From: an uncultured bacterium
Lineage (GTDB): Bacteria; Cyanobacteriota; Vampirovibrionia; Gastranaerophilales; Gastranaerophilaceae
Direction: 5' to 3'
Length of the DNA stretch: 64,000 nucleotides
Assembly: GCA_902792085.1 (NCBI GenBank)
Contig: CADAYE010000013.1
Location: forward strand, 1-64,000
The position numbers were made by a program, and so were the translations under genes. The stretch's first letter is position 1. Every line of letters begins with the position of its first letter. The notes beneath the pieces are model-generated. The model made no database searches. It was not told the DNA's origin and worked only from the letters and a program-made list of their open reading frames with translations. Shown one piece after another: positions 1-64,000 of the stretch.

Positions 1-1
1 A

Positions 2-307
2 ATTAAAAAACAGGTAAAAGAAAATGCTATGGCAATTTTAACCCCAATGGCAGATGAAAGATATTCAAATGAATCAGTTGGAGCTTTATCTAAACAACTT
101 GATGAAAGATTAGACCGTATTGTAAAATACCATGACGGAATCCCAAAAGGTATTGAAAAAGTAAAAAAGAATAAAGATTATACAAATGTAGAATTCAAAC
201 CTGTAGAATACTCTCCGGAAGATTCAAAAGTTGTTGTTAACAATGGAGGTCGTGCTTGGGAAGAAGATTATCAATGGTTAGCAAATTATGGTAACAGTAA
301 TTGGTAG
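2..307 (+). CDS. Hypothetical protein, C-terminal part
   Basis: The reading frame is open to the left edge of the window, so the gene probably begins outside it. The first internal ATG (29) has no Shine-Dalgarno before it. The visible part is about 101 residues, charged and soluble, with a predicted helix around KQLDERLDRIVKYHD and an aromatic tail ending WLANYGNSNW. I recognise no domain. A strong intrinsic terminator follows, so this is the last gene of its transcript. Function unknown. Confidence 0.6.
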   Translation: MKKQVKENAMAILTPMADERYSNESVGALSKQLDERLDRIVKYHDGIPKGIEKVKKNKDYTNVEFKPVEYSPEDSKVVVNNGGRAWEEDYQWLANYGNSNW

Positions 308-323
308 AAATAAAATAAATATG

Positions 324-357
324 AAACAGGACAGATTGTAATGTCTGTCCTGTTTTT
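324..357 (+). terminator. Intrinsic terminator
   Basis: A perfect 12-bp stem (AAACAGGACAGA at 324-335 with its complement at 344-355) and an 8-nt loop run straight into five T residues. It lies 17 nt after the stop codon at 305-307. Confidence 0.9.
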
Positions 358-361
358 ATGG

Positions 362-367
362 TAAAAT
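362..367 (+). promoter_or_regulatory. Extended -10, leaderless type
   Basis: TGG-TAAAAT lies exactly 6 nt before the ATG at 374 and there is no Shine-Dalgarno. Transcription would start at or next to the A of the ATG. Eight other genes in the window have the same spacing. Confidence 0.55.
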
Positions 368-373
368 ACAGTT

Positions 374-734
374 ATGAAAAAAGTATTATTAAGTTTATTT
401 GCTTTAAGCGTTTGTTATGCGCTGTGAAGTTGTGGAAACAGTTTTTGAAAACGATAAAGAAAAAGCCGTAAACGGTTACCACAGGACATACAGACTTGAT
501 GATGAGTATCAAAACATTTATCTTGAAAAAGATTTTATAAACGGTCTTGCATATTATGGCGACGACAAAATTATATATAATGAACAAACCATGACAGATT
601 TTTCAATAGTTTCAACTCATGTTGAAATTGACAGAAAAGAAATGAAAATTACGGTTTCTTCCCGTATTGAGTACGATAACCCCGATTTTGGCGAAAAAGA
701 ATCTGTCGGAATCGGCGAATGTAAATATTTATAA
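374..734 (+). pseudogene. Secreted protein gene with +1 frameshift after the signal peptide
   Basis: The ATG at 374 opens a typical signal peptide (MKKVLLSLFALSVCYA) that stops at TGA 425-427. The +1 frame then continues for about 100 polar residues (CEVVETVFENDKEK onwards) to 734. Skipping the T of the TGA (CTG-T-GAA) joins the two parts seamlessly. The mature part is acidic and probably periplasmic, of no family I know. Either the gene carries a real single-base insertion, or the assembly has an error, or the ribosome shifts frame. CTG-TGA loosely recalls the prfB site (CTT-TGA), but no upstream Shine-Dalgarno-like stimulator is visible. The start of this signal peptide closely resembles that of the M48-like protein encoded at 44073-44882. 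Confidence 0.6.
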
Positions 735-742
735 TAAAGTTT

Positions 743-877
743 GGCAATTATATATTATTTACCACAAAATTTTGGCAAAATGGTTATCCCTAACGGATAA
801 TCACCCACCCAAATTTCTAAATTTCACATTCTGTTCAATTTTTAACCTATTTTTGTGGTAACTCCTATATAGTTACC
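743..877 (+). repeat. MITE-like element, copy 1 (internally deleted)
   Basis: The 135-nt element begins GGCAATTATATATTATTTACC-type sequence in two halves (GGCAATTATAT, ATTATTTACC) and ends GGTAACTCCTATATAGTTACC-type sequence (GGTAACTCCTA, TATAGTTACC). The ends are inverted repeats matching at 16 of 21 positions. The flanks TAAAGTTT and TAAAATTT look like an 8-bp target duplication with one change. A longer copy lies at 50151-50342 and a one-ended copy at 6256-6338. No ORF is inside. Confidence 0.7.
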
Positions 878-897
878 TAAAATTTTTTATTTTAGGG

Positions 898-928
898 GCA
901 ATTTTTTCTGCTGAAAATACTTTATATA
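898..928 (+). promoter_or_regulatory. GCAATT-N14-TACTTTATATA promoter
   Basis: GCAATT at 898-903, 14 nt, TACTTTATATA at 918-928, then TAT-GTAGG. It is one of eight matching sites in the window and precedes the hypothetical gene at 989. Confidence 0.6.
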
Positions 929-988
929 TATGTAGGTAAAATATATTTTTGCATATTATTGCAAAAAAAGGTTAAAGGTTAGTTATAT

Positions 989-1702
989 ATGGGAAAAACA
1001 GTAGAAGAAATTTGTAATATTTTAATCTCAAAACACTCCAAAAACTTTGAAGTAGATTTTTCTTTGGCTGAAAAAACACAAAAGAAAACTCTGGCTTCCT
1101 GTGTTTGTTGTTCTAATCCCATAAAAAATAACCCTTATCAAGCATTTTTTGATGACGAAAATTTATACAATAATCTTGAAAGAAAAATTACAACCGAACT
1201 TGCTCTGGCAATAGATGACAATTCGGTTGAAAGAATAAAGTATTTGAAAAACAAATACGGTGATAAAAAAGAATTTAAAAGTGCAAAAGAATTTCTCAAC
1301 AAAAAATGCAAAGAGATTTGGAATGTTTATGAGAATAATACCAATAGAATACCTAAAGAAGCAATGAAATGTCTTGGCATCTCAAATCAGCCTGATTTGG
1401 ATTTTATTTTGGGTAACAGCCTGAAATATTTTGAAAAAGACAATTCAGATACAACTTCTTATATCATTTCTTCTGCATTAAAAAATGAGAATTTGTCTTA
1501 TACGATAGAAGATATTCACAAATACCTTAAAGAAATGAATAAAAAAGCGGTATGTAAATACAATTTTAAAACTGTAAAATATCTTATATCAGAGCAAAAT
1601 TATACAAAAGAACAACTTTTTGATTTGGGAATAGATAAAGAAACAATAAAAACAGCACTTAAATCTTTGGGATTAAAATATATACTGAAATATTTATTCT
1701 AA
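989..1702 (+). CDS. Hypothetical protein, 237 aa
   Basis: Soluble, lysine-rich and mostly helical by composition, with no signal peptide or membrane segment. A CVCC motif lies near residues 38-41 (ASCVCCSNPI), the only cysteine cluster, and could bind metal. The C-terminal third, repeated short helices such as YLISEQNYTKEQLFDLGID, looks like a helical-repeat or DNA-binding-type fold, but I cannot name it. The start has the leader motif AAAGGTTAGTT, also seen before the genes at 11283 and 47647. It is transcribed from the GCAATT-type promoter at 898-928. Codon use is AT-rich like its neighbours. Confidence 0.75.
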   Translation: MGKTVEEICNILISKHSKNFEVDFSLAEKTQKKTLASCVCCSNPIKNNPYQAFFDDENLYNNLERKITTELALAIDDNSVERIKYLKNKYGDKKEFKSAKEFLNKKCKEIWNVYENNTNRIPKEAMKCLGISNQPDLDFILGNSLKYFEKDNSDTTSYIISSALKNENLSYTIEDIHKYLKEMNKKAVCKYNFKTVKYLISEQNYTKEQLFDLGIDKETIKTALKSLGLKYILKYLF

Positions 1703-1739
1703 ATGAGAGCAAGAATATCAATATAATCAAGTATATCTT

Positions 1740-2213
1740 TTAATTAATTTTCAAAGTATTTGGAGTACCTATACCAAAGAAATTTTTGATAAATTTATAT
1801 GCCCCGTAAACGGCTAAACCGACAGCAGAAGCTTTGCCAATGATTTTACCACCGAACAATGCACCTGCACCTAACCCTAATGGTATAACAGAGTTAACCA
1901 AAGAGCCGGTAAATCCTTTGATATAGCCTATTCCTTCATTGAAAAATCTCTTATAGGTTTGGTCAAGTTCTGTCGTAAACGACCAATTCTTAATCTTTTC
2001 GGTAAATTTGCTCATATTAGGCATATACATAGAGTTATTGAGATAATATGCAGTTGATTGCGCATCTTTTGAACTTGCATATAAATCAGACTGAATTTTA
2101 CCCACATAATTCGCATCATAAGCAACAATCCCCAGCGCAGCAAGTCCTGCACCTTTTGTCAGGACACTTGATACACTCGGTAACACACTTCTGATTCTTG
2201 TTAGTATAGCCAT
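1740..2213 (-). CDS. Hypothetical membrane protein, 157 aa
   Basis: The N-terminus (MAILTRIRSVLPSV) is basic and followed by a small-residue hydrophobic stretch (residues 19-32, GAGLAALGIVAYDA). Two further glycine/alanine-rich hydrophobic stretches lie at about residues 104-140 (SVIPLGLGAGALFGG, SAVGLAVYGAYKFI). The gly-rich segments suggest membrane insertion. AAGGAAAATACA before the ATG supplies a Shine-Dalgarno. It lies 44 nt after the repeat-rich gene at 2258-3484 on the same strand, so the two are probably co-transcribed from the promoter at 3513-3543. No recognisable family. Confidence 0.7.
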   Translation of the reverse strand: MAILTRIRSVLPSVSSVLTKGAGLAALGIVAYDANYVGKIQSDLYASSKDAQSTAYYLNNSMYMPNMSKFTEKIKNWSFTTELDQTYKRFFNEGIGYIKGFTGSLVNSVIPLGLGAGALFGGKIIGKASAVGLAVYGAYKFIKNFFGIGTPNTLKIN

Positions 2214-2257
2214 TGTATTTTCCTTATTTGTTTAATTCATAATTCACTATTTTCTGT

Positions 2258-3484
2258 TTACTTGTTGTTCGATTTTATCTGACTTTTTTTCTTGTCGTCT
2301 TTCTTTTCTTCCGTCTTTATTTTTGTACGCTTGTCTGGGTCAACAGGAACATCTTTGTCCACTCTTTGTGCCGACATATCTAATAATATACGGGAAGCAT
2401 CCGCTGCGTCAAATCCCTGTCCCTGCGGATTGGATTGCATTTGTTGTAATAATGCTACCGTAAAATCATCACCGTTACAAATTCTGCCTTCCAATGCACT
2501 CAGGGCAAGAAGTCTGATTTCCTGAACAGGATCCTGTAACATCTTGTTAATTAAAGCCGTTAATGCTTTGTCATCTTTCCTTGTTGTGTCTTCGTCAAGT
2601 CTTTCAAATACCGCTTTAGCAGCAGTTATACGCTGAGATTTGTCCTGACTGTTCAACATATTTTCAAGATTTTTTATGTAATTATCATTTAATAATACAA
2701 CACGCTTTTTCTCTGTTTTATCACCTGTTGATGAAATATTACTGTTTGTTGTATTGGTATTATTTGCATTACCCATATTATACGGACTTATAGGGTTATT
2801 AGGGTCTAACAAACCTCCTGCTCCGTAAATATTATCCTTATTATTTGGGTCTAATGGTCCGTTTGGTCTGTATGGGTTATTCGGGTCGTTAGGATTTGCT
2901 CCGTAAGGATTATTCTTATCGTTTGGGTCTAACGGACCACCTGCTCTGTACGGATTGTTCGGACTTTTTGGGTCTTGAGGATTGTATCCTGAGTCTGTTC
3001 TGTACGGATTGTTTGGATTTGTTGAGTCAAATGCTCCGCCCGGTCTGTACGGATTGTTCGGATTTTGAGGGTCTGCCCCGTACGGATTATTCTTATCGTT
3101 CGGGTCTAATAAACCACCCGGTCTGTACGGATTATTTGCCTGATTTATTCCGCCGTGATTTTGACAGCATGGACAAGTTTGTCCCATCTGTGTTGTGTAA
3201 TAATTTGACGGATATGCTCCTGCCGGATAATAATTCGGAGCATTTACATTATAAGTCGGTGCCTGCGCTCCGGGTGGAGTAACAGACGGATTAAATATCT
3301 GAATATTAACACCTGTTGCCCCCGGAGATGTTGTAACCTGCGGAGGATAGTAAGGCGGATTATAAGGTTGAGAAGTCTGTGCAACAGGAGCGGTCTGCAC
3401 AGGCGCAACAGGCATGCTTGCACAGTTGTATGCCGCATTATATTGCGGATTTATAGGTTGCTGATTTTGTCCTGTAATTTGCAT
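2258..3484 (-). CDS. Pro/Asn-rich repeat protein with HEAT-like C-terminus, 408 aa
   Basis: Three parts are visible. Residues 1-116 are proline/glutamine/tyrosine-rich low complexity with a CPCC motif at 104-107. Residues 117-236 are tandem copies of a unit built from NNPYRPGG, LDPNDK and NNPYGA. Residues 262-378 are ordered helices (LNDNYIKNLENML, ALTALINKMLQDPVQEIRLLALSALE) resembling HEAT-type repeats. A lysine-rich tail (TEEKKDDKKK) ends the protein. There is no signal peptide, so it is probably cytoplasmic, perhaps a scaffold or surface-associated spacer. AGGTAGGG precedes the start. It is the first gene of an apparent two-gene unit with the protein at 1740-2213. Confidence 0.8.
   Translation of the reverse strand: MQITGQNQQPINPQYNAAYNCASMPVAPVQTAPVAQTSQPYNPPYYPPQVTTSPGATGVNIQIFNPSVTPPGAQAPTYNVNAPNYYPAGAYPSNYYTTQMGQTCPCCQNHGGINQANNPYRPGGLLDPNDKNNPYGADPQNPNNPYRPGGAFDSTNPNNPYRTDSGYNPQDPKSPNNPYRAGGPLDPNDKNNPYGANPNDPNNPYRPNGPLDPNNKDNIYGAGGLLDPNNPISPYNMGNANNTNTTNSNISSTGDKTEKKRVVLLNDNYIKNLENMLNSQDKSQRITAAKAVFERLDEDTTRKDDKALTALINKMLQDPVQEIRLLALSALEGRICNGDDFTVALLQQMQSNPQGQGFDAADASRILLDMSAQRVDKDVPVDPDKRTKIKTEEKKDDKKKSQIKSNNK
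2777..3136 (-). repeat. Tandem repeat encoding NNPY-R/G units
   Basis: The coding strand repeats the same short unit about ten times (NNPYRPGG / LDPNDKNNPYGA variants). The copies are nearly identical in DNA (for example the plus-strand string GGTCTGTACGGATTGTT recurs), so length variation between strains by slippage is likely. Confidence 0.75.
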
Positions 3485-3512
3485 ACTATATTACCCTACC
3501 TAATTCTACACA

Positions 3513-3543
3513 TATATAAAGTAAATTTATTCAAAATAATTGC
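3513..3543 (-). promoter_or_regulatory. GCAATT-N14-TACTTTATATA promoter
   Basis: On the minus strand GCAATT (3543-3538), 14 nt, TACTTTATATA (3523-3513), then TGT-GTAG. It drives the repeat protein starting at 3484. Confidence 0.6.
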
Positions 3544-3607
3544 TATTTTACTAAAATATTAGTTTACAAAACGCAACATGTTTCATGAACATCATATATT
3601 TTTTTAG

Positions 3608-3613
3608 TAAAAT
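3608..3613 (+). promoter_or_regulatory. -10 of leaderless type for rsgA
   Basis: TAAAAT ends exactly 6 nt before the rsgA ATG at 3620 and there is no Shine-Dalgarno. The -35 is poor (TGAACA, spacer 16). Confidence 0.45.
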
Positions 3614-3619
3614 TTATCT

Positions 3620-4618
3620 ATGCAAGGGCAAATTTATAAAATATATTCAGACTCATATTTCGTTAATTTAAACGGAAATATTATCCCATGCAAAATAAGA
3701 GATGTCTTAAAAAAACAAAAAACATCGATTGTTACCGGCGATTTTGTTGAAGTTGATAAAGATGTAATAACAAAAGTTTTGCCTCGTAAAAGTTTTATAA
3801 AACGCCCTGCTGTTGCAAATGTTGATCAGATTGTTGTTGTAAGCGCACTTAAAGAACCCGAACTCGATTTCGGGCAGTTAAATCGCTATATCTCACTTGC
3901 AAAGTACTACAAACTCCCTGTTATTTTATGTTTTAACAAAGAAGATTTGGAATATGAAAACAACCTGCAGGATAAAATAGAAGAAGTTTACGGCAGTTTG
4001 GGGTACAAAATTGTATTCACATCTGCAAAAGAAAAAGCAGGGATTGACCATTTTGCAAAACTTATGAAAGATAAATTATCTGCTTTGTGCGGAAATTCAG
4101 GTGTTGGGAAATCAAGTTTAATCAATGCTCTTAATCCGGATATAAATTTAAGAACTCAAAATGTAAGCGAAAAATTAAACAGAGGAACTCATACCACAAG
4201 ACATTGCGAAATCATTGAAATTTCGACTTTTACAAGAATTATAGATACTCCGGGATTTAGTAACCTGAAATTTGATTTTATATTGCCAAAAGATGTGGAT
4301 TATTTGTTTGATGAAATATATAAATATAAGCATAAATGTAAATATTCAGACTGTTTACATATTAATGAAACGGGATGTGAAGTACTGAAAAATATTGATA
4401 CAATTGATCATTCAAGATATGAAAGTTACCTTGAATTTGTAAAAGAGGCATTTGAATACAAAGAAAAAATTAAATATAACGGCAGAAAAACAGAAACTCA
4501 CAACAAATTTCACAATGATAAATCTATCGTCAAAATCAGCGAAAAAAAACGCCACGGTGCAAGAAATACGCAAAAACAAAGAATATACAGGGAATTAGAC
4601 GAACATGAAGATGAATGA
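3620..4618 (+). CDS. rsgA: Ribosome small subunit-dependent GTPase RsgA
   Basis: Late-stage 30S maturation GTPase, a circularly permuted G protein. An OB fold (residues 1-70) precedes the permuted motifs. G4 NKED is at 106-109 and G5 TSAK near 134, followed by G1 GNSGVGKS at 158-165 and G3 DTPGF at 209-213. The RsgA zinc motif is C240, C245, H247, C253. At 332 residues it is of normal length, with a basic tail (ISEKKRHGARNTQKQR). It heads an operon with ispA (14-nt overlap) and the PAP2-like gene. It appears to be translated from a leaderless mRNA. Confidence 0.95.
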   Translation: MQGQIYKIYSDSYFVNLNGNIIPCKIRDVLKKQKTSIVTGDFVEVDKDVITKVLPRKSFIKRPAVANVDQIVVVSALKEPELDFGQLNRYISLAKYYKLPVILCFNKEDLEYENNLQDKIEEVYGSLGYKIVFTSAKEKAGIDHFAKLMKDKLSALCGNSGVGKSSLINALNPDINLRTQNVSEKLNRGTHTTRHCEIIEISTFTRIIDTPGFSNLKFDFILPKDVDYLFDEIYKYKHKCKYSDCLHINETGCEVLKNIDTIDHSRYESYLEFVKEAFEYKEKIKYNGRKTETHNKFHNDKSIVKISEKKRHGARNTQKQRIYRELDEHEDE

Positions 4619-5483
4619 TTATATAAAACTTGTCAATGACAAACTTGACGAATTTATCCAGATAGAAACACCGCAAACACTTTTTAAATCAATGAAATAC
4701 ACGGTAACTTTGCCCGGGAAAAGATTAAGACCTGTTATGTGTCTTGAAACCTGTAAAATGCTTGGCGGAGAAATCGAAGATGCAATCCCGACAGCCTGCG
4801 CAATAGAAATGCTACATGCTCAAACATTGATTCATGATGATTTGCCATGCATGGATAATGATGATTACAGGCGAGGAAAACTTACAAATCATAAGGTATT
4901 TGGTGAAGCGATAGCCGTTTTGGCAGGAGATGCTCTTTTGACTTTCGCTCCGCAAGTTATTTCAAGATTTTCCGATAACCTTCCACCGTCCACAAAAATT
5001 CGTGTTCTTAACGAATATTTCAACTACGCTGGTGCAAGAGGGGTCATTGCAGGGCAGGTTGTAGATATTGAAAGCGAAAATAATCCCGATATTATTGATA
5101 AAGAAAAAACTTTGGAATATTTGCATCTTCACAAAACCTCTGATTTATTTCAACTTGCGATGCGCACAGGTGCGATAATTGCAAATGCTGATGATGAAAA
5201 ACTTGATGCGGTGACCGAGTTTGCAAAGAATTTCGGACTTGCTTTTCAGATAGCAGACGACATTTTAGACGAAATTTCAACTTTTGAGGAAATGGGCAAA
5301 ACTATGGGCAAAGATAAACAGGAGAATAAACTTACCTATGTTTCGCTTTACGGACTTGAGCAGGCAAAATGTAAACTTTCTTGCCAATTGGACAAATGCC
5401 GTGATATAATGCAAAAACATAGTTTTAATTCAGAAATATTCAATGAAATTATTGAACAAATATCACAAAGGGCAGGGATTTAA
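4605..5483 (+). CDS. ispA: Polyprenyl (farnesyl/geranylgeranyl) diphosphate synthase
   Basis: Chain-elongating trans-prenyltransferase that condenses IPP with allylic diphosphates and so feeds undecaprenyl-phosphate and quinone synthesis. The first aspartate-rich motif DDLPCMD begins at D78, followed by the RRGK substrate motif. LPGKRLRP near residues 36-43 binds IPP. The second DDxxD is ADDILDE in the last third. At 292 residues it fits the IspA/GGPPS group. It overlaps rsgA by 14 nt, and its stop overlaps the next start (TAATG), so translation is coupled. Product chain length cannot be read with certainty. Two ATGs (4605 and 4611) are possible starts. Confidence 0.9.
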   Translation: MKMNDYIKLVNDKLDEFIQIETPQTLFKSMKYTVTLPGKRLRPVMCLETCKMLGGEIEDAIPTACAIEMLHAQTLIHDDLPCMDNDDYRRGKLTNHKVFGEAIAVLAGDALLTFAPQVISRFSDNLPPSTKIRVLNEYFNYAGARGVIAGQVVDIESENNPDIIDKEKTLEYLHLHKTSDLFQLAMRTGAIIANADDEKLDAVTEFAKNFGLAFQIADDILDEISTFEEMGKTMGKDKQENKLTYVSLYGLEQAKCKLSCQLDKCRDIMQKHSFNSEIFNEIIEQISQRAGI

Positions 5484-5956
5484 TGTTAGAAACTTTTAGG
5501 CAAATAGTTGCAAATAACGGATATGAAGCATTGAGTTGTGGAATGTTGGCTGCACTTACAGGACAAATAATTAAATTTATAATTTTTACGATAAGAACAA
5601 AAAAAATCAATTTTAAAATATTTACAACGACAGGCGGAATGCCAAGTACGCACTCTGCGGCAGTTATTGCGTTATCTACAATAGTCGGAATACTTGAGGG
5701 ATTTGATTCATTAATTTTTGCATTGTCTTTGGGCTTTTCGTTGATTATTATGTATGATGCCGCAGGATTAAGGCGCGCAGCAGGTAAAACCGCAGCCTGC
5801 CTGAATAAAGTTATGGAAGAGATGTATAATCACGATTTGGAAGCAGTCGGCGGAAAACTGAAAGAACTTTTGGGGCATACTCCGCTTGAAGTTTGGGTTG
5901 GTGCGGCTTACGGTCTTGTCTTTGCATATTGTTACCATTTGTATATTGTCGGATAA
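5483..5956 (+). CDS. Divergent PAP2-family membrane protein (YuiD/DUF212-like)
   Basis: Small integral membrane protein of the acid phosphatase/vanadium haloperoxidase-related family. The signature GGMPSTHSA lies at about residues 52-60, and an AAGLRRAAGKTA basic segment follows a hydrophobic stretch. Two or three further hydrophobic segments are present, including the C-terminus. It is translationally coupled to ispA. The context suggests, without proof, a role in prenyl-diphosphate dephosphorylation or lipid carrier recycling. The length of 157 aa is normal for this family. Confidence 0.85.
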   Translation: MLETFRQIVANNGYEALSCGMLAALTGQIIKFIIFTIRTKKINFKIFTTTGGMPSTHSAAVIALSTIVGILEGFDSLIFALSLGFSLIIMYDAAGLRRAAGKTAACLNKVMEEMYNHDLEAVGGKLKELLGHTPLEVWVGAAYGLVFAYCYHLYIVG

Positions 5957-5981
5957 ATGCGGACTCAGAGAATTGGTACAA

Positions 5982-6206
5982 TTAAGCAACTTTCAAATTA
6001 TAGCCGAGAGTTTTAAGTATTTTAGCAAGTGTATCTAATCTTGGCACTCTTTCACCGTTAAATATTTGATAAAGCATTGCTCTGTCTATCCCTGCCTTTT
6101 CGCAAAAGCCAGATATACTATCTCGAGATTTTATCACTAACTCCAAAGAGCGAAAGAACGCATTAAAATCGCCGTCATTAATATATTCGGCAAGACTTTC
6201 GTTCAT
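5982..6206 (-). CDS. HI1420-like addiction-module antidote, N-terminally truncated
   Basis: The 74-residue product has an Xre-type helix-turn-helix (FCEKAGIDRAMLYQIFNGERVPRLDTLAKILKTLGYNL), shown here in pieces FCEKAGIDRAMLYQ and GERVPRLDTLAKILK. This is typical of the putative antidote of HI1419/HI1420 toxin-antitoxin pairs. The frame stays open upstream through FIIEQLKDEEFQKEY, which looks like genuine antidote sequence, then meets a stop inside the MITE at 6256. The element has therefore replaced the natural start. No toxin gene lies beside it. It may still be translated from ATG 6206, or it may be a remnant. Confidence 0.7.
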   Translation of the reverse strand: MNESLAEYINDGDFNAFFRSLELVIKSRDSISGFCEKAGIDRAMLYQIFNGERVPRLDTLAKILKTLGYNLKVA

Positions 6207-6255
6207 ATATTCTTTTTGAAATTCTTCATCTTTTAATTGTTCTATAATAAATTTA

Positions 6256-6338
6256 GGTAACTATATAGGAGTTACCACAAAAATAGGTTAAAATCAGCAC
6301 CCACCCCAACCCTCCCTCGTGAGGGAGGGAGAAATTTG
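6256..6338 (-). repeat. MITE-like element, copy 3 (one end only)
   Basis: The same terminal sequence as in copies 1 and 2 (GGTAACTATATA, GGAGTTACC on the plus strand), followed by the GC-rich hairpin CCCTCCCTCGTGAGGGAGGG. The other terminal repeat is missing. It lies immediately against the antitoxin reading frame. Confidence 0.7.
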
Positions 6339-6430
6339 TAAGTTGGGCTTTCAGCCCAACAATAATGGGTTTTGGTAGAAATCATGACTTAAATGTTACC
6401 CCCTTTCCTGAAATTAGGAGAGGGAGATAT
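6339..6430. repeat. Small palindromes in the gap before glyA
   Basis: GTTGGGC-TTTCA-GCCCAAC forms a perfect hairpin (about 6343-6361). A second GC-rich stretch, CCCCCTTTCC ... GGAGAGGG, follows at about 6401-6424. Both belong to repeat types seen elsewhere in the window (16757-16773 and 42427-42507). The rest of the 337-nt gap, up to the glyA leader, holds no ORF. Confidence 0.5.
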
Positions 6431-6543
6431 TTTAATTAAACCCAAAAATCTTTCAACCTTTTAACTATTCAACTTATTTACTTATTTGCCAATTTTTCTT
6501 TATCACTCTATAATAAATAAGAAAAAAGGGAGAGTGTATAATT

Positions 6544-7782
6544 ATGAATCTTGAGCATATAAAACAAACTGACCCTCAGATTGCACAAGCGATTGAGGCA
6601 GAATTAGACAGACAGCAAAATACAATAGAACTTATCGCAAGCGAAAACTGCACCTCATTAGCGGTAATGGAAGCATGCGGAAGTGTTTTGACAAACAAAT
6701 ATGCGGAAGGGAAACCTCACAAGCGCTATTACAACGGTTGTGAGCATATTGATGTTGTAGAAGAACTTGCACAAAAAAGAGCATGCGAACTTTTTGGAAT
6801 GGATCATGCCAATGTTCAACCACATTCAGGCGCACAGGCTAATATGGCTGTATTTATGGCAACTATGAAACCGGGGGACAGAGTTCTATCAATGGATTTG
6901 TCTAACGGCGGTCACTTATCTCACGGTTCACCTGTCAATTTTTCAGGCTTGTATTTTGATGTAAAATCCTACGGAATTAACGAATACGGCGAAATTGACT
7001 ATGAAGATGTCAGAAAAATGGCACTTGAACATAAACCGAAACTGATTATTTGCGGTGCAAGTAACTATTCAAAAATTATAGATTTTAAAAAGTTCCGAGA
7101 AATCGCAGACGAGGTTGGCGCACTTTTACTTGCAGATATCGCTCATATTGCAGGACTTGTTGCGGCAGGATTGCATCCGTCACCTGCCGGTTATGCACAG
7201 TTTGTAACAACTACAACTCACAAATCTTTGCGTGGTCCAAGAGGCGGAATTATTATGTGCGATGAACAATATGCTCAGGCGATAGACAAAGCGGTATTTC
7301 CGGGTATGCAGGGCGGACCTTTGGAACACATTATTGCAGGTAAAGCCGTTGCTTTACTTGAAGCATCAAAACCTGAATTTAAAGAATATGCAAGCCAAAT
7401 TATTAAAAATGCAAAGGCGCTTGCGCAAGGTTTGATGGACGAAGGTCTTGATATTGTCGGCGGCATGACAGAAAATCATCTTATGACTTTAGATTTGAGA
7501 AAAACAGGTAAAACAGGTAAAGACATGGCAAATGTACTTGAAAGAGTAGGTATTACGGCAAACAAAAATACCGTACCGAATGACCCTCAAAGTCCGTTTG
7601 TAACATCAGGTATAAGGCTTGGCACACCTGCAGTTACCACAAGAGGATTCAAAGAAGACGATATGACAGAAGTTGCAAAAATTATTGCATCTGCAATATA
7701 TTCGTCAGATAATGAAATTGCACTTGATAATCTTCGTGCAAGAAGCATGAAATTATGCGCAAAGCACCCACTATACAATTAA
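6544..7782 (+). CDS. glyA: Serine hydroxymethyltransferase
   Basis: PLP enzyme that interconverts serine and glycine while charging tetrahydrofolate with one-carbon units. All family marks are present: [11 protein letters not shown] near residue 28, [13 protein letters not shown] at 53-65, [13 protein letters not shown] around 198-209, and the PLP lysine K227 in [14 protein letters not shown]. The 412-residue length is standard. The leader carries AAGGGAG and a TATAAT-like sequence. It is monocistronic or co-transcribed with the downstream transferase, whose Shine-Dalgarno starts at the glyA stop codon. Confidence 0.97.
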
Positions 7783-7786
7783 GGAG
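7781..7786 (+). promoter_or_regulatory. Shine-Dalgarno that decides the wecA start
   Basis: AAGGAG sits directly after the glyA stop. The first ATG of the next gene is 85 nt further on (7871), far too distant, whereas an ATT at 7796 has a 9-nt spacing. This supports a rare ATT start. Confidence 0.55.
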
Positions 7787-7795
7787 TAAATTAAA

Positions 7796-8833
7796 ATTAT
7801 TATCAAATTAACACATGCTCATATAATCGGAACAATAATAGCCTATATAATCGGGGTATTTTTAGTTCCTATGGTTATAAGTTTCTCCAAAAAAGAGGGG
7901 CTTGTTGACTTGCCTAATGCAAGGAAAATTCACACAAAACCTATTTCACGAATAGGCGGTGTTGCAATTTGGGGCAGTACAATGTTGACTTTTTTGTGTT
8001 TGGTGTTAATGAGTTATTATCCTTACGGAAAATTATTATCAGGAATTTTGCTTGGCGGTTCTTTGATGTTTTTGCTTGGATTTATTGATGATGTTTACGG
8101 CTTGGGTGCAAAATTTAAACTTTTAATGCAGTTGTCAATCGCGACGATTGTTTATCTGTTAGGAGTACAAATAGACAGTGTGCCGTTTTTTGGCGGATTT
8201 GAACTTGGCTGGTTATCGTATCCGATTACGCTGTTGTGGATAGTCGGGATTTCTAATGCAATCAATTTCATTGACGGTGTTGACGGTTTGGCAGGTTCGG
8301 TTATTACTGTAAATTCAATAACTTTAGGCTTGTTGGCGGTTACGGTTTCACCTGCAAGTCCGATTAGTGCGCTAATCGGGTTTATTCTTGCCGGCTCTAT
8401 GCTTGCGTTTTTAACTTTCAACTTTAATCCGGCAAAAATATTTATGGGGGACAGCGGTTCTCTGTTTTCAGGTTTTTTGCTTGCCGCAATTTCAATAACA
8501 GGAGTTATGAAAGTTGCGACTATTGCAATATTATTACCGTTTATTGTTTTGGCAGTTCCAATTATTGATATTACTTTTTCATCATTGAGAAGAATTTTTA
8601 AAGGCACATCGCCATTTGTTGCAGATGCCGAACATATACATCACAAACTTTTGCATGCCGGATTTTCACAGAAAAAAACCGTTGTGATTTTAACATCTGT
8701 TGCAATAATTTCAGGCGGACTTGCATGTTTATTTGCAAGCCACAATGCCATAATATACTATTTTTACCTTACTCTTGCCCTTGTAATTATTATGTTACTG
8801 TTAAATTTGGCAAGGGTGTTGACAAAAAAATAA
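7796..8833 (+). CDS. wecA: Polyprenyl-phosphate GlcNAc-1-phosphate transferase (WecA/TagO/MraY family)
   Basis: Integral membrane enzyme that loads a sugar-1-phosphate onto undecaprenyl phosphate, the first step of O-antigen or wall-polymer synthesis. Motifs: DLPNARKIHTKPISRIGG just after the first helix, the DD pair in FIDDVYG, NAINFIDGVDGLAG with its catalytic aspartate, FMGDSGS, and DAEHIHHKLL. About ten hydrophobic segments are visible. The annotated-looking ATG at 7871 would delete the first transmembrane helix. In-frame codons back to 7790 contain no ATG, GTG or TTG but do contain ATT, so an ATT start near 7796 is the best fit. The product is then 345 residues, normal for the family. 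Confidence 0.88.
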   Translation: MIIKLTHAHIIGTIIAYIIGVFLVPMVISFSKKEGLVDLPNARKIHTKPISRIGGVAIWGSTMLTFLCLVLMSYYPYGKLLSGILLGGSLMFLLGFIDDVYGLGAKFKLLMQLSIATIVYLLGVQIDSVPFFGGFELGWLSYPITLLWIVGISNAINFIDGVDGLAGSVITVNSITLGLLAVTVSPASPISALIGFILAGSMLAFLTFNFNPAKIFMGDSGSLFSGFLLAAISITGVMKVATIAILLPFIVLAVPIIDITFSSLRRIFKGTSPFVADAEHIHHKLLHAGFSQKKTVVILTSVAIISGGLACLFASHNAIIYYFYLTLALVIIMLLLNLARVLTKK

Positions 8834-8992
8834 AATTGTAATATAATGTCAAAAAATGAGTTTCTGATTACTCAGTTTCATTTGAATTTTGTAATTCTAT
8901 ATGGAATATTTAAGTGCAGATTCTCCCAGATTTCAATTTACTAAAGTTAGTGTAATTGTCTTCATTTCAATTCAGAAAAGGAAATAAAAACA

Positions 8993-9541
8993 ATGGCAGT
9001 AGATGCAGTAAACAATTATAACACACAAAATACCTGTCTTGTTCCGATGGTAAAAGGAGCAGGAGTGGGTGCTGCTATCGGATGGGCATTAAAATACGGC
9101 TATCCGTTAAATGAAGACGAAAAAACTACAAAAGAGTATTTGCATGCTCAGAATGAAATCAAAAGAACAAAGGAAACATTTAGCCCTTGGACAAGATCTT
9201 ACATAGACGAAATTAATGCAAAAAAGAATAAATCATTAGCCGAAGATGTATTTGTGAGCGCCTATGACGGTTTAAAAGGCGGAGAAAAAATAGGAAAAGT
9301 AAGAATCCTTAAAGCATTCCGCACAATCAGCGAAAAAGACCCTGAAAGCATGAATGAACTCAAATCTCTTTTCTATGATGCAAGATTACAAGCCGAAAAA
9401 GTAGCAAAAAAAGCGGTTGAGTCATACAAACTTGCAACAAAACATTTCAGACCAACGGAATTTTTCGTAACAACCGGTGCCGTCGCAGGTGCAGCGGTAG
9501 CATTATTACATAATGTTTTAAAAACAGATGTAAAAAATTAA
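8993..9541 (+). CDS. Hypothetical protein with two terminal hydrophobic segments, 182 aa
   Basis: Residues 16-33 (LVPMVKGAGVGAAIGWAL) and residues 156-175 (FFVTTGAVAGAAVALLHNVL) are glycine/alanine-rich membrane-type segments. They flank a charged helical core with possible coiled-coil character (FYDARLQAEKVAKKAVESYK). AAAGGAAATAAAA before the ATG gives a Shine-Dalgarno. It is similar in design to the proteins encoded at 1740, 26635 and 40019. No known family. A terminator follows at 9581. Confidence 0.75.
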   Translation: MAVDAVNNYNTQNTCLVPMVKGAGVGAAIGWALKYGYPLNEDEKTTKEYLHAQNEIKRTKETFSPWTRSYIDEINAKKNKSLAEDVFVSAYDGLKGGEKIGKVRILKAFRTISEKDPESMNELKSLFYDARLQAEKVAKKAVESYKLATKHFRPTEFFVTTGAVAGAAVALLHNVLKTDVKN

Positions 9542-9580
9542 GACAGAGAATATAAAAACCATTTATTAGTAATTGATTAT

Positions 9581-9608
9581 GACAGGTTCAAAGGACCTGC
9601 CTTTTTAT
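9581..9608 (+). terminator. Intrinsic terminator
   Basis: The stem CAGGT...ACCTG is extended by a wobble pair and one mismatch, with a short loop and then TTTTT. It serves the gene ending at 9541. Confidence 0.65.
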
Positions 9609-9610
9609 TA

Positions 9611-9766
9611 TTAATATCCAAACAGTCTTATTCTGTTTTGTTCCATGTTGATTTCAAAACTCAATTCAAAATCTTTTAATCTTTGTGCAAAATTTTTATC
9701 TTCGTCTTTTGTAAATAATTTGAATCCGTAAGCCATATTTTGAAAGCAAAAATAAATTTCAGGCAT
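9611..9766 (-). CDS. Small hypothetical protein, 51 aa
   Basis: The start is taken at the ATG at 9766 (MPEIYFCFQNMAYGFKLF) because AAGGAG lies 8 nt upstream. A longer in-frame ATG at 9793 lacks a Shine-Dalgarno. The product is soluble and charged (DEDKNFAQRLKDFELSFE). It is preceded by a GAAATT-N14-TACTTTATATA promoter, which supports a real gene. Function unknown. Confidence 0.6.
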   Translation of the reverse strand: MPEIYFCFQNMAYGFKLFTKDEDKNFAQRLKDFELSFEINMEQNRIRLFGY

Positions 9767-9810
9767 AATTCTGGTCTCCTTATTAAACTTCATCTTTAAA
9801 CTTCAACTCT

Positions 9811-9841
9811 TATATAAAGTAAAATTATTTTGTAAAATTTC
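9811..9841 (-). promoter_or_regulatory. GCAATT-type promoter variant
   Basis: On the minus strand GAAATT (9841-9836), 14 nt, TACTTTATATA (9821-9811). One base differs from the GCAATT consensus. It drives the 51-aa gene. Confidence 0.5.
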
Positions 9842-9890
9842 ACAAAATTAGTATTTGTTAATAATTCGTAATATACATAAATTATATTAT

Positions 9891-10421
9891 CGGTAGTAAT
9901 TGAGAGATTGATAATTTCTACCTGTTCATTTCTTTTCTTTTGTTTGCGATGCAAAAGAAAAGAAATGAACCAAAGAAAAGAAAACTTCGCTGATTACAAT
10001 ACCGCCTACGGCGGCATAAGACTGCTAACGCAGTAATATGTGTTTTTGCCTTTCAGGCAAAAATCTCTTAGCACGGCTAAAACTACGCCGTGCGCTTAAC
10101 CCCTCACCCTACCCCTCAGCCATACGGCATACAGGCTCACGCAACTCACAAGTTCGTTGGTTCGCTTTGTATCCCTTTGGGAGAGGGAGCAGTGGTAGGC
10201 GAATTTATGAGCCGTACAACTGCGGGTGAGGGTAATATCAAAGGCGCCGTAGTTTTAGGCGCCTGATTGATTTTTGTCCATAAGGACAAAAATGTATGAA
10301 CATTTTATACTTATATCTTATGCGCGGAGCGATGCCGTCAAGCATTGCAGTTAAATAGCGTATTTTCTCTTTCTTGGTTCATTCTTTCTCTTTTCATTGC
10401 AAGAAAAGAGAAAGAATGAAC
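9891..10421. repeat. Composite of nested inverted repeats in a 766-nt gap
   Basis: No gene is credible between 9767 and 10532. A 19-bp perfect inverted repeat (GTTCATTTCTTTTCTTTTG) spans 9924-9970. A GC-rich block at 10099-10232 starts CCCCTCACCC and ends GCGGGTGAGGG. CTAAAACTACG arms flank that block (about 10077-10087 and 10248-10258). A second 19-bp perfect inverted repeat (GTTCATTCTTTCTCTTTTC) spans 10377-10421. The entry TTATCGGTAG at the left also begins the repeat at 63902, so this is a family. Confidence 0.7.
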
Positions 10422-10532
10422 ATAATAAGAATATCTTAGCAAGATATTCAGATAATATAATTTATGTATAGTTATAATTAATTTGCGTAAATATGATATT
10501 TGGGATAAAATCTTGTTATAAAGGAGAGAGTA

Positions 10533-11153
10533 ATGGATCAGGAAACTTATATGAAAATAATGGGCTATGTCCCGACTGTTATTGAAGCATCTTCAAGAGG
10601 CGAACGCTCTTTTGATATTTTTTCAAGGCTTTTAAGAGAAAGGATTATATTTTTAGGGACTGAAATTGATGACGATGTTGCAAACTCTGTTGTTGCACAA
10701 TTATTGTTATTAGACAGTGAAAACCCTGATAAAGATATCATGTTATATATTAATAGCCCCGGTGGTGTAATTACTGCCGGTATGGCAATCTATGACACGA
10801 TGAACCTTATTAAGGCAGATGTAGCGACAATTTGTCTTGGTGAAGCGGCATCAATGGGTGCATTTTTGCTATGCTCCGGTGCAAAAGGCAAAAGAATGTC
10901 CCTTCCGAGTTCAAGAATCATGATTCACCAGCCGTTAGGCGGTGCTAAAGGTCAGGCAACGGATATTGAACTTGAAGCAAAAGAAATTATGCGTATGAAA
11001 GATATGTTAATTGATATAATTTCCAAAAACTCAGGACAAGACCCGAAAAAAGTTCGTGAAGATTGCGAACGCGACCACTATTTATCTGCATACGAAGCAA
11101 AAGATTATGGCTTAATTGATAAGGTTGTGGAAAAGGTTCCATCAAGCAAATAA
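10533..11153 (+). CDS. clpP: ATP-dependent Clp protease proteolytic subunit
   Basis: Serine protease core of the ClpXP/ClpCP machine. The catalytic triad is S107 (EAASMGAF), H132 (MIHQPLGG) and D181 (CERDHYLS). SPGG at 75-78 forms the oxyanion loop, and the axial N-terminus is short. At 206 aa it has the usual length. AAGGAGAG lies just upstream of the ATG. No clpX is adjacent. Elsewhere in the window a ClpX-type zinc finger (59217) and a Clp_N-only protein (55555) occur without ATPase domains. Confidence 0.97.
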
Positions 11154-11189
11154 TTTGCATCTAACTTTACAAAACTTAATAAAAGGCTA

Positions 11190-11222
11190 AAAACATGCAA
11201 TTACTTGAAGTTGCATGTTTTT
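11190..11222 (+). terminator. clpP terminator
   Basis: AAAACATGCAA pairs with TTGCATGTTTT around a short loop, with T residues at 11218-11222. The same bases also form the promoter of the next gene. Confidence 0.85.
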
Positions 11223-11227
11223 ATATA
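11197..11227 (+). promoter_or_regulatory. GCAATT-N14 promoter overlapping the clpP terminator
   Basis: GCAATT at 11197-11202, exactly 14 nt, GTTTTTATATA at 11217-11227, then TGT-GTAGG. The -35-like element is in the left arm and loop of the terminator hairpin. Confidence 0.55.
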
Positions 11228-11282
11228 TGTGTAGGTTAAAAAAATAGGTTAGTTTAAAAAAAATTAAAAAGGTAGGTTAGTT

Positions 11283-11813
11283 ATGGGATTTCTAATGTTT
11301 ACCGCAAGAGTTCATGACTTGGCTCGTCAGAAATCTGACACGCAGTACAAGTTATTGAAAATCTCGCGAAAATTACGAGATTTGCAGCAGTACGCCGCTA
11401 TGGTAGGAAATGGCAACATCTCAATCGGAGATATTTTAAGCTCTCCGGGTTCAATGATGGGCAGGTCAATGGCATACATTGGATATGCACACAATATGGC
11501 ACTGCAATATATGCAGCAAAATGCTCCGATGATGCAAATGATGTACCAGCAGCAAATGGGTGGTGCAATGCAAAATCCGCAGCAAATGCAGCAAATGCAA
11601 AATTACATTATGCGAACATTGTATATTCAAGGGCGGGAACAAGCAGCGCAAGAAGAACAAAAGAATTTGAAAGTTGAAGAAGGCAAACTTGCACAGGAGC
11701 AAGAAACTTTGAAAACTCTTCTTGATGAAATAACCGCAGAATTACAAGAAGCCAAAAAAGCAAGAGATGAAGACGTAAAAATGATGGCTCCTAAATATAC
11801 GGCGAATGCATAA
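11283..11813 (+). CDS. Hypothetical Met/Gln-rich coiled-coil protein, 176 aa
   Basis: Residues 1-35 form an amphipathic helix (VHDLARQKSDTQYKLLKISR). Residues 70-112 are extremely methionine- and glutamine-rich (QQNAPMMQMMYQQQMGG, NPQQMQQMQ). Residues 118-168 are a strong coiled coil (EEQKNLKVEEGKLAQEQETL). No membrane segment is seen. The design resembles cytoplasmic or secretion-associated coiled-coil proteins, but no family is recognised. GGTAGGTTAGTT precedes the ATG, a leader motif shared with the genes at 989 and 47647. Confidence 0.75.
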   Translation: MGFLMFTARVHDLARQKSDTQYKLLKISRKLRDLQQYAAMVGNGNISIGDILSSPGSMMGRSMAYIGYAHNMALQYMQQNAPMMQMMYQQQMGGAMQNPQQMQQMQNYIMRTLYIQGREQAAQEEQKNLKVEEGKLAQEQETLKTLLDEITAELQEAKKARDEDVKMMAPKYTANA

Positions 11814-11855
11814 ATAAAAGATTGATATAACTTACCTTAAAATAACTAACCCTAC

Positions 11856-11893
11856 AAAGCGGGATTTGAAAATTCTTTCAAATCTCGCTTTTT
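11856..11893 (+). terminator. Intrinsic terminator
   Basis: AAAGCGGGATTTGAA pairs with TTCAAATCTCGCTTT (one wobble), followed by T residues. It follows the gene ending at 11813. Confidence 0.88.
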
Positions 11894-11937
11894 CATGAAT
11901 TATTTGTGAATTTTTGTAACAACATGTTTTAAGTTGT

Positions 11938-12097
11938 GCAATTTTTAAATTTGAAAATACTTATTAAGTATATAAGAAGTATATAATTTATTTCAAATTA
12001 TATAACTACTACCTTCTACTTTCTACCTACTAACCTTTTACACGAGGAATTGTAACAGATTCCAAGGAAGCTTCTTTTTTAAAGAGGCTTTTTTTTT
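11938..12097 (+). ncRNA. Candidate small RNA (promoter to terminator, no ORF)
   Basis: GCAATT (11938) is followed after 14 nt by TACTTATTAAG and several TATA-like sequences. No ATG occurs between about 11970 and 12097. A terminator-like hairpin closes the unit: AAGCTTCTTT pairs with AAAGAGGCTT (about 12069-12090), followed by about nine T residues. The predicted RNA contains a pyrimidine-rich stretch, CTACCTACTAACCTTTT. This stretch is complementary to the AAAGGTTAGT-type leaders upstream of 989, 11283 and 47647. The RNA 5' end is not defined. The gap 11814-12254 holds nothing else except AT-rich sequence and the coaD leader. Confidence 0.35.
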
Positions 12098-12254
12098 GAA
12101 TTAGGCATAAGGCAGTGGGCACGAAGAATTTTCAGAGATTAATTATTTAAATATACTGATATAATCAATATTAAATTTACCGATATGTACTTATTTACTT
12201 AACTACTTACTTGCTAATTTCTCATGTTATAATTATAACAAAAGGAGTATTGAC

Positions 12255-12740
12255 ATGAAAATCGCGATATATCCGGGGAGTTTTGATCCTATAACATACG
12301 GGCATTTGGATATTTTAAAAAATGCATCTGAAATATTTGACAAAGTAATTATTGCAGTTGCTCATAATGGTGCAAAAACAGGTTTTTTAAGTGTTGAAGA
12401 AAGAGTTGAATTGATAAAAAAAAGCGTAAAAGACATTGAAAATGTTGAAGTTGATTCTTTTGAGGGTTTGACTGTCGAATATGCAAAAAAACATGATGCA
12501 AATGTTTTGATACGAGGTTTGCGTGCGGTTTCGGATTTTGAATTTGAAATGCAACTTTCACAAACTAACAGTGCGCTTTGTGATGAAATAAAAACAGTAT
12601 TTTTAACAACAAAACCAAAATACAACTTTATTTCGTCTTCAACCATAAAAGAAATTTATGCAAACGGTGGTGATATTTCAAAATTTGTACCGGAAGCAGT
12701 AGATAAATATTTAAACGAAAAAATTGCAAAACCATGTTAA
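12255..12740 (+). CDS. coaD: Phosphopantetheine adenylyltransferase
   Basis: Penultimate step of coenzyme A synthesis: 4'-phosphopantetheine plus ATP gives dephospho-CoA. The nucleotidyltransferase motif TYGH is at residues 15-18 after YPGSFDP. RGLRAVSDFEFE and the C-terminal ISSSTIKE motif are present. The 161-residue length is typical. TATAAT and AAAAGGAG lie upstream. Downstream is the coiled-coil gene at 12838, which has its own promoter (TTGACA, 17 nt, TAATAT at about 12769-12797). Confidence 0.96.
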   Translation: MKIAIYPGSFDPITYGHLDILKNASEIFDKVIIAVAHNGAKTGFLSVEERVELIKKSVKDIENVEVDSFEGLTVEYAKKHDANVLIRGLRAVSDFEFEMQLSQTNSALCDEIKTVFLTTKPKYNFISSSTIKEIYANGGDISKFVPEAVDKYLNEKIAKPC

Positions 12741-12837
12741 AATATGTAATTTGGCAGTATAAAATTATTTGACAATTAAAAATTGCTTATGTAATATATT
12801 ATTGTAAATAAATGCGAAAGGGATAAGGGATATTAAC

Positions 12838-13434
12838 ATGCCTCAAAATGAAGTGTATGATTTACTCAAGATACTTGAAATGACTTTAGATGATGGATTT
12901 TCAATTTCAAAGTATGCAGTAGTCAATAAAAGAGAAATAGAAACATTAATCGACAGAATATATGCGGCTTTGCCACCTGAAGTTCAGGAAGCAAGAGTGT
13001 TTATGAAACGCAAAGAAGAATTGTTGAATGAAGCACAGGCTCAGGCTGCAAAAATTGTTCAGGATGCTCAAAACGAAGCAAATCGTTTGATTAGTGAATC
13101 AGAAATAAGAAAAGCCATCGAAAGAGATGGTATAAGATTGAAAAATGAAGTTGTCGCAGAAATGGAAAACATCAAACATGTTTCAATGCAGGATGCAGAA
13201 CAAGTTAGGCTTCAGGCAACAGAAGAATCAATGAAAATTCGAGAAGGCGCAGAACTTTATGCAAAACAAGTTCTAACAAGTCTTGAAGATAATTTGACCC
13301 AATTGCAGCAGGTTGTTAAAAACGGTCAGATATATATGGAGCAAATCAAAAATGACAATGCAAGATATGCTCCACAACCTAACCAGCAAAATAACAGAGG
13401 TTGGGCAAATAACAAAGATGCAAAAAAAATATAA
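12838..13434 (+). CDS. Coiled-coil protein, DivIVA/ATP-synthase-B-like, 198 aa
   Basis: A short N-terminal segment (VYDLLKILEMTLDDGFSISKYAVVNKREIETLIDRIYAALP, here VYDLLKILEM and INKREIE-like core) precedes a long charged helix. The helix carries EAQAQAAKIVQDAQNEANRL and similar A/E/Q-rich heptads (residues 60-160). The tail is Asn/Gln-rich and disordered. No membrane segment is present, so it is not a true F0 b subunit. The position next to coaD and the layout suggest a cell-division or envelope coiled-coil protein, but this is inference. A terminator follows directly. Confidence 0.7.
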   Translation: MPQNEVYDLLKILEMTLDDGFSISKYAVVNKREIETLIDRIYAALPPEVQEARVFMKRKEELLNEAQAQAAKIVQDAQNEANRLISESEIRKAIERDGIRLKNEVVAEMENIKHVSMQDAEQVRLQATEESMKIREGAELYAKQVLTSLEDNLTQLQQVVKNGQIYMEQIKNDNARYAPQPNQQNNRGWANNKDAKKI

Positions 13435-13452
13435 TTAATGGATTTGATACAA

Positions 13453-13486
13453 AAAAAAGACCGAAGCATTTGTTTCGGTCTTTTTT
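13453..13486 (+). terminator. Intrinsic terminator, probably bidirectional
   Basis: AAAAAAGACCGAA (13453-13465) pairs with TTTCGGTCTTTTTT (13473-13486). It lies between converging genes ending at 13434 (+) and 13497 (-). Confidence 0.9.
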
Positions 13487-13496
13487 ATAATTAATC

Positions 13497-13889
13497 CTAT
13501 TGTGCAAATTTTGTTTTTTCAAAAATATTTTTAAGTTTGCTATTCATATTAGGCGCATAAGTTTCTTCATTCTTTTTATCGGCAACTTTGCAGCATCTTT
13601 CAATAAATGCTAACGGGCTTTTGAAATGCTTTTCAAAAAAGCCTTGTTTAAGAACTGTTAGTTGATGATTTGTAACTCCTACAGTAGCATCTCCAATATA
13701 AGCAGTAAGTTTCCCTAATTCTTCTCTTATATCTATTTCAAACGGATTCTTTTTCTGAGTTTCAACAAGTGAATCTAACAATTGAATATCAGCATCAGAT
13801 TTAATTTTTTTAGCCAAAAGTTTTTGTGCATCTTTGCGTATAATCATAGCCATACCGAAATTTGGTGATTGATTGTTGTTTATTTGCAT
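13497..13889 (-). CDS. Lineage-type hypothetical protein, 130 aa
   Basis: The N-terminus MQINNNQSPNFGMAM has the short F-G tag seen in several proteins of this window. The rest is soluble and mixed, with helices (KSDADIQLLDSLVETQKK) and a possible beta part (GKLTAYIGDATVGVTNHQ). AAGGAGATACTT precedes the ATG. I know no family. It is monocistronic and shares the terminator at 13453-13486 with its convergent neighbour. Confidence 0.75.
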   Translation of the reverse strand: MQINNNQSPNFGMAMIIRKDAQKLLAKKIKSDADIQLLDSLVETQKKNPFEIDIREELGKLTAYIGDATVGVTNHQLTVLKQGFFEKHFKSPLAFIERCCKVADKKNEETYAPNMNSKLKNIFEKTKFAQ

Positions 13890-13974
13890 AAGTATCTCCT
13901 TTTTTGTTTATAAAAACTCTAAAAAATAATTTTGCTATTAATGTCAATTTTATTATTATTTGTTTACAAATAGT

Positions 13975-14002
13975 TTGATTTTTTTCATGTTTGATATATT
14001 AT
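13975..14002 (+). promoter_or_regulatory. Promoter of rpmG
   Basis: TTGATT, 16-nt spacer, TATTAT. The predicted start is near 14008, which leaves an 85-nt leader containing a terminator-like hairpin. Confidence 0.55.
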
Positions 14003-14022
14003 AGCACTATAAGCCGAATTAA

Positions 14023-14053
14023 AAGAGAATGTGAGGAAACCACATTCTTTTTT
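14023..14053 (+). terminator. Terminator-like hairpin in the rpmG leader (possible attenuator)
   Basis: AAGAGAATGTG pairs with CACATTCTTTT (one wobble) around a 7-nt loop, followed by T residues. It lies between the promoter and the rpmG start. Confidence 0.6.
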
Positions 14054-14092
14054 AAAGGTCAAAAAAGTAAGCAAAATAAAGGAAATAAAACA

Positions 14093-14260
14093 ATGGGTAT
14101 CAAAGGAAAATTAGACAAAATGGTAGTTCTTGCATGTGAAGAATGTAAAGAAAGAAACTACACAACAACAAAAAACAAAAAGACATTAAAAGAAAGAATG
14201 GAATTGAACAAATATTGTCCAAAGTGCAAAAAACACACTGCACATAAGGAAACTAAGTAA
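14093..14260 (+). CDS. rpmG: 50S ribosomal protein L33
   Basis: The 55-residue product begins [18 protein letters not shown] and ends [16 protein letters not shown]. It keeps all four zinc-type cysteines (CEEC, CPKC), so it is the zinc-binding form of L33. The start at 14093 is chosen because AAAGGAAAT precedes it. Upstream in-frame codons lie in the hairpin leader and do not resemble L33. The order rpmG, tRNA-Trp, secE, nusG, rplK, rplA is a widespread bacterial arrangement. Confidence 0.95.
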
Positions 14261-14261
14261 A

Positions 14262-14356
14262 AGTGAATTGTGAGTCGTGAATTGAGATTATCAAGTTTTT
14301 TTCACATTTTTAATCTACAAATTTGAAAAATACTATTCACTATTCACAACTCACGT
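14262..14356. repeat. Imperfect inverted repeat between rpmG and tRNA-Trp
   Basis: GTGAATTGTGAGTCGTGAAT at the left is imperfectly mirrored by ATTCACTATTCACAACTCAC at the right. A related string, GTGAATCGTGAGTTGT, recurs near 59501-59516. Confidence 0.45.
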
Positions 14357-14366
14357 TCACTAATAT

Positions 14367-14439
14367 GCGTCCTTAGTTCAGTTGGTAGAACGTCGGTCTC
14401 CAAAACCGGATGTCGAGGGTTCGAGTCCTTCAGGGCGCG
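14367..14439 (+). tRNA. trnW: tRNA-Trp (anticodon CCA)
   Basis: The 73-nt cloverleaf has acceptor arms GCGTCCT and AGGGCGC (one G-U pair), D arm GTTC..GAAC, anticodon loop CTCCAAA, T loop GGTTCGAGTCC and discriminator G. The 3' CCA is not encoded. It lies between rpmG and secE, as in many bacteria. Confidence 0.95.
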
Positions 14440-14465
14440 GTTTATAAATATAAGGAAATTCAAAT

Positions 14466-14687
14466 ATGATGAACGGTTCAGATAAAAAACAAAACGAAAC
14501 AATTGAATCAATTAAGGCTTATTTCAAAGGCGTAAAAACTGAATGGGGCAGAATAAGTTGGCCTGAACGCAGGCAAATAGTTGCAGAAACATTGTCGGTT
14601 ATAGTTATTGTTTTTGTATTTACCGTTGCGATATATTGTATGGATTTAATTTTCAAAGGGCTTTTGAGTCTTGTAAATAAAATATAA
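14466..14687 (+). CDS. secE: Preprotein translocase subunit SecE
   Basis: Single-helix clamp of the SecYEG channel. The conserved amphipathic segment VKTEWGRISWPERRQIVAET (residues 23-42) is followed by one transmembrane helix (LSVIVIVFVFTVAIYCMDLI). The 73-residue length fits the short, single-spanning bacterial type. It sits 28 nt before nusG in the same transcript. The AAGGAAATTCAAAT leader supplies a modest Shine-Dalgarno. Confidence 0.95.
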   Translation: MMNGSDKKQNETIESIKAYFKGVKTEWGRISWPERRQIVAETLSVIVIVFVFTVAIYCMDLIFKGLLSLVNKI

Positions 14688-14714
14688 ACAAAAAACTTAT
14701 AATAAAGGTGGCTT

Positions 14715-15341
14715 ATGACTAAAAAAGAAAAAACAATGGAAGAACAACTAAACGAAGACATCGCTGCAGAAAAAGCGTTGGAGCAAGAAGAAGTTGAAGC
14801 GCAGGAAGCAAAGAAAAACAAGAAAAGATGGTATATCGTTCACACTTATTCAGGGTACGAAAATAAGGTAAAAGTAAACCTTGAAAAGCGTATTGAATAT
14901 ATGAATATGGGTGATAAGATTTTTAGAGTTGAAGTGCCTCAAAAAACTGTTGTTCAGGTAAAAAGCGGTAAAAAACAGGAAAAAGAAGAAAAGATTTTCC
15001 CTGGGTATGTTCTTGTTGAAATGATTATGGACGAGGACAGTTGGTATGTTGTAAGACACACTTCAGGTGTTACAAAATTTGTCGGCTCTGTCAAAAAACC
15101 AATACCTGTCAGAGAAAGCGAAATCAAAAGAATATTGCACAGAACATCATCTCAAGTGGAAAAAGTTGAACTTGATGTTAAAGTCGGAGATAAAATCAGA
15201 ATTGTATCAGGTCCGTTTGCAGACTTTGATGCTGATATTATCGAAGTTTATCCTGATAAATCAAAACTTCGTGCAAATGTTTCAATCTTTGGTCGTGAAA
15301 CGCCGGTTGAACTCGAGTATAATCAAATAAATAAATTATAA
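14715..15341 (+). CDS. nusG: Transcription termination/antitermination protein NusG
   Basis: Elongation factor that bridges RNA polymerase to Rho or the ribosome. A charged extension of about 35 residues (EEQLNEDIAAEKALEQEE) precedes the NGN domain (RWYIVHTYSGYENKV, FPGYVLVEM, HTSGVTKFVG). The C-terminal KOW domain is present (VGDKIRIVSGPFADFDADI). At 208 aa it is slightly long because of the N-terminal extension. AAAGGTGGC precedes the ATG. Confidence 0.96.
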   Translation: MTKKEKTMEEQLNEDIAAEKALEQEEVEAQEAKKNKKRWYIVHTYSGYENKVKVNLEKRIEYMNMGDKIFRVEVPQKTVVQVKSGKKQEKEEKIFPGYVLVEMIMDEDSWYVVRHTSGVTKFVGSVKKPIPVRESEIKRILHRTSSQVEKVELDVKVGDKIRIVSGPFADFDADIIEVYPDKSKLRANVSIFGRETPVELEYNQINKL

Positions 15342-15384
15342 TAAGTAAGGTGTGGTCATTTCACACCATAGGTACACACAAACT

Positions 15385-15428
15385 GTGGAAGAGGTCTGAC
15401 CTCGTTATTACCACAAAAGGAGAAAAAA
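15385..15428 (+). promoter_or_regulatory. rplK leader hairpin (possible r-protein feedback site)
   Basis: GTGG (15385) and CCAC (15411) form an outer helix, and GAGGT-CTG-ACCTC an inner one. They are joined by an asymmetric loop, AA against GTTATTA. The same arrangement, ending ACCAC-AAAGGA, precedes rplA. Confidence 0.5.
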
Positions 15429-15857
15429 ATGGCAAAAAAAGTAGTAGGAAAAATCAAACTTCAAATTGAAGCCGGAAAAGCAAATCCGTCACCACCTGTT
15501 GGTCCTGCATTAGGTCAGCATGGTGTTAACATTATGGATTTTTGTAAGCAATTCAATGCGAAAACACAAGACAAAGCAGGATATATCATTCCTGTAATTA
15601 TTGATGTATATGAAGACAGAAGTTTCACTTTTGTAATCAAATCACCACCTGCTCCTGTGTTGATTAAAAAAGCCTTAAATCTTCCAAAAGGTTCATCAGT
15701 TCCTAACAAAGATAAAGTAGGCGAAATCACAAGAGCGCAATTGGAAGAAATTGCAAAAACCAAAATGGATGACTTAAACGCTACAACAATGGAAGCAGCA
15801 GTTAAAATGATTGCAGGTTCTTGCAGAGCAATGGGCGTAACGGTTAAGGAAGATTAG
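15429..15857 (+). CDS. rplK: 50S ribosomal protein L11
   Basis: Binds the GTPase-associated region of 23S rRNA. The N-terminal domain carries the proline-rich [20 protein letters not shown]. The C-terminal domain has the usual [20 protein letters not shown] and [17 protein letters not shown]. The 142-residue length is typical. AAAAGGAG lies directly before the ATG. It is followed by rplA after an unusually long 163-nt gap that holds a dispersed palindrome and a leader hairpin. Confidence 0.97.
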
Positions 15858-15871
15858 TACAAAATCAATTA

Positions 15872-15958
15872 TGTCATCCTGAACTTGTTTCAGGATCTCA
15901 CATAGAACATTATTGAATATGTATTATAAGGAGATGCCGAAATAGATTCGGCATGACA
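15872..15958. repeat. Dispersed palindromic repeat between rplK and rplA
   Basis: It starts TGTCATCCTGAAC and ends GGCATGACA. Internal hairpins CCTGAACTTG-TTTCAGG and GCCGAA-ATAGA-TTCGGC are visible. Relatives occur at 42947 and 43989 (CCTGAAC/GTTTCAGG type). Confidence 0.7.
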
Positions 15959-15975
15959 TTTAAAAGTAAAACAGC

Positions 15976-16020
15976 ATGGAAGGACAGTTTGTCCGTTAAC
16001 ACCACGAAAGGAAAAATAAA
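15976..16020 (+). promoter_or_regulatory. rplA leader hairpin, twin of the rplK leader
   Basis: ATGG-AA, helix GGAC-AGTTT-GTCC, then GTTAACA-CCAC-GAAAGGA. The loop sequences AA and GTTAnnA and the ACCACnAAAGGA tail match the rplK leader, while the inner helix differs in sequence. Confidence 0.5.
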
Positions 16021-16743
16021 ATGTCAAGATTAACTAAAAAACAACAAAAAACTCAACAAATGCTTGAAGGCTTTAATCAGCCGGCAACTGCTGTTGATGC
16101 AATAAAAAAGTTACAGGAAATTTCTAAAGAGGTTTCAAAATTCAATGAAACGGTTGAATGTCACATGAGATTAGGTATTGATGTTCGTCAGGCTGATCAA
16201 CAGATTCGTTCAACAGTTGTATTACCTGCAGGTTTGGGTAAAACAGTCAGAGTTTGCGTTATTGCAAAAGGTGCAAAAGCTTCTGAAGCAAAAGATGCAG
16301 GCGCAGATTTTTATGGAGCAGAAGAAATCATTGATAAAATTTCAGACGGATGGTTTGAATTTGATACATTGATTGCTACACCTGACTGTATGGGTATGCT
16401 TGGTAAACTCGGTAGAGTTTTAGGTCCAAAAGGCTTGATGCCAAACCCAAAAACAGGTACTGTAACAATGGATATTGCAAAAGCAGTAAAAGATGCTAAA
16501 GCAGGTAAAGTTGAATACAGAGCCGATAAACAAGGTATGATTCATTGCCCTATCGGTAAAGTTCAATTTAGCGAAGAAGATTTGGTTAAAAACTATGCAA
16601 CTTTGGCAGATGCAATTTTGAAATCAAAACCATCTTCAGCAAAAGGAACTTATGTTAAATCAGTTTACTTGTCAACAACAATGGGACCAGGGATTAAATT
16701 AGACCCAAAAACCTTTGCTGCTGAAGTAAAAGAATTGGTTTAG
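16021..16743 (+). CDS. rplA: 50S ribosomal protein L1
   Basis: Component of the L1 stalk and, in many bacteria, the translational repressor of its own mRNA. It contains KIGDV-type domain-II landmarks: [31 protein letters not shown] is split here as [12 protein letters not shown] and [14 protein letters not shown], and MGPGIKLDP is near the C-terminus. At 240 aa it is slightly longer than usual, with a Gln/Lys-rich N-terminus. It is the last gene of the cluster, since a terminator follows. Confidence 0.97.
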
Positions 16744-16784
16744 TATATAAAATTATGTTGGGTTAAACCCAACATACAATAAAT

Positions 16785-16823
16785 AAAAACGAGAATTTCA
16801 GGATTTTGGAATTCTCGTTTTTT
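16785..16823 (+). terminator. Intrinsic terminator after rplA
   Basis: AAAAACGAGAATT pairs with AATTCTCGTTTTTT. The same stem sequence is reused at 46541-46570, and a GC-shifted form at 42899 and 43921. Confidence 0.9.
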
Positions 16824-16853
16824 ATATATTTATTTTGTTTGTTTTGTAATAAG

Positions 16854-17129
16854 TTATGCTGCATATTTTGCAGGATTTATGTTTTTGAGTTTATCCGCAA
16901 GGATAATGACATAATCTATGACTGTTCTTTCTGCATCGGGTTTTGCTTTTGATTTTTCGGCAAATGTTTCAATTAGTGTAAAAATAATATTTTTTGCACG
17001 ATTTACTCTTTCGTCTTTTCTTGGCATAATACTTTCGCCTAAAGAAATTGCTTTTGCAACTTTTGATTGCGGAGCAATTGAACTGACCGCTGACATTGCT
17101 GCTTTAACCGGAGAAACACTAATAGACAT
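16854..17129 (-). CDS. Small hypothetical protein, 91 aa
   Basis: The start is set at 17129 (MSISVSPVKAAMS) because GATAGGT lies 6 nt upstream. An in-frame ATG at 17171 would add a hydrophobic-basic stretch with no Shine-Dalgarno. The product is basic and helical (VNRAKNIIFTLIETFAEKSK, TVIDYVIILADKLKNI), soluble, with no known family. It is convergent with rplA and shares its terminator. Confidence 0.65.
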   Translation of the reverse strand: MSISVSPVKAAMSAVSSIAPQSKVAKAISLGESIMPRKDERVNRAKNIIFTLIETFAEKSKAKPDAERTVIDYVIILADKLKNINPAKYAA

Positions 17130-17274
17130 AATAAGACCTATCTTTCTGAAACACAAAAACCATTTTTCCACTTCACTGTAAATTTACTAAAACATTTTTA
17201 TTAAACTTTTTGCGCTTTTAAAAAAAATTGTTACAATATTAATAATTCATGCAAAAAAAACGCAGGAGAAAATT

Positions 17275-17637
17275 TTGGATAAAAACAGTACAATTGGTGA
17301 AAATATAACAAGACCTTGGGGATTTTACAGGGTAATTGCGCAGGGTAAAAATTATGCGTCAAAAGTTATTCATGTCAATATCGGGCAAAGGCTTTCAGTT
17401 CAGTCGCATAATCACAGGGCAGAACACTGGGTTGTCGCTTGTGGCAGAGCAAAAGTTTTGTTAAATGACAAAGAATTTACTTTAGAAGTCGGGCAGAGTG
17501 TTGATATTCCGATAAAAACCATACATTCTCTTGCAAACCCTTATGAAGAAGAACTTGAAATTATTGAACTTCAGATGGGTGAAATTATATCGGAAGATGA
17601 TATTACAAGATATTCAGATATTTATGGCAGGGTTTAA
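17275..17637 (+). CDS. Cupin, mannose-6-phosphate isomerase type II-like, 120 aa
   Basis: A single cupin barrel resembling the C-terminal isomerase domain of ManC/AlgA. It has RPWGFYRVI near residue 14, metal ligands in SVQSHNHRAEHWVV (residues 42-55), and VDIPIKTIHSLANP. The guanylyltransferase domain is absent, so this is a free-standing domain. The metal-binding set H-H-E-H is intact. The start is TTG with AGGAG 7 nt before it. The gene overlaps its convergent neighbour by 4 nt. Mannose/fructose phosphate isomerisation for surface sugars is the likely role. Confidence 0.85.
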   Translation: MDKNSTIGENITRPWGFYRVIAQGKNYASKVIHVNIGQRLSVQSHNHRAEHWVVACGRAKVLLNDKEFTLEVGQSVDIPIKTIHSLANPYEEELEIIELQMGEIISEDDITRYSDIYGRV

Positions 17638-18194
17638 AGTTCATCAAACGGTGAAATTTTTACTTCTCTGAAGCCGTCGTTGAGAGCATCTAAAGGCGAT
17701 TTTTTAGCCAATACCGCATCGCTTATTTGAAGATTAGAAACCAAAACTTCATCGGTGTATGTTCTATATGCAAGATGTGTTGGGCTTTTCCCGTCTTTCA
17801 AAAATGTTGTCGGAATTTTTAAATAATCTAGTAAATCCACAAATTTGTTCCAAATATCCTGACTTTGTTTTGAATTTTTTGAACCGACAAGTACAGCCTG
17901 CAAGTTTTTATCTTTCAAATCAATGTTATTTCTCAAAAAATTCAGAACATTAGAAAAAATATGATTATCTTTATTAAGCGGAATAAGGTGCATCAAAACT
18001 GCTTTATCCCCGTTTGTGATAAGGCAGGAAGTACAATCGCAGACTCTTTGGGTGAAAACATCTTTGCCAATTCGACTTGAACTGATTGCCCACGGGTAAT
18101 CAACAAGATTATCACGGCTAAATGAGGAAGTAATTTTATTAAAATTTTGCCAATGCATTGGCACTATTTTTGATGTAAAAGAGATTTCGGTCAT
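17634..18194 (-). CDS. Hypothetical protein, possible CheD/CNF-like fold, 186 aa
   Basis: The N-terminus MTEISFTSKIVPMHW carries the short F-tag common in this lineage. A CDCTSCLITNG segment (about residues 52-62) followed by AVLMHLIP recalls the Cys...His arrangement of CheD/CNF-type deamidases. The resemblance is weak and unproven. No signal peptide. A TATAAA ends 6 nt before the ATG and could make the mRNA leaderless. The C-terminus overlaps the cupin gene. It is probably a single-gene unit. Confidence 0.65.
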   Translation of the reverse strand: MTEISFTSKIVPMHWQNFNKITSSFSRDNLVDYPWAISSSRIGKDVFTQRVCDCTSCLITNGDKAVLMHLIPLNKDNHIFSNVLNFLRNNIDLKDKNLQAVLVGSKNSKQSQDIWNKFVDLLDYLKIPTTFLKDGKSPTHLAYRTYTDEVLVSNLQISDAVLAKKSPLDALNDGFREVKISPFDEL

Positions 18195-18213
18195 GCTTAA
18201 TTTATAAAACAGT

Positions 18214-18281
18214 AGATTCTTCGGCTTGTCATTCTGAGCCTTTAGGCGAAGAATCTCAAATTATAACGCCTCAGAATGACA
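18214..18281. repeat. Dispersed palindrome (TGTCATTCTGAG type)
   Basis: TGTCATTCTGAG (18227-18238) and CTCAGAATGACA (18270-18281) form inverted arms, interleaved with AGATTCTTCG/CGAAGAATCT. The same family is at 23463-23532. Confidence 0.75.
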
Positions 18282-18287
18282 TTTTAA

Positions 18288-18650
18288 TTAATTGTAATAA
18301 AACCGAAAAAATAAAAATTTGCGCTCTTTATAAGGATGCAGTATATTCGGATTATTTTTATCTCTGATATATTTAGGTTTCATTTTTTTCTCTGCGGTTG
18401 GAGAAGTTTTTTTTGAAGACGGCAAATGTGTTTTTTTAAACTCCAAGTCAGCCGGAAGTTCGTCGTTTTGTTCAATATAATTTGCATATTCAATTTGCTT
18501 ATCAAAATGTTCCTGAGGTTTATTTCTGAAGTCTTTTATAAATTTAAAATAATTACTTTGATATTTTTTTATTGGAATAAATGTAAAACACGCAGAAATA
18601 AAAATAAATATAAGAATAAAAATAAGTATGATTTTTTGATGAATTTTCAT
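18288..18650 (-). CDS. Hypothetical single-pass membrane protein, 120 aa
   Basis: An N-terminal hydrophobic helix (residues 6-25, KIILIFILIFIFISACF) acts as an anchor or uncleaved signal. A lipobox-like SAC is inside it but too late and lacks the usual -3 leucine. The rest is charged (FKFIKDFRNKPQEHFDKQIE; KKTSPTAEKKMKPKYIRDK) and probably external or periplasmic. The promoter is TTTACA, 17 nt, TAAAAT, 6 nt, ATG: a textbook leaderless arrangement without Shine-Dalgarno. No family recognised. Confidence 0.7.
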   Translation of the reverse strand: MKIHQKIILIFILIFIFISACFTFIPIKKYQSNYFKFIKDFRNKPQEHFDKQIEYANYIEQNDELPADLEFKKTHLPSSKKTSPTAEKKMKPKYIRDKNNPNILHPYKERKFLFFRFYYN

Positions 18651-18656
18651 AAGAAA

Positions 18657-18685
18657 ATTTTATCAATTTCATGAATAAATGTAAA
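18657..18685 (-). promoter_or_regulatory. Leaderless-type promoter
   Basis: TTTACA, 17-nt spacer, TGA-TAAAAT (18662-18657), then 6 nt to the ATG at 18650. Confidence 0.6.
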
Positions 18686-18750
18686 ATAATTGTTAATATG
18701 ACCTGAGTAATTTATAATAAACTTACACAACTCTTATGGCTAATTTTATT

Positions 18751-18852
18751 GTCATTGCGAGGAGTCAATGGATTGACGACGAAACAATCCAGATATTTTA
18801 TCGTTAATGGCAAATCTGTTGGATTACCGCGCCCTATCGGGCTCGCAATGAC
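18751..18852. repeat. Dispersed palindrome (GTCATTGCGAGG type)
   Basis: GTCATTGCGAGG at 18751 and CTCGCAATGAC at 18842 are the inverted ends. Internal short palindromes are present. It lies in the gap before hppA. Confidence 0.7.
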
Positions 18853-18927
18853 ATGGGTGTATTCTAATATAGGTCGGTATTATTATGCCGGTACAGATAA
18901 TAAAAAAGAAAAAAGGAGAGATATATG

Positions 18928-21286
18928 ATTAAAAAAATTACTGCTTTAATGGCATTATTTATGACATCAGTTGCTCCTGCTTTTGCAAGTGAAGCGGATT
19001 TGGTTGTTCCGTGGAATTTCCGTTATCGGACTTTGTTTCGGGTTATGGAAATTTTTGGAAGTCAAAAAACTCGAAGTTCACTCTGCAATGGCAGCAGTAG
19101 GTAACACAATTTTTGAAACTTGCAAAACATATCTTGTTCAGCAGGGCAAATTTTTACTTGCACTTGAAATAATAATCGGTGCATGTATTGCGTTTTATTT
19201 CGGCTATTTACAGGAAATGGGCTGGAGCGGTGTATTAACAATCCTTGGCTGGTCTGTAATCGGTATATTAGGCTCTTATGCGGTTGCCTGGTTTGGTATC
19301 AGAATGAACACTTTGGCAAACGCAAGAACTGCTTTTGCATCATTAAAAGGTAATCCTTTGAATATTCTCAATATTCCTTTAAAAGCAGGTATGAGTATCG
19401 GTGTTTTGCTTGTATCTGTTGAACTCATTATGATGCTAATAATTTTACTTTTTGTTCCCGGCAAAATTGCAGGGGCTTGCTTTATCGGGTTTGCTATCGG
19501 TGAATCTCTGGGCGCATCTGCGCTGCGTGTTGCAGGCGGTATTTTTACAAAAATTGCTGATATCGGTTCTGATTTGATGAAGATTCAGTTTGGTATCAAA
19601 GAAGATGACCCTCGTAATCCGGGTGTTATCGCTGATTGCACAGGTGACAATGCAGGCGATTCAATCGGTCCTACGGCTGACGGGTTTGAAACTTACGGTG
19701 TAACAGGTGTTGCGCTTGTCAGTTTTATTTTGCTCGCAGTTTTGGGAGGTAAAAATCAGGTTCAACTTTTAGCCTGGATTTTTGTAATGAGATTTTTAAT
19801 GATTGTCACATCAGTTGTGGCATACGGAATAAACGCTTTGTGGGATAAATTTATTTATTCTAAAAAGGCGGAAAAATTTGATTTTGAAGTACCTTTGACA
19901 AGACTTGTATGGATTACATCAATTCTTTCTATCGGTATGACTTACGGTGTCAGTTGCTGGTTATTAAATCCGTTAGGACACGGAATTTGGTTCATTTTGG
20001 CATCAATAATTTCCTGCGGAACATTAGGCGCGGCATTGATTCCGGAATTTACAAAAATCTTTACTTCTCCAAAGGCTAAACACACAGAAGAAGTAGTAAC
20101 GGCATCAAGAGAAGGCGGTGCATCTTTGACAATTTTGTCAGGTATTGTTTCCGGTAACTTCTCAGGCTTTTGGATTGGCTCTGTTATCGTATTTTTAATG
20201 GCACTTGCTTATGTTGCAAGTACATTTATTCCGTCAAGCCTGATGAGTTATTCTTCGGTATTCGCATTTGGGCTTGTTGCTTTCGGGTTCTTGGGAATGG
20301 GACCTGTAACAATAGCAGTCGATTCTTACGGACCTGTTACAGATAATGCTCAATCCGTTTACGAGTTATCTTTAATTGAAGATATACCTGATGTGGCAAA
20401 TGAAATTGAAAAACAATATTCATTTACCCCTGATTTTGAGAATGCTAAAAAATATTTGGAAGAAAATGACGGTGCAGGTAACACTTTCAAAGCAACTTCA
20501 AAACCTGTTTTAATCGGGACAGCGGTTGTTGGTGCTACTACAATGATTTTCTCACTTATTTTGGTTATTCAAAATACTTTGGGTATCAAACCTGAAATGA
20601 TTTTGAATTTACTTAACCCATACACATTGCTCGGATTGTTGATGGGTGGTGCGGTAATATATTGGTTCAGCGGTGCTTCTATGCAGGCAGTCACAACAGG
20701 TGCATATAGAGCCGTTGAATACATTAAAGACAATATTAAACTTGGCGAAGCAGATGAAAAGAGCGCAAATGTTGCAAATTCAAAAGAAGTTGTAAAAATT
20801 TGTACTCAATATGCTCAAAAAGGTATGGTAAATATCTTTATCGCATTGTTTACATTTGCTTTGGCTTTGGCTTGCTTATCGGCGCCGGGCGAAAAATCGC
20901 AACTTGCGGTTTCATTCTTTGTAAGTTATCTGATTGCAATTGCTATTTTTGGATTGTTCCAGGCCGTATTTATGGCAAATGCCGGCGGCTGCTGGGATAA
21001 TGCAAAGAAAATCGTTGAAGTAGATTTGGCTGAAAAGGGAACACCTTTACACGAAGCAACGGTTGTTGGTGATACTGTGGGTGATCCGTTCAAAGACACA
21101 TCTTCAGTTGCAATGAATCCGATTATTAAATTTACAACTTTGTTTGGTTTGTTGGCGATGGAAATTGCCATTAACGAAAACTTCCGTCAAATAGCACCTT
21201 ATGTCGGAATCGTATTTTTAATAATTGCCTTAATCTTTGTTGTACGCTCATTCTACGGAATGAGAATCCCGACAAAAAAGGGCTAA
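18928..21286 (+). pseudogene. hppA: Membrane-bound proton-translocating pyrophosphatase, frameshifted near the N-terminus
   Basis: ATG 18928 follows GGAGAG and opens a signal-like segment (MIKKITALMALFMTSVAPAFASEADLVVP). After about 29 codons the homologous frame moves by +1: reading CCG-T-GGA-ATT restores GISVIGLCFGLWKFLE and continues to 21286. Downstream everything expected is present: EDDPRNPGVIADCTGDN, ADGFETYG, GGCWDNAKK, VVGDTVGDPFKDTS and about 15 membrane helices. Intact length would be about 785 aa. The body shows no decay, so a sequencing error or a very recent mutation is most likely. Programmed frameshifting cannot be excluded. It pumps protons or sodium using pyrophosphate. Confidence 0.85.
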
Positions 21287-21330
21287 ATAATATAAATTGT
21301 AAGTCGGACTAAAAGTCTAACTTCTAATTT

Positions 21331-21370
21331 AAAAAGGTTGAACTGTTTAATAACTGTTCAACCTTTTTTT
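21331..21370 (+). terminator. Intrinsic terminator after hppA
   Basis: AAAAAGGTTGAAC pairs with GTTCAACCTTTTT around a 12-nt loop. Confidence 0.88.
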
Positions 21371-21499
21371 ATTTCAGTACTTGTTTTATAAAACCATCAA
21401 TTGAACGGCTATGAAATAATGTGATTGCTACGCATATTTTACTCGCTTGCTATGACATGAAAAAACAGGGAAGATAGGTTTTATATATCTGAAATTCAC

Positions 21500-21528
21500 T
21501 TGAAACATGCAGATAAATTTGATAAAAT
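21500..21528 (+). promoter_or_regulatory. Leaderless-type promoter for the TrmB-like gene
   Basis: TTGAAA (21500-21505), 17 nt, TGA-TAAAAT (21523-21528), then exactly 6 nt to ATG 21535. No Shine-Dalgarno. Confidence 0.65.
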
Positions 21529-21534
21529 CGCATT

Positions 21535-22332
21535 ATGGATAATGTTGTTGAGAAATTGAAAAGTTTAGGATTTAATTCTTACGAGGCAAAAACTTATATT
21601 GCACTGTTAAAAAAATACCCATCAACCGGCTATGAGGTTTCTCAACTTGCTGATATTCCGCAGTCAAGAGCCTATGATGCCTTAAAATCGCTTGCAAGTG
21701 AAAAAATTGTTATTGCAAGTGATGACAAACCGCAAAAGTATTCACCCATTGCCCCAAAGGAACTGACTCAAAGGTTTAAACGCAAAATTAATTCAACAAT
21801 AGAGTATCTTGAAAAAAAACTTCCTGATGTAAAAGAGGATTATAACGAGCCTTTGCACAACATTTCTGGGTACGAAAATATTTTGGCAAAACTCAAAGAA
21901 ATTATTAAAAATTCAAAAAAATCTATTTATATAGAAATCTGGAAAGAAGATTTTAAGCATGTTGAAAAAGAGTTAAGGGCGGCTTACGACAGAGATGTTG
22001 ATGTAAAAATTGTTGCGCTTGGCGAATTTACAACAAATTTCGGACTTGTATATCAGCATGCAGGTGCAAAAGAAATAGTCCACAACTCAGGCAGTCGTCT
22101 GATTTATATTTTGTCGGATATTCAGGAATGTTTATTTGGAAAAATTGAATGTAGTGCAACCTGGACAAAAAATATTGATGTTGTTTATTTACTTTTGAAT
22201 TTTATTGTACATGATATGTATCTTCTCGATGTCGGACAGAACTTCCCCGAACAGTTAAAATATTTTTATGGCGCAGGTATGAAAAATCTGAAAAACAAAA
22301 TTTTGTCTAAAGACGGAGTGAATATTCATTAA
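21535..22332 (+). CDS. TrmB-family transcriptional regulator
   Basis: The N-terminal winged helix (residues 1-80) reads LKSLGFNSYEAKTYIALLKK, then TGYEVSQLADIPQSRAYDAL. A coiled linker follows and then a C-terminal domain (KKSIYIEIWKEDFKHVEKEL; DVDVKIVALGEF) like the sugar-sensing region of TrmB proteins. At 265 aa it is of normal size for the short form. Ligand and targets are unknown, though nearby hppA and prfA are candidates by position only. The mRNA is predicted leaderless. Confidence 0.85.
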   Translation: MDNVVEKLKSLGFNSYEAKTYIALLKKYPSTGYEVSQLADIPQSRAYDALKSLASEKIVIASDDKPQKYSPIAPKELTQRFKRKINSTIEYLEKKLPDVKEDYNEPLHNISGYENILAKLKEIIKNSKKSIYIEIWKEDFKHVEKELRAAYDRDVDVKIVALGEFTTNFGLVYQHAGAKEIVHNSGSRLIYILSDIQECLFGKIECSATWTKNIDVVYLLLNFIVHDMYLLDVGQNFPEQLKYFYGAGMKNLKNKILSKDGVNIH

Positions 22333-22338
22333 TTTAGG

Positions 22339-22367
22339 TTTACATTCTTCTATGTTCTTGCTATCTT
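22339..22367 (+). promoter_or_regulatory. Leaderless-type promoter for prfA
   Basis: TTTACA (22339-22344), 17 nt, TGC-TATCTT (22362-22367), then 6 nt to ATG 22374. Confidence 0.6.
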
Positions 22368-22373
22368 TGAATT

Positions 22374-23456
22374 ATGAAAGATATGTTAGATAAAATATTG
22401 CAAATAGAGCAAAGATATAAAGAATTAGGCGAAACTTTGTCTGATCCTGAGGTTATTCAGGATTATAATAAATTCAGGGATTTGTCAAAGCAAAGAAAAT
22501 CAATGGAAGAAACTGTTGAACTTTATTATGAATGGAAAAAAGCAACAGATGCCATTGAAGATGACAAACAACTTTTACAGGAAGAAAAAGACGAAGATAT
22601 GCGCGCAATGTTGAAAGCGGATATTGAAGAAAATGAAGCAAAACTTCCTGAGTATGAAGAAAAGATGAAATGCTTATTACTTCCGAAAGACCCTATGGAT
22701 GATAAAGACATTATGCTTGAAATCAGAGGCGGAGCAGGCGGAGATGAGGCAAACATTTTTGCGGGAGATTTGGCAAGAATGTATTTAAAATTTGCAGATA
22801 AACAGGGTTGGAAAACTCAAATTTTGTCAAAAACCGAATGTGAAGCAGGCGGATATTCGGAAATTATTATTTCAATTCAGGGTGATGCGGTTTATTCAAA
22901 ACTTAAATATGAATCAGGTGTTCACAGAGTACAAAGAGTTCCGGAAACCGAATCTCAAGGCAGAGTTCACACTTCAACGGCAACTGTTGCCGTTATGCCT
23001 GAAGTTGATGATGTAGAAATCGAAATCAGACCTGAAGATATTGAAATGTCAACTGCCCGTTCAGGCGGCGCAGGCGGACAAAATGTAAACAAAGTTGAAA
23101 CCGCTGCAAGACTTTTTCACAAACCGACAGGAATAATGATTTTCTGTACCGAAGAACGTTCACAACTTCAAAATAAAGAACGTGCAATGCAGATTTTGCG
23201 TTCAAAACTTTATGATATGGAAGTCCAAAAGCAGATGCAGGAAATTACTGATTTGCGTCGCAGTCAAGTCGGAACAGGTGACCGCTCCGAGCGTATAAGA
23301 ACATATAATTTTCCCCAAGGGCGTCTGACAGACCATAGATTAAACCACAATCTTAATGTCTGGACTGTTATTGACGGTGATTTGGATGAACTTATCAATA
23401 TGCTCATTGAATACGACCAAAAATTAAAATTGGAAAAACTTGCACAACAAAATTAA
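22374..23456 (+). CDS. prfA: Peptide chain release factor 1
   Basis: Terminates translation at UAA and UAG. The codon-reading tripeptide PET (P-x-T type, residues 190-192) in [12 protein letters not shown] marks RF1 rather than RF2. The catalytic GGQ is at 234-236 ([15 protein letters not shown]). Domain 1 is an acidic coiled helix bundle. The 360-residue length is standard. It is the first gene of a group with ylxR and infB, separated from ylxR by a dispersed palindrome. Confidence 0.97.
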
Positions 23457-23462
23457 AAATAA

Positions 23463-23532
23463 TGTCATTCTGAGCAAAAATAAGGAGATTCTTCGGCTTA
23501 GTGCCTCAGAAATGACAAAAGCGAAGAATCTC
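23463..23532. repeat. Dispersed palindrome (TGTCATTCTGAG type)
   Basis: TGTCATTCTGAG (23463-23474) mirrors CTCAGAAATGACA (23505-23517). GAGATTCTTCG (23485) mirrors CGAAGAATCTC (23522). It occupies nearly all of the prfA-ylxR gap. Confidence 0.75.
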
Positions 23533-23546
23533 CCATAGAACAAATT

Positions 23547-23804
23547 ATGACAGAAAGACGATGTGCCGGTTGCTGGCAAACTAAAGACAGAAAAGATTTG
23601 ATAAAGATTACAAACTCTGTGCAAGGGGTTGTTGTAAATCCAAGTTCGTTTACATTTGGCAGATCTGCATATCTTTGCTATAATAATTCTTGTATAGAAT
23701 CGGCTTTTAAGAAAAATAAATTGGCAAAGTTCCTGAAAACCGCTATACCCGAGGAATTGAAAGGACAAGTACTGAATGAGTTACGAAACAAAGAGAATAA
23801 GTGA
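23547..23804 (+). CDS. ylxR: YlxR/DUF448 family RNA-binding protein
   Basis: The 85-residue basic protein has the family pattern RRCAGCW near the start, KDLIKI, FGRSAYLC (GRGAY in most members) and CIESAFKKNKLAKFL. Family members bind RNA (an RNase P regulator in Firmicutes) and sit before infB, as here. The gene overlaps infB by 29 nt, so translation is coupled. No Shine-Dalgarno is evident. Confidence 0.9.
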   Translation: MTERRCAGCWQTKDRKDLIKITNSVQGVVVNPSSFTFGRSAYLCYNNSCIESAFKKNKLAKFLKTAIPEELKGQVLNELRNKENK

Positions 23805-26256
23805 ATTAGCAAAAGAACTTGGTAAAACAAGCAAAGAAGTTCTTGAAAAGTTAGAAGCCTTAGGTATTAAAGGGAAAACTCACTCAAGTACTGTTACTCA
23901 GGAACAGATTAAACGCCTGAAAGATTTTATTGAAAACGGCGCAGTAAAGGCGAAGCCAAAAGCTTTTGTTGTAAAAAAAGCAAAAGTTGAAGAAAAAGAA
24001 GCCGCAAAAGAGGCTGCTAAAGAAGAAGCGAAAGAACGCAAAGAAGAATTAAAAAAAGCTATTGAAAAACCTGTCGTAGAAAAAGTGCAGCGTCCGAAAA
24101 TTGAGATAGTCAGACGCTCTGCACCAAAACCTGCTGTTCAGGTTGTTGGAAAAACAAATAAATCTGATGGTGACAAGCCGAAAAAATTTGGCAAAGACGG
24201 CAAATTTCAGTCAAAGCGTGACGGAGAAAAGCCTACGGGTAAAGATTTTGGGACTAAAAAGCCGATAGAACGCAGAATTATATCACAGGATATTTATGAA
24301 AATAAAAGTGGCGGAAACGGTAAATTCGGCGGAAGTAAAAATTCAGGTAAGAAAAAAGACAAAGGCTTTAACTCTAAAAAAGAAGAACAGGAGATGATTT
24401 CTCTTGAAAAGGCTGCCGCTCAGCATCACAAAAAAAGAACTCAAAAAACAGAAGAAATAGAAGAAGTCAGACAAATTGTTGTTAATCAGGCAATGACAAT
24501 TGCGGAACTGTCAGAAAAAATTAAAAAAACTCCCGCTGATATTGTCAAATTTCTTATGATGAACGGGGTTATGGCAACTGTTAACCAACTTATTGATGTT
24601 GATGTTATTAAAAAAGTTTGTGCCGAATACGAACTTGAGGTTCTTGATGAAGATTTGGATGCTTATGTAGAAGAAGAACTCAAAAAAGAAGAAGAAAAGA
24701 ATGCTCTTGCAAATGTTGATAAAAAATTACTTAAAAAACGCGCTCCCGTAATCAGTATTATGGGGCATGTTGACCACGGTAAAACAACCTTGTTAGATAG
24801 TATTCGTGCATCAAAACACAAAATTGTCGCAACTGAAGTCGGCGGAATTACGCAATCTATCGGTGCTTACACGGTATACTTGGGTAATAACAACGATAAA
24901 AAAATCGTATTTTTGGATACTCCGGGGCACGAAGCGTTTACCGAAATGCGTGCAAGAGGTGCGCAGGCAACAGATATTGCAATTCTTGTTGTTGCGGCTG
25001 ATGATGGTATAATGCCTCAAACCATTGAAGCAATTAACCATGCCAAAGCGGCAGAAATTCCTGTAATTGTTGCGGTAAATAAAATCGATAAACCGGGAGC
25101 AAATCCTGACAGAGTATTGCAGCAATTAACTGAACATGGACTTGTTCCTGAAGATTGGGGAGGAGATACAATCGTTGTTAAAGTTTCTGCATTACAAGGT
25201 ACCGGTATTGATGAACTTTTAGAATACATTTTACTTGTAGCTGATGTTCAAGACCTTAAAGCCAACCCGAAAGCAGAGGCAACAGGTGTTGTAATTGAAG
25301 CGAATTTAGATAAAGGCAAAGGTCCTGTTGCAACACTTTTGGTTCAAAACGGGACATTAAGAGCAGGCAACTGCATTGTCGTTGGTACGGCGTGCGGTCG
25401 TGTTCGTGCGTTGTTATCAGATAGCGGTGAAAGAATTCAAAAAGCGGAACCATCTACTCCTGTTGAAATTTTAGGTTTATCTGAAGTACCTCAGGCGGGT
25501 GACAGATTTATGGTTGTTAAAAACGAAAAGGAAATGAAAGCCATAACTGCTGAAAGACAAGAAAAAGCAAGAGATAAGAGATTAGAAGCAATGCTCCCTG
25601 CTCATATCAGAAAGGAAGCCGTTGCAGGTGATGATGCAATTCCACAACTTAATCTTATTATCAAGGCTAACACAAACGGGTCTGCCGAAGCTGTATCGCA
25701 GGCTATTGCACAGGTTGAATCAAAAGAGATTTCAACAAAAATTATTCATGTAGGTGTCGGCGATATTTCAGAAGCCGATGTTATGCTTGCAGCAGCGTCA
25801 AATGCTTTAATTTTGGGCTTTACGGTAAAAGAAGATTCAAACGCGCTTGCTGCGGCTGAAAGAGAAAAAGTTACAATTAAAAAATATGATATTATTTATC
25901 AGTTGCTTGAAGATATTGAAAAGACATTGTTGTCACTTCTTGATCCTGAAATTAAAGAAGTTGAACTTGGGAAGGCAGAAGTCCGACAGGTATTTAATAT
26001 CGGCAAAACAGGAAAAATCGCCGGTTGTTATGTTCTTGAAGGTAAAATTGTTCGTGATAAGGATGCGATTATTATTCGTGACGGAACAGAAATTTACAAA
26101 GGCGCAATTGAACAACTCAAACGATTCAAAGATGATGTTAAAGAGGTTGCACAAGGCTTTGAATGCGGCATTTCTTTCGGTAAATTTAATGACTTGCAGG
26201 AAGGTGATATAATTCAGGTTTCAACAACCGAAGAAATTGAAAGAACTTCATTGTAA
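23776..26256 (+). CDS. infB: Translation initiation factor IF-2
   Basis: GTPase that delivers initiator tRNA to the 30S subunit. A small N-terminal helical domain ([20 protein letters not shown]) is followed by a long Lys/Glu/Gly-rich linker (residues 55-220) and an IF2-N second domain. The G domain starts near residue 330 with GHVDHGKTT, then DTPGHEAF and [11 protein letters not shown]. Domains II-IV end in EEIERTSL. At 826 residues it is within the bacterial range. The start lies inside ylxR. Confidence 0.97.
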
Positions 26257-26280
26257 GGCTTAAACAAATAAGGTGAAAAC

Positions 26281-26541
26281 ATGAAAATTGATAAAATAAA
26301 TACATATGCTCCTCAATTTGGAAGCGCAAAAATTAGCGCTAAGTCGTTCATCCCTGTGATTAACCGTGGTGAATCTTTTCCGCCAAAAACCAAATTTATG
26401 CGTAATGTAAGAGATATTTTGGGTGAAATTTTTCCGAAACTTGATCCGGATTATGATTTATTCGTCAAGAACCCCGCGAAAAATACTAAAAACTCTCACT
26501 CTTATGAAATAATAAACAAAGTATTAATGGCAATTCATTAA
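26281..26541 (+). CDS. Lineage-type small hypothetical, 86 aa
   Basis: MKIDKINTYAPQFGSAKIS shows the F-G tag within the first 15 residues. The rest is basic, with a predicted helix (TKFMRNVRDILGEIFPKLD). AAGGTGAAAAC precedes the ATG, 24 nt after infB, so it is probably the last gene of that transcript. No known family. Confidence 0.65.
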   Translation: MKIDKINTYAPQFGSAKISAKSFIPVINRGESFPPKTKFMRNVRDILGEIFPKLDPDYDLFVKNPAKNTKNSHSYEIINKVLMAIH

Positions 26542-26634
26542 ATTACTTTACAAATATTTACTTAATACAAATTTCAGGCAATTTTTAATTTTTTTGTTTT
26601 TTGTTATAATGAAAGCGTAAAGGTAGAATGTGTA

Positions 26635-27456
26635 ATGATTAATAAAATTTCGTTTGCAGACAACAAAAAGTATTACCTGAATAATGTCCCTTTAAGTGTT
26701 AATTCAGGGTCGTCAAGTTTTACACATTCGTATCTTGAACATTCGGATTTGACCCCAAAACAAAAGGCTACTGTTTTGGCAACTTCTGCTTTGGGAATGG
26801 CATTGCCGCTTGCGTTTTGGAGTAAGAGAGCAGGCTTTAGTTTAAATCCTGCAAAAATATTAAAAACTCCGATAAAGGATTGGGCATTATTAAAATTCAA
26901 ACAAACTGGTAAAGTTTTGGAATATGATGATGCCGCAAAAATAATCTCTATCGCAACCGGTTCTGTTGCAGGTGGTTTTGCAGGCGGGGTTTTGGTGGAT
27001 AAAGATAATATAAAAGCCAAAAAGCGTGAAGTATTGAGTCAGTTGTTGGGAGATGTAATAGTTCCGATTACTTGTGTTTGGGCAGGAGCAAAGGCATTTA
27101 AACATTATGAAAAGACTTTGCAAAAACTTATGCCCAAGATTGGCAAAGAAAACACATTTGCAAAAATTGTAAATAAAATAAGCGAAAACATTCCAAATGC
27201 TGTTGCGACATTGAGTTCACTTGCAGTCGGAATTATAGCAGGGAATAAAGTTTCTAATGAAATAAACGAAAAAATTTACCATAAAAAAGTTGAAAGAGGA
27301 ATAAAGGCAACAGATTTTGCACCTCATGTTGATGATTTGTGTTTGTCAATTTCTATGGTAAACAGCGGTTCTGAATTTGGGACAAAATTAGGCAGAATTA
27401 TTCCGCTTGCTCTGTTGGTTCCGGGATATGAAACCGGCACTGCAAGAGAAAAATAG
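26635..27456 (+). CDS. Lineage-type membrane hypothetical, 273 aa
   Basis: MINKISFADNKKYY begins with the F-tag. Gly/Ala-rich hydrophobic segments lie near residues 42-62 (TVLATSALGMALPLAFW), 104-122 (IATGSVAGGFAGGVLV), 137-155 (DVIVPITCVWAGAKAF), 185-205 (NAVATLSSLAVGIIAG) and 245-263 (IIPLALLVPGYETG). This suggests a four- to five-helix inner-membrane protein. The promoter has GCAATT and TGTTATAAT, and the leader GTAAAGGTAG supplies a Shine-Dalgarno. Function unknown. Confidence 0.75.
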   Translation: MINKISFADNKKYYLNNVPLSVNSGSSSFTHSYLEHSDLTPKQKATVLATSALGMALPLAFWSKRAGFSLNPAKILKTPIKDWALLKFKQTGKVLEYDDAAKIISIATGSVAGGFAGGVLVDKDNIKAKKREVLSQLLGDVIVPITCVWAGAKAFKHYEKTLQKLMPKIGKENTFAKIVNKISENIPNAVATLSSLAVGIIAGNKVSNEINEKIYHKKVERGIKATDFAPHVDDLCLSISMVNSGSEFGTKLGRIIPLALLVPGYETGTAREK

Positions 27457-27511
27457 TTATTATGTACGCTTTATGCTAAAATGTTTGTATAATACATTTT
27501 AGAGGTGCTTT

Positions 27512-30500
27512 ATGAAGATTAATATAAATTGGAAAAAGACAGGGATTGGATTATTTTCTGTTGTTGTGGTTTTGTATGTATTATTTCTTGCATTACCTCT
27601 CATTCTTTCACCAATAGCAAATTCCTACTGCAAACAGGCAGAAAATATTATTAAAACAACCTCAGGGCTTGATGCCAAGATTGACGGAATTGGAGTAACA
27701 ACATCTCCAAAACTTGCTTTCGGTATCAAAATAAAAGAGTTATACCTCTTTACGCCAAATGACAAAACTCCTATTGTAGAAATTGAAGATGCAAAAGCAG
27801 ATTTAAGATTGTTACCTCTTATTATAAAAAAAGTTCAACTCGGTAATATATCAGCAGAAGAAATTAATGCAAATATCGTTTTAAAAAAAGATGGTATGCC
27901 TGAAATAATTGATTATTTGCCAAAACAAAATCAGGATTCTCAACCTATGGAATCGCTTCCTTTTGGTTTAAAACTTTCAAATCATTTGCCAAATATATAT
28001 TTTGACGAATATAAACTCAATTTTATTGATAAAGGAACAAAAAAAACATATTTTATAGACGGTGACAACTTAAAAATTTCTGATTTTATTTTGAATAAAA
28101 AAGTAAAAATTGCTGCTGACGGTCAGATTGTTTTTGATAAAAAAATTGTTTCAAACTATGATATAAAAATTTTTAATAAAATTATGCCTGATATTCAGTT
28201 AGACGATTTGGTATTTCCCAAAGAAGTAAAAATTGAGCAGGGAAAAAGTGATATAAATGATTTCAAAATCAATATTACGGAAATTTTTGAAACAATAAAT
28301 AAAAATGGTTTAAAGGCAGATTTGAATTGTGATATAAAAACTTCCGGAACATTAAAAAAACCTGTCCAAAACGGATTTTTTGAAATTAATAATATGACTG
28401 TTTTATCGCAGGGGAAACAACTTCCAAATAGCCATGCCAAACTCATTTTTAAGGGAAATAAAACAGATATTGATTCTGTTTTTTATACCTCCTCTGACAA
28501 AAATGAAAAGACTCAAATTACCGGGAATATAAAGTCGGGAGAAAATCGTTCACTTGATATTACTTTGCGTTCAAATGCCAAATTTAATAATATAATAAGG
28601 CTGATTGACAGTATCGCTCAGTCGTTTGGGAAGAATGATTTAAAAACAATTACGGCAACAGGTGGAATTGATGCTGATTTCAATTTGAAATCCGATCTCA
28701 AAAACATAACTTCAACAGGTCATTTAAAAGTTCCGTCAGCATCATTATTATATGGACTTTATAATGTTTCAGTCAATAATATCAACGCAGATGTTGATAT
28801 GAATGATAACAATATAAATATTAAAAATCTTGGATTTTCAGTTATGGGGCATCATTTAAAAGCGGTCGGAACAATATCTTCTGATGCAATCGCAGATTTG
28901 AAAATAATTGCTAATAAATTATCGGTTAAAGGGCTTGTCGGAGTTACAGGACAAGTCGGACTTTTAAAAGAAAATAATTTTAATTCAGGTACTTTATCTC
29001 TAAATGCAGTTATTAAAGGGCTTTTAACTGAAATAAAACCTGATGTTACTTTGAGTGTAAATAATATAGATATTTATAATAAACCAATGCAGGTAAGGCT
29101 TATGTTGAATAAAGCCATTGTGAAACTGTTATTGTCAAAAGACAATCTGAACGGTGATATTGATGTAAATACACTAAAATTAAAAAATGATTTGGCATCT
29201 GTTTCTGTTCCGAATGCGCAGATTTCTGTTAATCCTAAAGATATAAATATCAAAAATTCGGTTGTTATGATAAACAATTCAAAAGTTAATGTGAACGGAA
29301 ATGTCAAAGATTATTCAAATCCCAACCTAAATATGAATATAACGGCAAAAGGAAATTTGGCATCCGCAGATGTCATTGCGTTTGTACCAAAAGAATTAAA
29401 ATGGATGTTTACAGGAAAAGGATTAATGCCATTGAATTTAACCGCAAAGGGTAATGATAAAGTTCAGCATGTTACTTTTGATTTGAATGCAACACCAAGC
29501 GGTTATGTAAAAATTCTTGATGTAGATAAATTAAAAGCTAAAAATACAAAAATTCATACGGATATAAAAATTGAAAATAATTCCGCACATCTTGAAAATT
29601 CAGGTATTTTTGCCAATACACAGCGTATTGCAACATTTGACGGCGGGGTAAAAAATCTTTCTAATCCAAATTTAAATATAGATATTTCGGTACCACAGAA
29701 TATATCATTCCCAATCCCGGGGATGGGCGAACATTCAAATATAACGGCTAACGGTTTGGTTAATCTCGGCGGAAATCCTATGAGTCCAAAACTGAAAGGT
29801 AAGGTTAATATAATGGACCTTTCAATAAAAGATATGGATTTTGCATTGACTAATCTTGTGGCGAATCTAAACGGAAAAGGCATCAGTGGTGATGGTACTG
29901 CCGATAAAATGAAATTTGGCGGTATAGTCGGAACAAATTTATCTGCAAATTTTGCTCTTAATGATTTTACCGTATTTAATCTAAATGATATTAAAGCGGA
30001 AGCATTTAATGGTAAAGTGACGGGTAAAGTAACTTATCATATTCCGACATTTGCTTTTGGTGCGGATTTGACAGGCAAAGGATTAAATTCAACTGACGCG
30101 GTTTATGGCGCTGTCGGAATACCAAAGGCGCTAACAGGGACAATGAATTTTGGGGCAAAATTAACTTCAAAAGGGGTTACTGATACTGAAATTATTAAAA
30201 ACATGAAAGGCGATATTGATTTCAGCATTGAAAACGGCAGATTTGTAAGTATCGGAAAACTTGAAAATCTCGTTGCCGCACAAAATATAACAACAATTTC
30301 ACTTCTAAAATCTGCGCTTTCAGCACTTACAACAGCATCAAATCTTCAGCAGACGGATAAATTTACACTTATAGATGGTAAAATGACAATGTCAAACGGG
30401 AGTGCAAATATTAGTTATATCAATATTTCAGGACCATTGATGTCTTATTATGTAAAAGGAATTTATAACATACTTCAAAATAGTGCAAACCTTGTTATAT

Positions 30501-31159
30501 TAGGCAGATTAGATTCAAAAGTTGTTTCTTATTTAGGTCCGATAGGACAGTTATCGGCAGAAAAATTATTATCATACATTCCGAAATTCGGGGCTTCAAC
30601 TGCGAAATTTTTAAACTTATTAACTCAAGACCCTCAAAATGAAAAAACAGAACTTATACCTGCTTTGAGTTCAGGCAGCACATCATATAAGGATTTTAAA
30701 GTTATTTATAACGGTTCTATAGAAAAGGCAACTTCCGTAAAAAGTTTCAAATGGCTTTCGACTTGTGATACAACCCAAATGGATTTGAAACAAGAGGCAA
30801 AAAATGCCGTTACTGCGGTAAAAGAAAATGTAAAAAATCAGGTTGAGGCAACAAAAACACAAGTAGAAAATATTAAAAATAATGTAAATAAAATTGTTGA
30901 AACCCAAAAACAACAGGTTCAGGCAGAGAAAAAAGCAGTTGAACAGGCAAAAACAGATATTCAAAACATAAAACAAAATGCAGGCAAAAGTGCAGTTAAT
31001 TTAGGCAAATTGCTTCAAAATGCCGCATCAAATGCTAATAAAAAAATGGAAATTACCCCCCAAAAAGAGCAAACTCAGGTTGCCCCTACAACTCAGTTAG
31101 AGACCAGACAAGAAACAACAAATGTAAATGATAGAGAACAACCTGCAAAGGAAGAATAA
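27512..31159 (+). CDS. AsmA/TamB-like inner-membrane anchored protein, 1215 aa
   Basis: An N-terminal anchor (residues 12-34, GLFSVVVVLYVLFLALPLIL) is followed by repeated short amphipathic beta strands typical of AsmA-like bridge proteins thought to carry lipids across the periplasm. IDGIGVTTSPKLAFGIKIKE and DAKADLRLLPLIIKK match the N-terminal AsmA pattern. TLIDGKMTMSNGSANISYIN resembles the C-terminal AsmA domain. From about residue 1085 a long charged coiled coil (VEATKTQVENIKNNVNKIVE) and a Gln/Thr-rich tail are appended, which is unusual. A Gram-negative envelope fits the lpx genes nearby. It shares no gap with the aminotransferase (1 nt). Confidence 0.85.
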   Translation: MKININWKKTGIGLFSVVVVLYVLFLALPLILSPIANSYCKQAENIIKTTSGLDAKIDGIGVTTSPKLAFGIKIKELYLFTPNDKTPIVEIEDAKADLRLLPLIIKKVQLGNISAEEINANIVLKKDGMPEIIDYLPKQNQDSQPMESLPFGLKLSNHLPNIYFDEYKLNFIDKGTKKTYFIDGDNLKISDFILNKKVKIAADGQIVFDKKIVSNYDIKIFNKIMPDIQLDDLVFPKEVKIEQGKSDINDFKINITEIFETINKNGLKADLNCDIKTSGTLKKPVQNGFFEINNMTVLSQGKQLPNSHAKLIFKGNKTDIDSVFYTSSDKNEKTQITGNIKSGENRSLDITLRSNAKFNNIIRLIDSIAQSFGKNDLKTITATGGIDADFNLKSDLKNITSTGHLKVPSASLLYGLYNVSVNNINADVDMNDNNINIKNLGFSVMGHHLKAVGTISSDAIADLKIIANKLSVKGLVGVTGQVGLLKENNFNSGTLSLNAVIKGLLTEIKPDVTLSVNNIDIYNKPMQVRLMLNKAIVKLLLSKDNLNGDIDVNTLKLKNDLASVSVPNAQISVNPKDINIKNSVVMINNSKVNVNGNVKDYSNPNLNMNITAKGNLASADVIAFVPKELKWMFTGKGLMPLNLTAKGNDKVQHVTFDLNATPSGYVKILDVDKLKAKNTKIHTDIKIENNSAHLENSGIFANTQRIATFDGGVKNLSNPNLNIDISVPQNISFPIPGMGEHSNITANGLVNLGGNPMSPKLKGKVNIMDLSIKDMDFALTNLVANLNGKGISGDGTADKMKFGGIVGTNLSANFALNDFTVFNLNDIKAEAFNGKVTGKVTYHIPTFAFGADLTGKGLNSTDAVYGAVGIPKALTGTMNFGAKLTSKGVTDTEIIKNMKGDIDFSIENGRFVSIGKLENLVAAQNITTISLLKSALSALTTASNLQQTDKFTLIDGKMTMSNGSANISYINISGPLMSYYVKGIYNILQNSANLVILGRLDSKVVSYLGPIGQLSAEKLLSYIPKFGASTAKFLNLLTQDPQNEKTELIPALSSGSTSYKDFKVIYNGSIEKATSVKSFKWLSTCDTTQMDLKQEAKNAVTAVKENVKNQVEATKTQVENIKNNVNKIVETQKQQVQAEKKAVEQAKTDIQNIKQNAGKSAVNLGKLLQNAASNANKKMEITPQKEQTQVAPTTQLETRQETTNVNDREQPAKEE

Positions 31160-31160
31160 A

Positions 31161-32267
31161 ATGAAAATTGATAAATTCAAAGTAGAAGAATGGTTTAACA
31201 TGTATGAACACAAGGCTTTATATGACCTTGCTGATACCTGCGTTGAATCTTTATCAATAAATGAACTTCTTGAAATTACAAATGAAAATCCGTCCGAACT
31301 TTATTCACGAAAACTAAATTATGGAGATATTCACGGTTCAAAAAGATTAAAAGATGCAATTTGTACGCTATACGAAAACCAAACTCCTGATAACATTACA
31401 ATCGCTCACGGCGCAATTGGGGCTAATCAACTTGTAATGTTGTCTTTAATAGAGCAAGGCGACAAGGTTGTATCAATTATTCCGACATATCAACAACATT
31501 ATTCCATCCCAAAATCTATCGGTGCAGAGGTAAAAACTTTATTTCTAAAAGAAGAAAATAATTGGATTCCTGATTTGAATGAACTTGAAATGCTTGTCGG
31601 GACAAATACAAAAATTATCTGCATGAATAATCCCAATAACCCCACAGGTGCAGTTATTCCCGAAAAAATATTGAAACAAATTATACAAATAGCCAAAAAA
31701 TCGGATGCTTACATACTTTGTGACGAGGTTTACAGAGGTCTTGAGCATAACGGTCAGATTTCAAAATCTGTTGCAGATATTTATGAAAAAGGGATTTCAA
31801 CAGGGAGCGTATCAAAGGTTTTTTCTCTTGCGGGACTGCGTCTTGGCTGGATAGTTGCACCTGTTGAGGTTATAGAAGAAGTTAATCATCAAAGAGAATA
31901 TAACACAATAAGTGTGGGAATATTAGACGATTATTTTGCATCAGTTGCGATAGAAAATAAAAACAAAATTATAAAAAGAAATCTTAGTAAAATTTTAGAA
32001 GGAAAAAAGATTTTAACGGATTGGCTAAATTCTGAAAGTCACTGTCATTGTGTTATTCCGAGCGGCGGAACGACAGCATTTGTCGGGTACGATATAAAAA
32101 TCAGTTCGGTTGATTTGTGCAAAAAACTGCAAAACGATACAGGAGTAATGCTATTACCCGGTGAAACAATGGAACTTGACGGCTATTTGCGAATCGGTTA
32201 CGGCAATAATGTGGTTAAATTAAATCAAGCACTTAATTTATTCTCAGATTGGTTAAAACTACAATAA
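31161..32267 (+). CDS. PLP-dependent aminotransferase, class I/II
   Basis: The start at 31161 is chosen over an upstream in-frame ATG (31128, inside the previous gene) because AAAGGAAG precedes it. Motifs: NNPNNPTGAV, CDEVYRGLEH (PLP-binding Asp) and the PLP lysine in GSVSKVFSLAGLRLGW, with the arginine near LRIGYG for the substrate carboxylate. The 368-residue length is normal. Substrate is not determinable; aspartate- or aromatic-type activity is possible. It is translationally close to the AsmA-like gene. Confidence 0.9.
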   Translation: MKIDKFKVEEWFNMYEHKALYDLADTCVESLSINELLEITNENPSELYSRKLNYGDIHGSKRLKDAICTLYENQTPDNITIAHGAIGANQLVMLSLIEQGDKVVSIIPTYQQHYSIPKSIGAEVKTLFLKEENNWIPDLNELEMLVGTNTKIICMNNPNNPTGAVIPEKILKQIIQIAKKSDAYILCDEVYRGLEHNGQISKSVADIYEKGISTGSVSKVFSLAGLRLGWIVAPVEVIEEVNHQREYNTISVGILDDYFASVAIENKNKIIKRNLSKILEGKKILTDWLNSESHCHCVIPSGGTTAFVGYDIKISSVDLCKKLQNDTGVMLLPGETMELDGYLRIGYGNNVVKLNQALNLFSDWLKLQ

Positions 32268-32294
32268 ACCCTTACTTTAAACAAAGTAAGGGTT
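32267..32294. terminator. Hairpin between convergent genes
   Basis: AACCCTTACTTT and AAAGTAAGGGTT form a perfect 12-bp stem with a 4-nt loop. Following T-richness is modest, so it is a probable but not certain terminator. Confidence 0.6.
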
Positions 32295-32318
32295 AAACTT
32301 TTATATTTCGGCTTAAAC

Positions 32319-32522
32319 TTAGTTATTACTCAAAACTAATCTCAATGTTGCCAAACTTTCAATTGAAAACATAACATGGCGATTGTGTTGTTCTTCTGAA
32401 ATATCAAAAATTCTGATAATTCTTTGAATTTCTGCCAAATCTTTATATGAATCAATTTTATATACATTTTCAATTGGATCTGAAACCACAGACATCATTG
32501 CGTTTAATTCTTGTTCTTTCAT
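32319..32522 (-). CDS. Small hypothetical protein, 67 aa
   Basis: Acidic soluble protein with two predicted helices (DLAEIQRIIRIFDISEEQ; ESLATLRLVL). AGAGGATA lies 9 nt before the ATG, and the GCAATT-N14-TACTTTATATA promoter lies 36 nt upstream, which together support a real gene. No known family. Confidence 0.65.
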   Translation of the reverse strand: MKEQELNAMMSVVSDPIENVYKIDSYKDLAEIQRIIRIFDISEEQHNRHVMFSIESLATLRLVLSNN

Positions 32523-32557
32523 AATAACCGAGTATCCTCTTTATTCCTATATACATT

Positions 32558-32588
32558 TATATAAAGTATTTTTTTTTGAAAGAATTGC
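32558..32588 (-). promoter_or_regulatory. GCAATT-N14-TACTTTATATA promoter
   Basis: On the minus strand GCAATT (32588-32583), 14 nt, TACTTTATATA (32568-32558), then AAT-GTA. It drives the 67-aa gene. Confidence 0.6.
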
Positions 32589-32689
32589 CTTTTTTCTTTC
32601 ATGTTTGTTAACATGTCTTAACATAAAGTCAAAATCCAAATATAGTGGCAAAAAAATTTTTTCAGAGTTTTATAAAATATTGAAAAAAG

Positions 32690-33442
32690 ATGTTTAACTT
32701 AATACAAAAATTTTCAAATAAAAGACCGACAGAACACAATCTTGGGTTCAGAATTATTCCTCTTGGCACCTATTGCCTGCCAAGAGTTATTTCAACATTG
32801 AGCATGCTAAAACCCAGAAAAGCATCAGGCGAAAAGACCCTGCCGTTTGATTTGGGATTTTTTTGGAATATTGACGGTATTATTGATACTCTGGATAATG
32901 AATTTAAAACTTTTTATGATGATATAGAACTTGGTCATTTGAACCATGATAAAACAAGAGATTTAGAGGTGCTATTTGATTTTAACCCGAACGCTAAACA
33001 TTGGGTTAGTGAAAAATTGACTGCCGTTTTTAACCATGAATATATGATGACAAACATAAACGAATTTAAAAGCCGTTATGATAAAAGAATTGAGAACTTT
33101 TATGAATATATAAAAGATGAAAAATATGAATTATATTTTTTAATCGCATCTTTTAGTGAGCTAAAACAATCGCAAATTAACAGACTTAAAAATATTATAA
33201 ACAGGTACAGAAGTAAAAACAGTTACAGCATAATAGTTATCAATCAATGTTCTCATCCATACAAAATCAATGATAAAAATGTATATATAATAAATGAAAC
33301 TGACGAAAAATTTGATAAAATGCTTCGTGCAAATAATACAAATTGGGCAGAGGCACTAAAAAGGAAAGATGCTTTTCCTGATGCAAAAAATTTTTATAAT
33401 GATGTAACTGATAACCTAAAGAAAATCATATTAAAAATATAA
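32690..33442 (+). CDS. DUF1796-like putative papain-fold cysteine peptidase, 250 aa
   Basis: The N-terminal block IIPLGTYCLPRVIST followed by LPFDLGFFWNIDGII fits the DUF1796 pattern (a catalytic-type Cys, then PFDW-like). HWVSEKLTAVFNHEY supplies a possible histidine, and SYSIIVINQCSHPY the later strand. Members occur beside polysaccharide genes; none is adjacent here. No Shine-Dalgarno is visible. TATAAAAT ends 11 nt before the ATG. The catalytic role of these residues is inferred, not shown. Confidence 0.6.
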   Translation: MFNLIQKFSNKRPTEHNLGFRIIPLGTYCLPRVISTLSMLKPRKASGEKTLPFDLGFFWNIDGIIDTLDNEFKTFYDDIELGHLNHDKTRDLEVLFDFNPNAKHWVSEKLTAVFNHEYMMTNINEFKSRYDKRIENFYEYIKDEKYELYFLIASFSELKQSQINRLKNIINRYRSKNSYSIIVINQCSHPYKINDKNVYIINETDEKFDKMLRANNTNWAEALKRKDAFPDAKNFYNDVTDNLKKIILKI

Positions 33443-33483
33443 CATATCCGGAATTGTTCATTCTGAACAATTCCGAATATGTT
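33441..33483. terminator. Bidirectional hairpin between DUF1796-like gene and fabZ
   Basis: Arms AACATATCCGGAATTGTTCA and TGAACAATTCCGAATATGTT pair with one mismatch. It lies between converging genes. Confidence 0.7.
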
Positions 33484-33494
33484 AATAAACAATT

Positions 33495-33947
33495 TTAAGT
33501 CAAAGCAAAAGTCATATCAGCTTCAACGCAAACTTTACCGTCAACGGAACCAACACCGTGAGCTTTGCAGATAGGTCCTTTGAGTTTTGTAAGTTCGATT
33601 GACATTTCAAATCTGTCACCCGGTCTTACAATACTTTTGAATCTTGCATTTTCAACTCCTGCATAAAGTGCCAATTTACCCTGGAATTGAGGTAATTTTA
33701 GTAAAATCGGAGCAGAACATTGAGCCATTGCTTCAAGTTGTAAAACCCCCGGCATTACAGGATTCCCTGGGAAATGTCCTTGGAAAAACTCTTCATTCAT
33801 TGTAAGATTTTTGTAACCTTTACAGTATTTTCCCGGTACACACTCAGTAATTCTGTCCACCAACAAAAACGGATATCTGTGAGGCAGCATATCCATAATT
33901 TGCTGAATATCCATACTAAACGATTCTTGATTAATTTCTTCTGTCAT
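33495..33947 (-). CDS. fabZ: 3-hydroxyacyl-ACP dehydratase FabZ
   Basis: Hot-dog fold dehydratase of fatty-acid elongation. The catalytic His23 is in MLPHRYPFLLVDR and Glu72 in GVLQLEAMAQ, with GHFPGNPVMPG between. The 150-aa length is normal. AAAGGATAAATT precedes the ATG. It is the third gene of lpxD-lpxC-fabZ, a grouping that balances lipid A and phospholipid precursors at the shared hydroxyacyl-ACP pool. Confidence 0.97.
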   Translation of the reverse strand: MTEEINQESFSMDIQQIMDMLPHRYPFLLVDRITECVPGKYCKGYKNLTMNEEFFQGHFPGNPVMPGVLQLEAMAQCSAPILLKLPQFQGKLALYAGVENARFKSIVRPGDRFEMSIELTKLKGPICKAHGVGSVDGKVCVEADMTFALT

Positions 33948-33967
33948 TTTAATTTATCCTTTCGTGC

Positions 33968-34792
33968 TTATTTAATTTCTACAATTTTATCTCTCATCAT
34001 TTTCGCTGTCTTGACATGGACAGCATGCCCTGCTTCTTTGGCAAGAATCTGACATTTTAAATCAAGCGGATTGATGCCAGTTAAATATAAATCTCCAACC
34101 AAATCAAGCATTTTATGTTTTATCGGTTCACAATCAGAACGCAAATCAACAGAATAACTGCCATCATCCATAAATCCCAGAGTGTTATCAATATTTGCGC
34201 CTTGGGCAAATCCAAGCATCTGATATTTTTTTAAATCACGATAGAAACCAAATGTTCTTGCTTCAATGATTTCGTCCTGATTTTTTGGATTATAATTTAC
34301 AAATCGTCTTTGAAGTCCGTTGTGGTCGTAATTAATCGCATAAGACATAAAAAGTTCTTTGTCAGGCAAGATTACAAGACTTGTTTTGCCGTTTAAATAA
34401 TACACAGGTTCAGATACCGTATATTTTTTCTCTTTAGCAAAAAGCGGTTTGTCAATTCCTGCCTTTTTAAAGGCTTCCACCCATTGTTTTGAACTCCCGT
34501 CTAAAATGGGAACTTCTTCCTCATTCATACAAATATCAACCGAATCTATATGGCAAAAAGCAAGAGCAGCTGTCAGGTGTTCTGTCAGCATCGCTTTTGC
34601 TTTCTTGTTACCTAAAACAACACAATGATCTGTTGCAAGAACATTATCAACATTTGCTTTAAAAGCATCCTGACCTTTGACATAGTACCTTATTTCACCT
34701 GAATTTGACGGAAACAAGGTCACTTCGCACGGTTTATTTTTCATCAAACCGTTTCCGCTTATTTTAACTTCTTTTTTTAAAGTTATTGTCAT
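33968..34792 (-). CDS. lpxC: UDP-3-O-acyl-N-acetylglucosamine deacetylase LpxC
   Basis: Zinc deacetylase, the committed step of lipid A synthesis. Zinc ligands are H72 in LTEHLTAAL and the His/Asp pair in KHKMLDLVGD. The catalytic His is in AKEAGHAVH. The usual GLHSG element is altered to GLMKNK. It is 274 residues, single LpxC without a fused FabZ. Start is 5 nt after lpxD without its own Shine-Dalgarno, so coupled translation is likely. Confidence 0.95.
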   Translation of the reverse strand: MTITLKKEVKISGNGLMKNKPCEVTLFPSNSGEIRYYVKGQDAFKANVDNVLATDHCVVLGNKKAKAMLTEHLTAALAFCHIDSVDICMNEEEVPILDGSSKQWVEAFKKAGIDKPLFAKEKKYTVSEPVYYLNGKTSLVILPDKELFMSYAINYDHNGLQRRFVNYNPKNQDEIIEARTFGFYRDLKKYQMLGFAQGANIDNTLGFMDDGSYSVDLRSDCEPIKHKMLDLVGDLYLTGINPLDLKCQILAKEAGHAVHVKTAKMMRDKIVEIK

Positions 34793-34797
34793 TATTA

Positions 34798-35895
34798 TTA
34801 TTTAGCCTCTTGCTGCGATTCTTCAAATTCTTTCAACAACGGTTCGAATTTGCGGAATTTTGCAAAAATTTCCTGCGCATCTTTCATTGTTTTTAGTTGT
34901 TTGATAAAATCTTTTCTCGGAACGGCAGGAATACCTACAATAATTGATTTTTCAGGGAATGATTTTGTAACTCCTGCTTTTGCTGTAATAATTGTATCCG
35001 AACCGATTTCAATGTGGTCTGCAAGACCTGCTTGCCCAGCGATGACAACTCTGTCACCGATTACACAACTGCCTGCAATACCAACTTGTGAAACAATCAG
35101 GCATCCCTGACCAACTTTGCAGTTATGACCAATCATAACAAGGTCATCAATTTTTGTATTATCACCGATTACGGTATTTTCAATAGTACCTCTGTCAATA
35201 GCGGTATTTGCTCCTATTTCAACATTGTTTCCGATTACAACTGAACCGATTGACGGAATTTTGAAGATAACCTGATTTGAATTATCTTTTTTAATTTCGC
35301 CATCTTGTCTTGCGTTTTCAATGTTATTTGGATTTTCGGTTACGAAACTGAAACCGTCAGCACCTAATGAAACACCGTGGTTCAAAATTACATCATTTCC
35401 GATTTGAACTCTGTCGCCGATATTTACTCCCGGATGGAAGAAGCAGTTGTTACCTATTTTTACACCGCTTCCGATATAAGAATTAGCAACAATTTTTGTA
35501 TTATCACCGATAACGGCATTTGGAGAAATTACAACATTTGGTCCTATGCAGACATTTGCGCCGAGTTTTGCACTCGGATCAACAACTGCAGTAGGATGAA
35601 TATCTTTATTTACAACCGGCGGAACATAGAAAAGGTTTAACAACTTCATCATTGCAAGTCTTGGTCTTTCAACTTCAATTGTTGTTAGTCCGTCAATCTG
35701 AACCCCCAACGGAACAAGAGCGGCTTTAGCGGAAGATTTTGCAAGGTTTGCAATTTCATCTTCTCCCAATGCAAGAGCCAAAGTGTGTTCATCACTTAAT
35801 AGCGGAGGCGCTATCTGAGTAATTTCAGGACTCGCAACTTTAGTCAGCATACCGCCTACGATTTGTGTAATTTCATCTACCGTAAATGATTTCAT
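34798..35895 (-). CDS. lpxD: UDP-3-O-(3-hydroxyacyl)glucosamine N-acyltransferase LpxD
   Basis: Adds the N-linked acyl chain in lipid A synthesis. The N-terminal uridine-binding domain (about residues 1-95) is followed by a left-handed beta helix of hexapeptide repeats ([41 protein letters not shown]). The acyl-transfer His is probably in [14 protein letters not shown] or MIGHNCKVG. At 365 aa it is slightly longer than average. AAGGAGAGATATAT precedes the ATG. It is the first gene of its operon. Confidence 0.95.
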
Positions 35896-36085
35896 ATATA
35901 TCTCTCCTTACTTATAACTATTCCTTATGTATAAATTTTACAAAAAAAACACCAAAATAGCCCTTTTTATTGCAAATTGTTACAATAAAACAAAAGCATA
36001 CTATACATAATTTTTTCTGTATTTTGCCAAGTTTTTACCCGACTGTATAGTTTTAATTCTACGGCATTGAAGTAATAATTATATT

Positions 36086-36316
36086 ATGACAACTATTATT
36101 GGTATAAAACTTGAAAACAGGGCCTCTGATGCAATTAAATTACAGGAAATTTTAACCCTTTACGGATGTGAAATTCAAACCCGTATCGGCTTGCACCCCA
36201 TTGGGGAATACAAATGTAACAACTACGGAATTATACTCATTGAGGTTATTTCTAAAGTTAATGAAATTTATGATGAACTGTCAAAATATTGGCAGGTTCA
36301 AACTATGAAATTTTAA
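36086..36316 (+). CDS. TM1266-like (iron-only hydrogenase system) regulator, ACT-like, 76 aa
   Basis: A single small alpha/beta domain. TTIIGIKLENRASDAIKLQE, TRIGLHPIGEY and YGIILIEVISKVNEIYDEL line up with the TM1266 family, ferredoxin/ACT-like proteins found with FeFe-hydrogenase genes. No hydrogenase or maturase is in this window, so the partner would be elsewhere. No Shine-Dalgarno is seen. An AATAAT hexamer ends 6 nt before the ATG, a weak match to the leaderless pattern. Confidence 0.65.
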   Translation: MTTIIGIKLENRASDAIKLQEILTLYGCEIQTRIGLHPIGEYKCNNYGIILIEVISKVNEIYDELSKYWQVQTMKF

Positions 36317-36389
36317 AATATGTAAAAAAAGATATATATAACCGGACAAATTTTTGCTTGATGTGATTTTATATTAAAAAGGCAAATTT

Positions 36390-37871
36390 ATGATTAGTCC
36401 GATTTCAGCAGGAAATATTAAAACAAGTATATTTTATATAAACGATTACCACGGAAAATCTATAAATATGGAGCGTACAATAAGTGCTTCCAATACTTTT
36501 GATGCCAATAATAAAAATAAAAAAGATACCGATACTTTGAAACTATCTTCAGGCGACATTATGATAGGTGAAGATATTACCATAAATAAAGCCGCAGTAC
36601 TATTTCAAAATTTTATCGGTATAAGAGCAAGTGCTGTAGGTAATCATGAACACGATATGCAAAGTAATCAGAACCAAGTTTTGCAATATGTAAAATTCAA
36701 TCTGCTTTCTAATAATGTAAAAGTTAATCCACGCAATCCGTGGAGTAGTATTTTAAAATCTTCTGTTGTAGAAGAAGTAAACGGTCACAAATACGGCATA
36801 ATCGGTTCAACGCCGGTTGATTTATTTACCCGAACAAAATGCGGTCCCCTTCACCGCGATTTTACCGTTGATAATGCTGAACAAACGGTTAAAGATATTC
36901 AACTTGAGATAGATAAACTTAAAGCACAGGGCGTAAATAAAATTATACTATTGTCCCATCTTGGCAATACCTTTGAAAAATTTGTTGCAACTCAAACATC
37001 AGGATTGGATGTAATTTTAGGCGGTCATTCGCATGACCTTATACAAAGTGTAAAAGAGGGTGAAAATCTTTTATACAACAAGGACGGAGATCCTGTTATA
37101 ATTACTCAGGCAGGCAAAGACGGTAAAAGTTTCGGAATTTTGAACCTCGAATTTGACAAAAACGGAATAATTAAAAAAGTTCAGAATAATATCGGATACA
37201 CAAAAGATTTTCACCGTAATATGGCAGTTGAATATCTTTTCAACAAGTTGTTTAAAAACAACAAAGTTTACGGAGAAATAAAATCTGCCCCGCCGGAACC
37301 AAAAGACCTTTTAATCAGCCCAAATCCTCACGGATATTTTATTGCAGACTGCATGAGAAAAGACTCTGACTGCGACATTGCGCTTATTCAGTCTGCAAAT
37401 ATAAGAGGATATTTTGAAAAAGGCGAGGTGGATGACAGAATTTTAAATGATATTTTACCGTTTAAAAACGAATTATACAAGATGAGATACAGCGAAAAAG
37501 ATATTGTTGATGCGTTGAAATTTGCCTGCGAAAATTCTTTTAATTCTCACTCACATAAACCGGGAATGTTTTACGCATCAGGTTTGAAATATACACTTAA
37601 CGGTAAGGGCAAACTGTTATCTCTGACTTTTGTTGACAAAAACGGAAAAGAAAACCCGATAGATGTCAATAACCCAAGATATGACAAATTCTACACCACA
37701 GTAATAAATGATTATTGCGCAAAGGGAAATGATAAGTTCAAAATGCTTGATAAACCGCAGCAGATTATAGAAAAAACAGGCATAGATTCCGCAATATGCG
37801 TTGCAAATGTGCTTAAAACCACAAATGAACCTGTACAAATCGTTGACGACGGCAGAATTACTATTGTCTAA
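36390..37871 (+). CDS. 5'-nucleotidase/UshA-like metallophosphatase without signal peptide, 493 aa
   Basis: Calcineurin-type core with NDYHGKS (residues 18-24), SSGDIMIGED (about 53-62), AVGNHEHD, LLSHLGNTF and GGHSHDL, a complete two-metal set. The C-terminal 5'-nucleotidase domain follows (about residues 295-470, IALIQSANIRGYFEKG). UshA relatives are exported, but this one starts MISPISAGNIKTSIF with no signal peptide. It is therefore cytoplasmic, exported by another route, or dependent on the N-terminal lineage tag. AAAGGCAAATTT precedes the ATG. Confidence 0.88.
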   Translation: MISPISAGNIKTSIFYINDYHGKSINMERTISASNTFDANNKNKKDTDTLKLSSGDIMIGEDITINKAAVLFQNFIGIRASAVGNHEHDMQSNQNQVLQYVKFNLLSNNVKVNPRNPWSSILKSSVVEEVNGHKYGIIGSTPVDLFTRTKCGPLHRDFTVDNAEQTVKDIQLEIDKLKAQGVNKIILLSHLGNTFEKFVATQTSGLDVILGGHSHDLIQSVKEGENLLYNKDGDPVIITQAGKDGKSFGILNLEFDKNGIIKKVQNNIGYTKDFHRNMAVEYLFNKLFKNNKVYGEIKSAPPEPKDLLISPNPHGYFIADCMRKDSDCDIALIQSANIRGYFEKGEVDDRILNDILPFKNELYKMRYSEKDIVDALKFACENSFNSHSHKPGMFYASGLKYTLNGKGKLLSLTFVDKNGKENPIDVNNPRYDKFYTTVINDYCAKGNDKFKMLDKPQQIIEKTGIDSAICVANVLKTTNEPVQIVDDGRITIV

Positions 37872-37997
37872 GAATAATAAATTTCATGTAGATTTGTAAA
37901 TTATTTAATAAATATATTAAAGTTTTTCTTTTTCATGACGATTACATCATTGTTAGAAGATTAGAATTTATGTTAAAATAAGAATAAGAGGAGCGTT

Positions 37998-38660
37998 ATG
38001 GTTGAAGATTTGGAACAAGACTCGTTTAATATCCCTGACGATTTATTAGACAGTATTCAGCATAATATTGAAAATATAATAAAAACTTTTGATGTTCCCG
38101 AAGAAAACAAAATGGAAGTCATTAAGCAGATAAATTATATGTATTCGAGAACAAAATATCTTTCTTTGACTGACGAACTTACTGAACTTCCTAACAGACG
38201 CTGTTTTGACAATGAATTTAATAAAGAATTTTTAAGGGCGCAAAGATATAAAAACAATTTAACCCTTGTAATGTTTGATATTGACCATTTTAAACATGTC
38301 AATGATACTTACGGGCATCAATGCGGAGATTATATCTTAAAACAGGTATCAAAAGCCGCATTACAAACCTTTCGTCAGACTGATACGATTTATCGTACAG
38401 GTGGAGAAGAATTTATGGTAATTCTGACTGAAACAGACATTAACCAATGTATCATACCGCTTGAAAGATTTAGAAAAACAATAGAAACAATGTTACTTGA
38501 ATTTAATAATCAAAACATAAATATAACGGTCAGTATCGGCGCATGCCAGTATTCTCCCAAAATCAAAACAAAAGAAGAACTCATAGAAAAAACAGACTGT
38601 GCGCTTTATAAGGCAAAAAATTCAGGAAGAAATCAAACAGTTCTTAATACTTGCCTGTAA
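37998..38660 (+). CDS. Diguanylate cyclase (GGDEF), 220 aa
   Basis: Soluble protein. Residues 1-55 are a helical lead, and the GGDEF domain runs from about 56 to 215 (LTDELTELPNRRCFD; DIDHFKHVNDTYGHQCGD). The active site is GGEEF at 135-139, and an RxxD inhibitory site (RQTD, 126-129) lies five residues before it. It should therefore make cyclic di-GMP and be product-inhibited. No sensor or membrane domain is fused. AGAGGAGCG precedes the ATG. The 3' end overlaps the convergent gene by 17 nt. Confidence 0.93.
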   Translation: MVEDLEQDSFNIPDDLLDSIQHNIENIIKTFDVPEENKMEVIKQINYMYSRTKYLSLTDELTELPNRRCFDNEFNKEFLRAQRYKNNLTLVMFDIDHFKHVNDTYGHQCGDYILKQVSKAALQTFRQTDTIYRTGGEEFMVILTETDINQCIIPLERFRKTIETMLLEFNNQNINITVSIGACQYSPKIKTKEELIEKTDCALYKAKNSGRNQTVLNTCL

Positions 38661-39861
38661 TTTTTAAAATACTCTGATATCTAAGCCAGCCTAAAACTAC
38701 ATGCTGAACATTATCAATTCTTATGATGCTTGCATTTGGAGTAACTCCCGGTTTAACCCAGTTAGCAGAATTAGGCAGACCGCCTGCATGGACACCGGTT
38801 TTGACCTGAACTCTTGCAAGAAAATAATTTCCGATAGACAAAGCCTTGTTTATAATCATTTTTAGCTGGTCATTTTCGGTACAATAATAAATATATGCAA
38901 GTCCTTCCATAACAGTACCCAAACTGCAAGGGCGAATATTATCAATAAAAGCGCCGTAATAACTGTTTTTAGGATTCGTAATCTGATTGCTCAGCACAGG
39001 AATTGCCATTTGTTCTGCATAAGCACGCATTTCATCAGCATCAGCAGGGTCTTTTACAAGCAATTTGAACAGTAAATTCTTAATTACCATAACAGACCAA
39101 TGGTCAAATGGGATATCTAAATCCATACCTTTTCTTGTATGCACAATATTCATTATGATTTTCATAATTGCATCAAGCCATTTTTGCTGAGGGTCAATTT
39201 CGTATAAATGGAATAAACCTGCTGCGGCTTCGCCAGGGTAAAATATCGCTTCTGCTTCCTTATCAATAGTATTTGTTTCAAGGTTGTAATAAGCCCAGAC
39301 ATTACCTTCTTCATCCGTCATAGAAAGTATAAATTCACCCAGACCTCTTAAAACAGGAAGTTCAATTTCTTTTTCTTCGTACAGGTTACATAAAGCGCAT
39401 AATGCAACACCTGCCGCACCTGATTTTGCAATATGAAATTTTATGCCTTCTTCTTCAGGAAAAGAAACTACAACATATCTGTTATCGTCAAGACTTCTCA
39501 CATACCTGTCAATAAAGTATTTGGAAGAAAGCAATCTGTTTTCTTTAAATTTTGTTTCAAGTCCGACTTTTTCATATTCATACATTGCATACAAAGTTCC
39601 TGCATGACGCAAAGAATTGTATATGTCATTTTTGTATGTAATTTCAGGATCAACATTTTGTCTGTACTGAAATCTCCCGTCAGGGAGAATATTTCTGTTT
39701 ATATAATTCATAGACAGAGCAATTTCATCAAAATACGGCAATCCCCAAGTGTGTTCATGCGTATTTTTTCTTGCATCTCTCCACAAATAAGATACAAACG
39801 CTCCGACAAGTATCAGAAATATCGTTGGAATATATGTAGTTGGTGATGATAAATCAAACAT
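38644..39861 (-). CDS. Membrane-anchored helical-barrel protein (six-hairpin glycosidase-like), 405 aa
   Basis: The start is taken at 39861 (MFDLSSPTTYIPTIFLI). A longer ORF begins at 39903 but would contain the -10 TATAAT. Residues 8-24 form a membrane anchor. The rest repeats helix pairs with sugar-binding-type loops (YPGEAAAGLFHLYE, DIPFDHWSVMVIKNL, RPCSLGTVMEGLAYIYY), as in six-hairpin glycosidase/LanC-like folds. Substrate unknown. The mRNA appears leaderless. Confidence 0.72.
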   Translation of the reverse strand: MFDLSSPTTYIPTIFLILVGAFVSYLWRDARKNTHEHTWGLPYFDEIALSMNYINRNILPDGRFQYRQNVDPEITYKNDIYNSLRHAGTLYAMYEYEKVGLETKFKENRLLSSKYFIDRYVRSLDDNRYVVVSFPEEEGIKFHIAKSGAAGVALCALCNLYEEKEIELPVLRGLGEFILSMTDEEGNVWAYYNLETNTIDKEAEAIFYPGEAAAGLFHLYEIDPQQKWLDAIMKIIMNIVHTRKGMDLDIPFDHWSVMVIKNLLFKLLVKDPADADEMRAYAEQMAIPVLSNQITNPKNSYYGAFIDNIRPCSLGTVMEGLAYIYYCTENDQLKMIINKALSIGNYFLARVQVKTGVHAGGLPNSANWVKPGVTPNASIIRIDNVQHVVLGWLRYQSILKITGKY

Positions 39862-39867
39862 AAAACA

Positions 39868-39873
39868 ATTATA
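39868..39873 (-). promoter_or_regulatory. Extended -10, leaderless type
   Basis: TGG-TATAAT (minus strand) ends exactly 6 nt before ATG 39861. There is no Shine-Dalgarno. Confidence 0.6.
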
Positions 39874-39955
39874 CCAAAGTAATCTAAAATAATAATAAAG
39901 CATTTGTATGATTTTTCATATTTCATAAACAAATGTAACAAAATTGTTAATATAT

Positions 39956-39986
39956 GCAATTCGCAAATAAAAAAATACTTTATATA
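39956..39986 (+). promoter_or_regulatory. GCAATT-N14-TACTTTATATA promoter
   Basis: GCAATT (39956-39961), 14 nt, TACTTTATATA (39976-39986), then AAT-GTAAG. It precedes the gene at 40019. Confidence 0.6.
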
Positions 39987-40018
39987 AATGTAAGTAGTGT
40001 GAAAGGTTTTGTGTATTC

Positions 40019-40645
40019 ATGATTGATTTTTCAACAGTGTTATTCTTTTTAAGAAACGGAAATCGTGCTCAAAACGGTGAAGGTGGACGCGGTTTTGTTG
40101 CAATCGGTCAAGGAGCAAAAGTTGTTGAACAAATCTGTGAATACGATAATATCTTAGGTAAGAGTGCAAAAAGCGCTGTAAACGCTCTCAAAACAGTTGC
40201 GCAGAACGATAAAGTTTTCAACGGAATTTCTAAAGGTGTAAAATTTGCAAGTGAAAATGTGAACCCGTTAATCGTTGTATCAAGTGGGATTAATGTTTTA
40301 ACTTCAGAAGATAAACAATCAACAGTCATTGCAGAAGCAGGAAATTTAGCGGCTATGTTTGCAATGGAAGGCTGGATGAAAAAGAATTTAGACAATGTTT
40401 TGAAAAATTTACCTATAAACAAAAAATGGATGCCTATTGTGAGAGGAATAGTATTTGTTATAGGCTCTATCGGGGCTTCAACTATCGGTTATAAAATTGC
40501 AAAAACATTTGCAGCAAAATTAAAAGTCGCAAACGAAAAAGCAGAAATGGAAGAAAAACAACAACACGAAAGTATTGTTCATTTATTCCAAAATCAAAAT
40601 CATCAAAGCGATTTAGTCTCAAAAAGTCTTGTTTATAATGCGTAA
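40019..40645 (+). CDS. Lineage-type hypothetical with hydrophobic segments, 208 aa
   Basis: Glycine-rich N-terminus (RNGNRAQNGEGGRGFVAIG), amphipathic middle (KSAKSAVNALKTVAQND), two hydrophobic stretches (about residues 104-118 and 141-160, PIVRGIVFVIGSIGASTIG) and a Gln/His-rich tail. GAAAGG precedes the ATG. It is controlled by the GCAATT-type promoter. No family known. It resembles the gene products at 8993 and 26635 in composition. Confidence 0.72.
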   Translation: MIDFSTVLFFLRNGNRAQNGEGGRGFVAIGQGAKVVEQICEYDNILGKSAKSAVNALKTVAQNDKVFNGISKGVKFASENVNPLIVVSSGINVLTSEDKQSTVIAEAGNLAAMFAMEGWMKKNLDNVLKNLPINKKWMPIVRGIVFVIGSIGASTIGYKIAKTFAAKLKVANEKAEMEEKQQHESIVHLFQNQNHQSDLVSKSLVYNA

Positions 40646-40687
40646 GAAAGTATTTATGTTATAATTTACTTTATTGAGAGGTAAATT

Positions 40688-41596
40688 ATGACTGATATTA
40701 AGATAACCAAAATGCACGGATGCGGCAACGACTTTGTTTTTATGGATTACGAGGAATACATAAAAACGGGAATGACACTTGAAGAATTGTCAAAATGCCT
40801 CTGTGACAGACATTTTGGAATTGGTGCAGACGGACTTATTATTCCTGTCCCTTATGACGGAGATGATGCCGATATTGAATGGCACTATTACAATTCAGAT
40901 GGTACGACTGCTCAGATGTGCGGAAACGGAATGAGATGTTTTGCAAAATATGTTTATGATAAGGGTTTAGTTAATAAAAAATCATTTTCCGTAAAAACAC
41001 TTGCAGGAATTAAAAAGCCTGAAATTCTTGATAATGGTCTGATTAAAGTCAATATGGGCAAACCTATTTTGAAAGATGAAGAAATTCCTTTTTGCTACCT
41101 TTCCCCTCGCCCTTTGGGAGAGGGGGCACTTGCATGCGAGGTAACGAGCACTGCAAATGCGGGTGAGGGTAAATACACAATTACAACCAAAGACCGGACT
41201 TTTAAAATTACCCCTGTATCAATGGGGAATCCGCATTGTATAATATTTACGGATAATACACCGCTTGAGATGGCGAAAAAATACGGACCAGAACTTGAAA
41301 AGCATCCGTATTTCCCGCAAAAAACCAATGTTGAATTTGTAAAAGTGATTTCAAATAATGAAATTGAGATGGCAGTATTTGAAAGAGGCTGCGGAATAAC
41401 TCTTGCCTGCGGAACAGGTGCGTGTGCAAGCGTTGTTGCAAGCGTTTTAAATAACTTAACAGATAATAATGTCAAGGTTAACTTACCCGGAGGAGTTGTA
41501 AATATTGAATGGCAAGGCTCTAAAGATAATCCGAATCACGATATATTTTTAATCGGACCTGCTCAATATACTTTTAATGCAGATTTCATGTTGTAA
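40688..41596 (+). CDS. dapF: Diaminopimelate epimerase with an in-frame repeat insertion
   Basis: Converts LL- to meso-diaminopimelate for lysine and peptidoglycan. The acid/base cysteines are C78 (MCGNGMRC) and about C240 (LACGTGACAS). Both halves of the epimerase fold are complete. At 302 aa it is about 25 residues longer than usual. The excess is one block at residues 136-162 (LSPRPLGEGALACEV, then TSTANAGEG), encoded by a dispersed GC-rich palindrome. It lies in a variable loop between IPF and the strand before SMGNPHC, so function is probably kept. GAGAGG precedes the ATG. Confidence 0.93.
   Translation: MTDIKITKMHGCGNDFVFMDYEEYIKTGMTLEELSKCLCDRHFGIGADGLIIPVPYDGDDADIEWHYYNSDGTTAQMCGNGMRCFAKYVYDKGLVNKKSFSVKTLAGIKKPEILDNGLIKVNMGKPILKDEEIPFCYLSPRPLGEGALACEVTSTANAGEGKYTITTKDRTFKITPVSMGNPHCIIFTDNTPLEMAKKYGPELEKHPYFPQKTNVEFVKVISNNEIEMAVFERGCGITLACGTGACASVVASVLNNLTDNNVKVNLPGGVVNIEWQGSKDNPNHDIFLIGPAQYTFNADFML
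41101..41169. repeat. GC-rich palindromic repeat inside dapF
   Basis: It starts CCCCTCGCCC-TTTGGGAGAGGG and ends GCGGGTGAGGG. It is the same type as the blocks at 10099-10232 and 42427-42507. Reading frame is preserved. Confidence 0.8.
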
Positions 41597-41661
41597 TTAA
41601 ATTTTTTTTCATGATAAGATTAGATTATACTCAATATAAATAGTAAAAGGAGAAATATAAA

Positions 41662-41952
41662 ATGAGAAAATACGAATTGATGAGCGTTTTCAAGCCAAAT
41701 CTTGACGCTGAAGAAGTTGATAAATTAATTGAAAAAATCAACTCTGTTATTACTGAATTCGGCGGAAGCGTTGAATCAGTAGATAAAGCAGGAAGAAAAA
41801 AACTTGCTTATGATATCCAAAATTTCAGAGACGGATATTTTGCTACAACAATTTTATCTTTACCTGCTGACAAAGTTGCTGAATTCAAAAGACAATTAAG
41901 ATTAAACGATAACATCTTAAGAACAATGTTTATGGAAACAGTTGGTGTGTAA
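41662..41952 (+). CDS. rpsF: 30S ribosomal protein S6
   Basis: MRKYELMSVFKPNLDAEEVD opens the ferredoxin-like fold, with KLAYDIQNFRDGYFATTIL in the middle and LRLNDNILRTMF near the end. At 96 aa the length is standard. AAAAGGAG precedes the ATG. It is the first gene of the rpsF-ssb-rpsR unit common to most bacteria. Confidence 0.97.
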   Translation: MRKYELMSVFKPNLDAEEVDKLIEKINSVITEFGGSVESVDKAGRKKLAYDIQNFRDGYFATTILSLPADKVAEFKRQLRLNDNILRTMFMETVGV

Positions 41953-42003
41953 TAAAGCAGCAGGTCGGTATTGCTATGCCGACAACGATAAAAGGAAGTA
42001 TTT

Positions 42004-42417
42004 ATGACTTTAGCAAAAGCAGCCGTAACAGGCATAGTATACAGAGAACCAAAAACAGGATATACTCAAAACAATGTTGCAGTATCGTCGTTTGTAATGA
42101 ATATTGGCGAAGGCGGAGAAGAAACACTTGTCAGAATAATTTCAAAAAGACAGGCATTATCTGATGTAATCGAAACATTGTCTAAAAACCAAAAAGTTTT
42201 GGTCGGTGGAAGATTACAAACCGGAGTCAGCAAACTTGATGACGGAACAGAGAAAAAAGTTTTTGAGATTGAAGCATCATCTATTGAACTGATGGGCGGA
42301 AGTTCAGCAGGTTCAGAAGTTCATCAGGACGGTGATATCCTTAGTTTTGGCGATATGGATTCATCAGGCTCATCAGAAACCGAAGTTTTGATGGATGATG
42401 GTGAAATTCCGTTCTAA
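42004..42417 (+). CDS. ssb: Single-stranded DNA-binding protein
   Basis: The OB fold covers residues 1-100 (AKAAVTGIVYREPKTGYTQN, VLVGGRLQTGVSK). An acidic Gly/Ser linker follows, and the tail MDDGEIPF is the protein-interaction tip that recruits replication and repair enzymes. It is 137 aa. AAAAGGAAG precedes the ATG. It lies between rpsF and rpsR as usual. Confidence 0.95.
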   Translation: MTLAKAAVTGIVYREPKTGYTQNNVAVSSFVMNIGEGGEETLVRIISKRQALSDVIETLSKNQKVLVGGRLQTGVSKLDDGTEKKVFEIEASSIELMGGSSAGSEVHQDGDILSFGDMDSSGSSETEVLMDDGEIPF

Positions 42418-42426
42418 ATAAACTTT

Positions 42427-42507
42427 CCCCTCGCCCACAGCATCAATAAAGTGGGAGGGGGATGAATTTCTTAATAAGCGAAGCGAATTTAGAAATTCGG
42501 GTGAGGG
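42427..42507. repeat. GC-rich palindromic repeat between ssb and rpsR
   Basis: CCCCTCGCCC to GGGTGAGGG, with an internal GAATTTCT/AGAAATTC inverted pair. It separates two ribosomal operon genes by 231 nt. Confidence 0.75.
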
Positions 42508-42648
42508 AATTTCCTGAAACCAAAATTTATAACTCCTATGACACTTATTGTCACTTCCCCATAAGGGCTGCAGGGTATAAATATATAGTATGTAGGTTGG
42601 GCTCACATGTCCGACAAAAGTAATAGGGCTAGAAAGGCAATTAAAAAC

Positions 42649-42876
42649 ATGGCAAAAGTAGAAGATAAGAAAAAGCACAAAAATTGTTCATTATGTGCTG
42701 ACAAAATCGAATCAATCGATTACAAAGATGCTTCAAAATTAAGAAGATACTTAACTGAAGCAGGCAAAATCATTCCAAGAAGAATAACAGGCAACTGTGC
42801 AAAACATCAAAGAATGATTGCAAAGGCTATCAAACAAGCAAGAGAAGCCGCAATTATCAGTTATGTTTTCGATTAA
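42649..42876 (+). CDS. rpsR: 30S ribosomal protein S18
   Basis: The start at 42649 (MAKVEDKKKHKNC) is preferred over the in-frame ATG at 42607, since AGAAAGG lies before it and 75 aa fits the family. NCSLCADKIESIDYKD carries the N-terminal cysteine pair. SKLRRYLTEAGKIIPRRITG and AKHQRMIAKAIKQAREAAI are the conserved S18 core. It is the last gene of the rpsF unit. Confidence 0.95.
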   Translation: MAKVEDKKKHKNCSLCADKIESIDYKDASKLRRYLTEAGKIIPRRITGNCAKHQRMIAKAIKQAREAAIISYVFD

Positions 42877-42898
42877 TTTGATTTAATTAATTCAGATA

Positions 42899-42998
42899 AA
42901 AAGCGAGAATTTTGTTATTTTAACTGACAGTAGTGCTGTCATCCTGAACTCGTTTCAGGATATCTTACTGATCAGGTTCATACGAGGTTCTCGCTTTT
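42899..42998 (+). terminator. Terminator stem split by a palindromic repeat
   Basis: AAAAGCGAGAA (42899-42909) and TTCTCGCTTTT (42988-42998) form the outer stem. The 78 nt between them contain CTGACAGTAGTGCTGTC and the CCTGAAC/GTTTCAGG palindrome. The remaining gap to 43222 is AT-rich with no ORF. Confidence 0.65.
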
Positions 42999-43222
42999 AT
43001 ATTGTAACTAACGCTTTGACAACTTTATAAACTTTTTTAAGTTCTTTTTTAATGCTCATATCACTATACTACATATATTTTTACAATTTTAAATGTGATT
43101 AAATTATCTTTATTACTAAAAATAAATAACTAAATTACATGCTTATTAAGTTTTATTAAGTGGATAAATTATTGATGATATTACTTTTTACAATTTAATG
43201 CAATTTAATTTCTTATTTTTAA

Positions 43223-43253
43223 GCAAATTTATTTGCCCAAAAATTTTTATATA
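43223..43253 (+). promoter_or_regulatory. GCAATT-type promoter variant
   Basis: GCAAAT (43223-43228), 14 nt, ATTTTTATATA (43243-43253), then AAA-GTAAGG. It precedes the gene at 43293. Confidence 0.5.
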
Positions 43254-43292
43254 AAAGTAAGGGGAAATAAGTAATCAGAAAGGGGAATTATT

Positions 43293-43901
43293 ATGGGAAT
43301 TGGAAAAGTATTATTTTCAGGAGCCAAAAAAGTCGTTAATTTTGTAAAGAAAAATCCTGAAATCGCCTTAGTTTCAGGTGCAGCTGGTATTGGAGGATTA
43401 ATTTTGAGCAAAGCCTTAACTATGAAACAAGATAAAGCAGCTGACTTTGTAAATCATTCTTTGTTAATTAATCCTGTCTTAAATCCGACAGGGTGTATCA
43501 GGCATATTATAAATCCAAGTGATAATGATACAAATAATTTGGATATGTCTTTAGTCAGGTATTTTGTTGAAAATAACAAACAAAAATATCAAAATGAATC
43601 TGACATGACTAAAGATAAAGTTACAAGACTTGCTACTTATGTGATTTACAATAACAATCTAAGTAAAGTGATAGATGCCGACGACGGCGGAAGAATAGAA
43701 TTTTATACAAATTCTAAAGGTAAAATAGTCGGCTCATTGAATAAGGACCAAGACGGTAAAATCAGAAATATAAGCATTAATCTTCCTAATGGCGGTTCTT
43801 ATATTGTAAACAGAAACAATGACGGAAGTTTTAATTATCAAATGGATAAATCCGTTAAAGAATTTTACGAAAACGGCGGAAAAGGTGTAAGATTTGCTTA
43901 A
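43293..43901 (+). CDS. Lineage-type hypothetical, 202 aa
   Basis: An amphipathic/hydrophobic start (FSGAKKVVNFVKKNPEIALV, then SGAAGIGGLILSKAL) suggests membrane association. The C-terminal half contains beta-strand-like repeats with Asp/Gly turns (IEFYTNSKGKIVGSLNKDQD, INLPNGGSYIVNRNNDGSFN) like YD/RHS-type or toxin-immunity-type strands, but too few to classify. AGAAAGGGGAA precedes the ATG. It ends at the split terminator at 43921. Confidence 0.72.
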   Translation: MGIGKVLFSGAKKVVNFVKKNPEIALVSGAAGIGGLILSKALTMKQDKAADFVNHSLLINPVLNPTGCIRHIINPSDNDTNNLDMSLVRYFVENNKQKYQNESDMTKDKVTRLATYVIYNNNLSKVIDADDGGRIEFYTNSKGKIVGSLNKDQDGKIRNISINLPNGGSYIVNRNNDGSFNYQMDKSVKEFYENGGKGVRFA

Positions 43902-43920
43902 ATAAAATTATGCAGGCAAT

Positions 43921-44052
43921 AAAAAAGCGAGAATTTTAAGATTCTGAAATACTCCGTTAAAATTACCATATTGTATGGTCGGGGCGAGATCCTGAAACAA
44001 GTTCAGGATGACAGTATTATTGGCATTCAGAATGACAAAATTCTCGCTTTTG
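43921..44052. terminator. Bidirectional terminator stem split by a palindromic repeat
   Basis: AAAAAAGCGAGAATTTT (43921-43937) and AAAATTCTCGCTTTTG (44037-44052) form the stem between converging genes. The 99-nt interior contains ATCCTGAAAC/GTTCAGGAT and ends CATTCAGAATGAC. Confidence 0.7.
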
Positions 44053-44072
44053 TTAATTATTAAAACTAAATT

Positions 44073-44882
44073 CTATTGTTGAGGAGCGTTTAACAATCCG
44101 TAAACTGCATCCCAACCGCTTATACCACCTCTGATTTTGAATTTTGCAATCTTATCAGCGGTTGTTTTTTGTGCTTTTTTGTATGTTTTGTCGTGTTTTT
44201 TAACCAATTTTTTGTTAGCATTTCTTGTTTCGGTTGCGCTTTTAGCGTAGGTTAAAAAGTTTCTGTATTCGTTGCAGCCATAACCGACTTTCAATTTTTC
44301 AGGATATACATAGGCAATGTAATCATAGATATTCAATGCTTTTTCAGCATTTGCAGGACGACCTATGATTGTATCCCAATATGTACCTGTTTGTTTTGTA
44401 TAAACAACGATTGCAGCAAGCGGATTGTAACCTGCAGTCACCATCAAATTAACCGCAACCAAATCTGCTTCTTTATCTTCTTTTGTAGTCTGATAGTTAG
44501 ATGCGAAGGTCTGAACCGTTGCAGATGTTGTAATATTTGTGTTTGTTGTAGATTGAAGCAAATTCATAACCTTATTTTTTGAAGCATGACCAAAAATGAT
44601 GTGACCTAACTGATTTGCAACAACTGCTGCAGTTTCGTTGTCGTTACCCGCAAAAGCAAGTTCCGCACTTGAAACATTAACAATTTTTGTTGAGATAAAT
44701 TCAGAATTGTTTGGAGTATCCGAAACAACCATAAATTTTACATTTGTTGCAGGAATACCGCTTTTGGTAAGCAATTTTTCCCCGACTTCCTGTACTTTAG
44801 ATGCAGGATTGTAAGTTGTTGCAGCAACAGATGGTATTCCGACCGCTATTGCAACAAAAAGACTTAATAATACCTTTTTCAT
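44073..44882 (-). CDS. Secreted M48-like protein with degenerate zinc site, 269 aa
   Basis: A signal peptide (MKKVLLSLFVAIAVGIPSVAA) directs export. The segment ETAAVVANQLGHIIFGHASK aligns with the M48 helix AHELGHVVAGH, but the HExxH becomes N90-Q91-L-G-H94. The downstream KEDKEADLVAVNLMVTAGYNP keeps the E-A-D of the third zinc ligand. The fold is therefore kept while catalysis is probably lost, which suggests a chaperone-like or BepA-like pseudo-peptidase role. AAGGAGATAG precedes the ATG. Confidence 0.8.
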   Translation of the reverse strand: MKKVLLSLFVAIAVGIPSVAATTYNPASKVQEVGEKLLTKSGIPATNVKFMVVSDTPNNSEFISTKIVNVSSAELAFAGNDNETAAVVANQLGHIIFGHASKNKVMNLLQSTTNTNITTSATVQTFASNYQTTKEDKEADLVAVNLMVTAGYNPLAAIVVYTKQTGTYWDTIIGRPANAEKALNIYDYIAYVYPEKLKVGYGCNEYRNFLTYAKSATETRNANKKLVKKHDKTYKKAQKTTADKIAKFKIRGGISGWDAVYGLLNAPQQ

Positions 44883-45005
44883 AAAACTATCTCCTTAATT
44901 ATCTTTGTCGGCTTGGTAAAGCCGACCTACTCTAAATAATATCCGTATTTATTCAATACACAACAATATTTTAGACCAAATATTTTTTTTTGTAAAAGGT
45001 ATTAC

Positions 45006-45152
45006 TTAATCGATAAAATACAATTTTTCTAAATTTTCAATAATATCTGCCATTGAAGACTCGATACGCTCCAGTTGAACTTCGTCATTGTATTTTTCAA
45101 CAATATTCTCATCAATTTCTTCAATTGGCATCAACATTTCATTAGCACACAT
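45006..45152 (-). CDS. Small acidic protein, 48 aa
   Basis: MCANEMLMPIEEIDENI to NLEKLYFID, one predicted amphipathic helix, net strongly negative. AGG lies 7 nt before the ATG. The length is below usual gene-calling limits. The reading frame is free of rare codons and fits its spacing between genes on the same strand. Function unknown; the call rests on the frame and weak Shine-Dalgarno only. Confidence 0.45.
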   Translation of the reverse strand: MCANEMLMPIEEIDENIVEKYNDEVQLERIESSMADIIENLEKLYFID

Positions 45153-45257
45153 TTTTTAACCTGCTTTCTTTACTTCTGTACCAACAAAAAGAACCCTCAA
45201 TTTTTGAAATTGATTAATTTAAAAATAATGTTTACAAAACTATACATAAACTATTTT

Positions 45258-46475
45258 TTATTCAGGCTTAATCACAGACAAAACATACTTGTCATCAACA
45301 AAATATTTTTGTGCGCATTTTAGAATTTCATCAGCAGTGACAGACTGAACCTGTTGCTTAATGTTATTGGAATAATTGTAACCTAAACCCAAAACATCAA
45401 ACTTGGCATAAGAACATGCCTGCTGAATATTTGTTTCTTCAAGAAATTCATACTTGCCGACAATATTAGTTTTTGCATTTTCAAGTTCCTCTTGACTGAC
45501 AGGAGCAGATTTAATTTTTTCTATTTCTTCATTAAACCCTTTCAGACAAGTTTCAATATTTGTCGGAGCAGTTGCAATATAAATCATAAAATTCCCTGCA
45601 AGTTTGTAGGTTTCATAAGAACTGCGAACGACATAAGCAAGTCCTTTTTTATCACGAAGTTCTAAAAATAATCTTGAACTCAAACCACAGGAACCCAAAA
45701 TTATATTCAGAAGTACAATGGCAGGGTAATCTGCTTCTCCATAAGTCGGCAAGAGCCAGCCTTTGATAATATGTGCCTGATTCAAATCAGCACGGGTATT
45801 TTGCGCAGTTTTCACAGTTTCAAGTTCAGGCTTCGGTATCATAAAGTTACCTGCGGTAGATATAGGCAACTTCCCGACAGTTTCATTGATTTGGTCAAAT
45901 ATTTTGTTTTTATCAAGTGTTCCTACAACCGCCAAACTTTTTTTACTGTTATTCAAAATATATTTAAAAGCATTTATAACATCTTCTTTTGTAACCTTGC
46001 CGATATTGTCTAAAATACGAACAAGCGAATTACCGTAATAGTGATTTTCAAACATCTCACGATAATAAGCATCCATTGCAGTTGTACGGGGAGAATCGAG
46101 TTCTGCCGAAATTTCTCCGACAAGTTTTGTTCTTTCTTTTTCAAATTCTTCAAATGTAGAATTTTTCAAAATATCATCCATAAGTTCGAGCGCTTTTGAA
46201 AAATCTTCATTCAGACAAACAAACTTTACTCTCAGATAGTTTGGGAACAATTCGCTTGAAAAATCTATTGCATATTTTTCAAATTCGTTTGCAAGTTGTT
46301 CTGAATTATATTTTTTAGTTCCCTGTAATAAAAGTCTTGCCATCAGGGTATAAATTCCTGCGATCTGCTCCGGCTGATTTATTGAAAAATTCAGACATAA
46401 AGCCATTCTTGGAGTATTTTTATTTTGTTTATATATAAATTGGACATTATTTTGTAATTTTAAAACTTCAGTCAT
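45258..46475 (-). CDS. M16-family peptidase homologue lacking the HxxEH motif, 405 aa
   Basis: The two-domain pitrilysin/processing-peptidase fold is clear: AGIYTLMARLLLQGTKKYNS aligns with the active helix, and LELRDKKGLAYVVRS is the C-terminal R...Y segment. The zinc motif H-x-x-E-H is replaced by T43, A46 and R47, so the protein is probably the non-catalytic half of a heterodimer. The catalytic partner usually lies next to it but is absent here. No signal peptide. AAGAGAGGCG precedes the ATG. Confidence 0.88.
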   Translation of the reverse strand: MTEVLKLQNNVQFIYKQNKNTPRMALCLNFSINQPEQIAGIYTLMARLLLQGTKKYNSEQLANEFEKYAIDFSSELFPNYLRVKFVCLNEDFSKALELMDDILKNSTFEEFEKERTKLVGEISAELDSPRTTAMDAYYREMFENHYYGNSLVRILDNIGKVTKEDVINAFKYILNNSKKSLAVVGTLDKNKIFDQINETVGKLPISTAGNFMIPKPELETVKTAQNTRADLNQAHIIKGWLLPTYGEADYPAIVLLNIILGSCGLSSRLFLELRDKKGLAYVVRSSYETYKLAGNFMIYIATAPTNIETCLKGFNEEIEKIKSAPVSQEELENAKTNIVGKYEFLEETNIQQACSYAKFDVLGLGYNYSNNIKQQVQSVTADEILKCAQKYFVDDKYVLSVIKPE

Positions 46476-46540
46476 AATCGCCTCTCTTATAGTTTGAGTT
46501 TAGCATAACGACATACAAAAGACAAATAATACAAATAATA

Positions 46541-46570
46541 AAAACGAGAATTTAAAAATTCTCGTTTTTT
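46541..46570. terminator. Intrinsic terminator
   Basis: AAAACGAGAATTT pairs with AATTCTCGTTTTTT around a very short loop. It follows the zinc peptidase gene on the minus strand. Confidence 0.8.
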
Positions 46571-46588
46571 ATTTATTTCGACTATATT

Positions 46589-47647
46589 CTACACTTCAAT
46601 TGTTTCAAAAAGGTCATTAACCTGTGCTTTATAAGTTTTTTCTTCTTTTGGTACTTCTTGTTCCGGTTTTACCTCTTGTGCAACTTTTTCCGGTTTTGCA
46701 ATGGCATCACGAACTTTTGATGCTAATACAGTTGCAGCAGTAATTCCAACACCCATTCCAAGATATGTCAACCAAGCGGCACCATTGAATTTGTTTAGCA
46801 ATTTATAATTTTTGGGTGATAAAACTCCTTTTGCCAATTTTGCACCTTTAACACTTGCAAGACCTTCTTCCAAGATTGTTGGTAATGTTCCTAAAAATGC
46901 CAATTTCCCACAATTGTCTTTTATAAATGTTGTAACTTTATCAACAACACCTGTTGGTTGTTCTCCTTCTGCTTTTTTACGTTTGAATATTGCCGTTAAC
47001 ATTGCTACCCCGGCCAATAGCATTCCCGGTTGACGGGATTTTTGAAGAATTTTACCAATTTTACTTGCATGTTTATTCAATGCATGTCCCATTTCGTGGA
47101 ATGATGCGTAAGACATTTTATCGGTATTAACATATATTTTATTTGTATTAGGCACAAAACAAGCATTTTTTCCCTCTACAATGGCACTTTTTGCAGTTTC
47201 TATTTTACTCTTTACTATTTTTTCCAATTGTGGGAATTTCTTAATCCATTTTGGTATTGCCTTATTTATATCTTTAACATCCGTAATATTTTTCACATTT
47301 ACAAATTCTGTACCATATTTTTGAGCGAGACCTGATTTACCAAAAGCTTCTTTTGATGCTTTAATAAATTCTTTTCCTGTTGCACTTAGTTCCTTGCTTA
47401 CAAATTTATCAAAAATTGGGTTGTATTGCTGAATATAATTTAATCTCTCCATTTCTTTCAAAGCACCTAAAACAGGTTTTCTGAAAGCATTTTGAATTGG
47501 TTTCATTGCAAGACTACCTGCCATATTTGCAGCTATTACTGCACCTGTTGTTGCTGCTACACCCGGTTTTTTGTAAATATCACCATTTTCTGTGTGAATG
47601 TACTTTTTACTGTCATAATTTCCCTGAATACCACTAACATTAACCAT
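46589..47647 (-). CDS. Putative membrane zinc metallopeptidase (HExxH), 352 aa
   Basis: SYASFHEMGHALNKHAS holds H184-E185-M-G-H188. ILEEGLASVKG (E260/E261) is a plausible third ligand, giving a gluzincin-type site. Hydrophobic segments near residues 30-48 (VAATTGAVIAANMAGSLA), 208-220 and 290-312 (WLTYLGMGVGITAATVLAS) suggest membrane association. The Pro/Glu/Lys-rich tail is probably flexible. GGAAAAGGGTTAGTT precedes the ATG. It is driven by a GCAATT-type promoter. Confidence 0.8.
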   Translation of the reverse strand: MVNVSGIQGNYDSKKYIHTENGDIYKKPGVAATTGAVIAANMAGSLAMKPIQNAFRKPVLGALKEMERLNYIQQYNPIFDKFVSKELSATGKEFIKASKEAFGKSGLAQKYGTEFVNVKNITDVKDINKAIPKWIKKFPQLEKIVKSKIETAKSAIVEGKNACFVPNTNKIYVNTDKMSYASFHEMGHALNKHASKIGKILQKSRQPGMLLAGVAMLTAIFKRKKAEGEQPTGVVDKVTTFIKDNCGKLAFLGTLPTILEEGLASVKGAKLAKGVLSPKNYKLLNKFNGAAWLTYLGMGVGITAATVLASKVRDAIAKPEKVAQEVKPEQEVPKEEKTYKAQVNDLFETIEV

Positions 47648-47708
47648 AACTAACCCTTTTCCTTTCCGTAATAAAAATACTAACCTAAATTAACCTTTTC
47701 CCTATACT

Positions 47709-47739
47709 TCTATAAAAAATTTTTGGTTGATAAAATTGA
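47709..47739 (-). promoter_or_regulatory. GCAATT-type promoter variant
   Basis: On the minus strand TCAATT (47739-47734), 14 nt, TTTTTTATAGA (47719-47709), then AGT-ATAGG. It is the weakest of the eight, but the spacing is identical. Confidence 0.4.
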
Positions 47740-47770
47740 CAAAATTTTAAAATGTGCTTTACATTTCGTT

Positions 47771-47804
47771 ACAAATATATTATTTATAATATGATATAAT
47801 TTGT
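47771..47804 (+). promoter_or_regulatory. Palindromic operator overlapping the hepT promoter
   Basis: ATATTAT-TT-ATAATAT (47777-47792) is a perfect inverted repeat flanked by ACAAAT and ATTTGT. The -10 TATAAT is at 47795-47800. It could be an autoregulatory site for the toxin-antitoxin pair. Confidence 0.45.
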
Positions 47805-47817
47805 CATAGAGGTAAGT

Positions 47818-48225
47818 ATGGTAGAAATTCGTTGGATTCAGAGGTTTGAAAATTTTAAAAAAGCAAATGAAAATTTGAATCAGGTTGCTGAATGTATAAA
47901 AAATAACGGAATAGATAAAATTTACACAATGGCTCTGATACAGGCTTTTGAAATGGCTTTTGAACTTGCATGGAAAACAATAAAAGATTATCTTGAATAC
48001 AATGGAACAAAAACTGACACTCCAAGAAACGCCATAAAAGAGGCTTTTAGTGCAAATTTGATAGTTGAAGGTCAACAGTGGATTGACATGATGGAAGCAA
48101 GAAATAAAACTTCGCATACATATAAGGAAGAATTTGCAAATCAAACTGCACAGGAAATTTTAAATATATATACTCGAATACTTTCAGATTTAGAAAAGAA
48201 ATTAGAAGGCGAAATCAATGGATAA
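47818..48225 (+). CDS. HepT/HI0074-like nucleotidyltransferase partner
   Basis: All-helical HEPN-type protein. The RX4H catalytic motif R95-NKTS-H100 followed by TY is intact, as in HepT toxins with RNase activity. The core QAFEMAFELAWKTIKDYLE is typical of HI0074. It is followed by the MNT partner with an 8-nt overlap, forming a HepT-MntA type toxin-antitoxin pair. GAGG precedes the ATG. The 135-aa length is normal. Confidence 0.92.
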   Translation: MVEIRWIQRFENFKKANENLNQVAECIKNNGIDKIYTMALIQAFEMAFELAWKTIKDYLEYNGTKTDTPRNAIKEAFSANLIVEGQQWIDMMEARNKTSHTYKEEFANQTAQEILNIYTRILSDLEKKLEGEING

Positions 48226-48514
48226 GTTTGGTTTACCTGAAAAAACTTATGAACTTATTAAAAATTATTTATCTACAGTAAAAGAAATTGATAATATAAA
48301 GATTTTTGGCTCAAGAGCAAGGGGGAATTATAAACCAAACTCAGACATCGATTTAGTTTTGTTTGGAAAAGACTTAAATGAGAAAATCATTTTGCATATT
48401 GCAACAGAGCTTGATGAACTCCCTACACCATACAAATTTGATATTTTAGATTACAAAACAATTGACAATGAAAATTTAAAAAATATCATTGATAATTTTA
48501 GTATAGATTTTTAA
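48218..48514 (+). CDS. MntA-like minimal nucleotidyltransferase (antitoxin)
   Basis: GSRARG (31-36) followed by SDIDLVLFG with D43 and D45 is the complete polymerase-beta-type motif. MntA enzymes adenylylate the HepT tyrosine near its RX4H motif and so neutralise it. That HEPN tyrosine (SHTY) is present in the partner. It is 98 aa, with translation coupled to hepT. Confidence 0.92.
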   Translation: MDKFGLPEKTYELIKNYLSTVKEIDNIKIFGSRARGNYKPNSDIDLVLFGKDLNEKIILHIATELDELPTPYKFDILDYKTIDNENLKNIIDNFSIDF

Positions 48515-48523
48515 GTTTTATGC

Positions 48524-48529
48524 TATACT
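48524..48529 (+). promoter_or_regulatory. Extended -10, leaderless type, for yifB
   Basis: TGC-TATACT ends 6 nt before ATG 48536. The whole stretch from TATGC through the ATGG is identical to the one before hom at 51150. Confidence 0.6.
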
Positions 48530-48535
48530 AAACCT

Positions 48536-50080
48536 ATGGTAAACAGGGTTCAATCAGGTACGGTAATAGGTTTAAATGCCTATAAAGTATGGGTAGAAAC
48601 GGATGTTATAAACTCGCTTCCCGGTATGTCAGTTGTAGGATTGCCTGATGCAGCGGTAAATGAGGCGCGTGACAGAGTAAAATCTGCCATAAAAAATTCA
48701 GGATATACTTTCCCTTCACAAAAAGTAGTTGTGAACCTTGCTCCTGCTGATGTAAAAAAGAACGGAACAGGCTTTGATTTGCCTATTGCAATAGGAATTT
48801 TAATTGAAGAAGAAGTTTTAACCTCTGAAAAAGTTGAAAATTATGCCTTCATCGGGGAACTTGCGTTAGATGGTTTAATTCGTCCTATTACAGGCGTTTT
48901 ACCACTTGTTTTAGGATTAAAAGAACAGGGAGTAACAAATGTTATTGTCCCGAAAGAAAACGCAAAAGAAGCGGCACTGATTGAGGGAATAAATATTTAC
49001 GGAGCGCAGAATTTATGTGAAATTGTTGCGCATTTTACTGATACTCAAATTCCTGTTACCAAAATTAATGTCAAAGATTATCTTGTTAAAAAATCTAATG
49101 AAGAATATATATTTGATTTTAAAGAAGTAAAAGGTCAGCAAAAAGCCAAAAAAGCACTTGAGATTGCGGCGGCTGGCGGGCATAATGTTCTTATGACAGG
49201 TTCTCCGGGGTCAGGCAAAACAATGATGGCAAAATGTTTTCCGTCAATTCTTCCGCCTCTTGAACTTGAAGAAGCTCTTGAACTTACCAAAATTTACAGT
49301 GTTTCAGGTCTTTTATCTTCTGACGAACCGCTTGTTGTAAAGCGTCCGTACAGACCTGTTCACCATACCGCTTCGGCAAACGGAATAATAGGCGGCGGAA
49401 GCAACCCAAAACCGGGAGAAATAACACTTGCTCACAGAGGAGTTTTATTTTTAGACGAAATGGTGGAATTTCCCCGACAAGTGTTGGAAGTATTAAGACA
49501 ACCGCTTGAAGACGGTGAGATTGTTATTTCCAGAGCGACTCATTCTGTTAAATATCCTGCAAAATTCATGCTTTTAGGCGCTATGAACCCATGCCCGTGC
49601 GGATTTTTGGGTGATAAAGAAAAACAATGCACCTGCTCTGATTTTCAAATCAGCAGATATCTGTCAAAACTCTCAGGTCCATTGTTAGACAGAATTGACT
49701 TGCAAATAGATGTACCAAGACTTACTCCGACTGAACTTTTAAACGCAGAACCGCCAAAAGAAAGTTCGGCAGACATAAGAAAAAGAGTAATAAAAGCAAG
49801 ACAAATCCAAGGCGTACGCTACAAAAACGAAAATATTCTGACAAACTCAGAATTAACACCAAAGCTTATAAAAAAATACTGTGTTTTAGATGAACAATCA
49901 AAAGAAATTTTAAAAACAGCAATAGTAAAATATCAACTCTCAGGCAGGCGCTACGACAGGATTTTAAAACTTGCACGAACCATAGCAGACCTTGACGAAA
50001 GCGAAAATATTACGGCAATACATCTCACCCACGCACTTCAGTTTAGAATGTTCCAACTTGAACAGTATGGAAAAGGTTAA
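48536..50080 (+). CDS. comM: YifB/ComM-family Mg-chelatase-like AAA ATPase
   Basis: The N-terminal ChlI-like domain (SGTVIGLNAYKVWVETDV; GLPDAAVNEARDRVKSAI) is followed by the AAA core. Walker A is MTGSPGSGKTMMAKC and Walker B LFLDEMVEFPR, with a zinc-like CPCGFLGDKEKQCTC and the C-terminal helicase-type lid. At 514 aa it is of normal length. ComM drives branch migration during natural transformation in other bacteria. Whether it does so here is inference; a type IV prepilin is nearby. Predicted leaderless. Confidence 0.95.
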   Translation: MVNRVQSGTVIGLNAYKVWVETDVINSLPGMSVVGLPDAAVNEARDRVKSAIKNSGYTFPSQKVVVNLAPADVKKNGTGFDLPIAIGILIEEEVLTSEKVENYAFIGELALDGLIRPITGVLPLVLGLKEQGVTNVIVPKENAKEAALIEGINIYGAQNLCEIVAHFTDTQIPVTKINVKDYLVKKSNEEYIFDFKEVKGQQKAKKALEIAAAGGHNVLMTGSPGSGKTMMAKCFPSILPPLELEEALELTKIYSVSGLLSSDEPLVVKRPYRPVHHTASANGIIGGGSNPKPGEITLAHRGVLFLDEMVEFPRQVLEVLRQPLEDGEIVISRATHSVKYPAKFMLLGAMNPCPCGFLGDKEKQCTCSDFQISRYLSKLSGPLLDRIDLQIDVPRLTPTELLNAEPPKESSADIRKRVIKARQIQGVRYKNENILTNSELTPKLIKKYCVLDEQSKEILKTAIVKYQLSGRRYDRILKLARTIADLDESENITAIHLTHALQFRMFQLEQYGKG

Positions 50081-50150
50081 TTTTTAAGTTTAAATAGCAA
50101 AATTTTAAAGGTATTAAGAATATTTATCAATCAAAAATAAAAATATTTCT

Positions 50151-50342
50151 GGCAATTATATATTATTTACCACAAAATTTTGGCAAAATGGTTATCCCTA
50201 ACGGATAATCACCCACCCAAATTTCTAAATTTCACATTCTGTTCAATTCTGTTCAATTTGAAATTTCTCCCTCCCTCACGAGGGAGGGTTGGGGTGGGTG
50301 CTGATTTTAACCTATTTTTGTGGTAACTCCTATATAGTTACC
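50151..50342 (+). repeat. MITE-like element, copy 2 (fullest copy)
   Basis: 192 nt with both inverted ends (start GGCAATTATAT, end TATAGTTACC), an internal GGTTATCC/GGATAATC hairpin and a CCCTCCCTCACGAGGGAGGG palindrome. Flanks ATATTTCT and ATATTTTT suggest an 8-bp target duplication. It fills most of the 269-nt gap after comM. Confidence 0.72.
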
Positions 50343-50349
50343 ATATTTT

Positions 50350-51081
50350 TTATTTATAGAACTGTTTATTAATGTATTTTTTATCAATTCTCTCATACCA
50401 CTTTTTAGTGCGTTTTTGATTAAAATCTTTCTGCATAAAATCCACATATTGAGGATAGTCTATTCTTTCATCCGCAAGTTTCTTTATTGCGTATTTTTGA
50501 GCAGAGTCATTTGTGTCCATTTTTTTGAATTTAAGTTTTTCATAAAACGGTGTAGATTCTTTATACGCAACAAGAAATACATCAGAAAATCTTTCCTTTG
50601 ATGAATCCAAAACTTTTAACAAAAGTTTTTTGCCTACATTCATCCCCCTATATTCCTGACTTACAGCAAGTCCATCAATGTATAGAGTATCTTTATCTCT
50701 CAGGTGTTTGCCTAAATCCATAACTCTTGAATATATTGCACCAACCAATTTTTGAGAACTGTTTTTTATAAGAATTACCGTTGTATCTCTGTCTTTGAAA
50801 TACTTTTTGTAATCTTTTATACTTGATTCAATATAATCATCATAAACATCTTTTTCCAAGGTTGGTTTACGGCACTTTTTCCAAAACGGATGAGAGGATG
50901 TATTTGCGAATATATCAAGGAAAAACTCTCCGATATTTTTGTAAAAACATTTCTTATACGATTTTGAATAATCTATTTCACTGCAATACAAATTTCCCTT
51001 TGATGTCCTTATTTTAAAAGGTTTTATCGGGCAATTAAGCGATGAAAAACTTATTGAATTTTTATAATTATTTATTTGCAT
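50350..51081 (-). CDS. GNAT-family acetyltransferase-like protein, 243 aa
   Basis: The N-terminus MQINNYKNSISFSSLN carries the lineage F-tag. The GNAT core is in the middle: VILIKNSSQKLVGAIYSRVM, then LAVSQEYRGMNVGKKLLLKVL with the acetyl-CoA loop R-G-M-N-V-G-K. FYEKLKFKKM closes the fold. Substrate unknown. No Shine-Dalgarno is visible. TAATAC ends 6 nt before the ATG, a weak match to the leaderless pattern. It ends 8 nt from the MITE. Confidence 0.82.
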   Translation of the reverse strand: MQINNYKNSISFSSLNCPIKPFKIRTSKGNLYCSEIDYSKSYKKCFYKNIGEFFLDIFANTSSHPFWKKCRKPTLEKDVYDDYIESSIKDYKKYFKDRDTTVILIKNSSQKLVGAIYSRVMDLGKHLRDKDTLYIDGLAVSQEYRGMNVGKKLLLKVLDSSKERFSDVFLVAYKESTPFYEKLKFKKMDTNDSAQKYAIKKLADERIDYPQYVDFMQKDFNQKRTKKWYERIDKKYINKQFYK

Positions 51082-51137
51082 GCAAGCGTATTAAAACATT
51101 AAAATATTTTTTTTTGCCTAATTTTTAATAATTATGC

Positions 51138-51143
51138 TATACT
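51138..51143 (+). promoter_or_regulatory. Extended -10, leaderless type, for hom
   Basis: TGC-TATACT then AAACCT then ATG, identical to the comM promoter. There is no Shine-Dalgarno. Confidence 0.6.
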
Positions 51144-51149
51144 AAACCT

Positions 51150-52421
51150 ATGGAGAATAAAATTAAAGTCGGGTTAATTGGTTTAGGTACGGTAGGAAGC
51201 GGAGTTTATAAGACTTTGCAAAATTTTGATAATATTGAAATTGTCAAAATCGCTGTTCATAATAAAAAGAAAAAAAGAAATATTGAAAATCTTGATGAAA
51301 ATATTATAACTGATGATGCCTATGAAATCGTTAACGATCCGCAAATTCAGATTGTTGCAGAACTGATAGGCGGAACTGAACCGGCTTTTGACCTTATAAA
51401 AACGGCAATTAAAAATGGCAAACATATTGTTACCGCAAACAAAGAACTTCTTGCAAAACATGGAGAAGAACTTTTTAGTTTTGCGCAGGCAAATAATAAA
51501 GTCATACTTTATGAAGCCGCAATAGCTGGCGGTATTCCATTGATTATGCCTGTCAAAACAATTCTTGCAGGAAATAAAATAAATAAAATTAAAGCAATTT
51601 TAAACGGTACTACAAATTATATTCTTACAAAAATGGATGTTTTGGGCGCATCTTATAATGATGTTTTGGCAGAAGCACAAGATTTGGGTTACGCTGAAAC
51701 TAATCCGACGGGCGATGTTGAAGGGTTTGACGCCGCATATAAAATTACAACACTTGCAACAATTTCATTTAAAAAAAGAATTAAATTTGAAAATGTATAT
51801 CGTGAAGGTATAACAAAAATTCTGCCCGAAGATATGAAAGCCGCAAATGAAATGGGATATAAAATTAAACTTATAGCGTCGGCTGAGTTGAATGATGACG
51901 GACAGGCTGATGTAAGAGTTCATCCTATGCTTGTACCAAAGTCAAAGACACTTGCTCACATTGATTATGTAACAAATGCTGTGACTTTAAGCGGATATCC
52001 TGTCGGTGAAGTTACTCTGTCCGGTCCGGGTGCGGGCGAATTCCCGACTGCAAGTTCGGTTGTAGGAGATATTCTTGCAATATGCTCTGAACTTGGCAAA
52101 AGTGATTATATTCTTCCTATGATGCGTTGCAATCACAATGAAGATGCACAAATGATTGATATAACAGAAACAAAAAATAAATACTATTTATCCATAAAAG
52201 CAAAAAACAGAATGGGGGTAATCGGTTTAATCGGTACTGCCTGTGGGAATAATCATATAAGCGTAGAAAGTATTGTTCAAAAAGAACTCAAAGAAAATTA
52301 TGCGCAAATAACGGTTATCACTGAAATTTGCAAAGAAAAATCTATGCTTAAACTTATTGAAGAATTAGAAAATAATGATAACATTTGGGGCGTCAACAGC
52401 CTTATCAGAGTTTGGGTTTAA
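51150..52421 (+). CDS. hom: Homoserine dehydrogenase
   Basis: NADP-dependent reduction of aspartate semialdehyde to homoserine for threonine and methionine. The Rossmann loop GLIGLGTVGSGV is at residues 8-19, with VTANKELLAKHG, ILNGTTNYILTKM and the substrate-binding region QDLGYAETNPTGDVEGFDAA. The C-terminal ACT domain (about residues 345-423) implies feedback control. At 423 aa it is of standard length. Predicted leaderless mRNA. Confidence 0.96.
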   Translation: MENKIKVGLIGLGTVGSGVYKTLQNFDNIEIVKIAVHNKKKKRNIENLDENIITDDAYEIVNDPQIQIVAELIGGTEPAFDLIKTAIKNGKHIVTANKELLAKHGEELFSFAQANNKVILYEAAIAGGIPLIMPVKTILAGNKINKIKAILNGTTNYILTKMDVLGASYNDVLAEAQDLGYAETNPTGDVEGFDAAYKITTLATISFKKRIKFENVYREGITKILPEDMKAANEMGYKIKLIASAELNDDGQADVRVHPMLVPKSKTLAHIDYVTNAVTLSGYPVGEVTLSGPGAGEFPTASSVVGDILAICSELGKSDYILPMMRCNHNEDAQMIDITETKNKYYLSIKAKNRMGVIGLIGTACGNNHISVESIVQKELKENYAQITVITEICKEKSMLKLIEELENNDNIWGVNSLIRVWV

Positions 52422-52441
52422 TTAAATAATTATTTATTAAA

Positions 52442-53626
52442 CTATTGTCTGTCTGCTTCTGTGATATCAGTTTGTGCCCACCAATAGAAACCGTCTGAAG
52501 AATTGTCATTTTTTCCTCTTGCCCATATAGAAAGTTGTTTTTTACCGACGTCATAATTAATGGTGTAACCATACTTCCATTTATCATCAGCTGAATTTAC
52601 TCCTAAACTGTCTAAGTCAATACCATAACTTTTTATCAATTCCGGCAAGCCACTTTGTATTTCGTTATAAGCCTTACTTCCCGGATATTTTGAGTTGATT
52701 GCAAGTTTGGTATCACCCCCATTATCTTTACCATAAACGGTAAACTGAACAGATTGAATATTTTTATCCTGTAATATAGGAAGTTCATTATCTACAAATG
52801 CTTTTTTAAATGCATTTGCTATATTTTCCATATTATCAACATCGGCTCGCTTACGACCTTCAGGAGTAGATAAATCGTATTTTGGCTGCGGAGCCGCTTC
52901 TTCTTTCCCGTTACCGCCCAAAAATGCCGCCAATGATGCATTAGTTGCAGGCCCTACACTACCATCATGAAATACTATCGGGAATACATCCCCCATACTG
53001 CCGTTGGTAACTTTGCATGTCGTATTTGCACTGATTACTGTATCTCCATCTGCACAACTTACTTCCCTATTAGGAGGATTAGGACCGTTTACATCCACAA
53101 AACCCAAACAATTTTTCAATTTTCCGTTTGTAAGCATATCGGTTGTAATTACCTGTCCGACACCTACTCCACATCCTTTTGCGTTTGCATCAAACGCTAC
53201 AAATGCCCCATCTGCAAATGAAAAGAATAAATAATTTGCGGGGTTTAGCGTTTTTGTAGTTACCGCATACGGAGTAGATTCATTTGCACCTTTTACATTT
53301 CCGTATTTCCCCAAATATGTTTGCGCTGAAAGTGTGTTATTAAATAATCCGCAGAGGGAATACTGTCCGCCCGATAATTTATCACTTTTACAAGAGGAGT
53401 CCTCACTTATTGCGGTCAATGTTGAATAATCCATATCGTATTGAGCCTGAGCACCTATTGCAGCCTGATTTAATGTAGATAAAGATTTTTTATACTGAGT
53501 TACAAACTTTTTTGAATTAGAATTCTGTATCAATACAGGAATTGTAAGGGCAGCGACAACACCGATTATTCCAATCGTAATAAGAATTTCTGCCAAAGTA
53601 AAACCTGTTTTATTTAGTAATTTCAT
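52442..53626 (-). CDS. Type IV prepilin-like protein, 394 aa
   Basis: The start at 53626 (MKLLNKTGFTLAEILI) is set by TTGAGGTA just before it. The leader KTG-FTLAEILITIGIIGV is a prepilin peptidase site with the +5 Glu replaced by A-E spacing typical of this lineage. The hydrophobic helix ends near residue 27. The long exported part (about 360 aa) contains several Cys pairs (SSCKSDKLSGGQYSLCG, CGVGVGQ, NCLG, CADGDTV, TTCK) and DG-rich loops. It may be a minor pilin or pseudopilin with adhesive tip. It is not in an obvious pil operon. Confidence 0.85.
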   Translation of the reverse strand: MKLLNKTGFTLAEILITIGIIGVVAALTIPVLIQNSNSKKFVTQYKKSLSTLNQAAIGAQAQYDMDYSTLTAISEDSSCKSDKLSGGQYSLCGLFNNTLSAQTYLGKYGNVKGANESTPYAVTTKTLNPANYLFFSFADGAFVAFDANAKGCGVGVGQVITTDMLTNGKLKNCLGFVDVNGPNPPNREVSCADGDTVISANTTCKVTNGSMGDVFPIVFHDGSVGPATNASLAAFLGGNGKEEAAPQPKYDLSTPEGRKRADVDNMENIANAFKKAFVDNELPILQDKNIQSVQFTVYGKDNGGDTKLAINSKYPGSKAYNEIQSGLPELIKSYGIDLDSLGVNSADDKWKYGYTINYDVGKKQLSIWARGKNDNSSDGFYWWAQTDITEADRQ

Positions 53627-53691
53627 AAATACCTCAATAGTTGTTATCAATGTAATAATACAATATTTGACATACTTTTGTAAAGTTTATT

Positions 53692-54222
53692 TTATTCTTT
53701 GTAACCTATATAAGATAAGTTTCGGTACAATCCGTCATAATCAAGACCATAGCCGACGACAAACTTGTCATCCACCTCAAAACAGTAATAATCCGGTTCA
53801 ATATCGACTTTTCTTGTAATTTTTTTATCCAAAAGTGAACAAAATTTTAAAGTTTTTACATGAAAATTCATATTTATAAAATCAACCAAAAATTTAGCCG
53901 TAAGACCGGTATCAACAATATCTTCTATAATGAGAACATTTTTCCCGTTTAAATCAGGAAGTTTTATATCCACCGCATTAACTTTGCCTGATGTTGTAGT
54001 TGATGAACCGTAACTCGAAAGCCTGATAAATTCCATTTTTAACGGCATATCTAAATGTCTTACCAAATCAACCGCAAAAACAACAGCTCCTTTCAATACG
54101 CATATCGCAATTACTTCTTCACCTTTATAAAAACTGTTCAATTCCTGCCCGAGTTCTTTTATTCTTGTTTGCAATTGTTCTTCACTATATAAAATTTTCA
54201 AATCTTCTAATTTAATTTCCAT
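53692..54222 (-). CDS. hpt: Hypoxanthine phosphoribosyltransferase
   Basis: Purine salvage. The PRPP loop is VLIIEDIVDTGLTAKFL. AICVLKGAVVFAVDLVRHL and VVGYGLDYDGLYRNLSYIG are diagnostic. At 176 aa it is of normal length. It overlaps tilS by 11 nt, the tilS-hpt order common in bacteria. Confidence 0.95.
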   Translation of the reverse strand: MEIKLEDLKILYSEEQLQTRIKELGQELNSFYKGEEVIAICVLKGAVVFAVDLVRHLDMPLKMEFIRLSSYGSSTTTSGKVNAVDIKLPDLNGKNVLIIEDIVDTGLTAKFLVDFINMNFHVKTLKFCSLLDKKITRKVDIEPDYYCFEVDDKFVVGYGLDYDGLYRNLSYIGYKE

Positions 54223-55552
54223 TTATTTTTACCTCAATTTTATGTGTCGGCTTTGTTGTAACCTTAATTTTATCACTTAATCCCAAATCAACTGCCCAAA
54301 GAATTTCATTACCATGCGCAAGAAAAAGAAGTTCATCTTTTTTGTGATTAGGGATTTTTTTGGAATTAAGATATTTTTTAAGTTTTTGATGACCGTCCAT
54401 GCCGAAAGGTTGGATAATATCACCATCTTTTCTGTTTCTTAATTCAAAATCAAAATTTACGGTGGACAAATCCACGAAAACAACCCTGCCAGAAGGCTTA
54501 TAAGTTTTGTCAGGAATGTCGTCACATTCCCGAATATTGACAGTAATTCTTCCATTTTTATACTCTCCGGTTTTATTTATTTTTATTGAAATACTTTCTG
54601 ATTTTTTTTCTTTTATGAGTTCAAAATATTTTTCGCAGACATAAAGATTGTAGCCTGTTGTTACTGAACAAATTTTGCCTGATTTTGAATTACAATTTTT
54701 TTGAATAAAATCCAAAAGCGTTAAAATTCTTTGTCTGTCATAATCCTGTGGAACAGTTGGTGTAACAAGATTATAGACAAGACGCATTTGCAATGCTTTG
54801 GATAAATTTAAAAACTCTTTTGTATTAAATTTATTCTCATTACAAATTTTATTTTCAATCAATTCAATATATTCATTGACTATTTGTTCTTCTTCTTTTG
54901 CACTTTTACTTAAAGTATTCAGACAATCTGCTATATTGGTATTAATTTCTGATAACAAAGGCAAAATATCACTTCTTATGAGGTTTCTTTTGTGAATTTT
55001 ATCTGCATTCGAACTGTCATTATTCGGATTTAATCTGTAATCTTTACAGTATTTTTCAATTTCGCATCTTGGAATTTCAAGCAAAGGGCGGTAATAAATA
55101 TCTCTTTGGCCTGCAATTCCCTGCAAACCGTTGATACCCGTACCTTTTGCAATTCTATAAATCAAAGTTTCCGCATTATCATTTTTGTTATGAGCAGTAA
55201 AAATTATTTTTGAACCAAATTTTTTTGCGCATCTTTCAAAAAAATCATAACGGGCATTTCTTGCTTCTGTTTCTGTTTGGGAAGTAAAATCAGAAAGTTT
55301 TTCACTATAAAATTCTACTCCGATTTTTTTGCAGAAATTTTTACAGTTTTGTTCTTCAGCGTCACTTTCTTCTCCGCGCCAATTGTGATTTAAATGTATT
55401 GCGATAATTTTGTTTGTGCATATTTTATACAGACAATCAAGCAAACACATTGAGTCAAAACCGCCTGAAAATGCAACAAGATAAATATTATCCGATTTAT
55501 CTATATTAAAATGTTTTAAAAAATTTTTGACAGTTTGTTCAATTTTATTCAT
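54212..55552 (-). CDS. tilS: tRNA(Ile)-lysidine synthase
   Basis: Modifies C34 of the AUA-reading tRNA-Ile. The PP-loop SGGFDS is at residues 29-34. HNWRGEESDAEEQNCKNFC and TAHNKNDNAETLIYRIAKGTGINGL (shown in parts) are conserved. C-terminal TilS domains (RVVFVDLSTV; RKDGDIIQPFGM) complete the 446 aa. It follows the Clp_N-only gene by 2 nt, with no Shine-Dalgarno, so coupled translation is likely. Confidence 0.95.
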   Translation of the reverse strand: MNKIEQTVKNFLKHFNIDKSDNIYLVAFSGGFDSMCLLDCLYKICTNKIIAIHLNHNWRGEESDAEEQNCKNFCKKIGVEFYSEKLSDFTSQTETEARNARYDFFERCAKKFGSKIIFTAHNKNDNAETLIYRIAKGTGINGLQGIAGQRDIYYRPLLEIPRCEIEKYCKDYRLNPNNDSSNADKIHKRNLIRSDILPLLSEINTNIADCLNTLSKSAKEEEQIVNEYIELIENKICNENKFNTKEFLNLSKALQMRLVYNLVTPTVPQDYDRQRILTLLDFIQKNCNSKSGKICSVTTGYNLYVCEKYFELIKEKKSESISIKINKTGEYKNGRITVNIRECDDIPDKTYKPSGRVVFVDLSTVNFDFELRNRKDGDIIQPFGMDGHQKLKKYLNSKKIPNHKKDELLFLAHGNEILWAVDLGLSDKIKVTTKPTHKIEVKINGN

Positions 55553-55554
55553 TA

Positions 55555-56913
55555 TTATTTAATCAAATGTTTTTTTATTCCTTCTCGAATTTCCAAAACA
55601 TCTGTTCCAAGTTGTTCCAAAACTTGCATAGCAGTTGATTCAGGTTCAGTCGTAATAGCCCATAACAAATCGCAGGATTCAATTTTTGTTTTATTCGATT
55701 TTTTGGCAATTTCCCATGCAATTTCAAGTACACGCTTCGCCCGCTTTGTAAATGATATTTCTTTATCAAAATAATTACTGTCAGATCCGACCATTTGACC
55801 GACAACTATTCTTGCATCTTTTATATTGATTTCAAGTTCATTTAATACAACTGCACCAATTCCTGTTGCTTCACCAATTATCCCAAGCAAAAACATCTCT
55901 GTCCCAACTACACTTTTGCCCATAGTTCTTGCTTCTTGTTTTGCAAGACGCAAAATTGTAAGGGTTTCGGGCATCTCTTTTTCTATTGGTTTAATAATTG
56001 TATGCGCCAAATCATCATCATTTATTCTAAATTCTTTCAATATATTATAAGCAACTCCTTTTTTGGATTTTAAAAGTCCTAAAATCATGTGCTCGGGCAA
56101 AACTTCGGAGGAACCGAGTTCTTTTGCGGTTTGCTGGGCCAATGTCATTGCTATAAAGGCATTAGGAGTAAAAACAATTTGTCTGCCTTCGTATTCGGCA
56201 CTTCGGGATTGAATTTTAGACAGTTTATCTTCAAAAGCACTGTCCGTAATCCCAAACTGTGCAAGAATTTTTGATAAATTAGAGTTCTTATCCTCAAGAA
56301 TTGAACTGATTATTTGTTCTGTTCCCAAAATTTCATAGCCGGAAGTTGAAAGTTTTGATACTGCGCGTTCAAGCACTTTTGAAGACTCATTATTATCAAA
56401 GAGTGTATCTGTTTCCTTTGTAAGGTCAATTTCCGGTTCTTTATTTTCCTCAACCTCCGGATGAAAATCTTTTTTGACTTTTCTCTGAACGAGTTTTTCA
56501 ATCAAAGGTATTGATTTATCAATATCAAATCCCAAAGTTTCAAGGTAAGAAGAAATTTTTGAATGTTTGTCATTTATTACCGCAAGCACAAGATGTTCAT
56601 AGTGAACAGTTGCATTGCCCGATTCATTTACAAGTTCCATTGTTCTCAATAAAATGCGCTTAAAATCATCACTGAAAGGTATTGCAGAATTCATATCAGA
56701 TTCTTCAATATTCAGACTCAGATAAATTTCCTGTGCAAGCCTTTCATAAGTAATATCATAAGAATTAAAAATTCTTGCACAAAAGCCTTTTGCCTCTTTT
56801 ACAACAGCAAGAAGCAAATGTTCGGATAGAACTTTAGAGGAATGATCATATATAGCAATATTTTGCGCTTCTGCTATTACATTAAGCGCTTTTTCGGTAA
56901 ATTTTTCAAACAT
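55555..56913 (-). CDS. Protein of tandem Clp_N repeats without ATPase domain, 452 aa
   Basis: Six Clp_N-type helical repeats can be traced, at about residues 4-55 (FTEKALNVIAEAQNIAIYDH), 78-130, 175-230, 245-300 (AFIAMTLAQQTAKELGSSEV), 315-370 and 385-445 (FTKRAKRVLEIAWEIAKKSN). This equals three tandem ClpC/ClpA N-domains. No Walker A or B and no AAA domain is present. It may act as a free adaptor or substrate sensor for Clp proteases, or bind phospho-arginine as ClpC N-domains do. It is in a run with DUF1292, yqgF and a lone ClpX zinc finger. Confidence 0.88.
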   Translation of the reverse strand: MFEKFTEKALNVIAEAQNIAIYDHSSKVLSEHLLLAVVKEAKGFCARIFNSYDITYERLAQEIYLSLNIEESDMNSAIPFSDDFKRILLRTMELVNESGNATVHYEHLVLAVINDKHSKISSYLETLGFDIDKSIPLIEKLVQRKVKKDFHPEVEENKEPEIDLTKETDTLFDNNESSKVLERAVSKLSTSGYEILGTEQIISSILEDKNSNLSKILAQFGITDSAFEDKLSKIQSRSAEYEGRQIVFTPNAFIAMTLAQQTAKELGSSEVLPEHMILGLLKSKKGVAYNILKEFRINDDDLAHTIIKPIEKEMPETLTILRLAKQEARTMGKSVVGTEMFLLGIIGEATGIGAVVLNELEINIKDARIVVGQMVGSDSNYFDKEISFTKRAKRVLEIAWEIAKKSNKTKIESCDLLWAITTEPESTAMQVLEQLGTDVLEIREGIKKHLIK

Positions 56914-56915
56914 AA

Positions 56916-57203
56916 TTATTCTTCGTCTTCGTCGTCTTCGTATTCTTCTTCTAATATTTTGTCAACATAATCGGATACTCTGTCAAATTCATCGTCATCT
57001 TCGATAGTTTCAAAATAACTCATACCGTCTTCTTCTTTGTAAGTAACGATTATTGTATCGTATTCTTCATCTTCTGCATTTGACATATCTGCAAGGATTG
57101 CGTATTGTTTGTCCTCAAATTCAATAATGTCATACAGTGCGCATTTGATAACATTACCTTCGTCATCTGTCAGTTCAATCAAATTGTTTTCTTCTTCAGT
57201 CAT
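56916..57203 (-). CDS. DUF1292 (YrzB-like) acidic protein, 95 aa
   Basis: Very acidic small protein: LTDDEGNVIKCALYDIIEFE, then KQYAILADMSN, and an EEEYEDDEDEE tail. This is the DUF1292 pattern found beside yqgF (ruvX) in many Firmicutes, as here. AAAGGAGT precedes the ATG. Its stop lies 2 nt before the Clp_N gene. Biochemical function unknown. Confidence 0.9.
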   Translation of the reverse strand: MTEEENNLIELTDDEGNVIKCALYDIIEFEDKQYAILADMSNAEDEEYDTIIVTYKEEDGMSYFETIEDDDEFDRVSDYVDKILEEEYEDDEDEE

Positions 57204-57217
57204 TTTTTACTCCTTTA

Positions 57218-57622
57218 TTAATTTATTTTTGATAAATACTGTTCAAGTATTATACAAGCGCTTTCTACATCTACAAGTCCTTTATCTTTTCTGAAATCTA
57301 TTTTCCTTTGGCGTAAATTTTCTTCTGCGGCATCAGAAGTCAATCTTTCGTCTTCAAAAACGATTTCATAGTCCTTTATTTTTGAAACAAATTCTTCACA
57401 ATTTTGCGCCTGAAAACCCTTTGTCCCGTCCATATTGATTGGTAATCCCGCTACGATTTTTTCAACATGATTTTCTTTGGCAATATTTAAAATTGTTTCA
57501 ATGGCTTTGTCTTCGGGTTCTCTTGAAATATAAGAATGTCCCGTTGCCGTAACCAAAAGGAAATCGCTCAATGCTATTCCGATTCTTTTTGTTCCTATGT
57601 CAAGAGCCATTACTTTATACAT
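57218..57622 (-). CDS. yqgF: Holliday junction resolvase-like RuvX/YqgF
   Basis: RNase H-fold nuclease. MALDIGTKRIGIALSD carries the first Asp, GLPINMDGTKG the second block and DERLTSDAAEENLR the third, with a final Asp in GLVDVESACII. The start is 57622, where ATG overlaps the TGA of the upstream gene (TGATG), implying reinitiation. The 134-aa length is normal. The family also processes 16S pre-rRNA. Confidence 0.93.
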   Translation of the reverse strand: MYKVMALDIGTKRIGIALSDFLLVTATGHSYISREPEDKAIETILNIAKENHVEKIVAGLPINMDGTKGFQAQNCEEFVSKIKDYEIVFEDERLTSDAAEENLRQRKIDFRKDKGLVDVESACIILEQYLSKIN

Positions 57623-59214
57623 CAGGATTTCACCCAATTCTTTTCTATGTATTCTATTTTAGCCGAAATATTTTCATCTGTAAACATTTCAACATTCAAA
57701 TCTTTATTATATTTTATTAGTATAAGATATTCATAAATGCTTCGTTTTAAAAGTTCGGTTAAAAATTTATCAAAAAGTTCATCATTGAAAGTTAAACCGT
57801 ATATTTCTCCGGCTTCATCATCTTTCCCTATTACGTATTTTATGTAAGCGCAAAAAATGAGTTTATCTGCCCAGGATTTTTTTTCTTCTTCATAAAAAAT
57901 TTTATCTTTATAATCAGCGACTAATTTATCTAAATCTTTTGCATCTTTCAAATCCGACAAGAGTTCATCAAATTCATCACTGTAATCAGCATCTAAAAAC
58001 CAATGAGAAGAAACTTTCATTTCATCAAGTTTTTTTATAATACCCGAATCAACTTTTGAAGGTAAAATCTGATTTTTTACGGCAGATTTAATTTCTTCTT
58101 CCTCGCAGTCAATATCAACAAGCAAATTTCTCCAGCAAATATATTCATAAGGAAGTTCCCAATCCGATTTTGAATATTCAATAGTTTTTATTTCAGCATT
58201 ATATAGAATATTTTTGAAATACTCAGGTGCAATCGATACAACTTTTTCATTTTTCAAAAATTTTTCAAGAATTTTATCACATTCAAATTTTGAAATATCA
58301 TAAAACCCGAAACAATCTCTTATTCCCGTATCGAGATTTATAACTATTGATATAAAGCGCAGTCTTTCATCTTGGGTAATTCTTGTACAAATCATAGCAC
58401 AATCGCCTCGCCCATCAGGGTACGTAAGATAAAACTTGTCAGGTTTTGTTTCAGATAATATTTTTTTATAAAACTCTTTTGAATTATCTGTTCTCATGCC
58501 TGACATTTTCAGAGTTGCAAGACTTTTTCTGATTTTTTGGTTAAGTTCACCTGTGGTATGCTTATTCATCCTTTCAAGAAGATTCAGCGCAAGTTGCGAT
58601 TTTGTATTACCAAGCAAATTTAATGCCTCACGCCCCTCAGGACTGTTTGGTTTAGACTCAAAAACAGGAATAAGAATATTTGCAAGAGCATCTGATTCAA
58701 AATCTTTTTCAAAGGAATTTAGCAGGGTGATTTTATCTTCGGTATTTATAGTCGTAAGAAAATCCATAAAATCTATTTGAATTTCAGGATTTATTATTGC
58801 GCTTTTAAGCATCTGTTTTGTATTTTCATCAAGAATTTGGTCGGCATCGTCAATATAATCCGAACAATCTGCATAAGACCAGTCAGCATCAAGTTCTCTC
58901 AACATATTTAAAATCATTACCCGAATATCCGCGTTGAGATTTTTATTTTTCATCAATTCCCACAAACCTGCAACAAGTTCTTCTTTGGGGGCAAAATGTT
59001 CTAACAGAAAACAAGTAATAGGAATTTTTTCTTTTGCAGAATTTGGAAGCTCCTTAAACAAAAGTTTTGTTATAAGCGGTTTATCTTCCTGTGCATCAAG
59101 CAGTTCAATATCATCAAGACAATCTTTTATATCACTGACGGAATTTATTTTGGCAAGTAATTTCGTCAATGTTGTCTTTAATTCAAACGGGTTAAGTTGT
59201 TTCAAACTACTCAA
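57622..59214 (-). CDS. HEAT-like helical repeat protein, 530 aa
   Basis: Residues 1-240 are helical repeats (LITKLLFKELPNSAKEKIP, ALANILIPVFESKPNSPEGR, SQLALNLLERMNKHTTGEL). A mixed alpha/beta middle (FYLTYPDGRGDCAMICTRI, LRFISIVINLDTGIRDCFGF) follows, and an acidic helical C-terminus. No catalytic motif is recognised. The start appears to be TTG at 59214 with AAAGG upstream. It lies between the ClpX-type zinc finger (2 nt upstream) and yqgF (overlapping), so it belongs to the same transcript. A scaffold role is a guess. Confidence 0.75.
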   Translation of the reverse strand: MSSLKQLNPFELKTTLTKLLAKINSVSDIKDCLDDIELLDAQEDKPLITKLLFKELPNSAKEKIPITCFLLEHFAPKEELVAGLWELMKNKNLNADIRVMILNMLRELDADWSYADCSDYIDDADQILDENTKQMLKSAIINPEIQIDFMDFLTTINTEDKITLLNSFEKDFESDALANILIPVFESKPNSPEGREALNLLGNTKSQLALNLLERMNKHTTGELNQKIRKSLATLKMSGMRTDNSKEFYKKILSETKPDKFYLTYPDGRGDCAMICTRITQDERLRFISIVINLDTGIRDCFGFYDISKFECDKILEKFLKNEKVVSIAPEYFKNILYNAEIKTIEYSKSDWELPYEYICWRNLLVDIDCEEEEIKSAVKNQILPSKVDSGIIKKLDEMKVSSHWFLDADYSDEFDELLSDLKDAKDLDKLVADYKDKIFYEEEKKSWADKLIFCAYIKYVIGKDDEAGEIYGLTFNDELFDKFLTELLKRSIYEYLILIKYNKDLNVEMFTDENISAKIEYIEKNWVKS

Positions 59215-59216
59215 AT

Positions 59217-59480
59217 CTATTTAGCCTTTCCCCAAAATGCTTTCAGAATTTGCTGTGCCTCTTTGCAAGGTATTCTGTCTTCAAGCACAAAATACTGCAA
59301 AGCAATCATAGTACACTCTGAACAAATATTAACCCCAGGACCCTCAATCATTTTTATAACCTGTGTATTTGGTCGTCCGCAAAAACTGCAATATACAAGT
59401 TCCTGCTTTTGTTCTTCTTCTTTATGTTCCTTTACTTTGCTCTTTTTTGAACCAAGACTTACTACTTTATCATCTGACAT
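59217..59480 (-). CDS. Free-standing ClpX-type zinc-binding domain protein, 87 aa
   Basis: A charged lead of 28 residues precedes a ClpX zinc-binding domain: C31, C34, C53 and C56 in YCSFCGRPNTQVIKMIEG and NICSECTMIALQYF. No ATPase follows; the gene ends AFWGKAK. In ClpX this domain dimerises and binds substrates and adaptors, so a separate copy may be an adaptor or competitor. It is the first gene of the run that also contains the Clp_N-only protein. AAAGGAGT precedes the ATG. Confidence 0.9.
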   Translation of the reverse strand: MSDDKVVSLGSKKSKVKEHKEEEQKQELVYCSFCGRPNTQVIKMIEGPGVNICSECTMIALQYFVLEDRIPCKEAQQILKAFWGKAK

Positions 59481-59671
59481 TTTAAACTCCTTTAATAAGT
59501 GAATCGTGAGTTGTCTTTATAGTTGCTATCGCATATTTTACAAACGGCAAAATCTGTAAAAGTCTTTTCACTTTTCACTTTTTTATTGTAACTTAAATTA
59601 ATCAAATTTGCCATAAATTCATAATTAAATTATAATAAATTTACAACCTTATTATTTTTAAGAGGGAATTT

Positions 59672-60253
59672 ATGAAAAAGACACTACTAATTGTGAGCGT
59701 ATTACTTGTTGCCGTAATTTCAACGGCTTGTATTAATAATTTTGCGGTAAGAGATTTGAATAATAAAGCGCAGTCATACATGCAAAAAGGGGACTATTCG
59801 CAGGCAATTGAGCGTTTAAAATCAAGTCTTGATTTAGACCCGACAGTATTTGAAACACACTACAATCTTGCTATTGCTTATACAAAGGCGGAAGATTATC
59901 TCAATGCCTCCGATGAATATGAAAAAGCACTTGAAATTAAACCGAATGAACCTGATGTGTTTTATTCACTTGCTACCGCACAAAATAATCTTGCATCAGA
60001 TATTGAACAGGGCAGAGTAAGATTGAATGTAGACGGAAATCTTTATAAACCAAAAGCGGATGAAGTTGATTTCAGTGAAAAATATGAAATGAACGATAAA
60101 GAACAGGAATTTGTAGCCGAATACAAAAAAGCCGCAGTTATAAACTATGAAAAATATCTGGAACTTAACCCCAAAGCAGACGATAAAGACGAAGTTGAAA
60201 AACAAATAGAATATTTGTCAGGCACAAAAGAAAACACCAAAACTCAGGAGTAA
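59672..60253 (+). CDS. TPR lipoprotein, 193 aa
   Basis: The signal peptide ends in a lipobox-like ISTAC (Cys20), so the mature protein is probably lipid-anchored. At least two to three tetratricopeptide repeats follow (AQSYMQKGDYSQAIERLKSS; THYNLAIAYTKAEDYLNASD; DVFYSLATAQNNLA). The tail is charged. GAGGGAATTT precedes the ATG. It sits 4 nt before lgt, the enzyme that lipidates such precursors. Its role in envelope assembly is likely but unspecified. Confidence 0.88.
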   Translation: MKKTLLIVSVLLVAVISTACINNFAVRDLNNKAQSYMQKGDYSQAIERLKSSLDLDPTVFETHYNLAIAYTKAEDYLNASDEYEKALEIKPNEPDVFYSLATAQNNLASDIEQGRVRLNVDGNLYKPKADEVDFSEKYEMNDKEQEFVAEYKKAAVINYEKYLELNPKADDKDEVEKQIEYLSGTKENTKTQE

Positions 60254-60257
60254 AAGC

Positions 60258-61064
60258 GTGATTATACCTGCACAACACGATATCGCATTTAATTTATTCG
60301 GCATATCGGTTTATTGGTACGGAATAATTATGGCAATCGGAATGTTTTTTGCTCTTGTTTGCGCAAACAAACTTTTTAATATTAAACATCCGGAATTAAA
60401 AAAAGATATTATTCTTGAATTTGCACCGATAATAATTATTTGTGGAATTGTATGCGCAAGATTATATTTTTGTATTTTAAATTCTCAATACTATTTTGCA
60501 CACCCTTTTGAAATTCTTGATATAAGAGAAGGCGGATTATCTATTCACGGCGGTATTATAGGCGGAATTTTGAGTATGCTTTTTATTGTAAAAAAATATC
60601 AACTGAATTTTTTTAGCGTAATAGACCCTGTTGCGTGTTCGACATTTTTAGGTCAGGCTATTGGCAGATGGGGTAATTATTTTAACTCAGAAGCTTACGG
60701 ATTTCCCGTTGCAGGTCAAAATTGGGGATTATATATTCCGCAGGGAAAAAGAATTGCACAATTTTCACAGTACGAACTGTTCCATCCGACTTTTCTATAT
60801 GAAAGTATTTTAGATTTTGTTGCATTTATTATTCTTGTAATTTTATACAAAAAAATCAGCAAAGAGTACAAAGGACTTGTATTTTACGCTTATCTGACAA
60901 TCTATGCGGTAATAAGATTTTTTATAGAAAAAATAAGAATTGACAGCGCATTAAATATCGGATCTGTTCCTGTTGCACAGGTCGTATCTGTTATACTTTT
61001 TGTAATTGGTATTCTCGGGATAATTTTTACAATAAAATCTAATACTAAAAATCCATCTGCATAA
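60258..61064 (+). CDS. lgt: Prolipoprotein diacylglyceryl transferase
   Basis: Transfers diacylglycerol to the lipobox cysteine of prolipoproteins. About seven membrane helices are visible. GISVYWYGIIMAIGM, GGLSIHGGIIGG, QAIGRWGNYFNSEAYG (Lgt signature) and YAVIRFFIEKIRID are present. It starts with GTG 60258 preceded by CAGGAG. At 268 aa it is of normal length. The 3' end overlaps the convergent gene by 20 nt. Confidence 0.95.
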   Translation: MIIPAQHDIAFNLFGISVYWYGIIMAIGMFFALVCANKLFNIKHPELKKDIILEFAPIIIICGIVCARLYFCILNSQYYFAHPFEILDIREGGLSIHGGIIGGILSMLFIVKKYQLNFFSVIDPVACSTFLGQAIGRWGNYFNSEAYGFPVAGQNWGLYIPQGKRIAQFSQYELFHPTFLYESILDFVAFIILVILYKKISKEYKGLVFYAYLTIYAVIRFFIEKIRIDSALNIGSVPVAQVVSVILFVIGILGIIFTIKSNTKNPSA

Positions 61065-62208
61065 AATCATCTTCTTTTTTATAATTCTTTTTGGCTTTTG
61101 AGTTGCGAACTCTTTCGTTTTTCTTTTTTGTGCGTTTTGAAACTTTTTTGTACGCATTATCAACCGATATTTTTGTAATCGGGTTACCTGTTCTGCGGTC
61201 AAAAAATACAAGCCAAAAATCTCTGTTTAAATTATCAACAGAGAAAGAAACATCTGCAATAACCCTGTCACCGGGCTTTATTTGTCTGAACATCAATTTA
61301 GTATTGCCAAAAATTGACGGGCTGAATTTTACACCGTAATCATTTTCAAGCGCCATATCAAAACCTGACAAAGTCTTGTCTGTTGACATATTTGATATCA
61401 ACAAAGACAAAGTTATTGTATTAGCATTTCCAAATGGGTCTTTTTCGTGTTTAACATTGTTTATATTTATATTTATACCCTTATAAATAATTTCTTCTTT
61501 TTTCAGGGCTTCTTCCTTATACACAGGCAAATCAACAGAGGTATTTATTTTTACTTTTATCTGGTCACCGGGAGCAATAAGAACTTCTCCGCCTTTTCTT
61601 ATTAACGCAGCACCAAGCCCAACCGCTCCGCCAATAGCCGCTCCGCCTGCAATTGTATAACCTTGAGAAGCAATTGCAGCCTCCAGCCCCAGCCATTGCA
61701 GAGCAAGCATACTGCCTACCGCACCGCCTGCAACCGTATAACCGACATCCTGCGCAACAATTTTTCCTGCTTCCGCAACCGGATGGAGTTTTGTACTCAT
61801 TTTGCCTTCTATCTCAATTTCGCGTCCGTCAGGAGTTATAAGATAATCAAACGACAAATCCAAAGATGCCATTCTGCCAAGACGCTTGTTACCTTTTATC
61901 AAATCTATTTTCCCATGCGCCTTTGTTCCTTTTGGGATAATAATTCCCTTATCGCCGTATACATCTGATGTTACTTCCGCAAAAAATTCATCACCTTCCA
62001 TTGAAACCGAAGAATCAAGCACCTGTGAAACCGTCATATTTATAACATCATGACGGTCAAGCGTTTCAATTTTGCCGGTAAACAATTTTGAATAATCTTC
62101 CTGATAATTCCCCGTTTCGCTGACTGAACCCTTTAAAGGCTCTTGTGCTAATGCAGTATTAAAACCCAAAATTGCAACTATTAAAAATGCGCTCAAAAAT
62201 CTTCTCAT
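61045..62208 (-). CDS. Secreted protein with glycine-rich core, 387 aa
   Basis: The signal peptide RRFLSAFLIVAILGFNTALA is cleaved after residue 21 or so. The next part (IPKGTKAHGKIDLIKGNKRL) resembles the VPaGT-type beta segments of VirB10/TrbI-like proteins, but the match is short. A Gly/Ala-rich hydrophobic middle (VGYTVAGGAVGSMLALQWLG) may pack or span a membrane. The C-terminal half is beta-rich. A basic tail ends it. Leaderless: TATAAT ends 6 nt before the ATG. Convergent overlap with lgt. Family unknown. Confidence 0.75.
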   Translation of the reverse strand: MRRFLSAFLIVAILGFNTALAQEPLKGSVSETGNYQEDYSKLFTGKIETLDRHDVINMTVSQVLDSSVSMEGDEFFAEVTSDVYGDKGIIIPKGTKAHGKIDLIKGNKRLGRMASLDLSFDYLITPDGREIEIEGKMSTKLHPVAEAGKIVAQDVGYTVAGGAVGSMLALQWLGLEAAIASQGYTIAGGAAIGGAVGLGAALIRKGGEVLIAPGDQIKVKINTSVDLPVYKEEALKKEEIIYKGINININNVKHEKDPFGNANTITLSLLISNMSTDKTLSGFDMALENDYGVKFSPSIFGNTKLMFRQIKPGDRVIADVSFSVDNLNRDFWLVFFDRRTGNPITKISVDNAYKKVSKRTKKKNERVRNSKAKKNYKKEDDFMQMDF

Positions 62209-62214
62209 ACAGCG

Positions 62215-62243
62215 ATTATATCCTATAAATTCACTTCGGGCAA
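62215..62243 (-). promoter_or_regulatory. Leaderless-type promoter
   Basis: TTGCCC, 17 nt, TATAAT (62220-62215), then exactly 6 nt to ATG 62208. Confidence 0.6.
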
Positions 62244-62246
62244 ATA

Positions 62247-63818
62247 TTAGTTTTGTTCCTGATTTTCAGCGACTTCCTGTGCAAGTTGTTCAATAAAACT
62301 ATTAATTTGTGCCGGTTCAAAACAGTTACAGGTGTTCCAAATAAGTGTTGTAGGAGGTTCTGACATTAAAGGACTCGGATATTCATTATGACATTTCCCC
62401 TTTAGCATGTTAGCAGAACCGTCAACCTGAGAGCGGAATTTTGCACAACAACTGCAGATTTTTAATGTTAAACCGTAATCATCCATTTTTGATTTTAACT
62501 GCTGGAGCGCATAAATCATTCCCAAATGAGAGTCAGTTGTATATTTTTTGTTTTTATAAATAAATCTTATTTTTGCAAGTCCCGATTCTGTTGAAATAAA
62601 TTCAAGTTTACATGGTCTTTCGCCAAGTTTAGTTATTACTGCAACATCTATTGTCAATTTATCGGCATCTTTATCCGAACCTGACCAAATCTTTTTGAGA
62701 ACATATCTCACCGGCGGAAAATTCTTTATAATATGGCAAATTGAGTACAACGGATGAAATATCAGCATAACAATTTCTTTTTTAGTCATTTTGGCATTTA
62801 CAAGACTTAAAATGAAAACGCCCAATAAAACCACAGCAGAAATTATTACCGTATTCAGACTTACAATAAACTTATGATGAACAGCATACAAAATTATCGC
62901 AAGATAGGATAATGTTATAAGCCAAAAATTCGGATTAAGTAAAGAACAAACTTGTTCAATAAGCGGAAAATTCGGGCTTAGAAGATTTTTGTAATTATCC
63001 TTGATTAGTGAAAATTTCTTTGTAAGACGAGGATTTTTAAATGTGCAGTCCTGACCGTAAACATAGGACTGAATATTCGGGTTATACACACATTTGTGAC
63101 CTGTTTTGGTAAGTTCAAGACTAAACTCAAGTTCACTGTTTATATCTTTAAAATTGATTTGTTCAAACTCATCAATAACTTCTTTTTTTACAACAAATAA
63201 TCCTGAATCAACAACTGTTGCAAGTCCGCACAAAGTTCTTGCCTGTTTAAAAAAGTTTGCAATATATTTTTTATAAACCGCTTTTATTTTATCAACTATA
63301 TCAAGATTTACCCTGCTTATACTGACTTCGCCGGTTACTGCATCATTTCTGTTGATGGCTACATTTGCAAGTGTCAAAAAATTTGAATCTACACGCCTTA
63401 TGGCATCAATAAAAATATAAGCGTCAATATCTTTGTCATCTTTTATATTATTTATAAGCATTGTTATTGCCTGAGATTTGCCTAAAGTTCCTACATCCTG
63501 AATATTTAGAACATGGACAAATCTGTCATTTTCAAACATTTTTTCCGAGCCATCATTGCAGTTGTCAAGAACTGCATAAACTTTAAAACTTCCCAAAGGA
63601 TAATCCTGCATCTTTAATTCACTTATCAATTCTTCCAAACCTGCTTTGTTATTATGTGCATAAATAATAACCGCAAGATTATTTTTTACAGAATCATAAA
63701 GAGAATATTTTTTCTCAAGAACAAACAGTTTGTCTTTAAGATTTCTGCAAGCAAGAACAAACATGTAAAGGGTGTAAATTATTAAATATATATACAGAAC
63801 GAATAAAATATATTTCAT
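62247..63818 (-). CDS. Membrane GT2-like glycosyltransferase with Cys-rich tail, 523 aa
   Basis: The start at 63818 (MKYILFVLYIYLIIY) is chosen because AGAGAGGA lies just upstream. After an N-terminal helix comes a GT-A domain (NLAVIIYAHNNKAGLEELIS, AVLDNCNDGSEKMF, DAYIFIDAIRRVDSNFL in place of a clear DxD). Two to three helices follow (residues about 318-350 and 360-380). The C-terminal 120 residues are unusual: a beta part, then Cys motifs CSCC, CHNEYPS and CNCF, which may bind metal. Acceptor unknown. Confidence 0.8.
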   Translation of the reverse strand: MKYILFVLYIYLIIYTLYMFVLACRNLKDKLFVLEKKYSLYDSVKNNLAVIIYAHNNKAGLEELISELKMQDYPLGSFKVYAVLDNCNDGSEKMFENDRFVHVLNIQDVGTLGKSQAITMLINNIKDDKDIDAYIFIDAIRRVDSNFLTLANVAINRNDAVTGEVSISRVNLDIVDKIKAVYKKYIANFFKQARTLCGLATVVDSGLFVVKKEVIDEFEQINFKDINSELEFSLELTKTGHKCVYNPNIQSYVYGQDCTFKNPRLTKKFSLIKDNYKNLLSPNFPLIEQVCSLLNPNFWLITLSYLAIILYAVHHKFIVSLNTVIISAVVLLGVFILSLVNAKMTKKEIVMLIFHPLYSICHIIKNFPPVRYVLKKIWSGSDKDADKLTIDVAVITKLGERPCKLEFISTESGLAKIRFIYKNKKYTTDSHLGMIYALQQLKSKMDDYGLTLKICSCCAKFRSQVDGSANMLKGKCHNEYPSPLMSEPPTTLIWNTCNCFEPAQINSFIEQLAQEVAENQEQN

Positions 63819-63901
63819 AACATCCTCTCTATAAACAAATTTTAATAAAAACACAACAAAATTTCAAATAGAGCAATTTTATTACTTCTCATAAATAACA
63901 T

Positions 63902-63966
63902 TATCGGTAGTTTTTGTTTTATCAAAACTACCCTGCCCCATTTCTTTGACCGCAAAGAAACGGGGC
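63902..63966. repeat. Double hairpin repeat at the right edge
   Basis: GGTAGTTTT and AAAACTACC form one stem (about 63906-63932). GCCCCATTTCTTTG and CAAAGAAACGGGGC form another (63935-63966). TTATCGGTAG at the start matches the repeat beginning near 9887. Confidence 0.65.
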
Positions 63967-64000
63967 GCAAAGAATTATTACTCACTTTGTAATGTCTCGT

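Follow-up and report, generated by a model that had tools for sequence, protein, structure and literature searches.

In-frame palindromic repeats in conserved genes of a Gastranaerophilales genus

We found that the dapF gene of an uncultured bacterium of the Gastranaerophilales (GCA_902792085.1, called G000 here, its sister genomes being coded G002–G027) carries a copy of a dispersed palindromic element in its reading frame, and that the element is in frame in about 12 conserved genes altogether, a number that is a lower bound, genic copies having been sought by similarity and in selected stretches. It is highly probable, in our judgement, that these are non-autonomous palindromes of about 78 nt belonging to one Gastranaerophilales genus, which spread in a transposition-like way and survive in frame in tolerant protein loops that are reused by other palindromes and swapped between species.

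Results

The palindromic element within dapF

The window analysed is a stretch of 64,000 nt from a genome of 1.92 Mb in 39 contigs; among named assemblies, those closest to it come from Gastranaerophilales (Melainabacteria) of the rumen and gut. The gene dapF, for the essential enzyme diaminopimelate epimerase, lies at 40688–41596 on the + strand as one open frame of 302 aa (TIGR00652 DapF, 270 bits), and is single copy, with one match in a search of the whole G000 genome. The covariance model of the element matched positions 41093–41170 (+) with 78.7 bits, the dapF copy itself being in the training set. The original prediction of an in-frame palindromic repeat at this place was confirmed: the insert comprises 24 residues (138–161, nt 41099–41170, peptide LSPRPLGEGALACEVTSTANAGEG), and its GC content is 60% vs 36% in the remainder of dapF. 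Hairpin 1 (41103–41125, +, CCCCTCGCCC-TTT-GGGAGAGGGG) was recognized from sequence and folding, and hairpin 2 (41126–41160, +, GCACTTGCATGC...GCACTGCAAATGC) from sequence, folding and compensatory changes in the stem. The right outer arm is found at 41161–41169 (+, GGGTGAGGG); the left outer arm, which reads CCCTCACCC in full copies, has degenerated in the dapF copy.

Alignment with close relatives, which had been proposed as a check, demonstrated that the segment is absent from them. The DapF proteins of four near sisters (G006, G021, G022 and G024) are 275 aa long and have no insert; their identity to the G000 protein is 91–94% over residues 1–135 and 86–97% over residues 171–302. At the same loop, the dapF gene of G018, a genome of another lineage, contains a diverged copy of the element (59.7 bits, this copy being outside the training set of the model), and the DapF proteins of G002 and G015 contain a different insert. 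The junctions of the genic elements are not clean and the codons at their flanks differ too, so the insertion into dapF need not have been a single simple event.

The catalytic cysteines C78 and C241 were invariant in the 36 DapF proteins compared, in agreement with the earlier statement that both cysteines and the frame are intact. The AlphaFold (AF2) model of DapF had an overall pLDDT of 88 and an intact fold, with TM values of 0.75–0.85 to most solved DapF structures, and the insert (138–161) was the only stretch of at least three residues with values below 50. Between G000 and G006 the pN/pS of dapF was 0.034/0.333 (about 0.1), similar to that of pairs without the insert. These results fit a tolerated loop extension, predicted to be disordered, in a functional enzyme. 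For the DapF of G018 (locus L012), pN was about double the value seen in a comparable pair with similar pS (0.151 vs 0.076).

The repeat family

The number of places in G000 that matched the repeat was 18 by BLAST of the dapF stretch (17 of them other copies), 32 with the consensus and 71 with the covariance model. The consensus, CCCCTCACCC..CCCTCTCCC..GGGAGAGGG..hairpin 2..GGGTGAGGGT, folds into a three-way junction (−48.4 kcal/mol, z −7.3). In 17 copies, 84% of the cells were paired vs 37–50% when the partners were slid, and two-sided changes were seen in 21 cells vs 7.7 in shuffles, all of them within hairpin 2; the covariation exceeded every shuffle and slide control. Full copies have terminal inverted repeats in the form of 9-bp outer arms, with 89% of cells paired, and sub-families (L052, L064) retain the hairpin although its stem differs in sequence. 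One and the same family was found between genes (L041, L042, L044) and in frame within genes (dapF, priA, rpe and others). The Rfam scan of the 64-kb window detected one tRNA only, and the repeat matches no Rfam family.

Two further intergenic copies had been proposed in the window. That at 10099–10232 was confirmed with slightly different limits (10099–10235, +, 61.6 bits, 79% over 63 nt), its hairpin 1 being broken by a further palindrome. The one at 42427–42507 did not hold as a close copy and stood as a distant relative, since its ends are in common with the element and its middle differs; this diverged sequence, at 42417–42508 (+) between ssb and rpsR, scored 14.2 bits (E 0.075) and its fold had a z of −2.7. 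A weak relative of the element (27.2 bits, E 1.2e-5) is located at 50211–50299 on the − strand, within a longer dispersed repeat. A dispersed repeat of the form TGGCAATTATATATTATTTACCACAAAATTTTGGC ... GTGGTAACTCCTATATAGTTACC was observed at 730–890, 6243–6340 and 50138–50354, with up to 100% identity over 99 nt between copies; it has inverted ends and is MITE-like, and its 50 kb copy encloses a CCCACCC/GGGTGGG palindrome. A second palindrome family, the GATCCTGAAACAAGTTCAGGATGAC type, has intergenic copies at 15867–15910 (an inverted repeat) and at 43975–44018; it gave 40 pattern matches in G000 and 0 with the reversed-pattern control, and its relatives sit in the loops of mfd and pgeF. Several intergenic copies of the element, as seen from the flanks of L041, L042 and L044, are embedded in a longer composite that also contains palindromes of the GGCGCCGTAGTTTTAGGCGCC and TTTTTGTCCATAAGGACAAAAA types.

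Other genes carrying the element

The proposed search for other genes encoding a PRPLGEG-type peptide yielded further in-frame copies. The G000 genes with the element are dapF, priA, a cdhD-type corrinoid gene, a PD-(D/E)XK nuclease gene, rpe, a TatD-linked radical-SAM gene, mfd and pgeF, and a short form is present in the phosphohexomutase gene; in sister genomes it was found in mfd (at a second site) and in the genes for phosphohexomutase, pflA, nadB and an Xaa-Pro-type aminopeptidase. Curated models identify priA, rpe, pflA, nadB, pgeF, the cdhD-type gene, mfd, the PD-(D/E)XK gene and the phosphohexomutase gene as hosts. Two of the six frames of the consensus are free of stops, one antisense and one on the sense strand, the latter (the PHP frame) encoding the peptide PHPxPLPxGEGAVVGEFxSRTNAGEG. 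The long genic copies are read in this PHPxPLPxGEG..NAGEG frame, except that in pgeF, which is read from the reverse strand; the short form in phosphohexomutase uses a frame other than PHP. In pflA (pyruvate formate-lyase activase) of G009 (L163) and G026 (L162) two copies of the element stand in tandem, both in frame.

Some model matches with apparent N-terminal inserts (dtd-like, pheS-like) were dropped, as they look like upstream ORF extensions. An ORF of 501 aa (L059:903–2405, contig C22 of G000) has an abundance of peptides from several palindrome families (NNLSEGEVAVVGDSRTNAGEG, DNVTLNLIQGLTP, VIARSVSDAAI and LLHSVRNDN); it matched no family and was dropped as a conserved gene carrying the element.

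Empty, decayed and refilled loops

For the element-bearing genes, alignments revealed sister orthologues without the insert, and the loops of the sister proteins were empty, filled by the element, occupied by a decayed copy or filled by another palindrome. At site A of mfd the element is present in G006, G017 and G027 and decayed in G023; G000, G020 and G022 have a tandem of two other palindromes at this site, and G013, G021 and G024 are empty. The cdhD loop holds the element in G000 and G022 and GTCATTGCGAGC-type repeats in G023 and G024, and the G022 gene seems to keep a remnant of a GTCATTGCGAGC-type repeat beside its element. In mfd, cdhD and pgeF the loops that take up the element also hold unrelated palindrome families, and these other loop-filling families are dispersed themselves (40 and 10 exact pattern matches in G000, reversed controls 0). 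Seven genes were aligned over 2,179 common columns, and all indels of at least 6 residues were at element sites, barring a terminal frame break in G020 mfd; these genes had been chosen because they carry the element, so the reuse of loops is partly an ascertainment effect. The rough chance of five independent second insertions in the same windows was 1.6e-5, a value that is only indicative in view of this choice of genes and of second inserts that were not all proved to be palindromes.

Insert sharing and the species tree

The concatenated tree gave the grouping (G000,(G006,G021)) with full support and placed G024 elsewhere. Against this species tree, G000 and G024, the pair sharing the priA insert, were joined in the priA tree (0.998), and G000 and G022, the pair sharing the radical-SAM insert, were joined in the radical-SAM tree (1.0). 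Such sharing suggests, on the evidence of these gene trees, an exchange by recombination. Beside the mfd loop, G021, in which the loop is empty, differed from its sister G006 at 30/135 and 14/135 sites, and further out at 14/315 and 25/525 sites; next to the loop, the sequences of G006 and G000 are almost identical. Adjoining the dapF insert, G000 shares a longer strand with more distant species, the corresponding strand of its sisters being shorter, and the divergence between G000 and G006 is raised beside the insert (9/15 codons on the left, then 2–4/15). From these alignments we infer that the local patterns of divergence in mfd and dapF are recombination tracts.

Distribution of the element and search for a mover

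The peptide search of the order matched 8 of 286 genomes, all in this genus, and that of the phylum matched 7 of 386, six of which belong to the genus and one, a weak match (E 8e-4), to another genus of the family. With the covariance model, 38 of the 46 genomes of the genus were matched, at 0 to 71 copies per genome. Searches of plasmids with the dapF DNA and with the peptide gave no match. Genes of the Y1_Tnp (RAYT-like) type were found in 21 of the 46 genomes and loosely track the copy number; genomes bearing them were richer in copies (Mann–Whitney p 0.002; Fisher p 0.017 for at least 20 copies), these statistics ignoring kinship. A search of 10 Y1_Tnp loci for the element turned up a single match, partial and weak (16.9 bits), located at the end of a contig (L040), and a Y1_Tnp gene was not found in the copy-rich genomes G006 and G024. 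We do not claim Y1_Tnp (RAYT) as the mover, since its genes are not flanked by the element and were not found in two copy-rich genomes. The Y1_Tnp gene of G000 (L039, G000:C22:80099–80434) has GTAGACTTTAGTCTACC palindromes on both sides, the flanking palindrome being of the GTAGACTTTAGTCTAC type; these GTAGACTTTAGTCTACC palindromes are probably the REP of that gene itself.

Discussion

The observations reported here are best accounted for by a non-autonomous family of about 78 nt that is found in essentially one genus and has one frame without stops on its sense strand. Its copies would spread by a transposition-like process, and most of them sit between genes. Genic copies would survive only when inserted in the open frame within a solvent-exposed loop that tolerates extra residues; there they would be translated as a disordered peptide that does not abolish the enzyme, with an effect that may be nearly neutral. 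The few permissive loops would then be reused by other palindrome families, and alleles with and without inserts would be swapped between sister species by homologous recombination, which may be the cause of the conflict with the species tree.

An alternative, which we regard as unlikely, is that the elements were gained once in an ancestor and deleted in most sisters. Such an origin would suit the presence of inserts at identical sites in distant species (dapF of G000 and G018; mfd of G006, G017 and G027) and of decayed remnants at some sites (mfd of G023, pgm site 1). However, the synonymous divergence within shared inserts is mostly far below that of their flanks (0.034 vs 0.340 in priA; 0–0.06 vs 0.49–0.59 for the other-family inserts of mfd), so that the shared copies look younger than the split of the genes, or else the DNA itself is constrained. 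Loss alone cannot give different families in one loop, and the confinement of the element to one genus, with one weak match outside, also speaks against an ancestral gain. Much less likely still is that the host has co-opted the peptide or the mRNA hairpin for a function, as a linker, a localisation tag or a regulatory structure. The recurrence of the frame and of the GEG...NAGEG motif, the hairpins that stay foldable, and the identity of the mfd inserts of G017 and G027 while their flanks differ synonymously are in its favour, but the peptide occurs in unrelated enzymes, close sisters have unrelated peptides or nothing, the peptide is predicted to be disordered in DapF, and, within the insert of priA, amino-acid change is no lower than synonymous change (pN 0.053, pS 0.034). 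An assembly or binning artefact can practically be set aside: the genomes are metagenome assemblies, in which repeats are typical points of breakage and chimerism, yet the frame is kept in more than 10 genes, the dapF copy lies mid-contig within a normal operon, and same-site inserts in separately binned genomes (priA of G000 and G024, pflA of G002, G009 and G026, the PD-(D/E)XK gene and mfd) speak against it for the class.

The resemblance to the protein-coding palindromes of Rickettsia, which the original prediction had drawn across unrelated lineages, is supported by our data. Rickettsia palindromic elements (RPEs; Ogata 2000, 2002) are in-frame insertions in many Rickettsia genes (reviewed in PMC2229807, PMC10969869). 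Like them, the elements described here are dispersed palindromes found in intergenic DNA as well as in frame within conserved genes, with several families per genome, a conserved peptide frame and a host protein that is apparently functional. They differ in belonging to another phylum, in folding into a 78-nt three-way junction instead of the 105–150 nt stem-loops of RPEs, in the reuse of Gastranaerophilales loops by different families and in the conflict of insert alleles with the species tree. In-frame WPE-like inserts of Wolbachia are known in addA, addB and priA (PMC4224334), which are the same kinds of gene, priA included, although the lineage is different. Intragenic REPs are frequent in DNA repair genes, and different REPs occupy approximately the same recB site in two Xanthomonas species (PMC3733652); palindromes inside DNA repair genes are a feature in common with our family, the recB case is a precedent for loop reuse, and CGTC-like GTCATTGCGAGC repeats are present here too, G023 and G024 having them in their cdhD loops. 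The element is, however, longer than GTAG/CGTC REPs and has neither tag at its ends (CCCTCACCC / GGGTGAGGG); we rejected membership of those super-families on the lack of the end tetranucleotide and on a RAYT-like gene that has a different palindrome at its sides. The in-frame ERIC, Correia/NEMIS and other MITEs resemble the element in being short, non-autonomous and joined to genes through an open frame (PMC2229807), but our element is without TA ends or target duplication in evidence, and its sequence and lineage are different. By analogy, the element would belong to the protein-coding palindromic kind and work like RPEs, WPEs and intragenic REPs.

Protein-coding palindromes have until now been tied mainly to obligate intracellular alphaproteobacteria (Rickettsia, Wolbachia), with scattered intragenic REPs elsewhere; for Gastranaerophilales or Melainabacteria, we found no reports of them in the open-access literature searched, only unrelated matches. 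In the present gut lineage of Cyanobacteriota they are abundant, and dozens of related genomes have one and the same loop in filled, empty, decayed and replaced states, so that the gain, loss, tolerance, horizontal spread and possible function of RPEs become testable by comparison. They also carry a warning, as loop lengths and signature peptides in Gastranaerophilales proteomes can be traces of selfish DNA. More tentatively, and with somewhat less than even confidence, we propose that a few tolerant surface loops of housekeeping proteins may be landing sites shared by several unrelated palindrome families, and that homologous recombination may pass insert alleles around between gut species living together. 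If this is true, selfish DNA would be the driver of a type of protein loop variation that changes fast and can be swapped.
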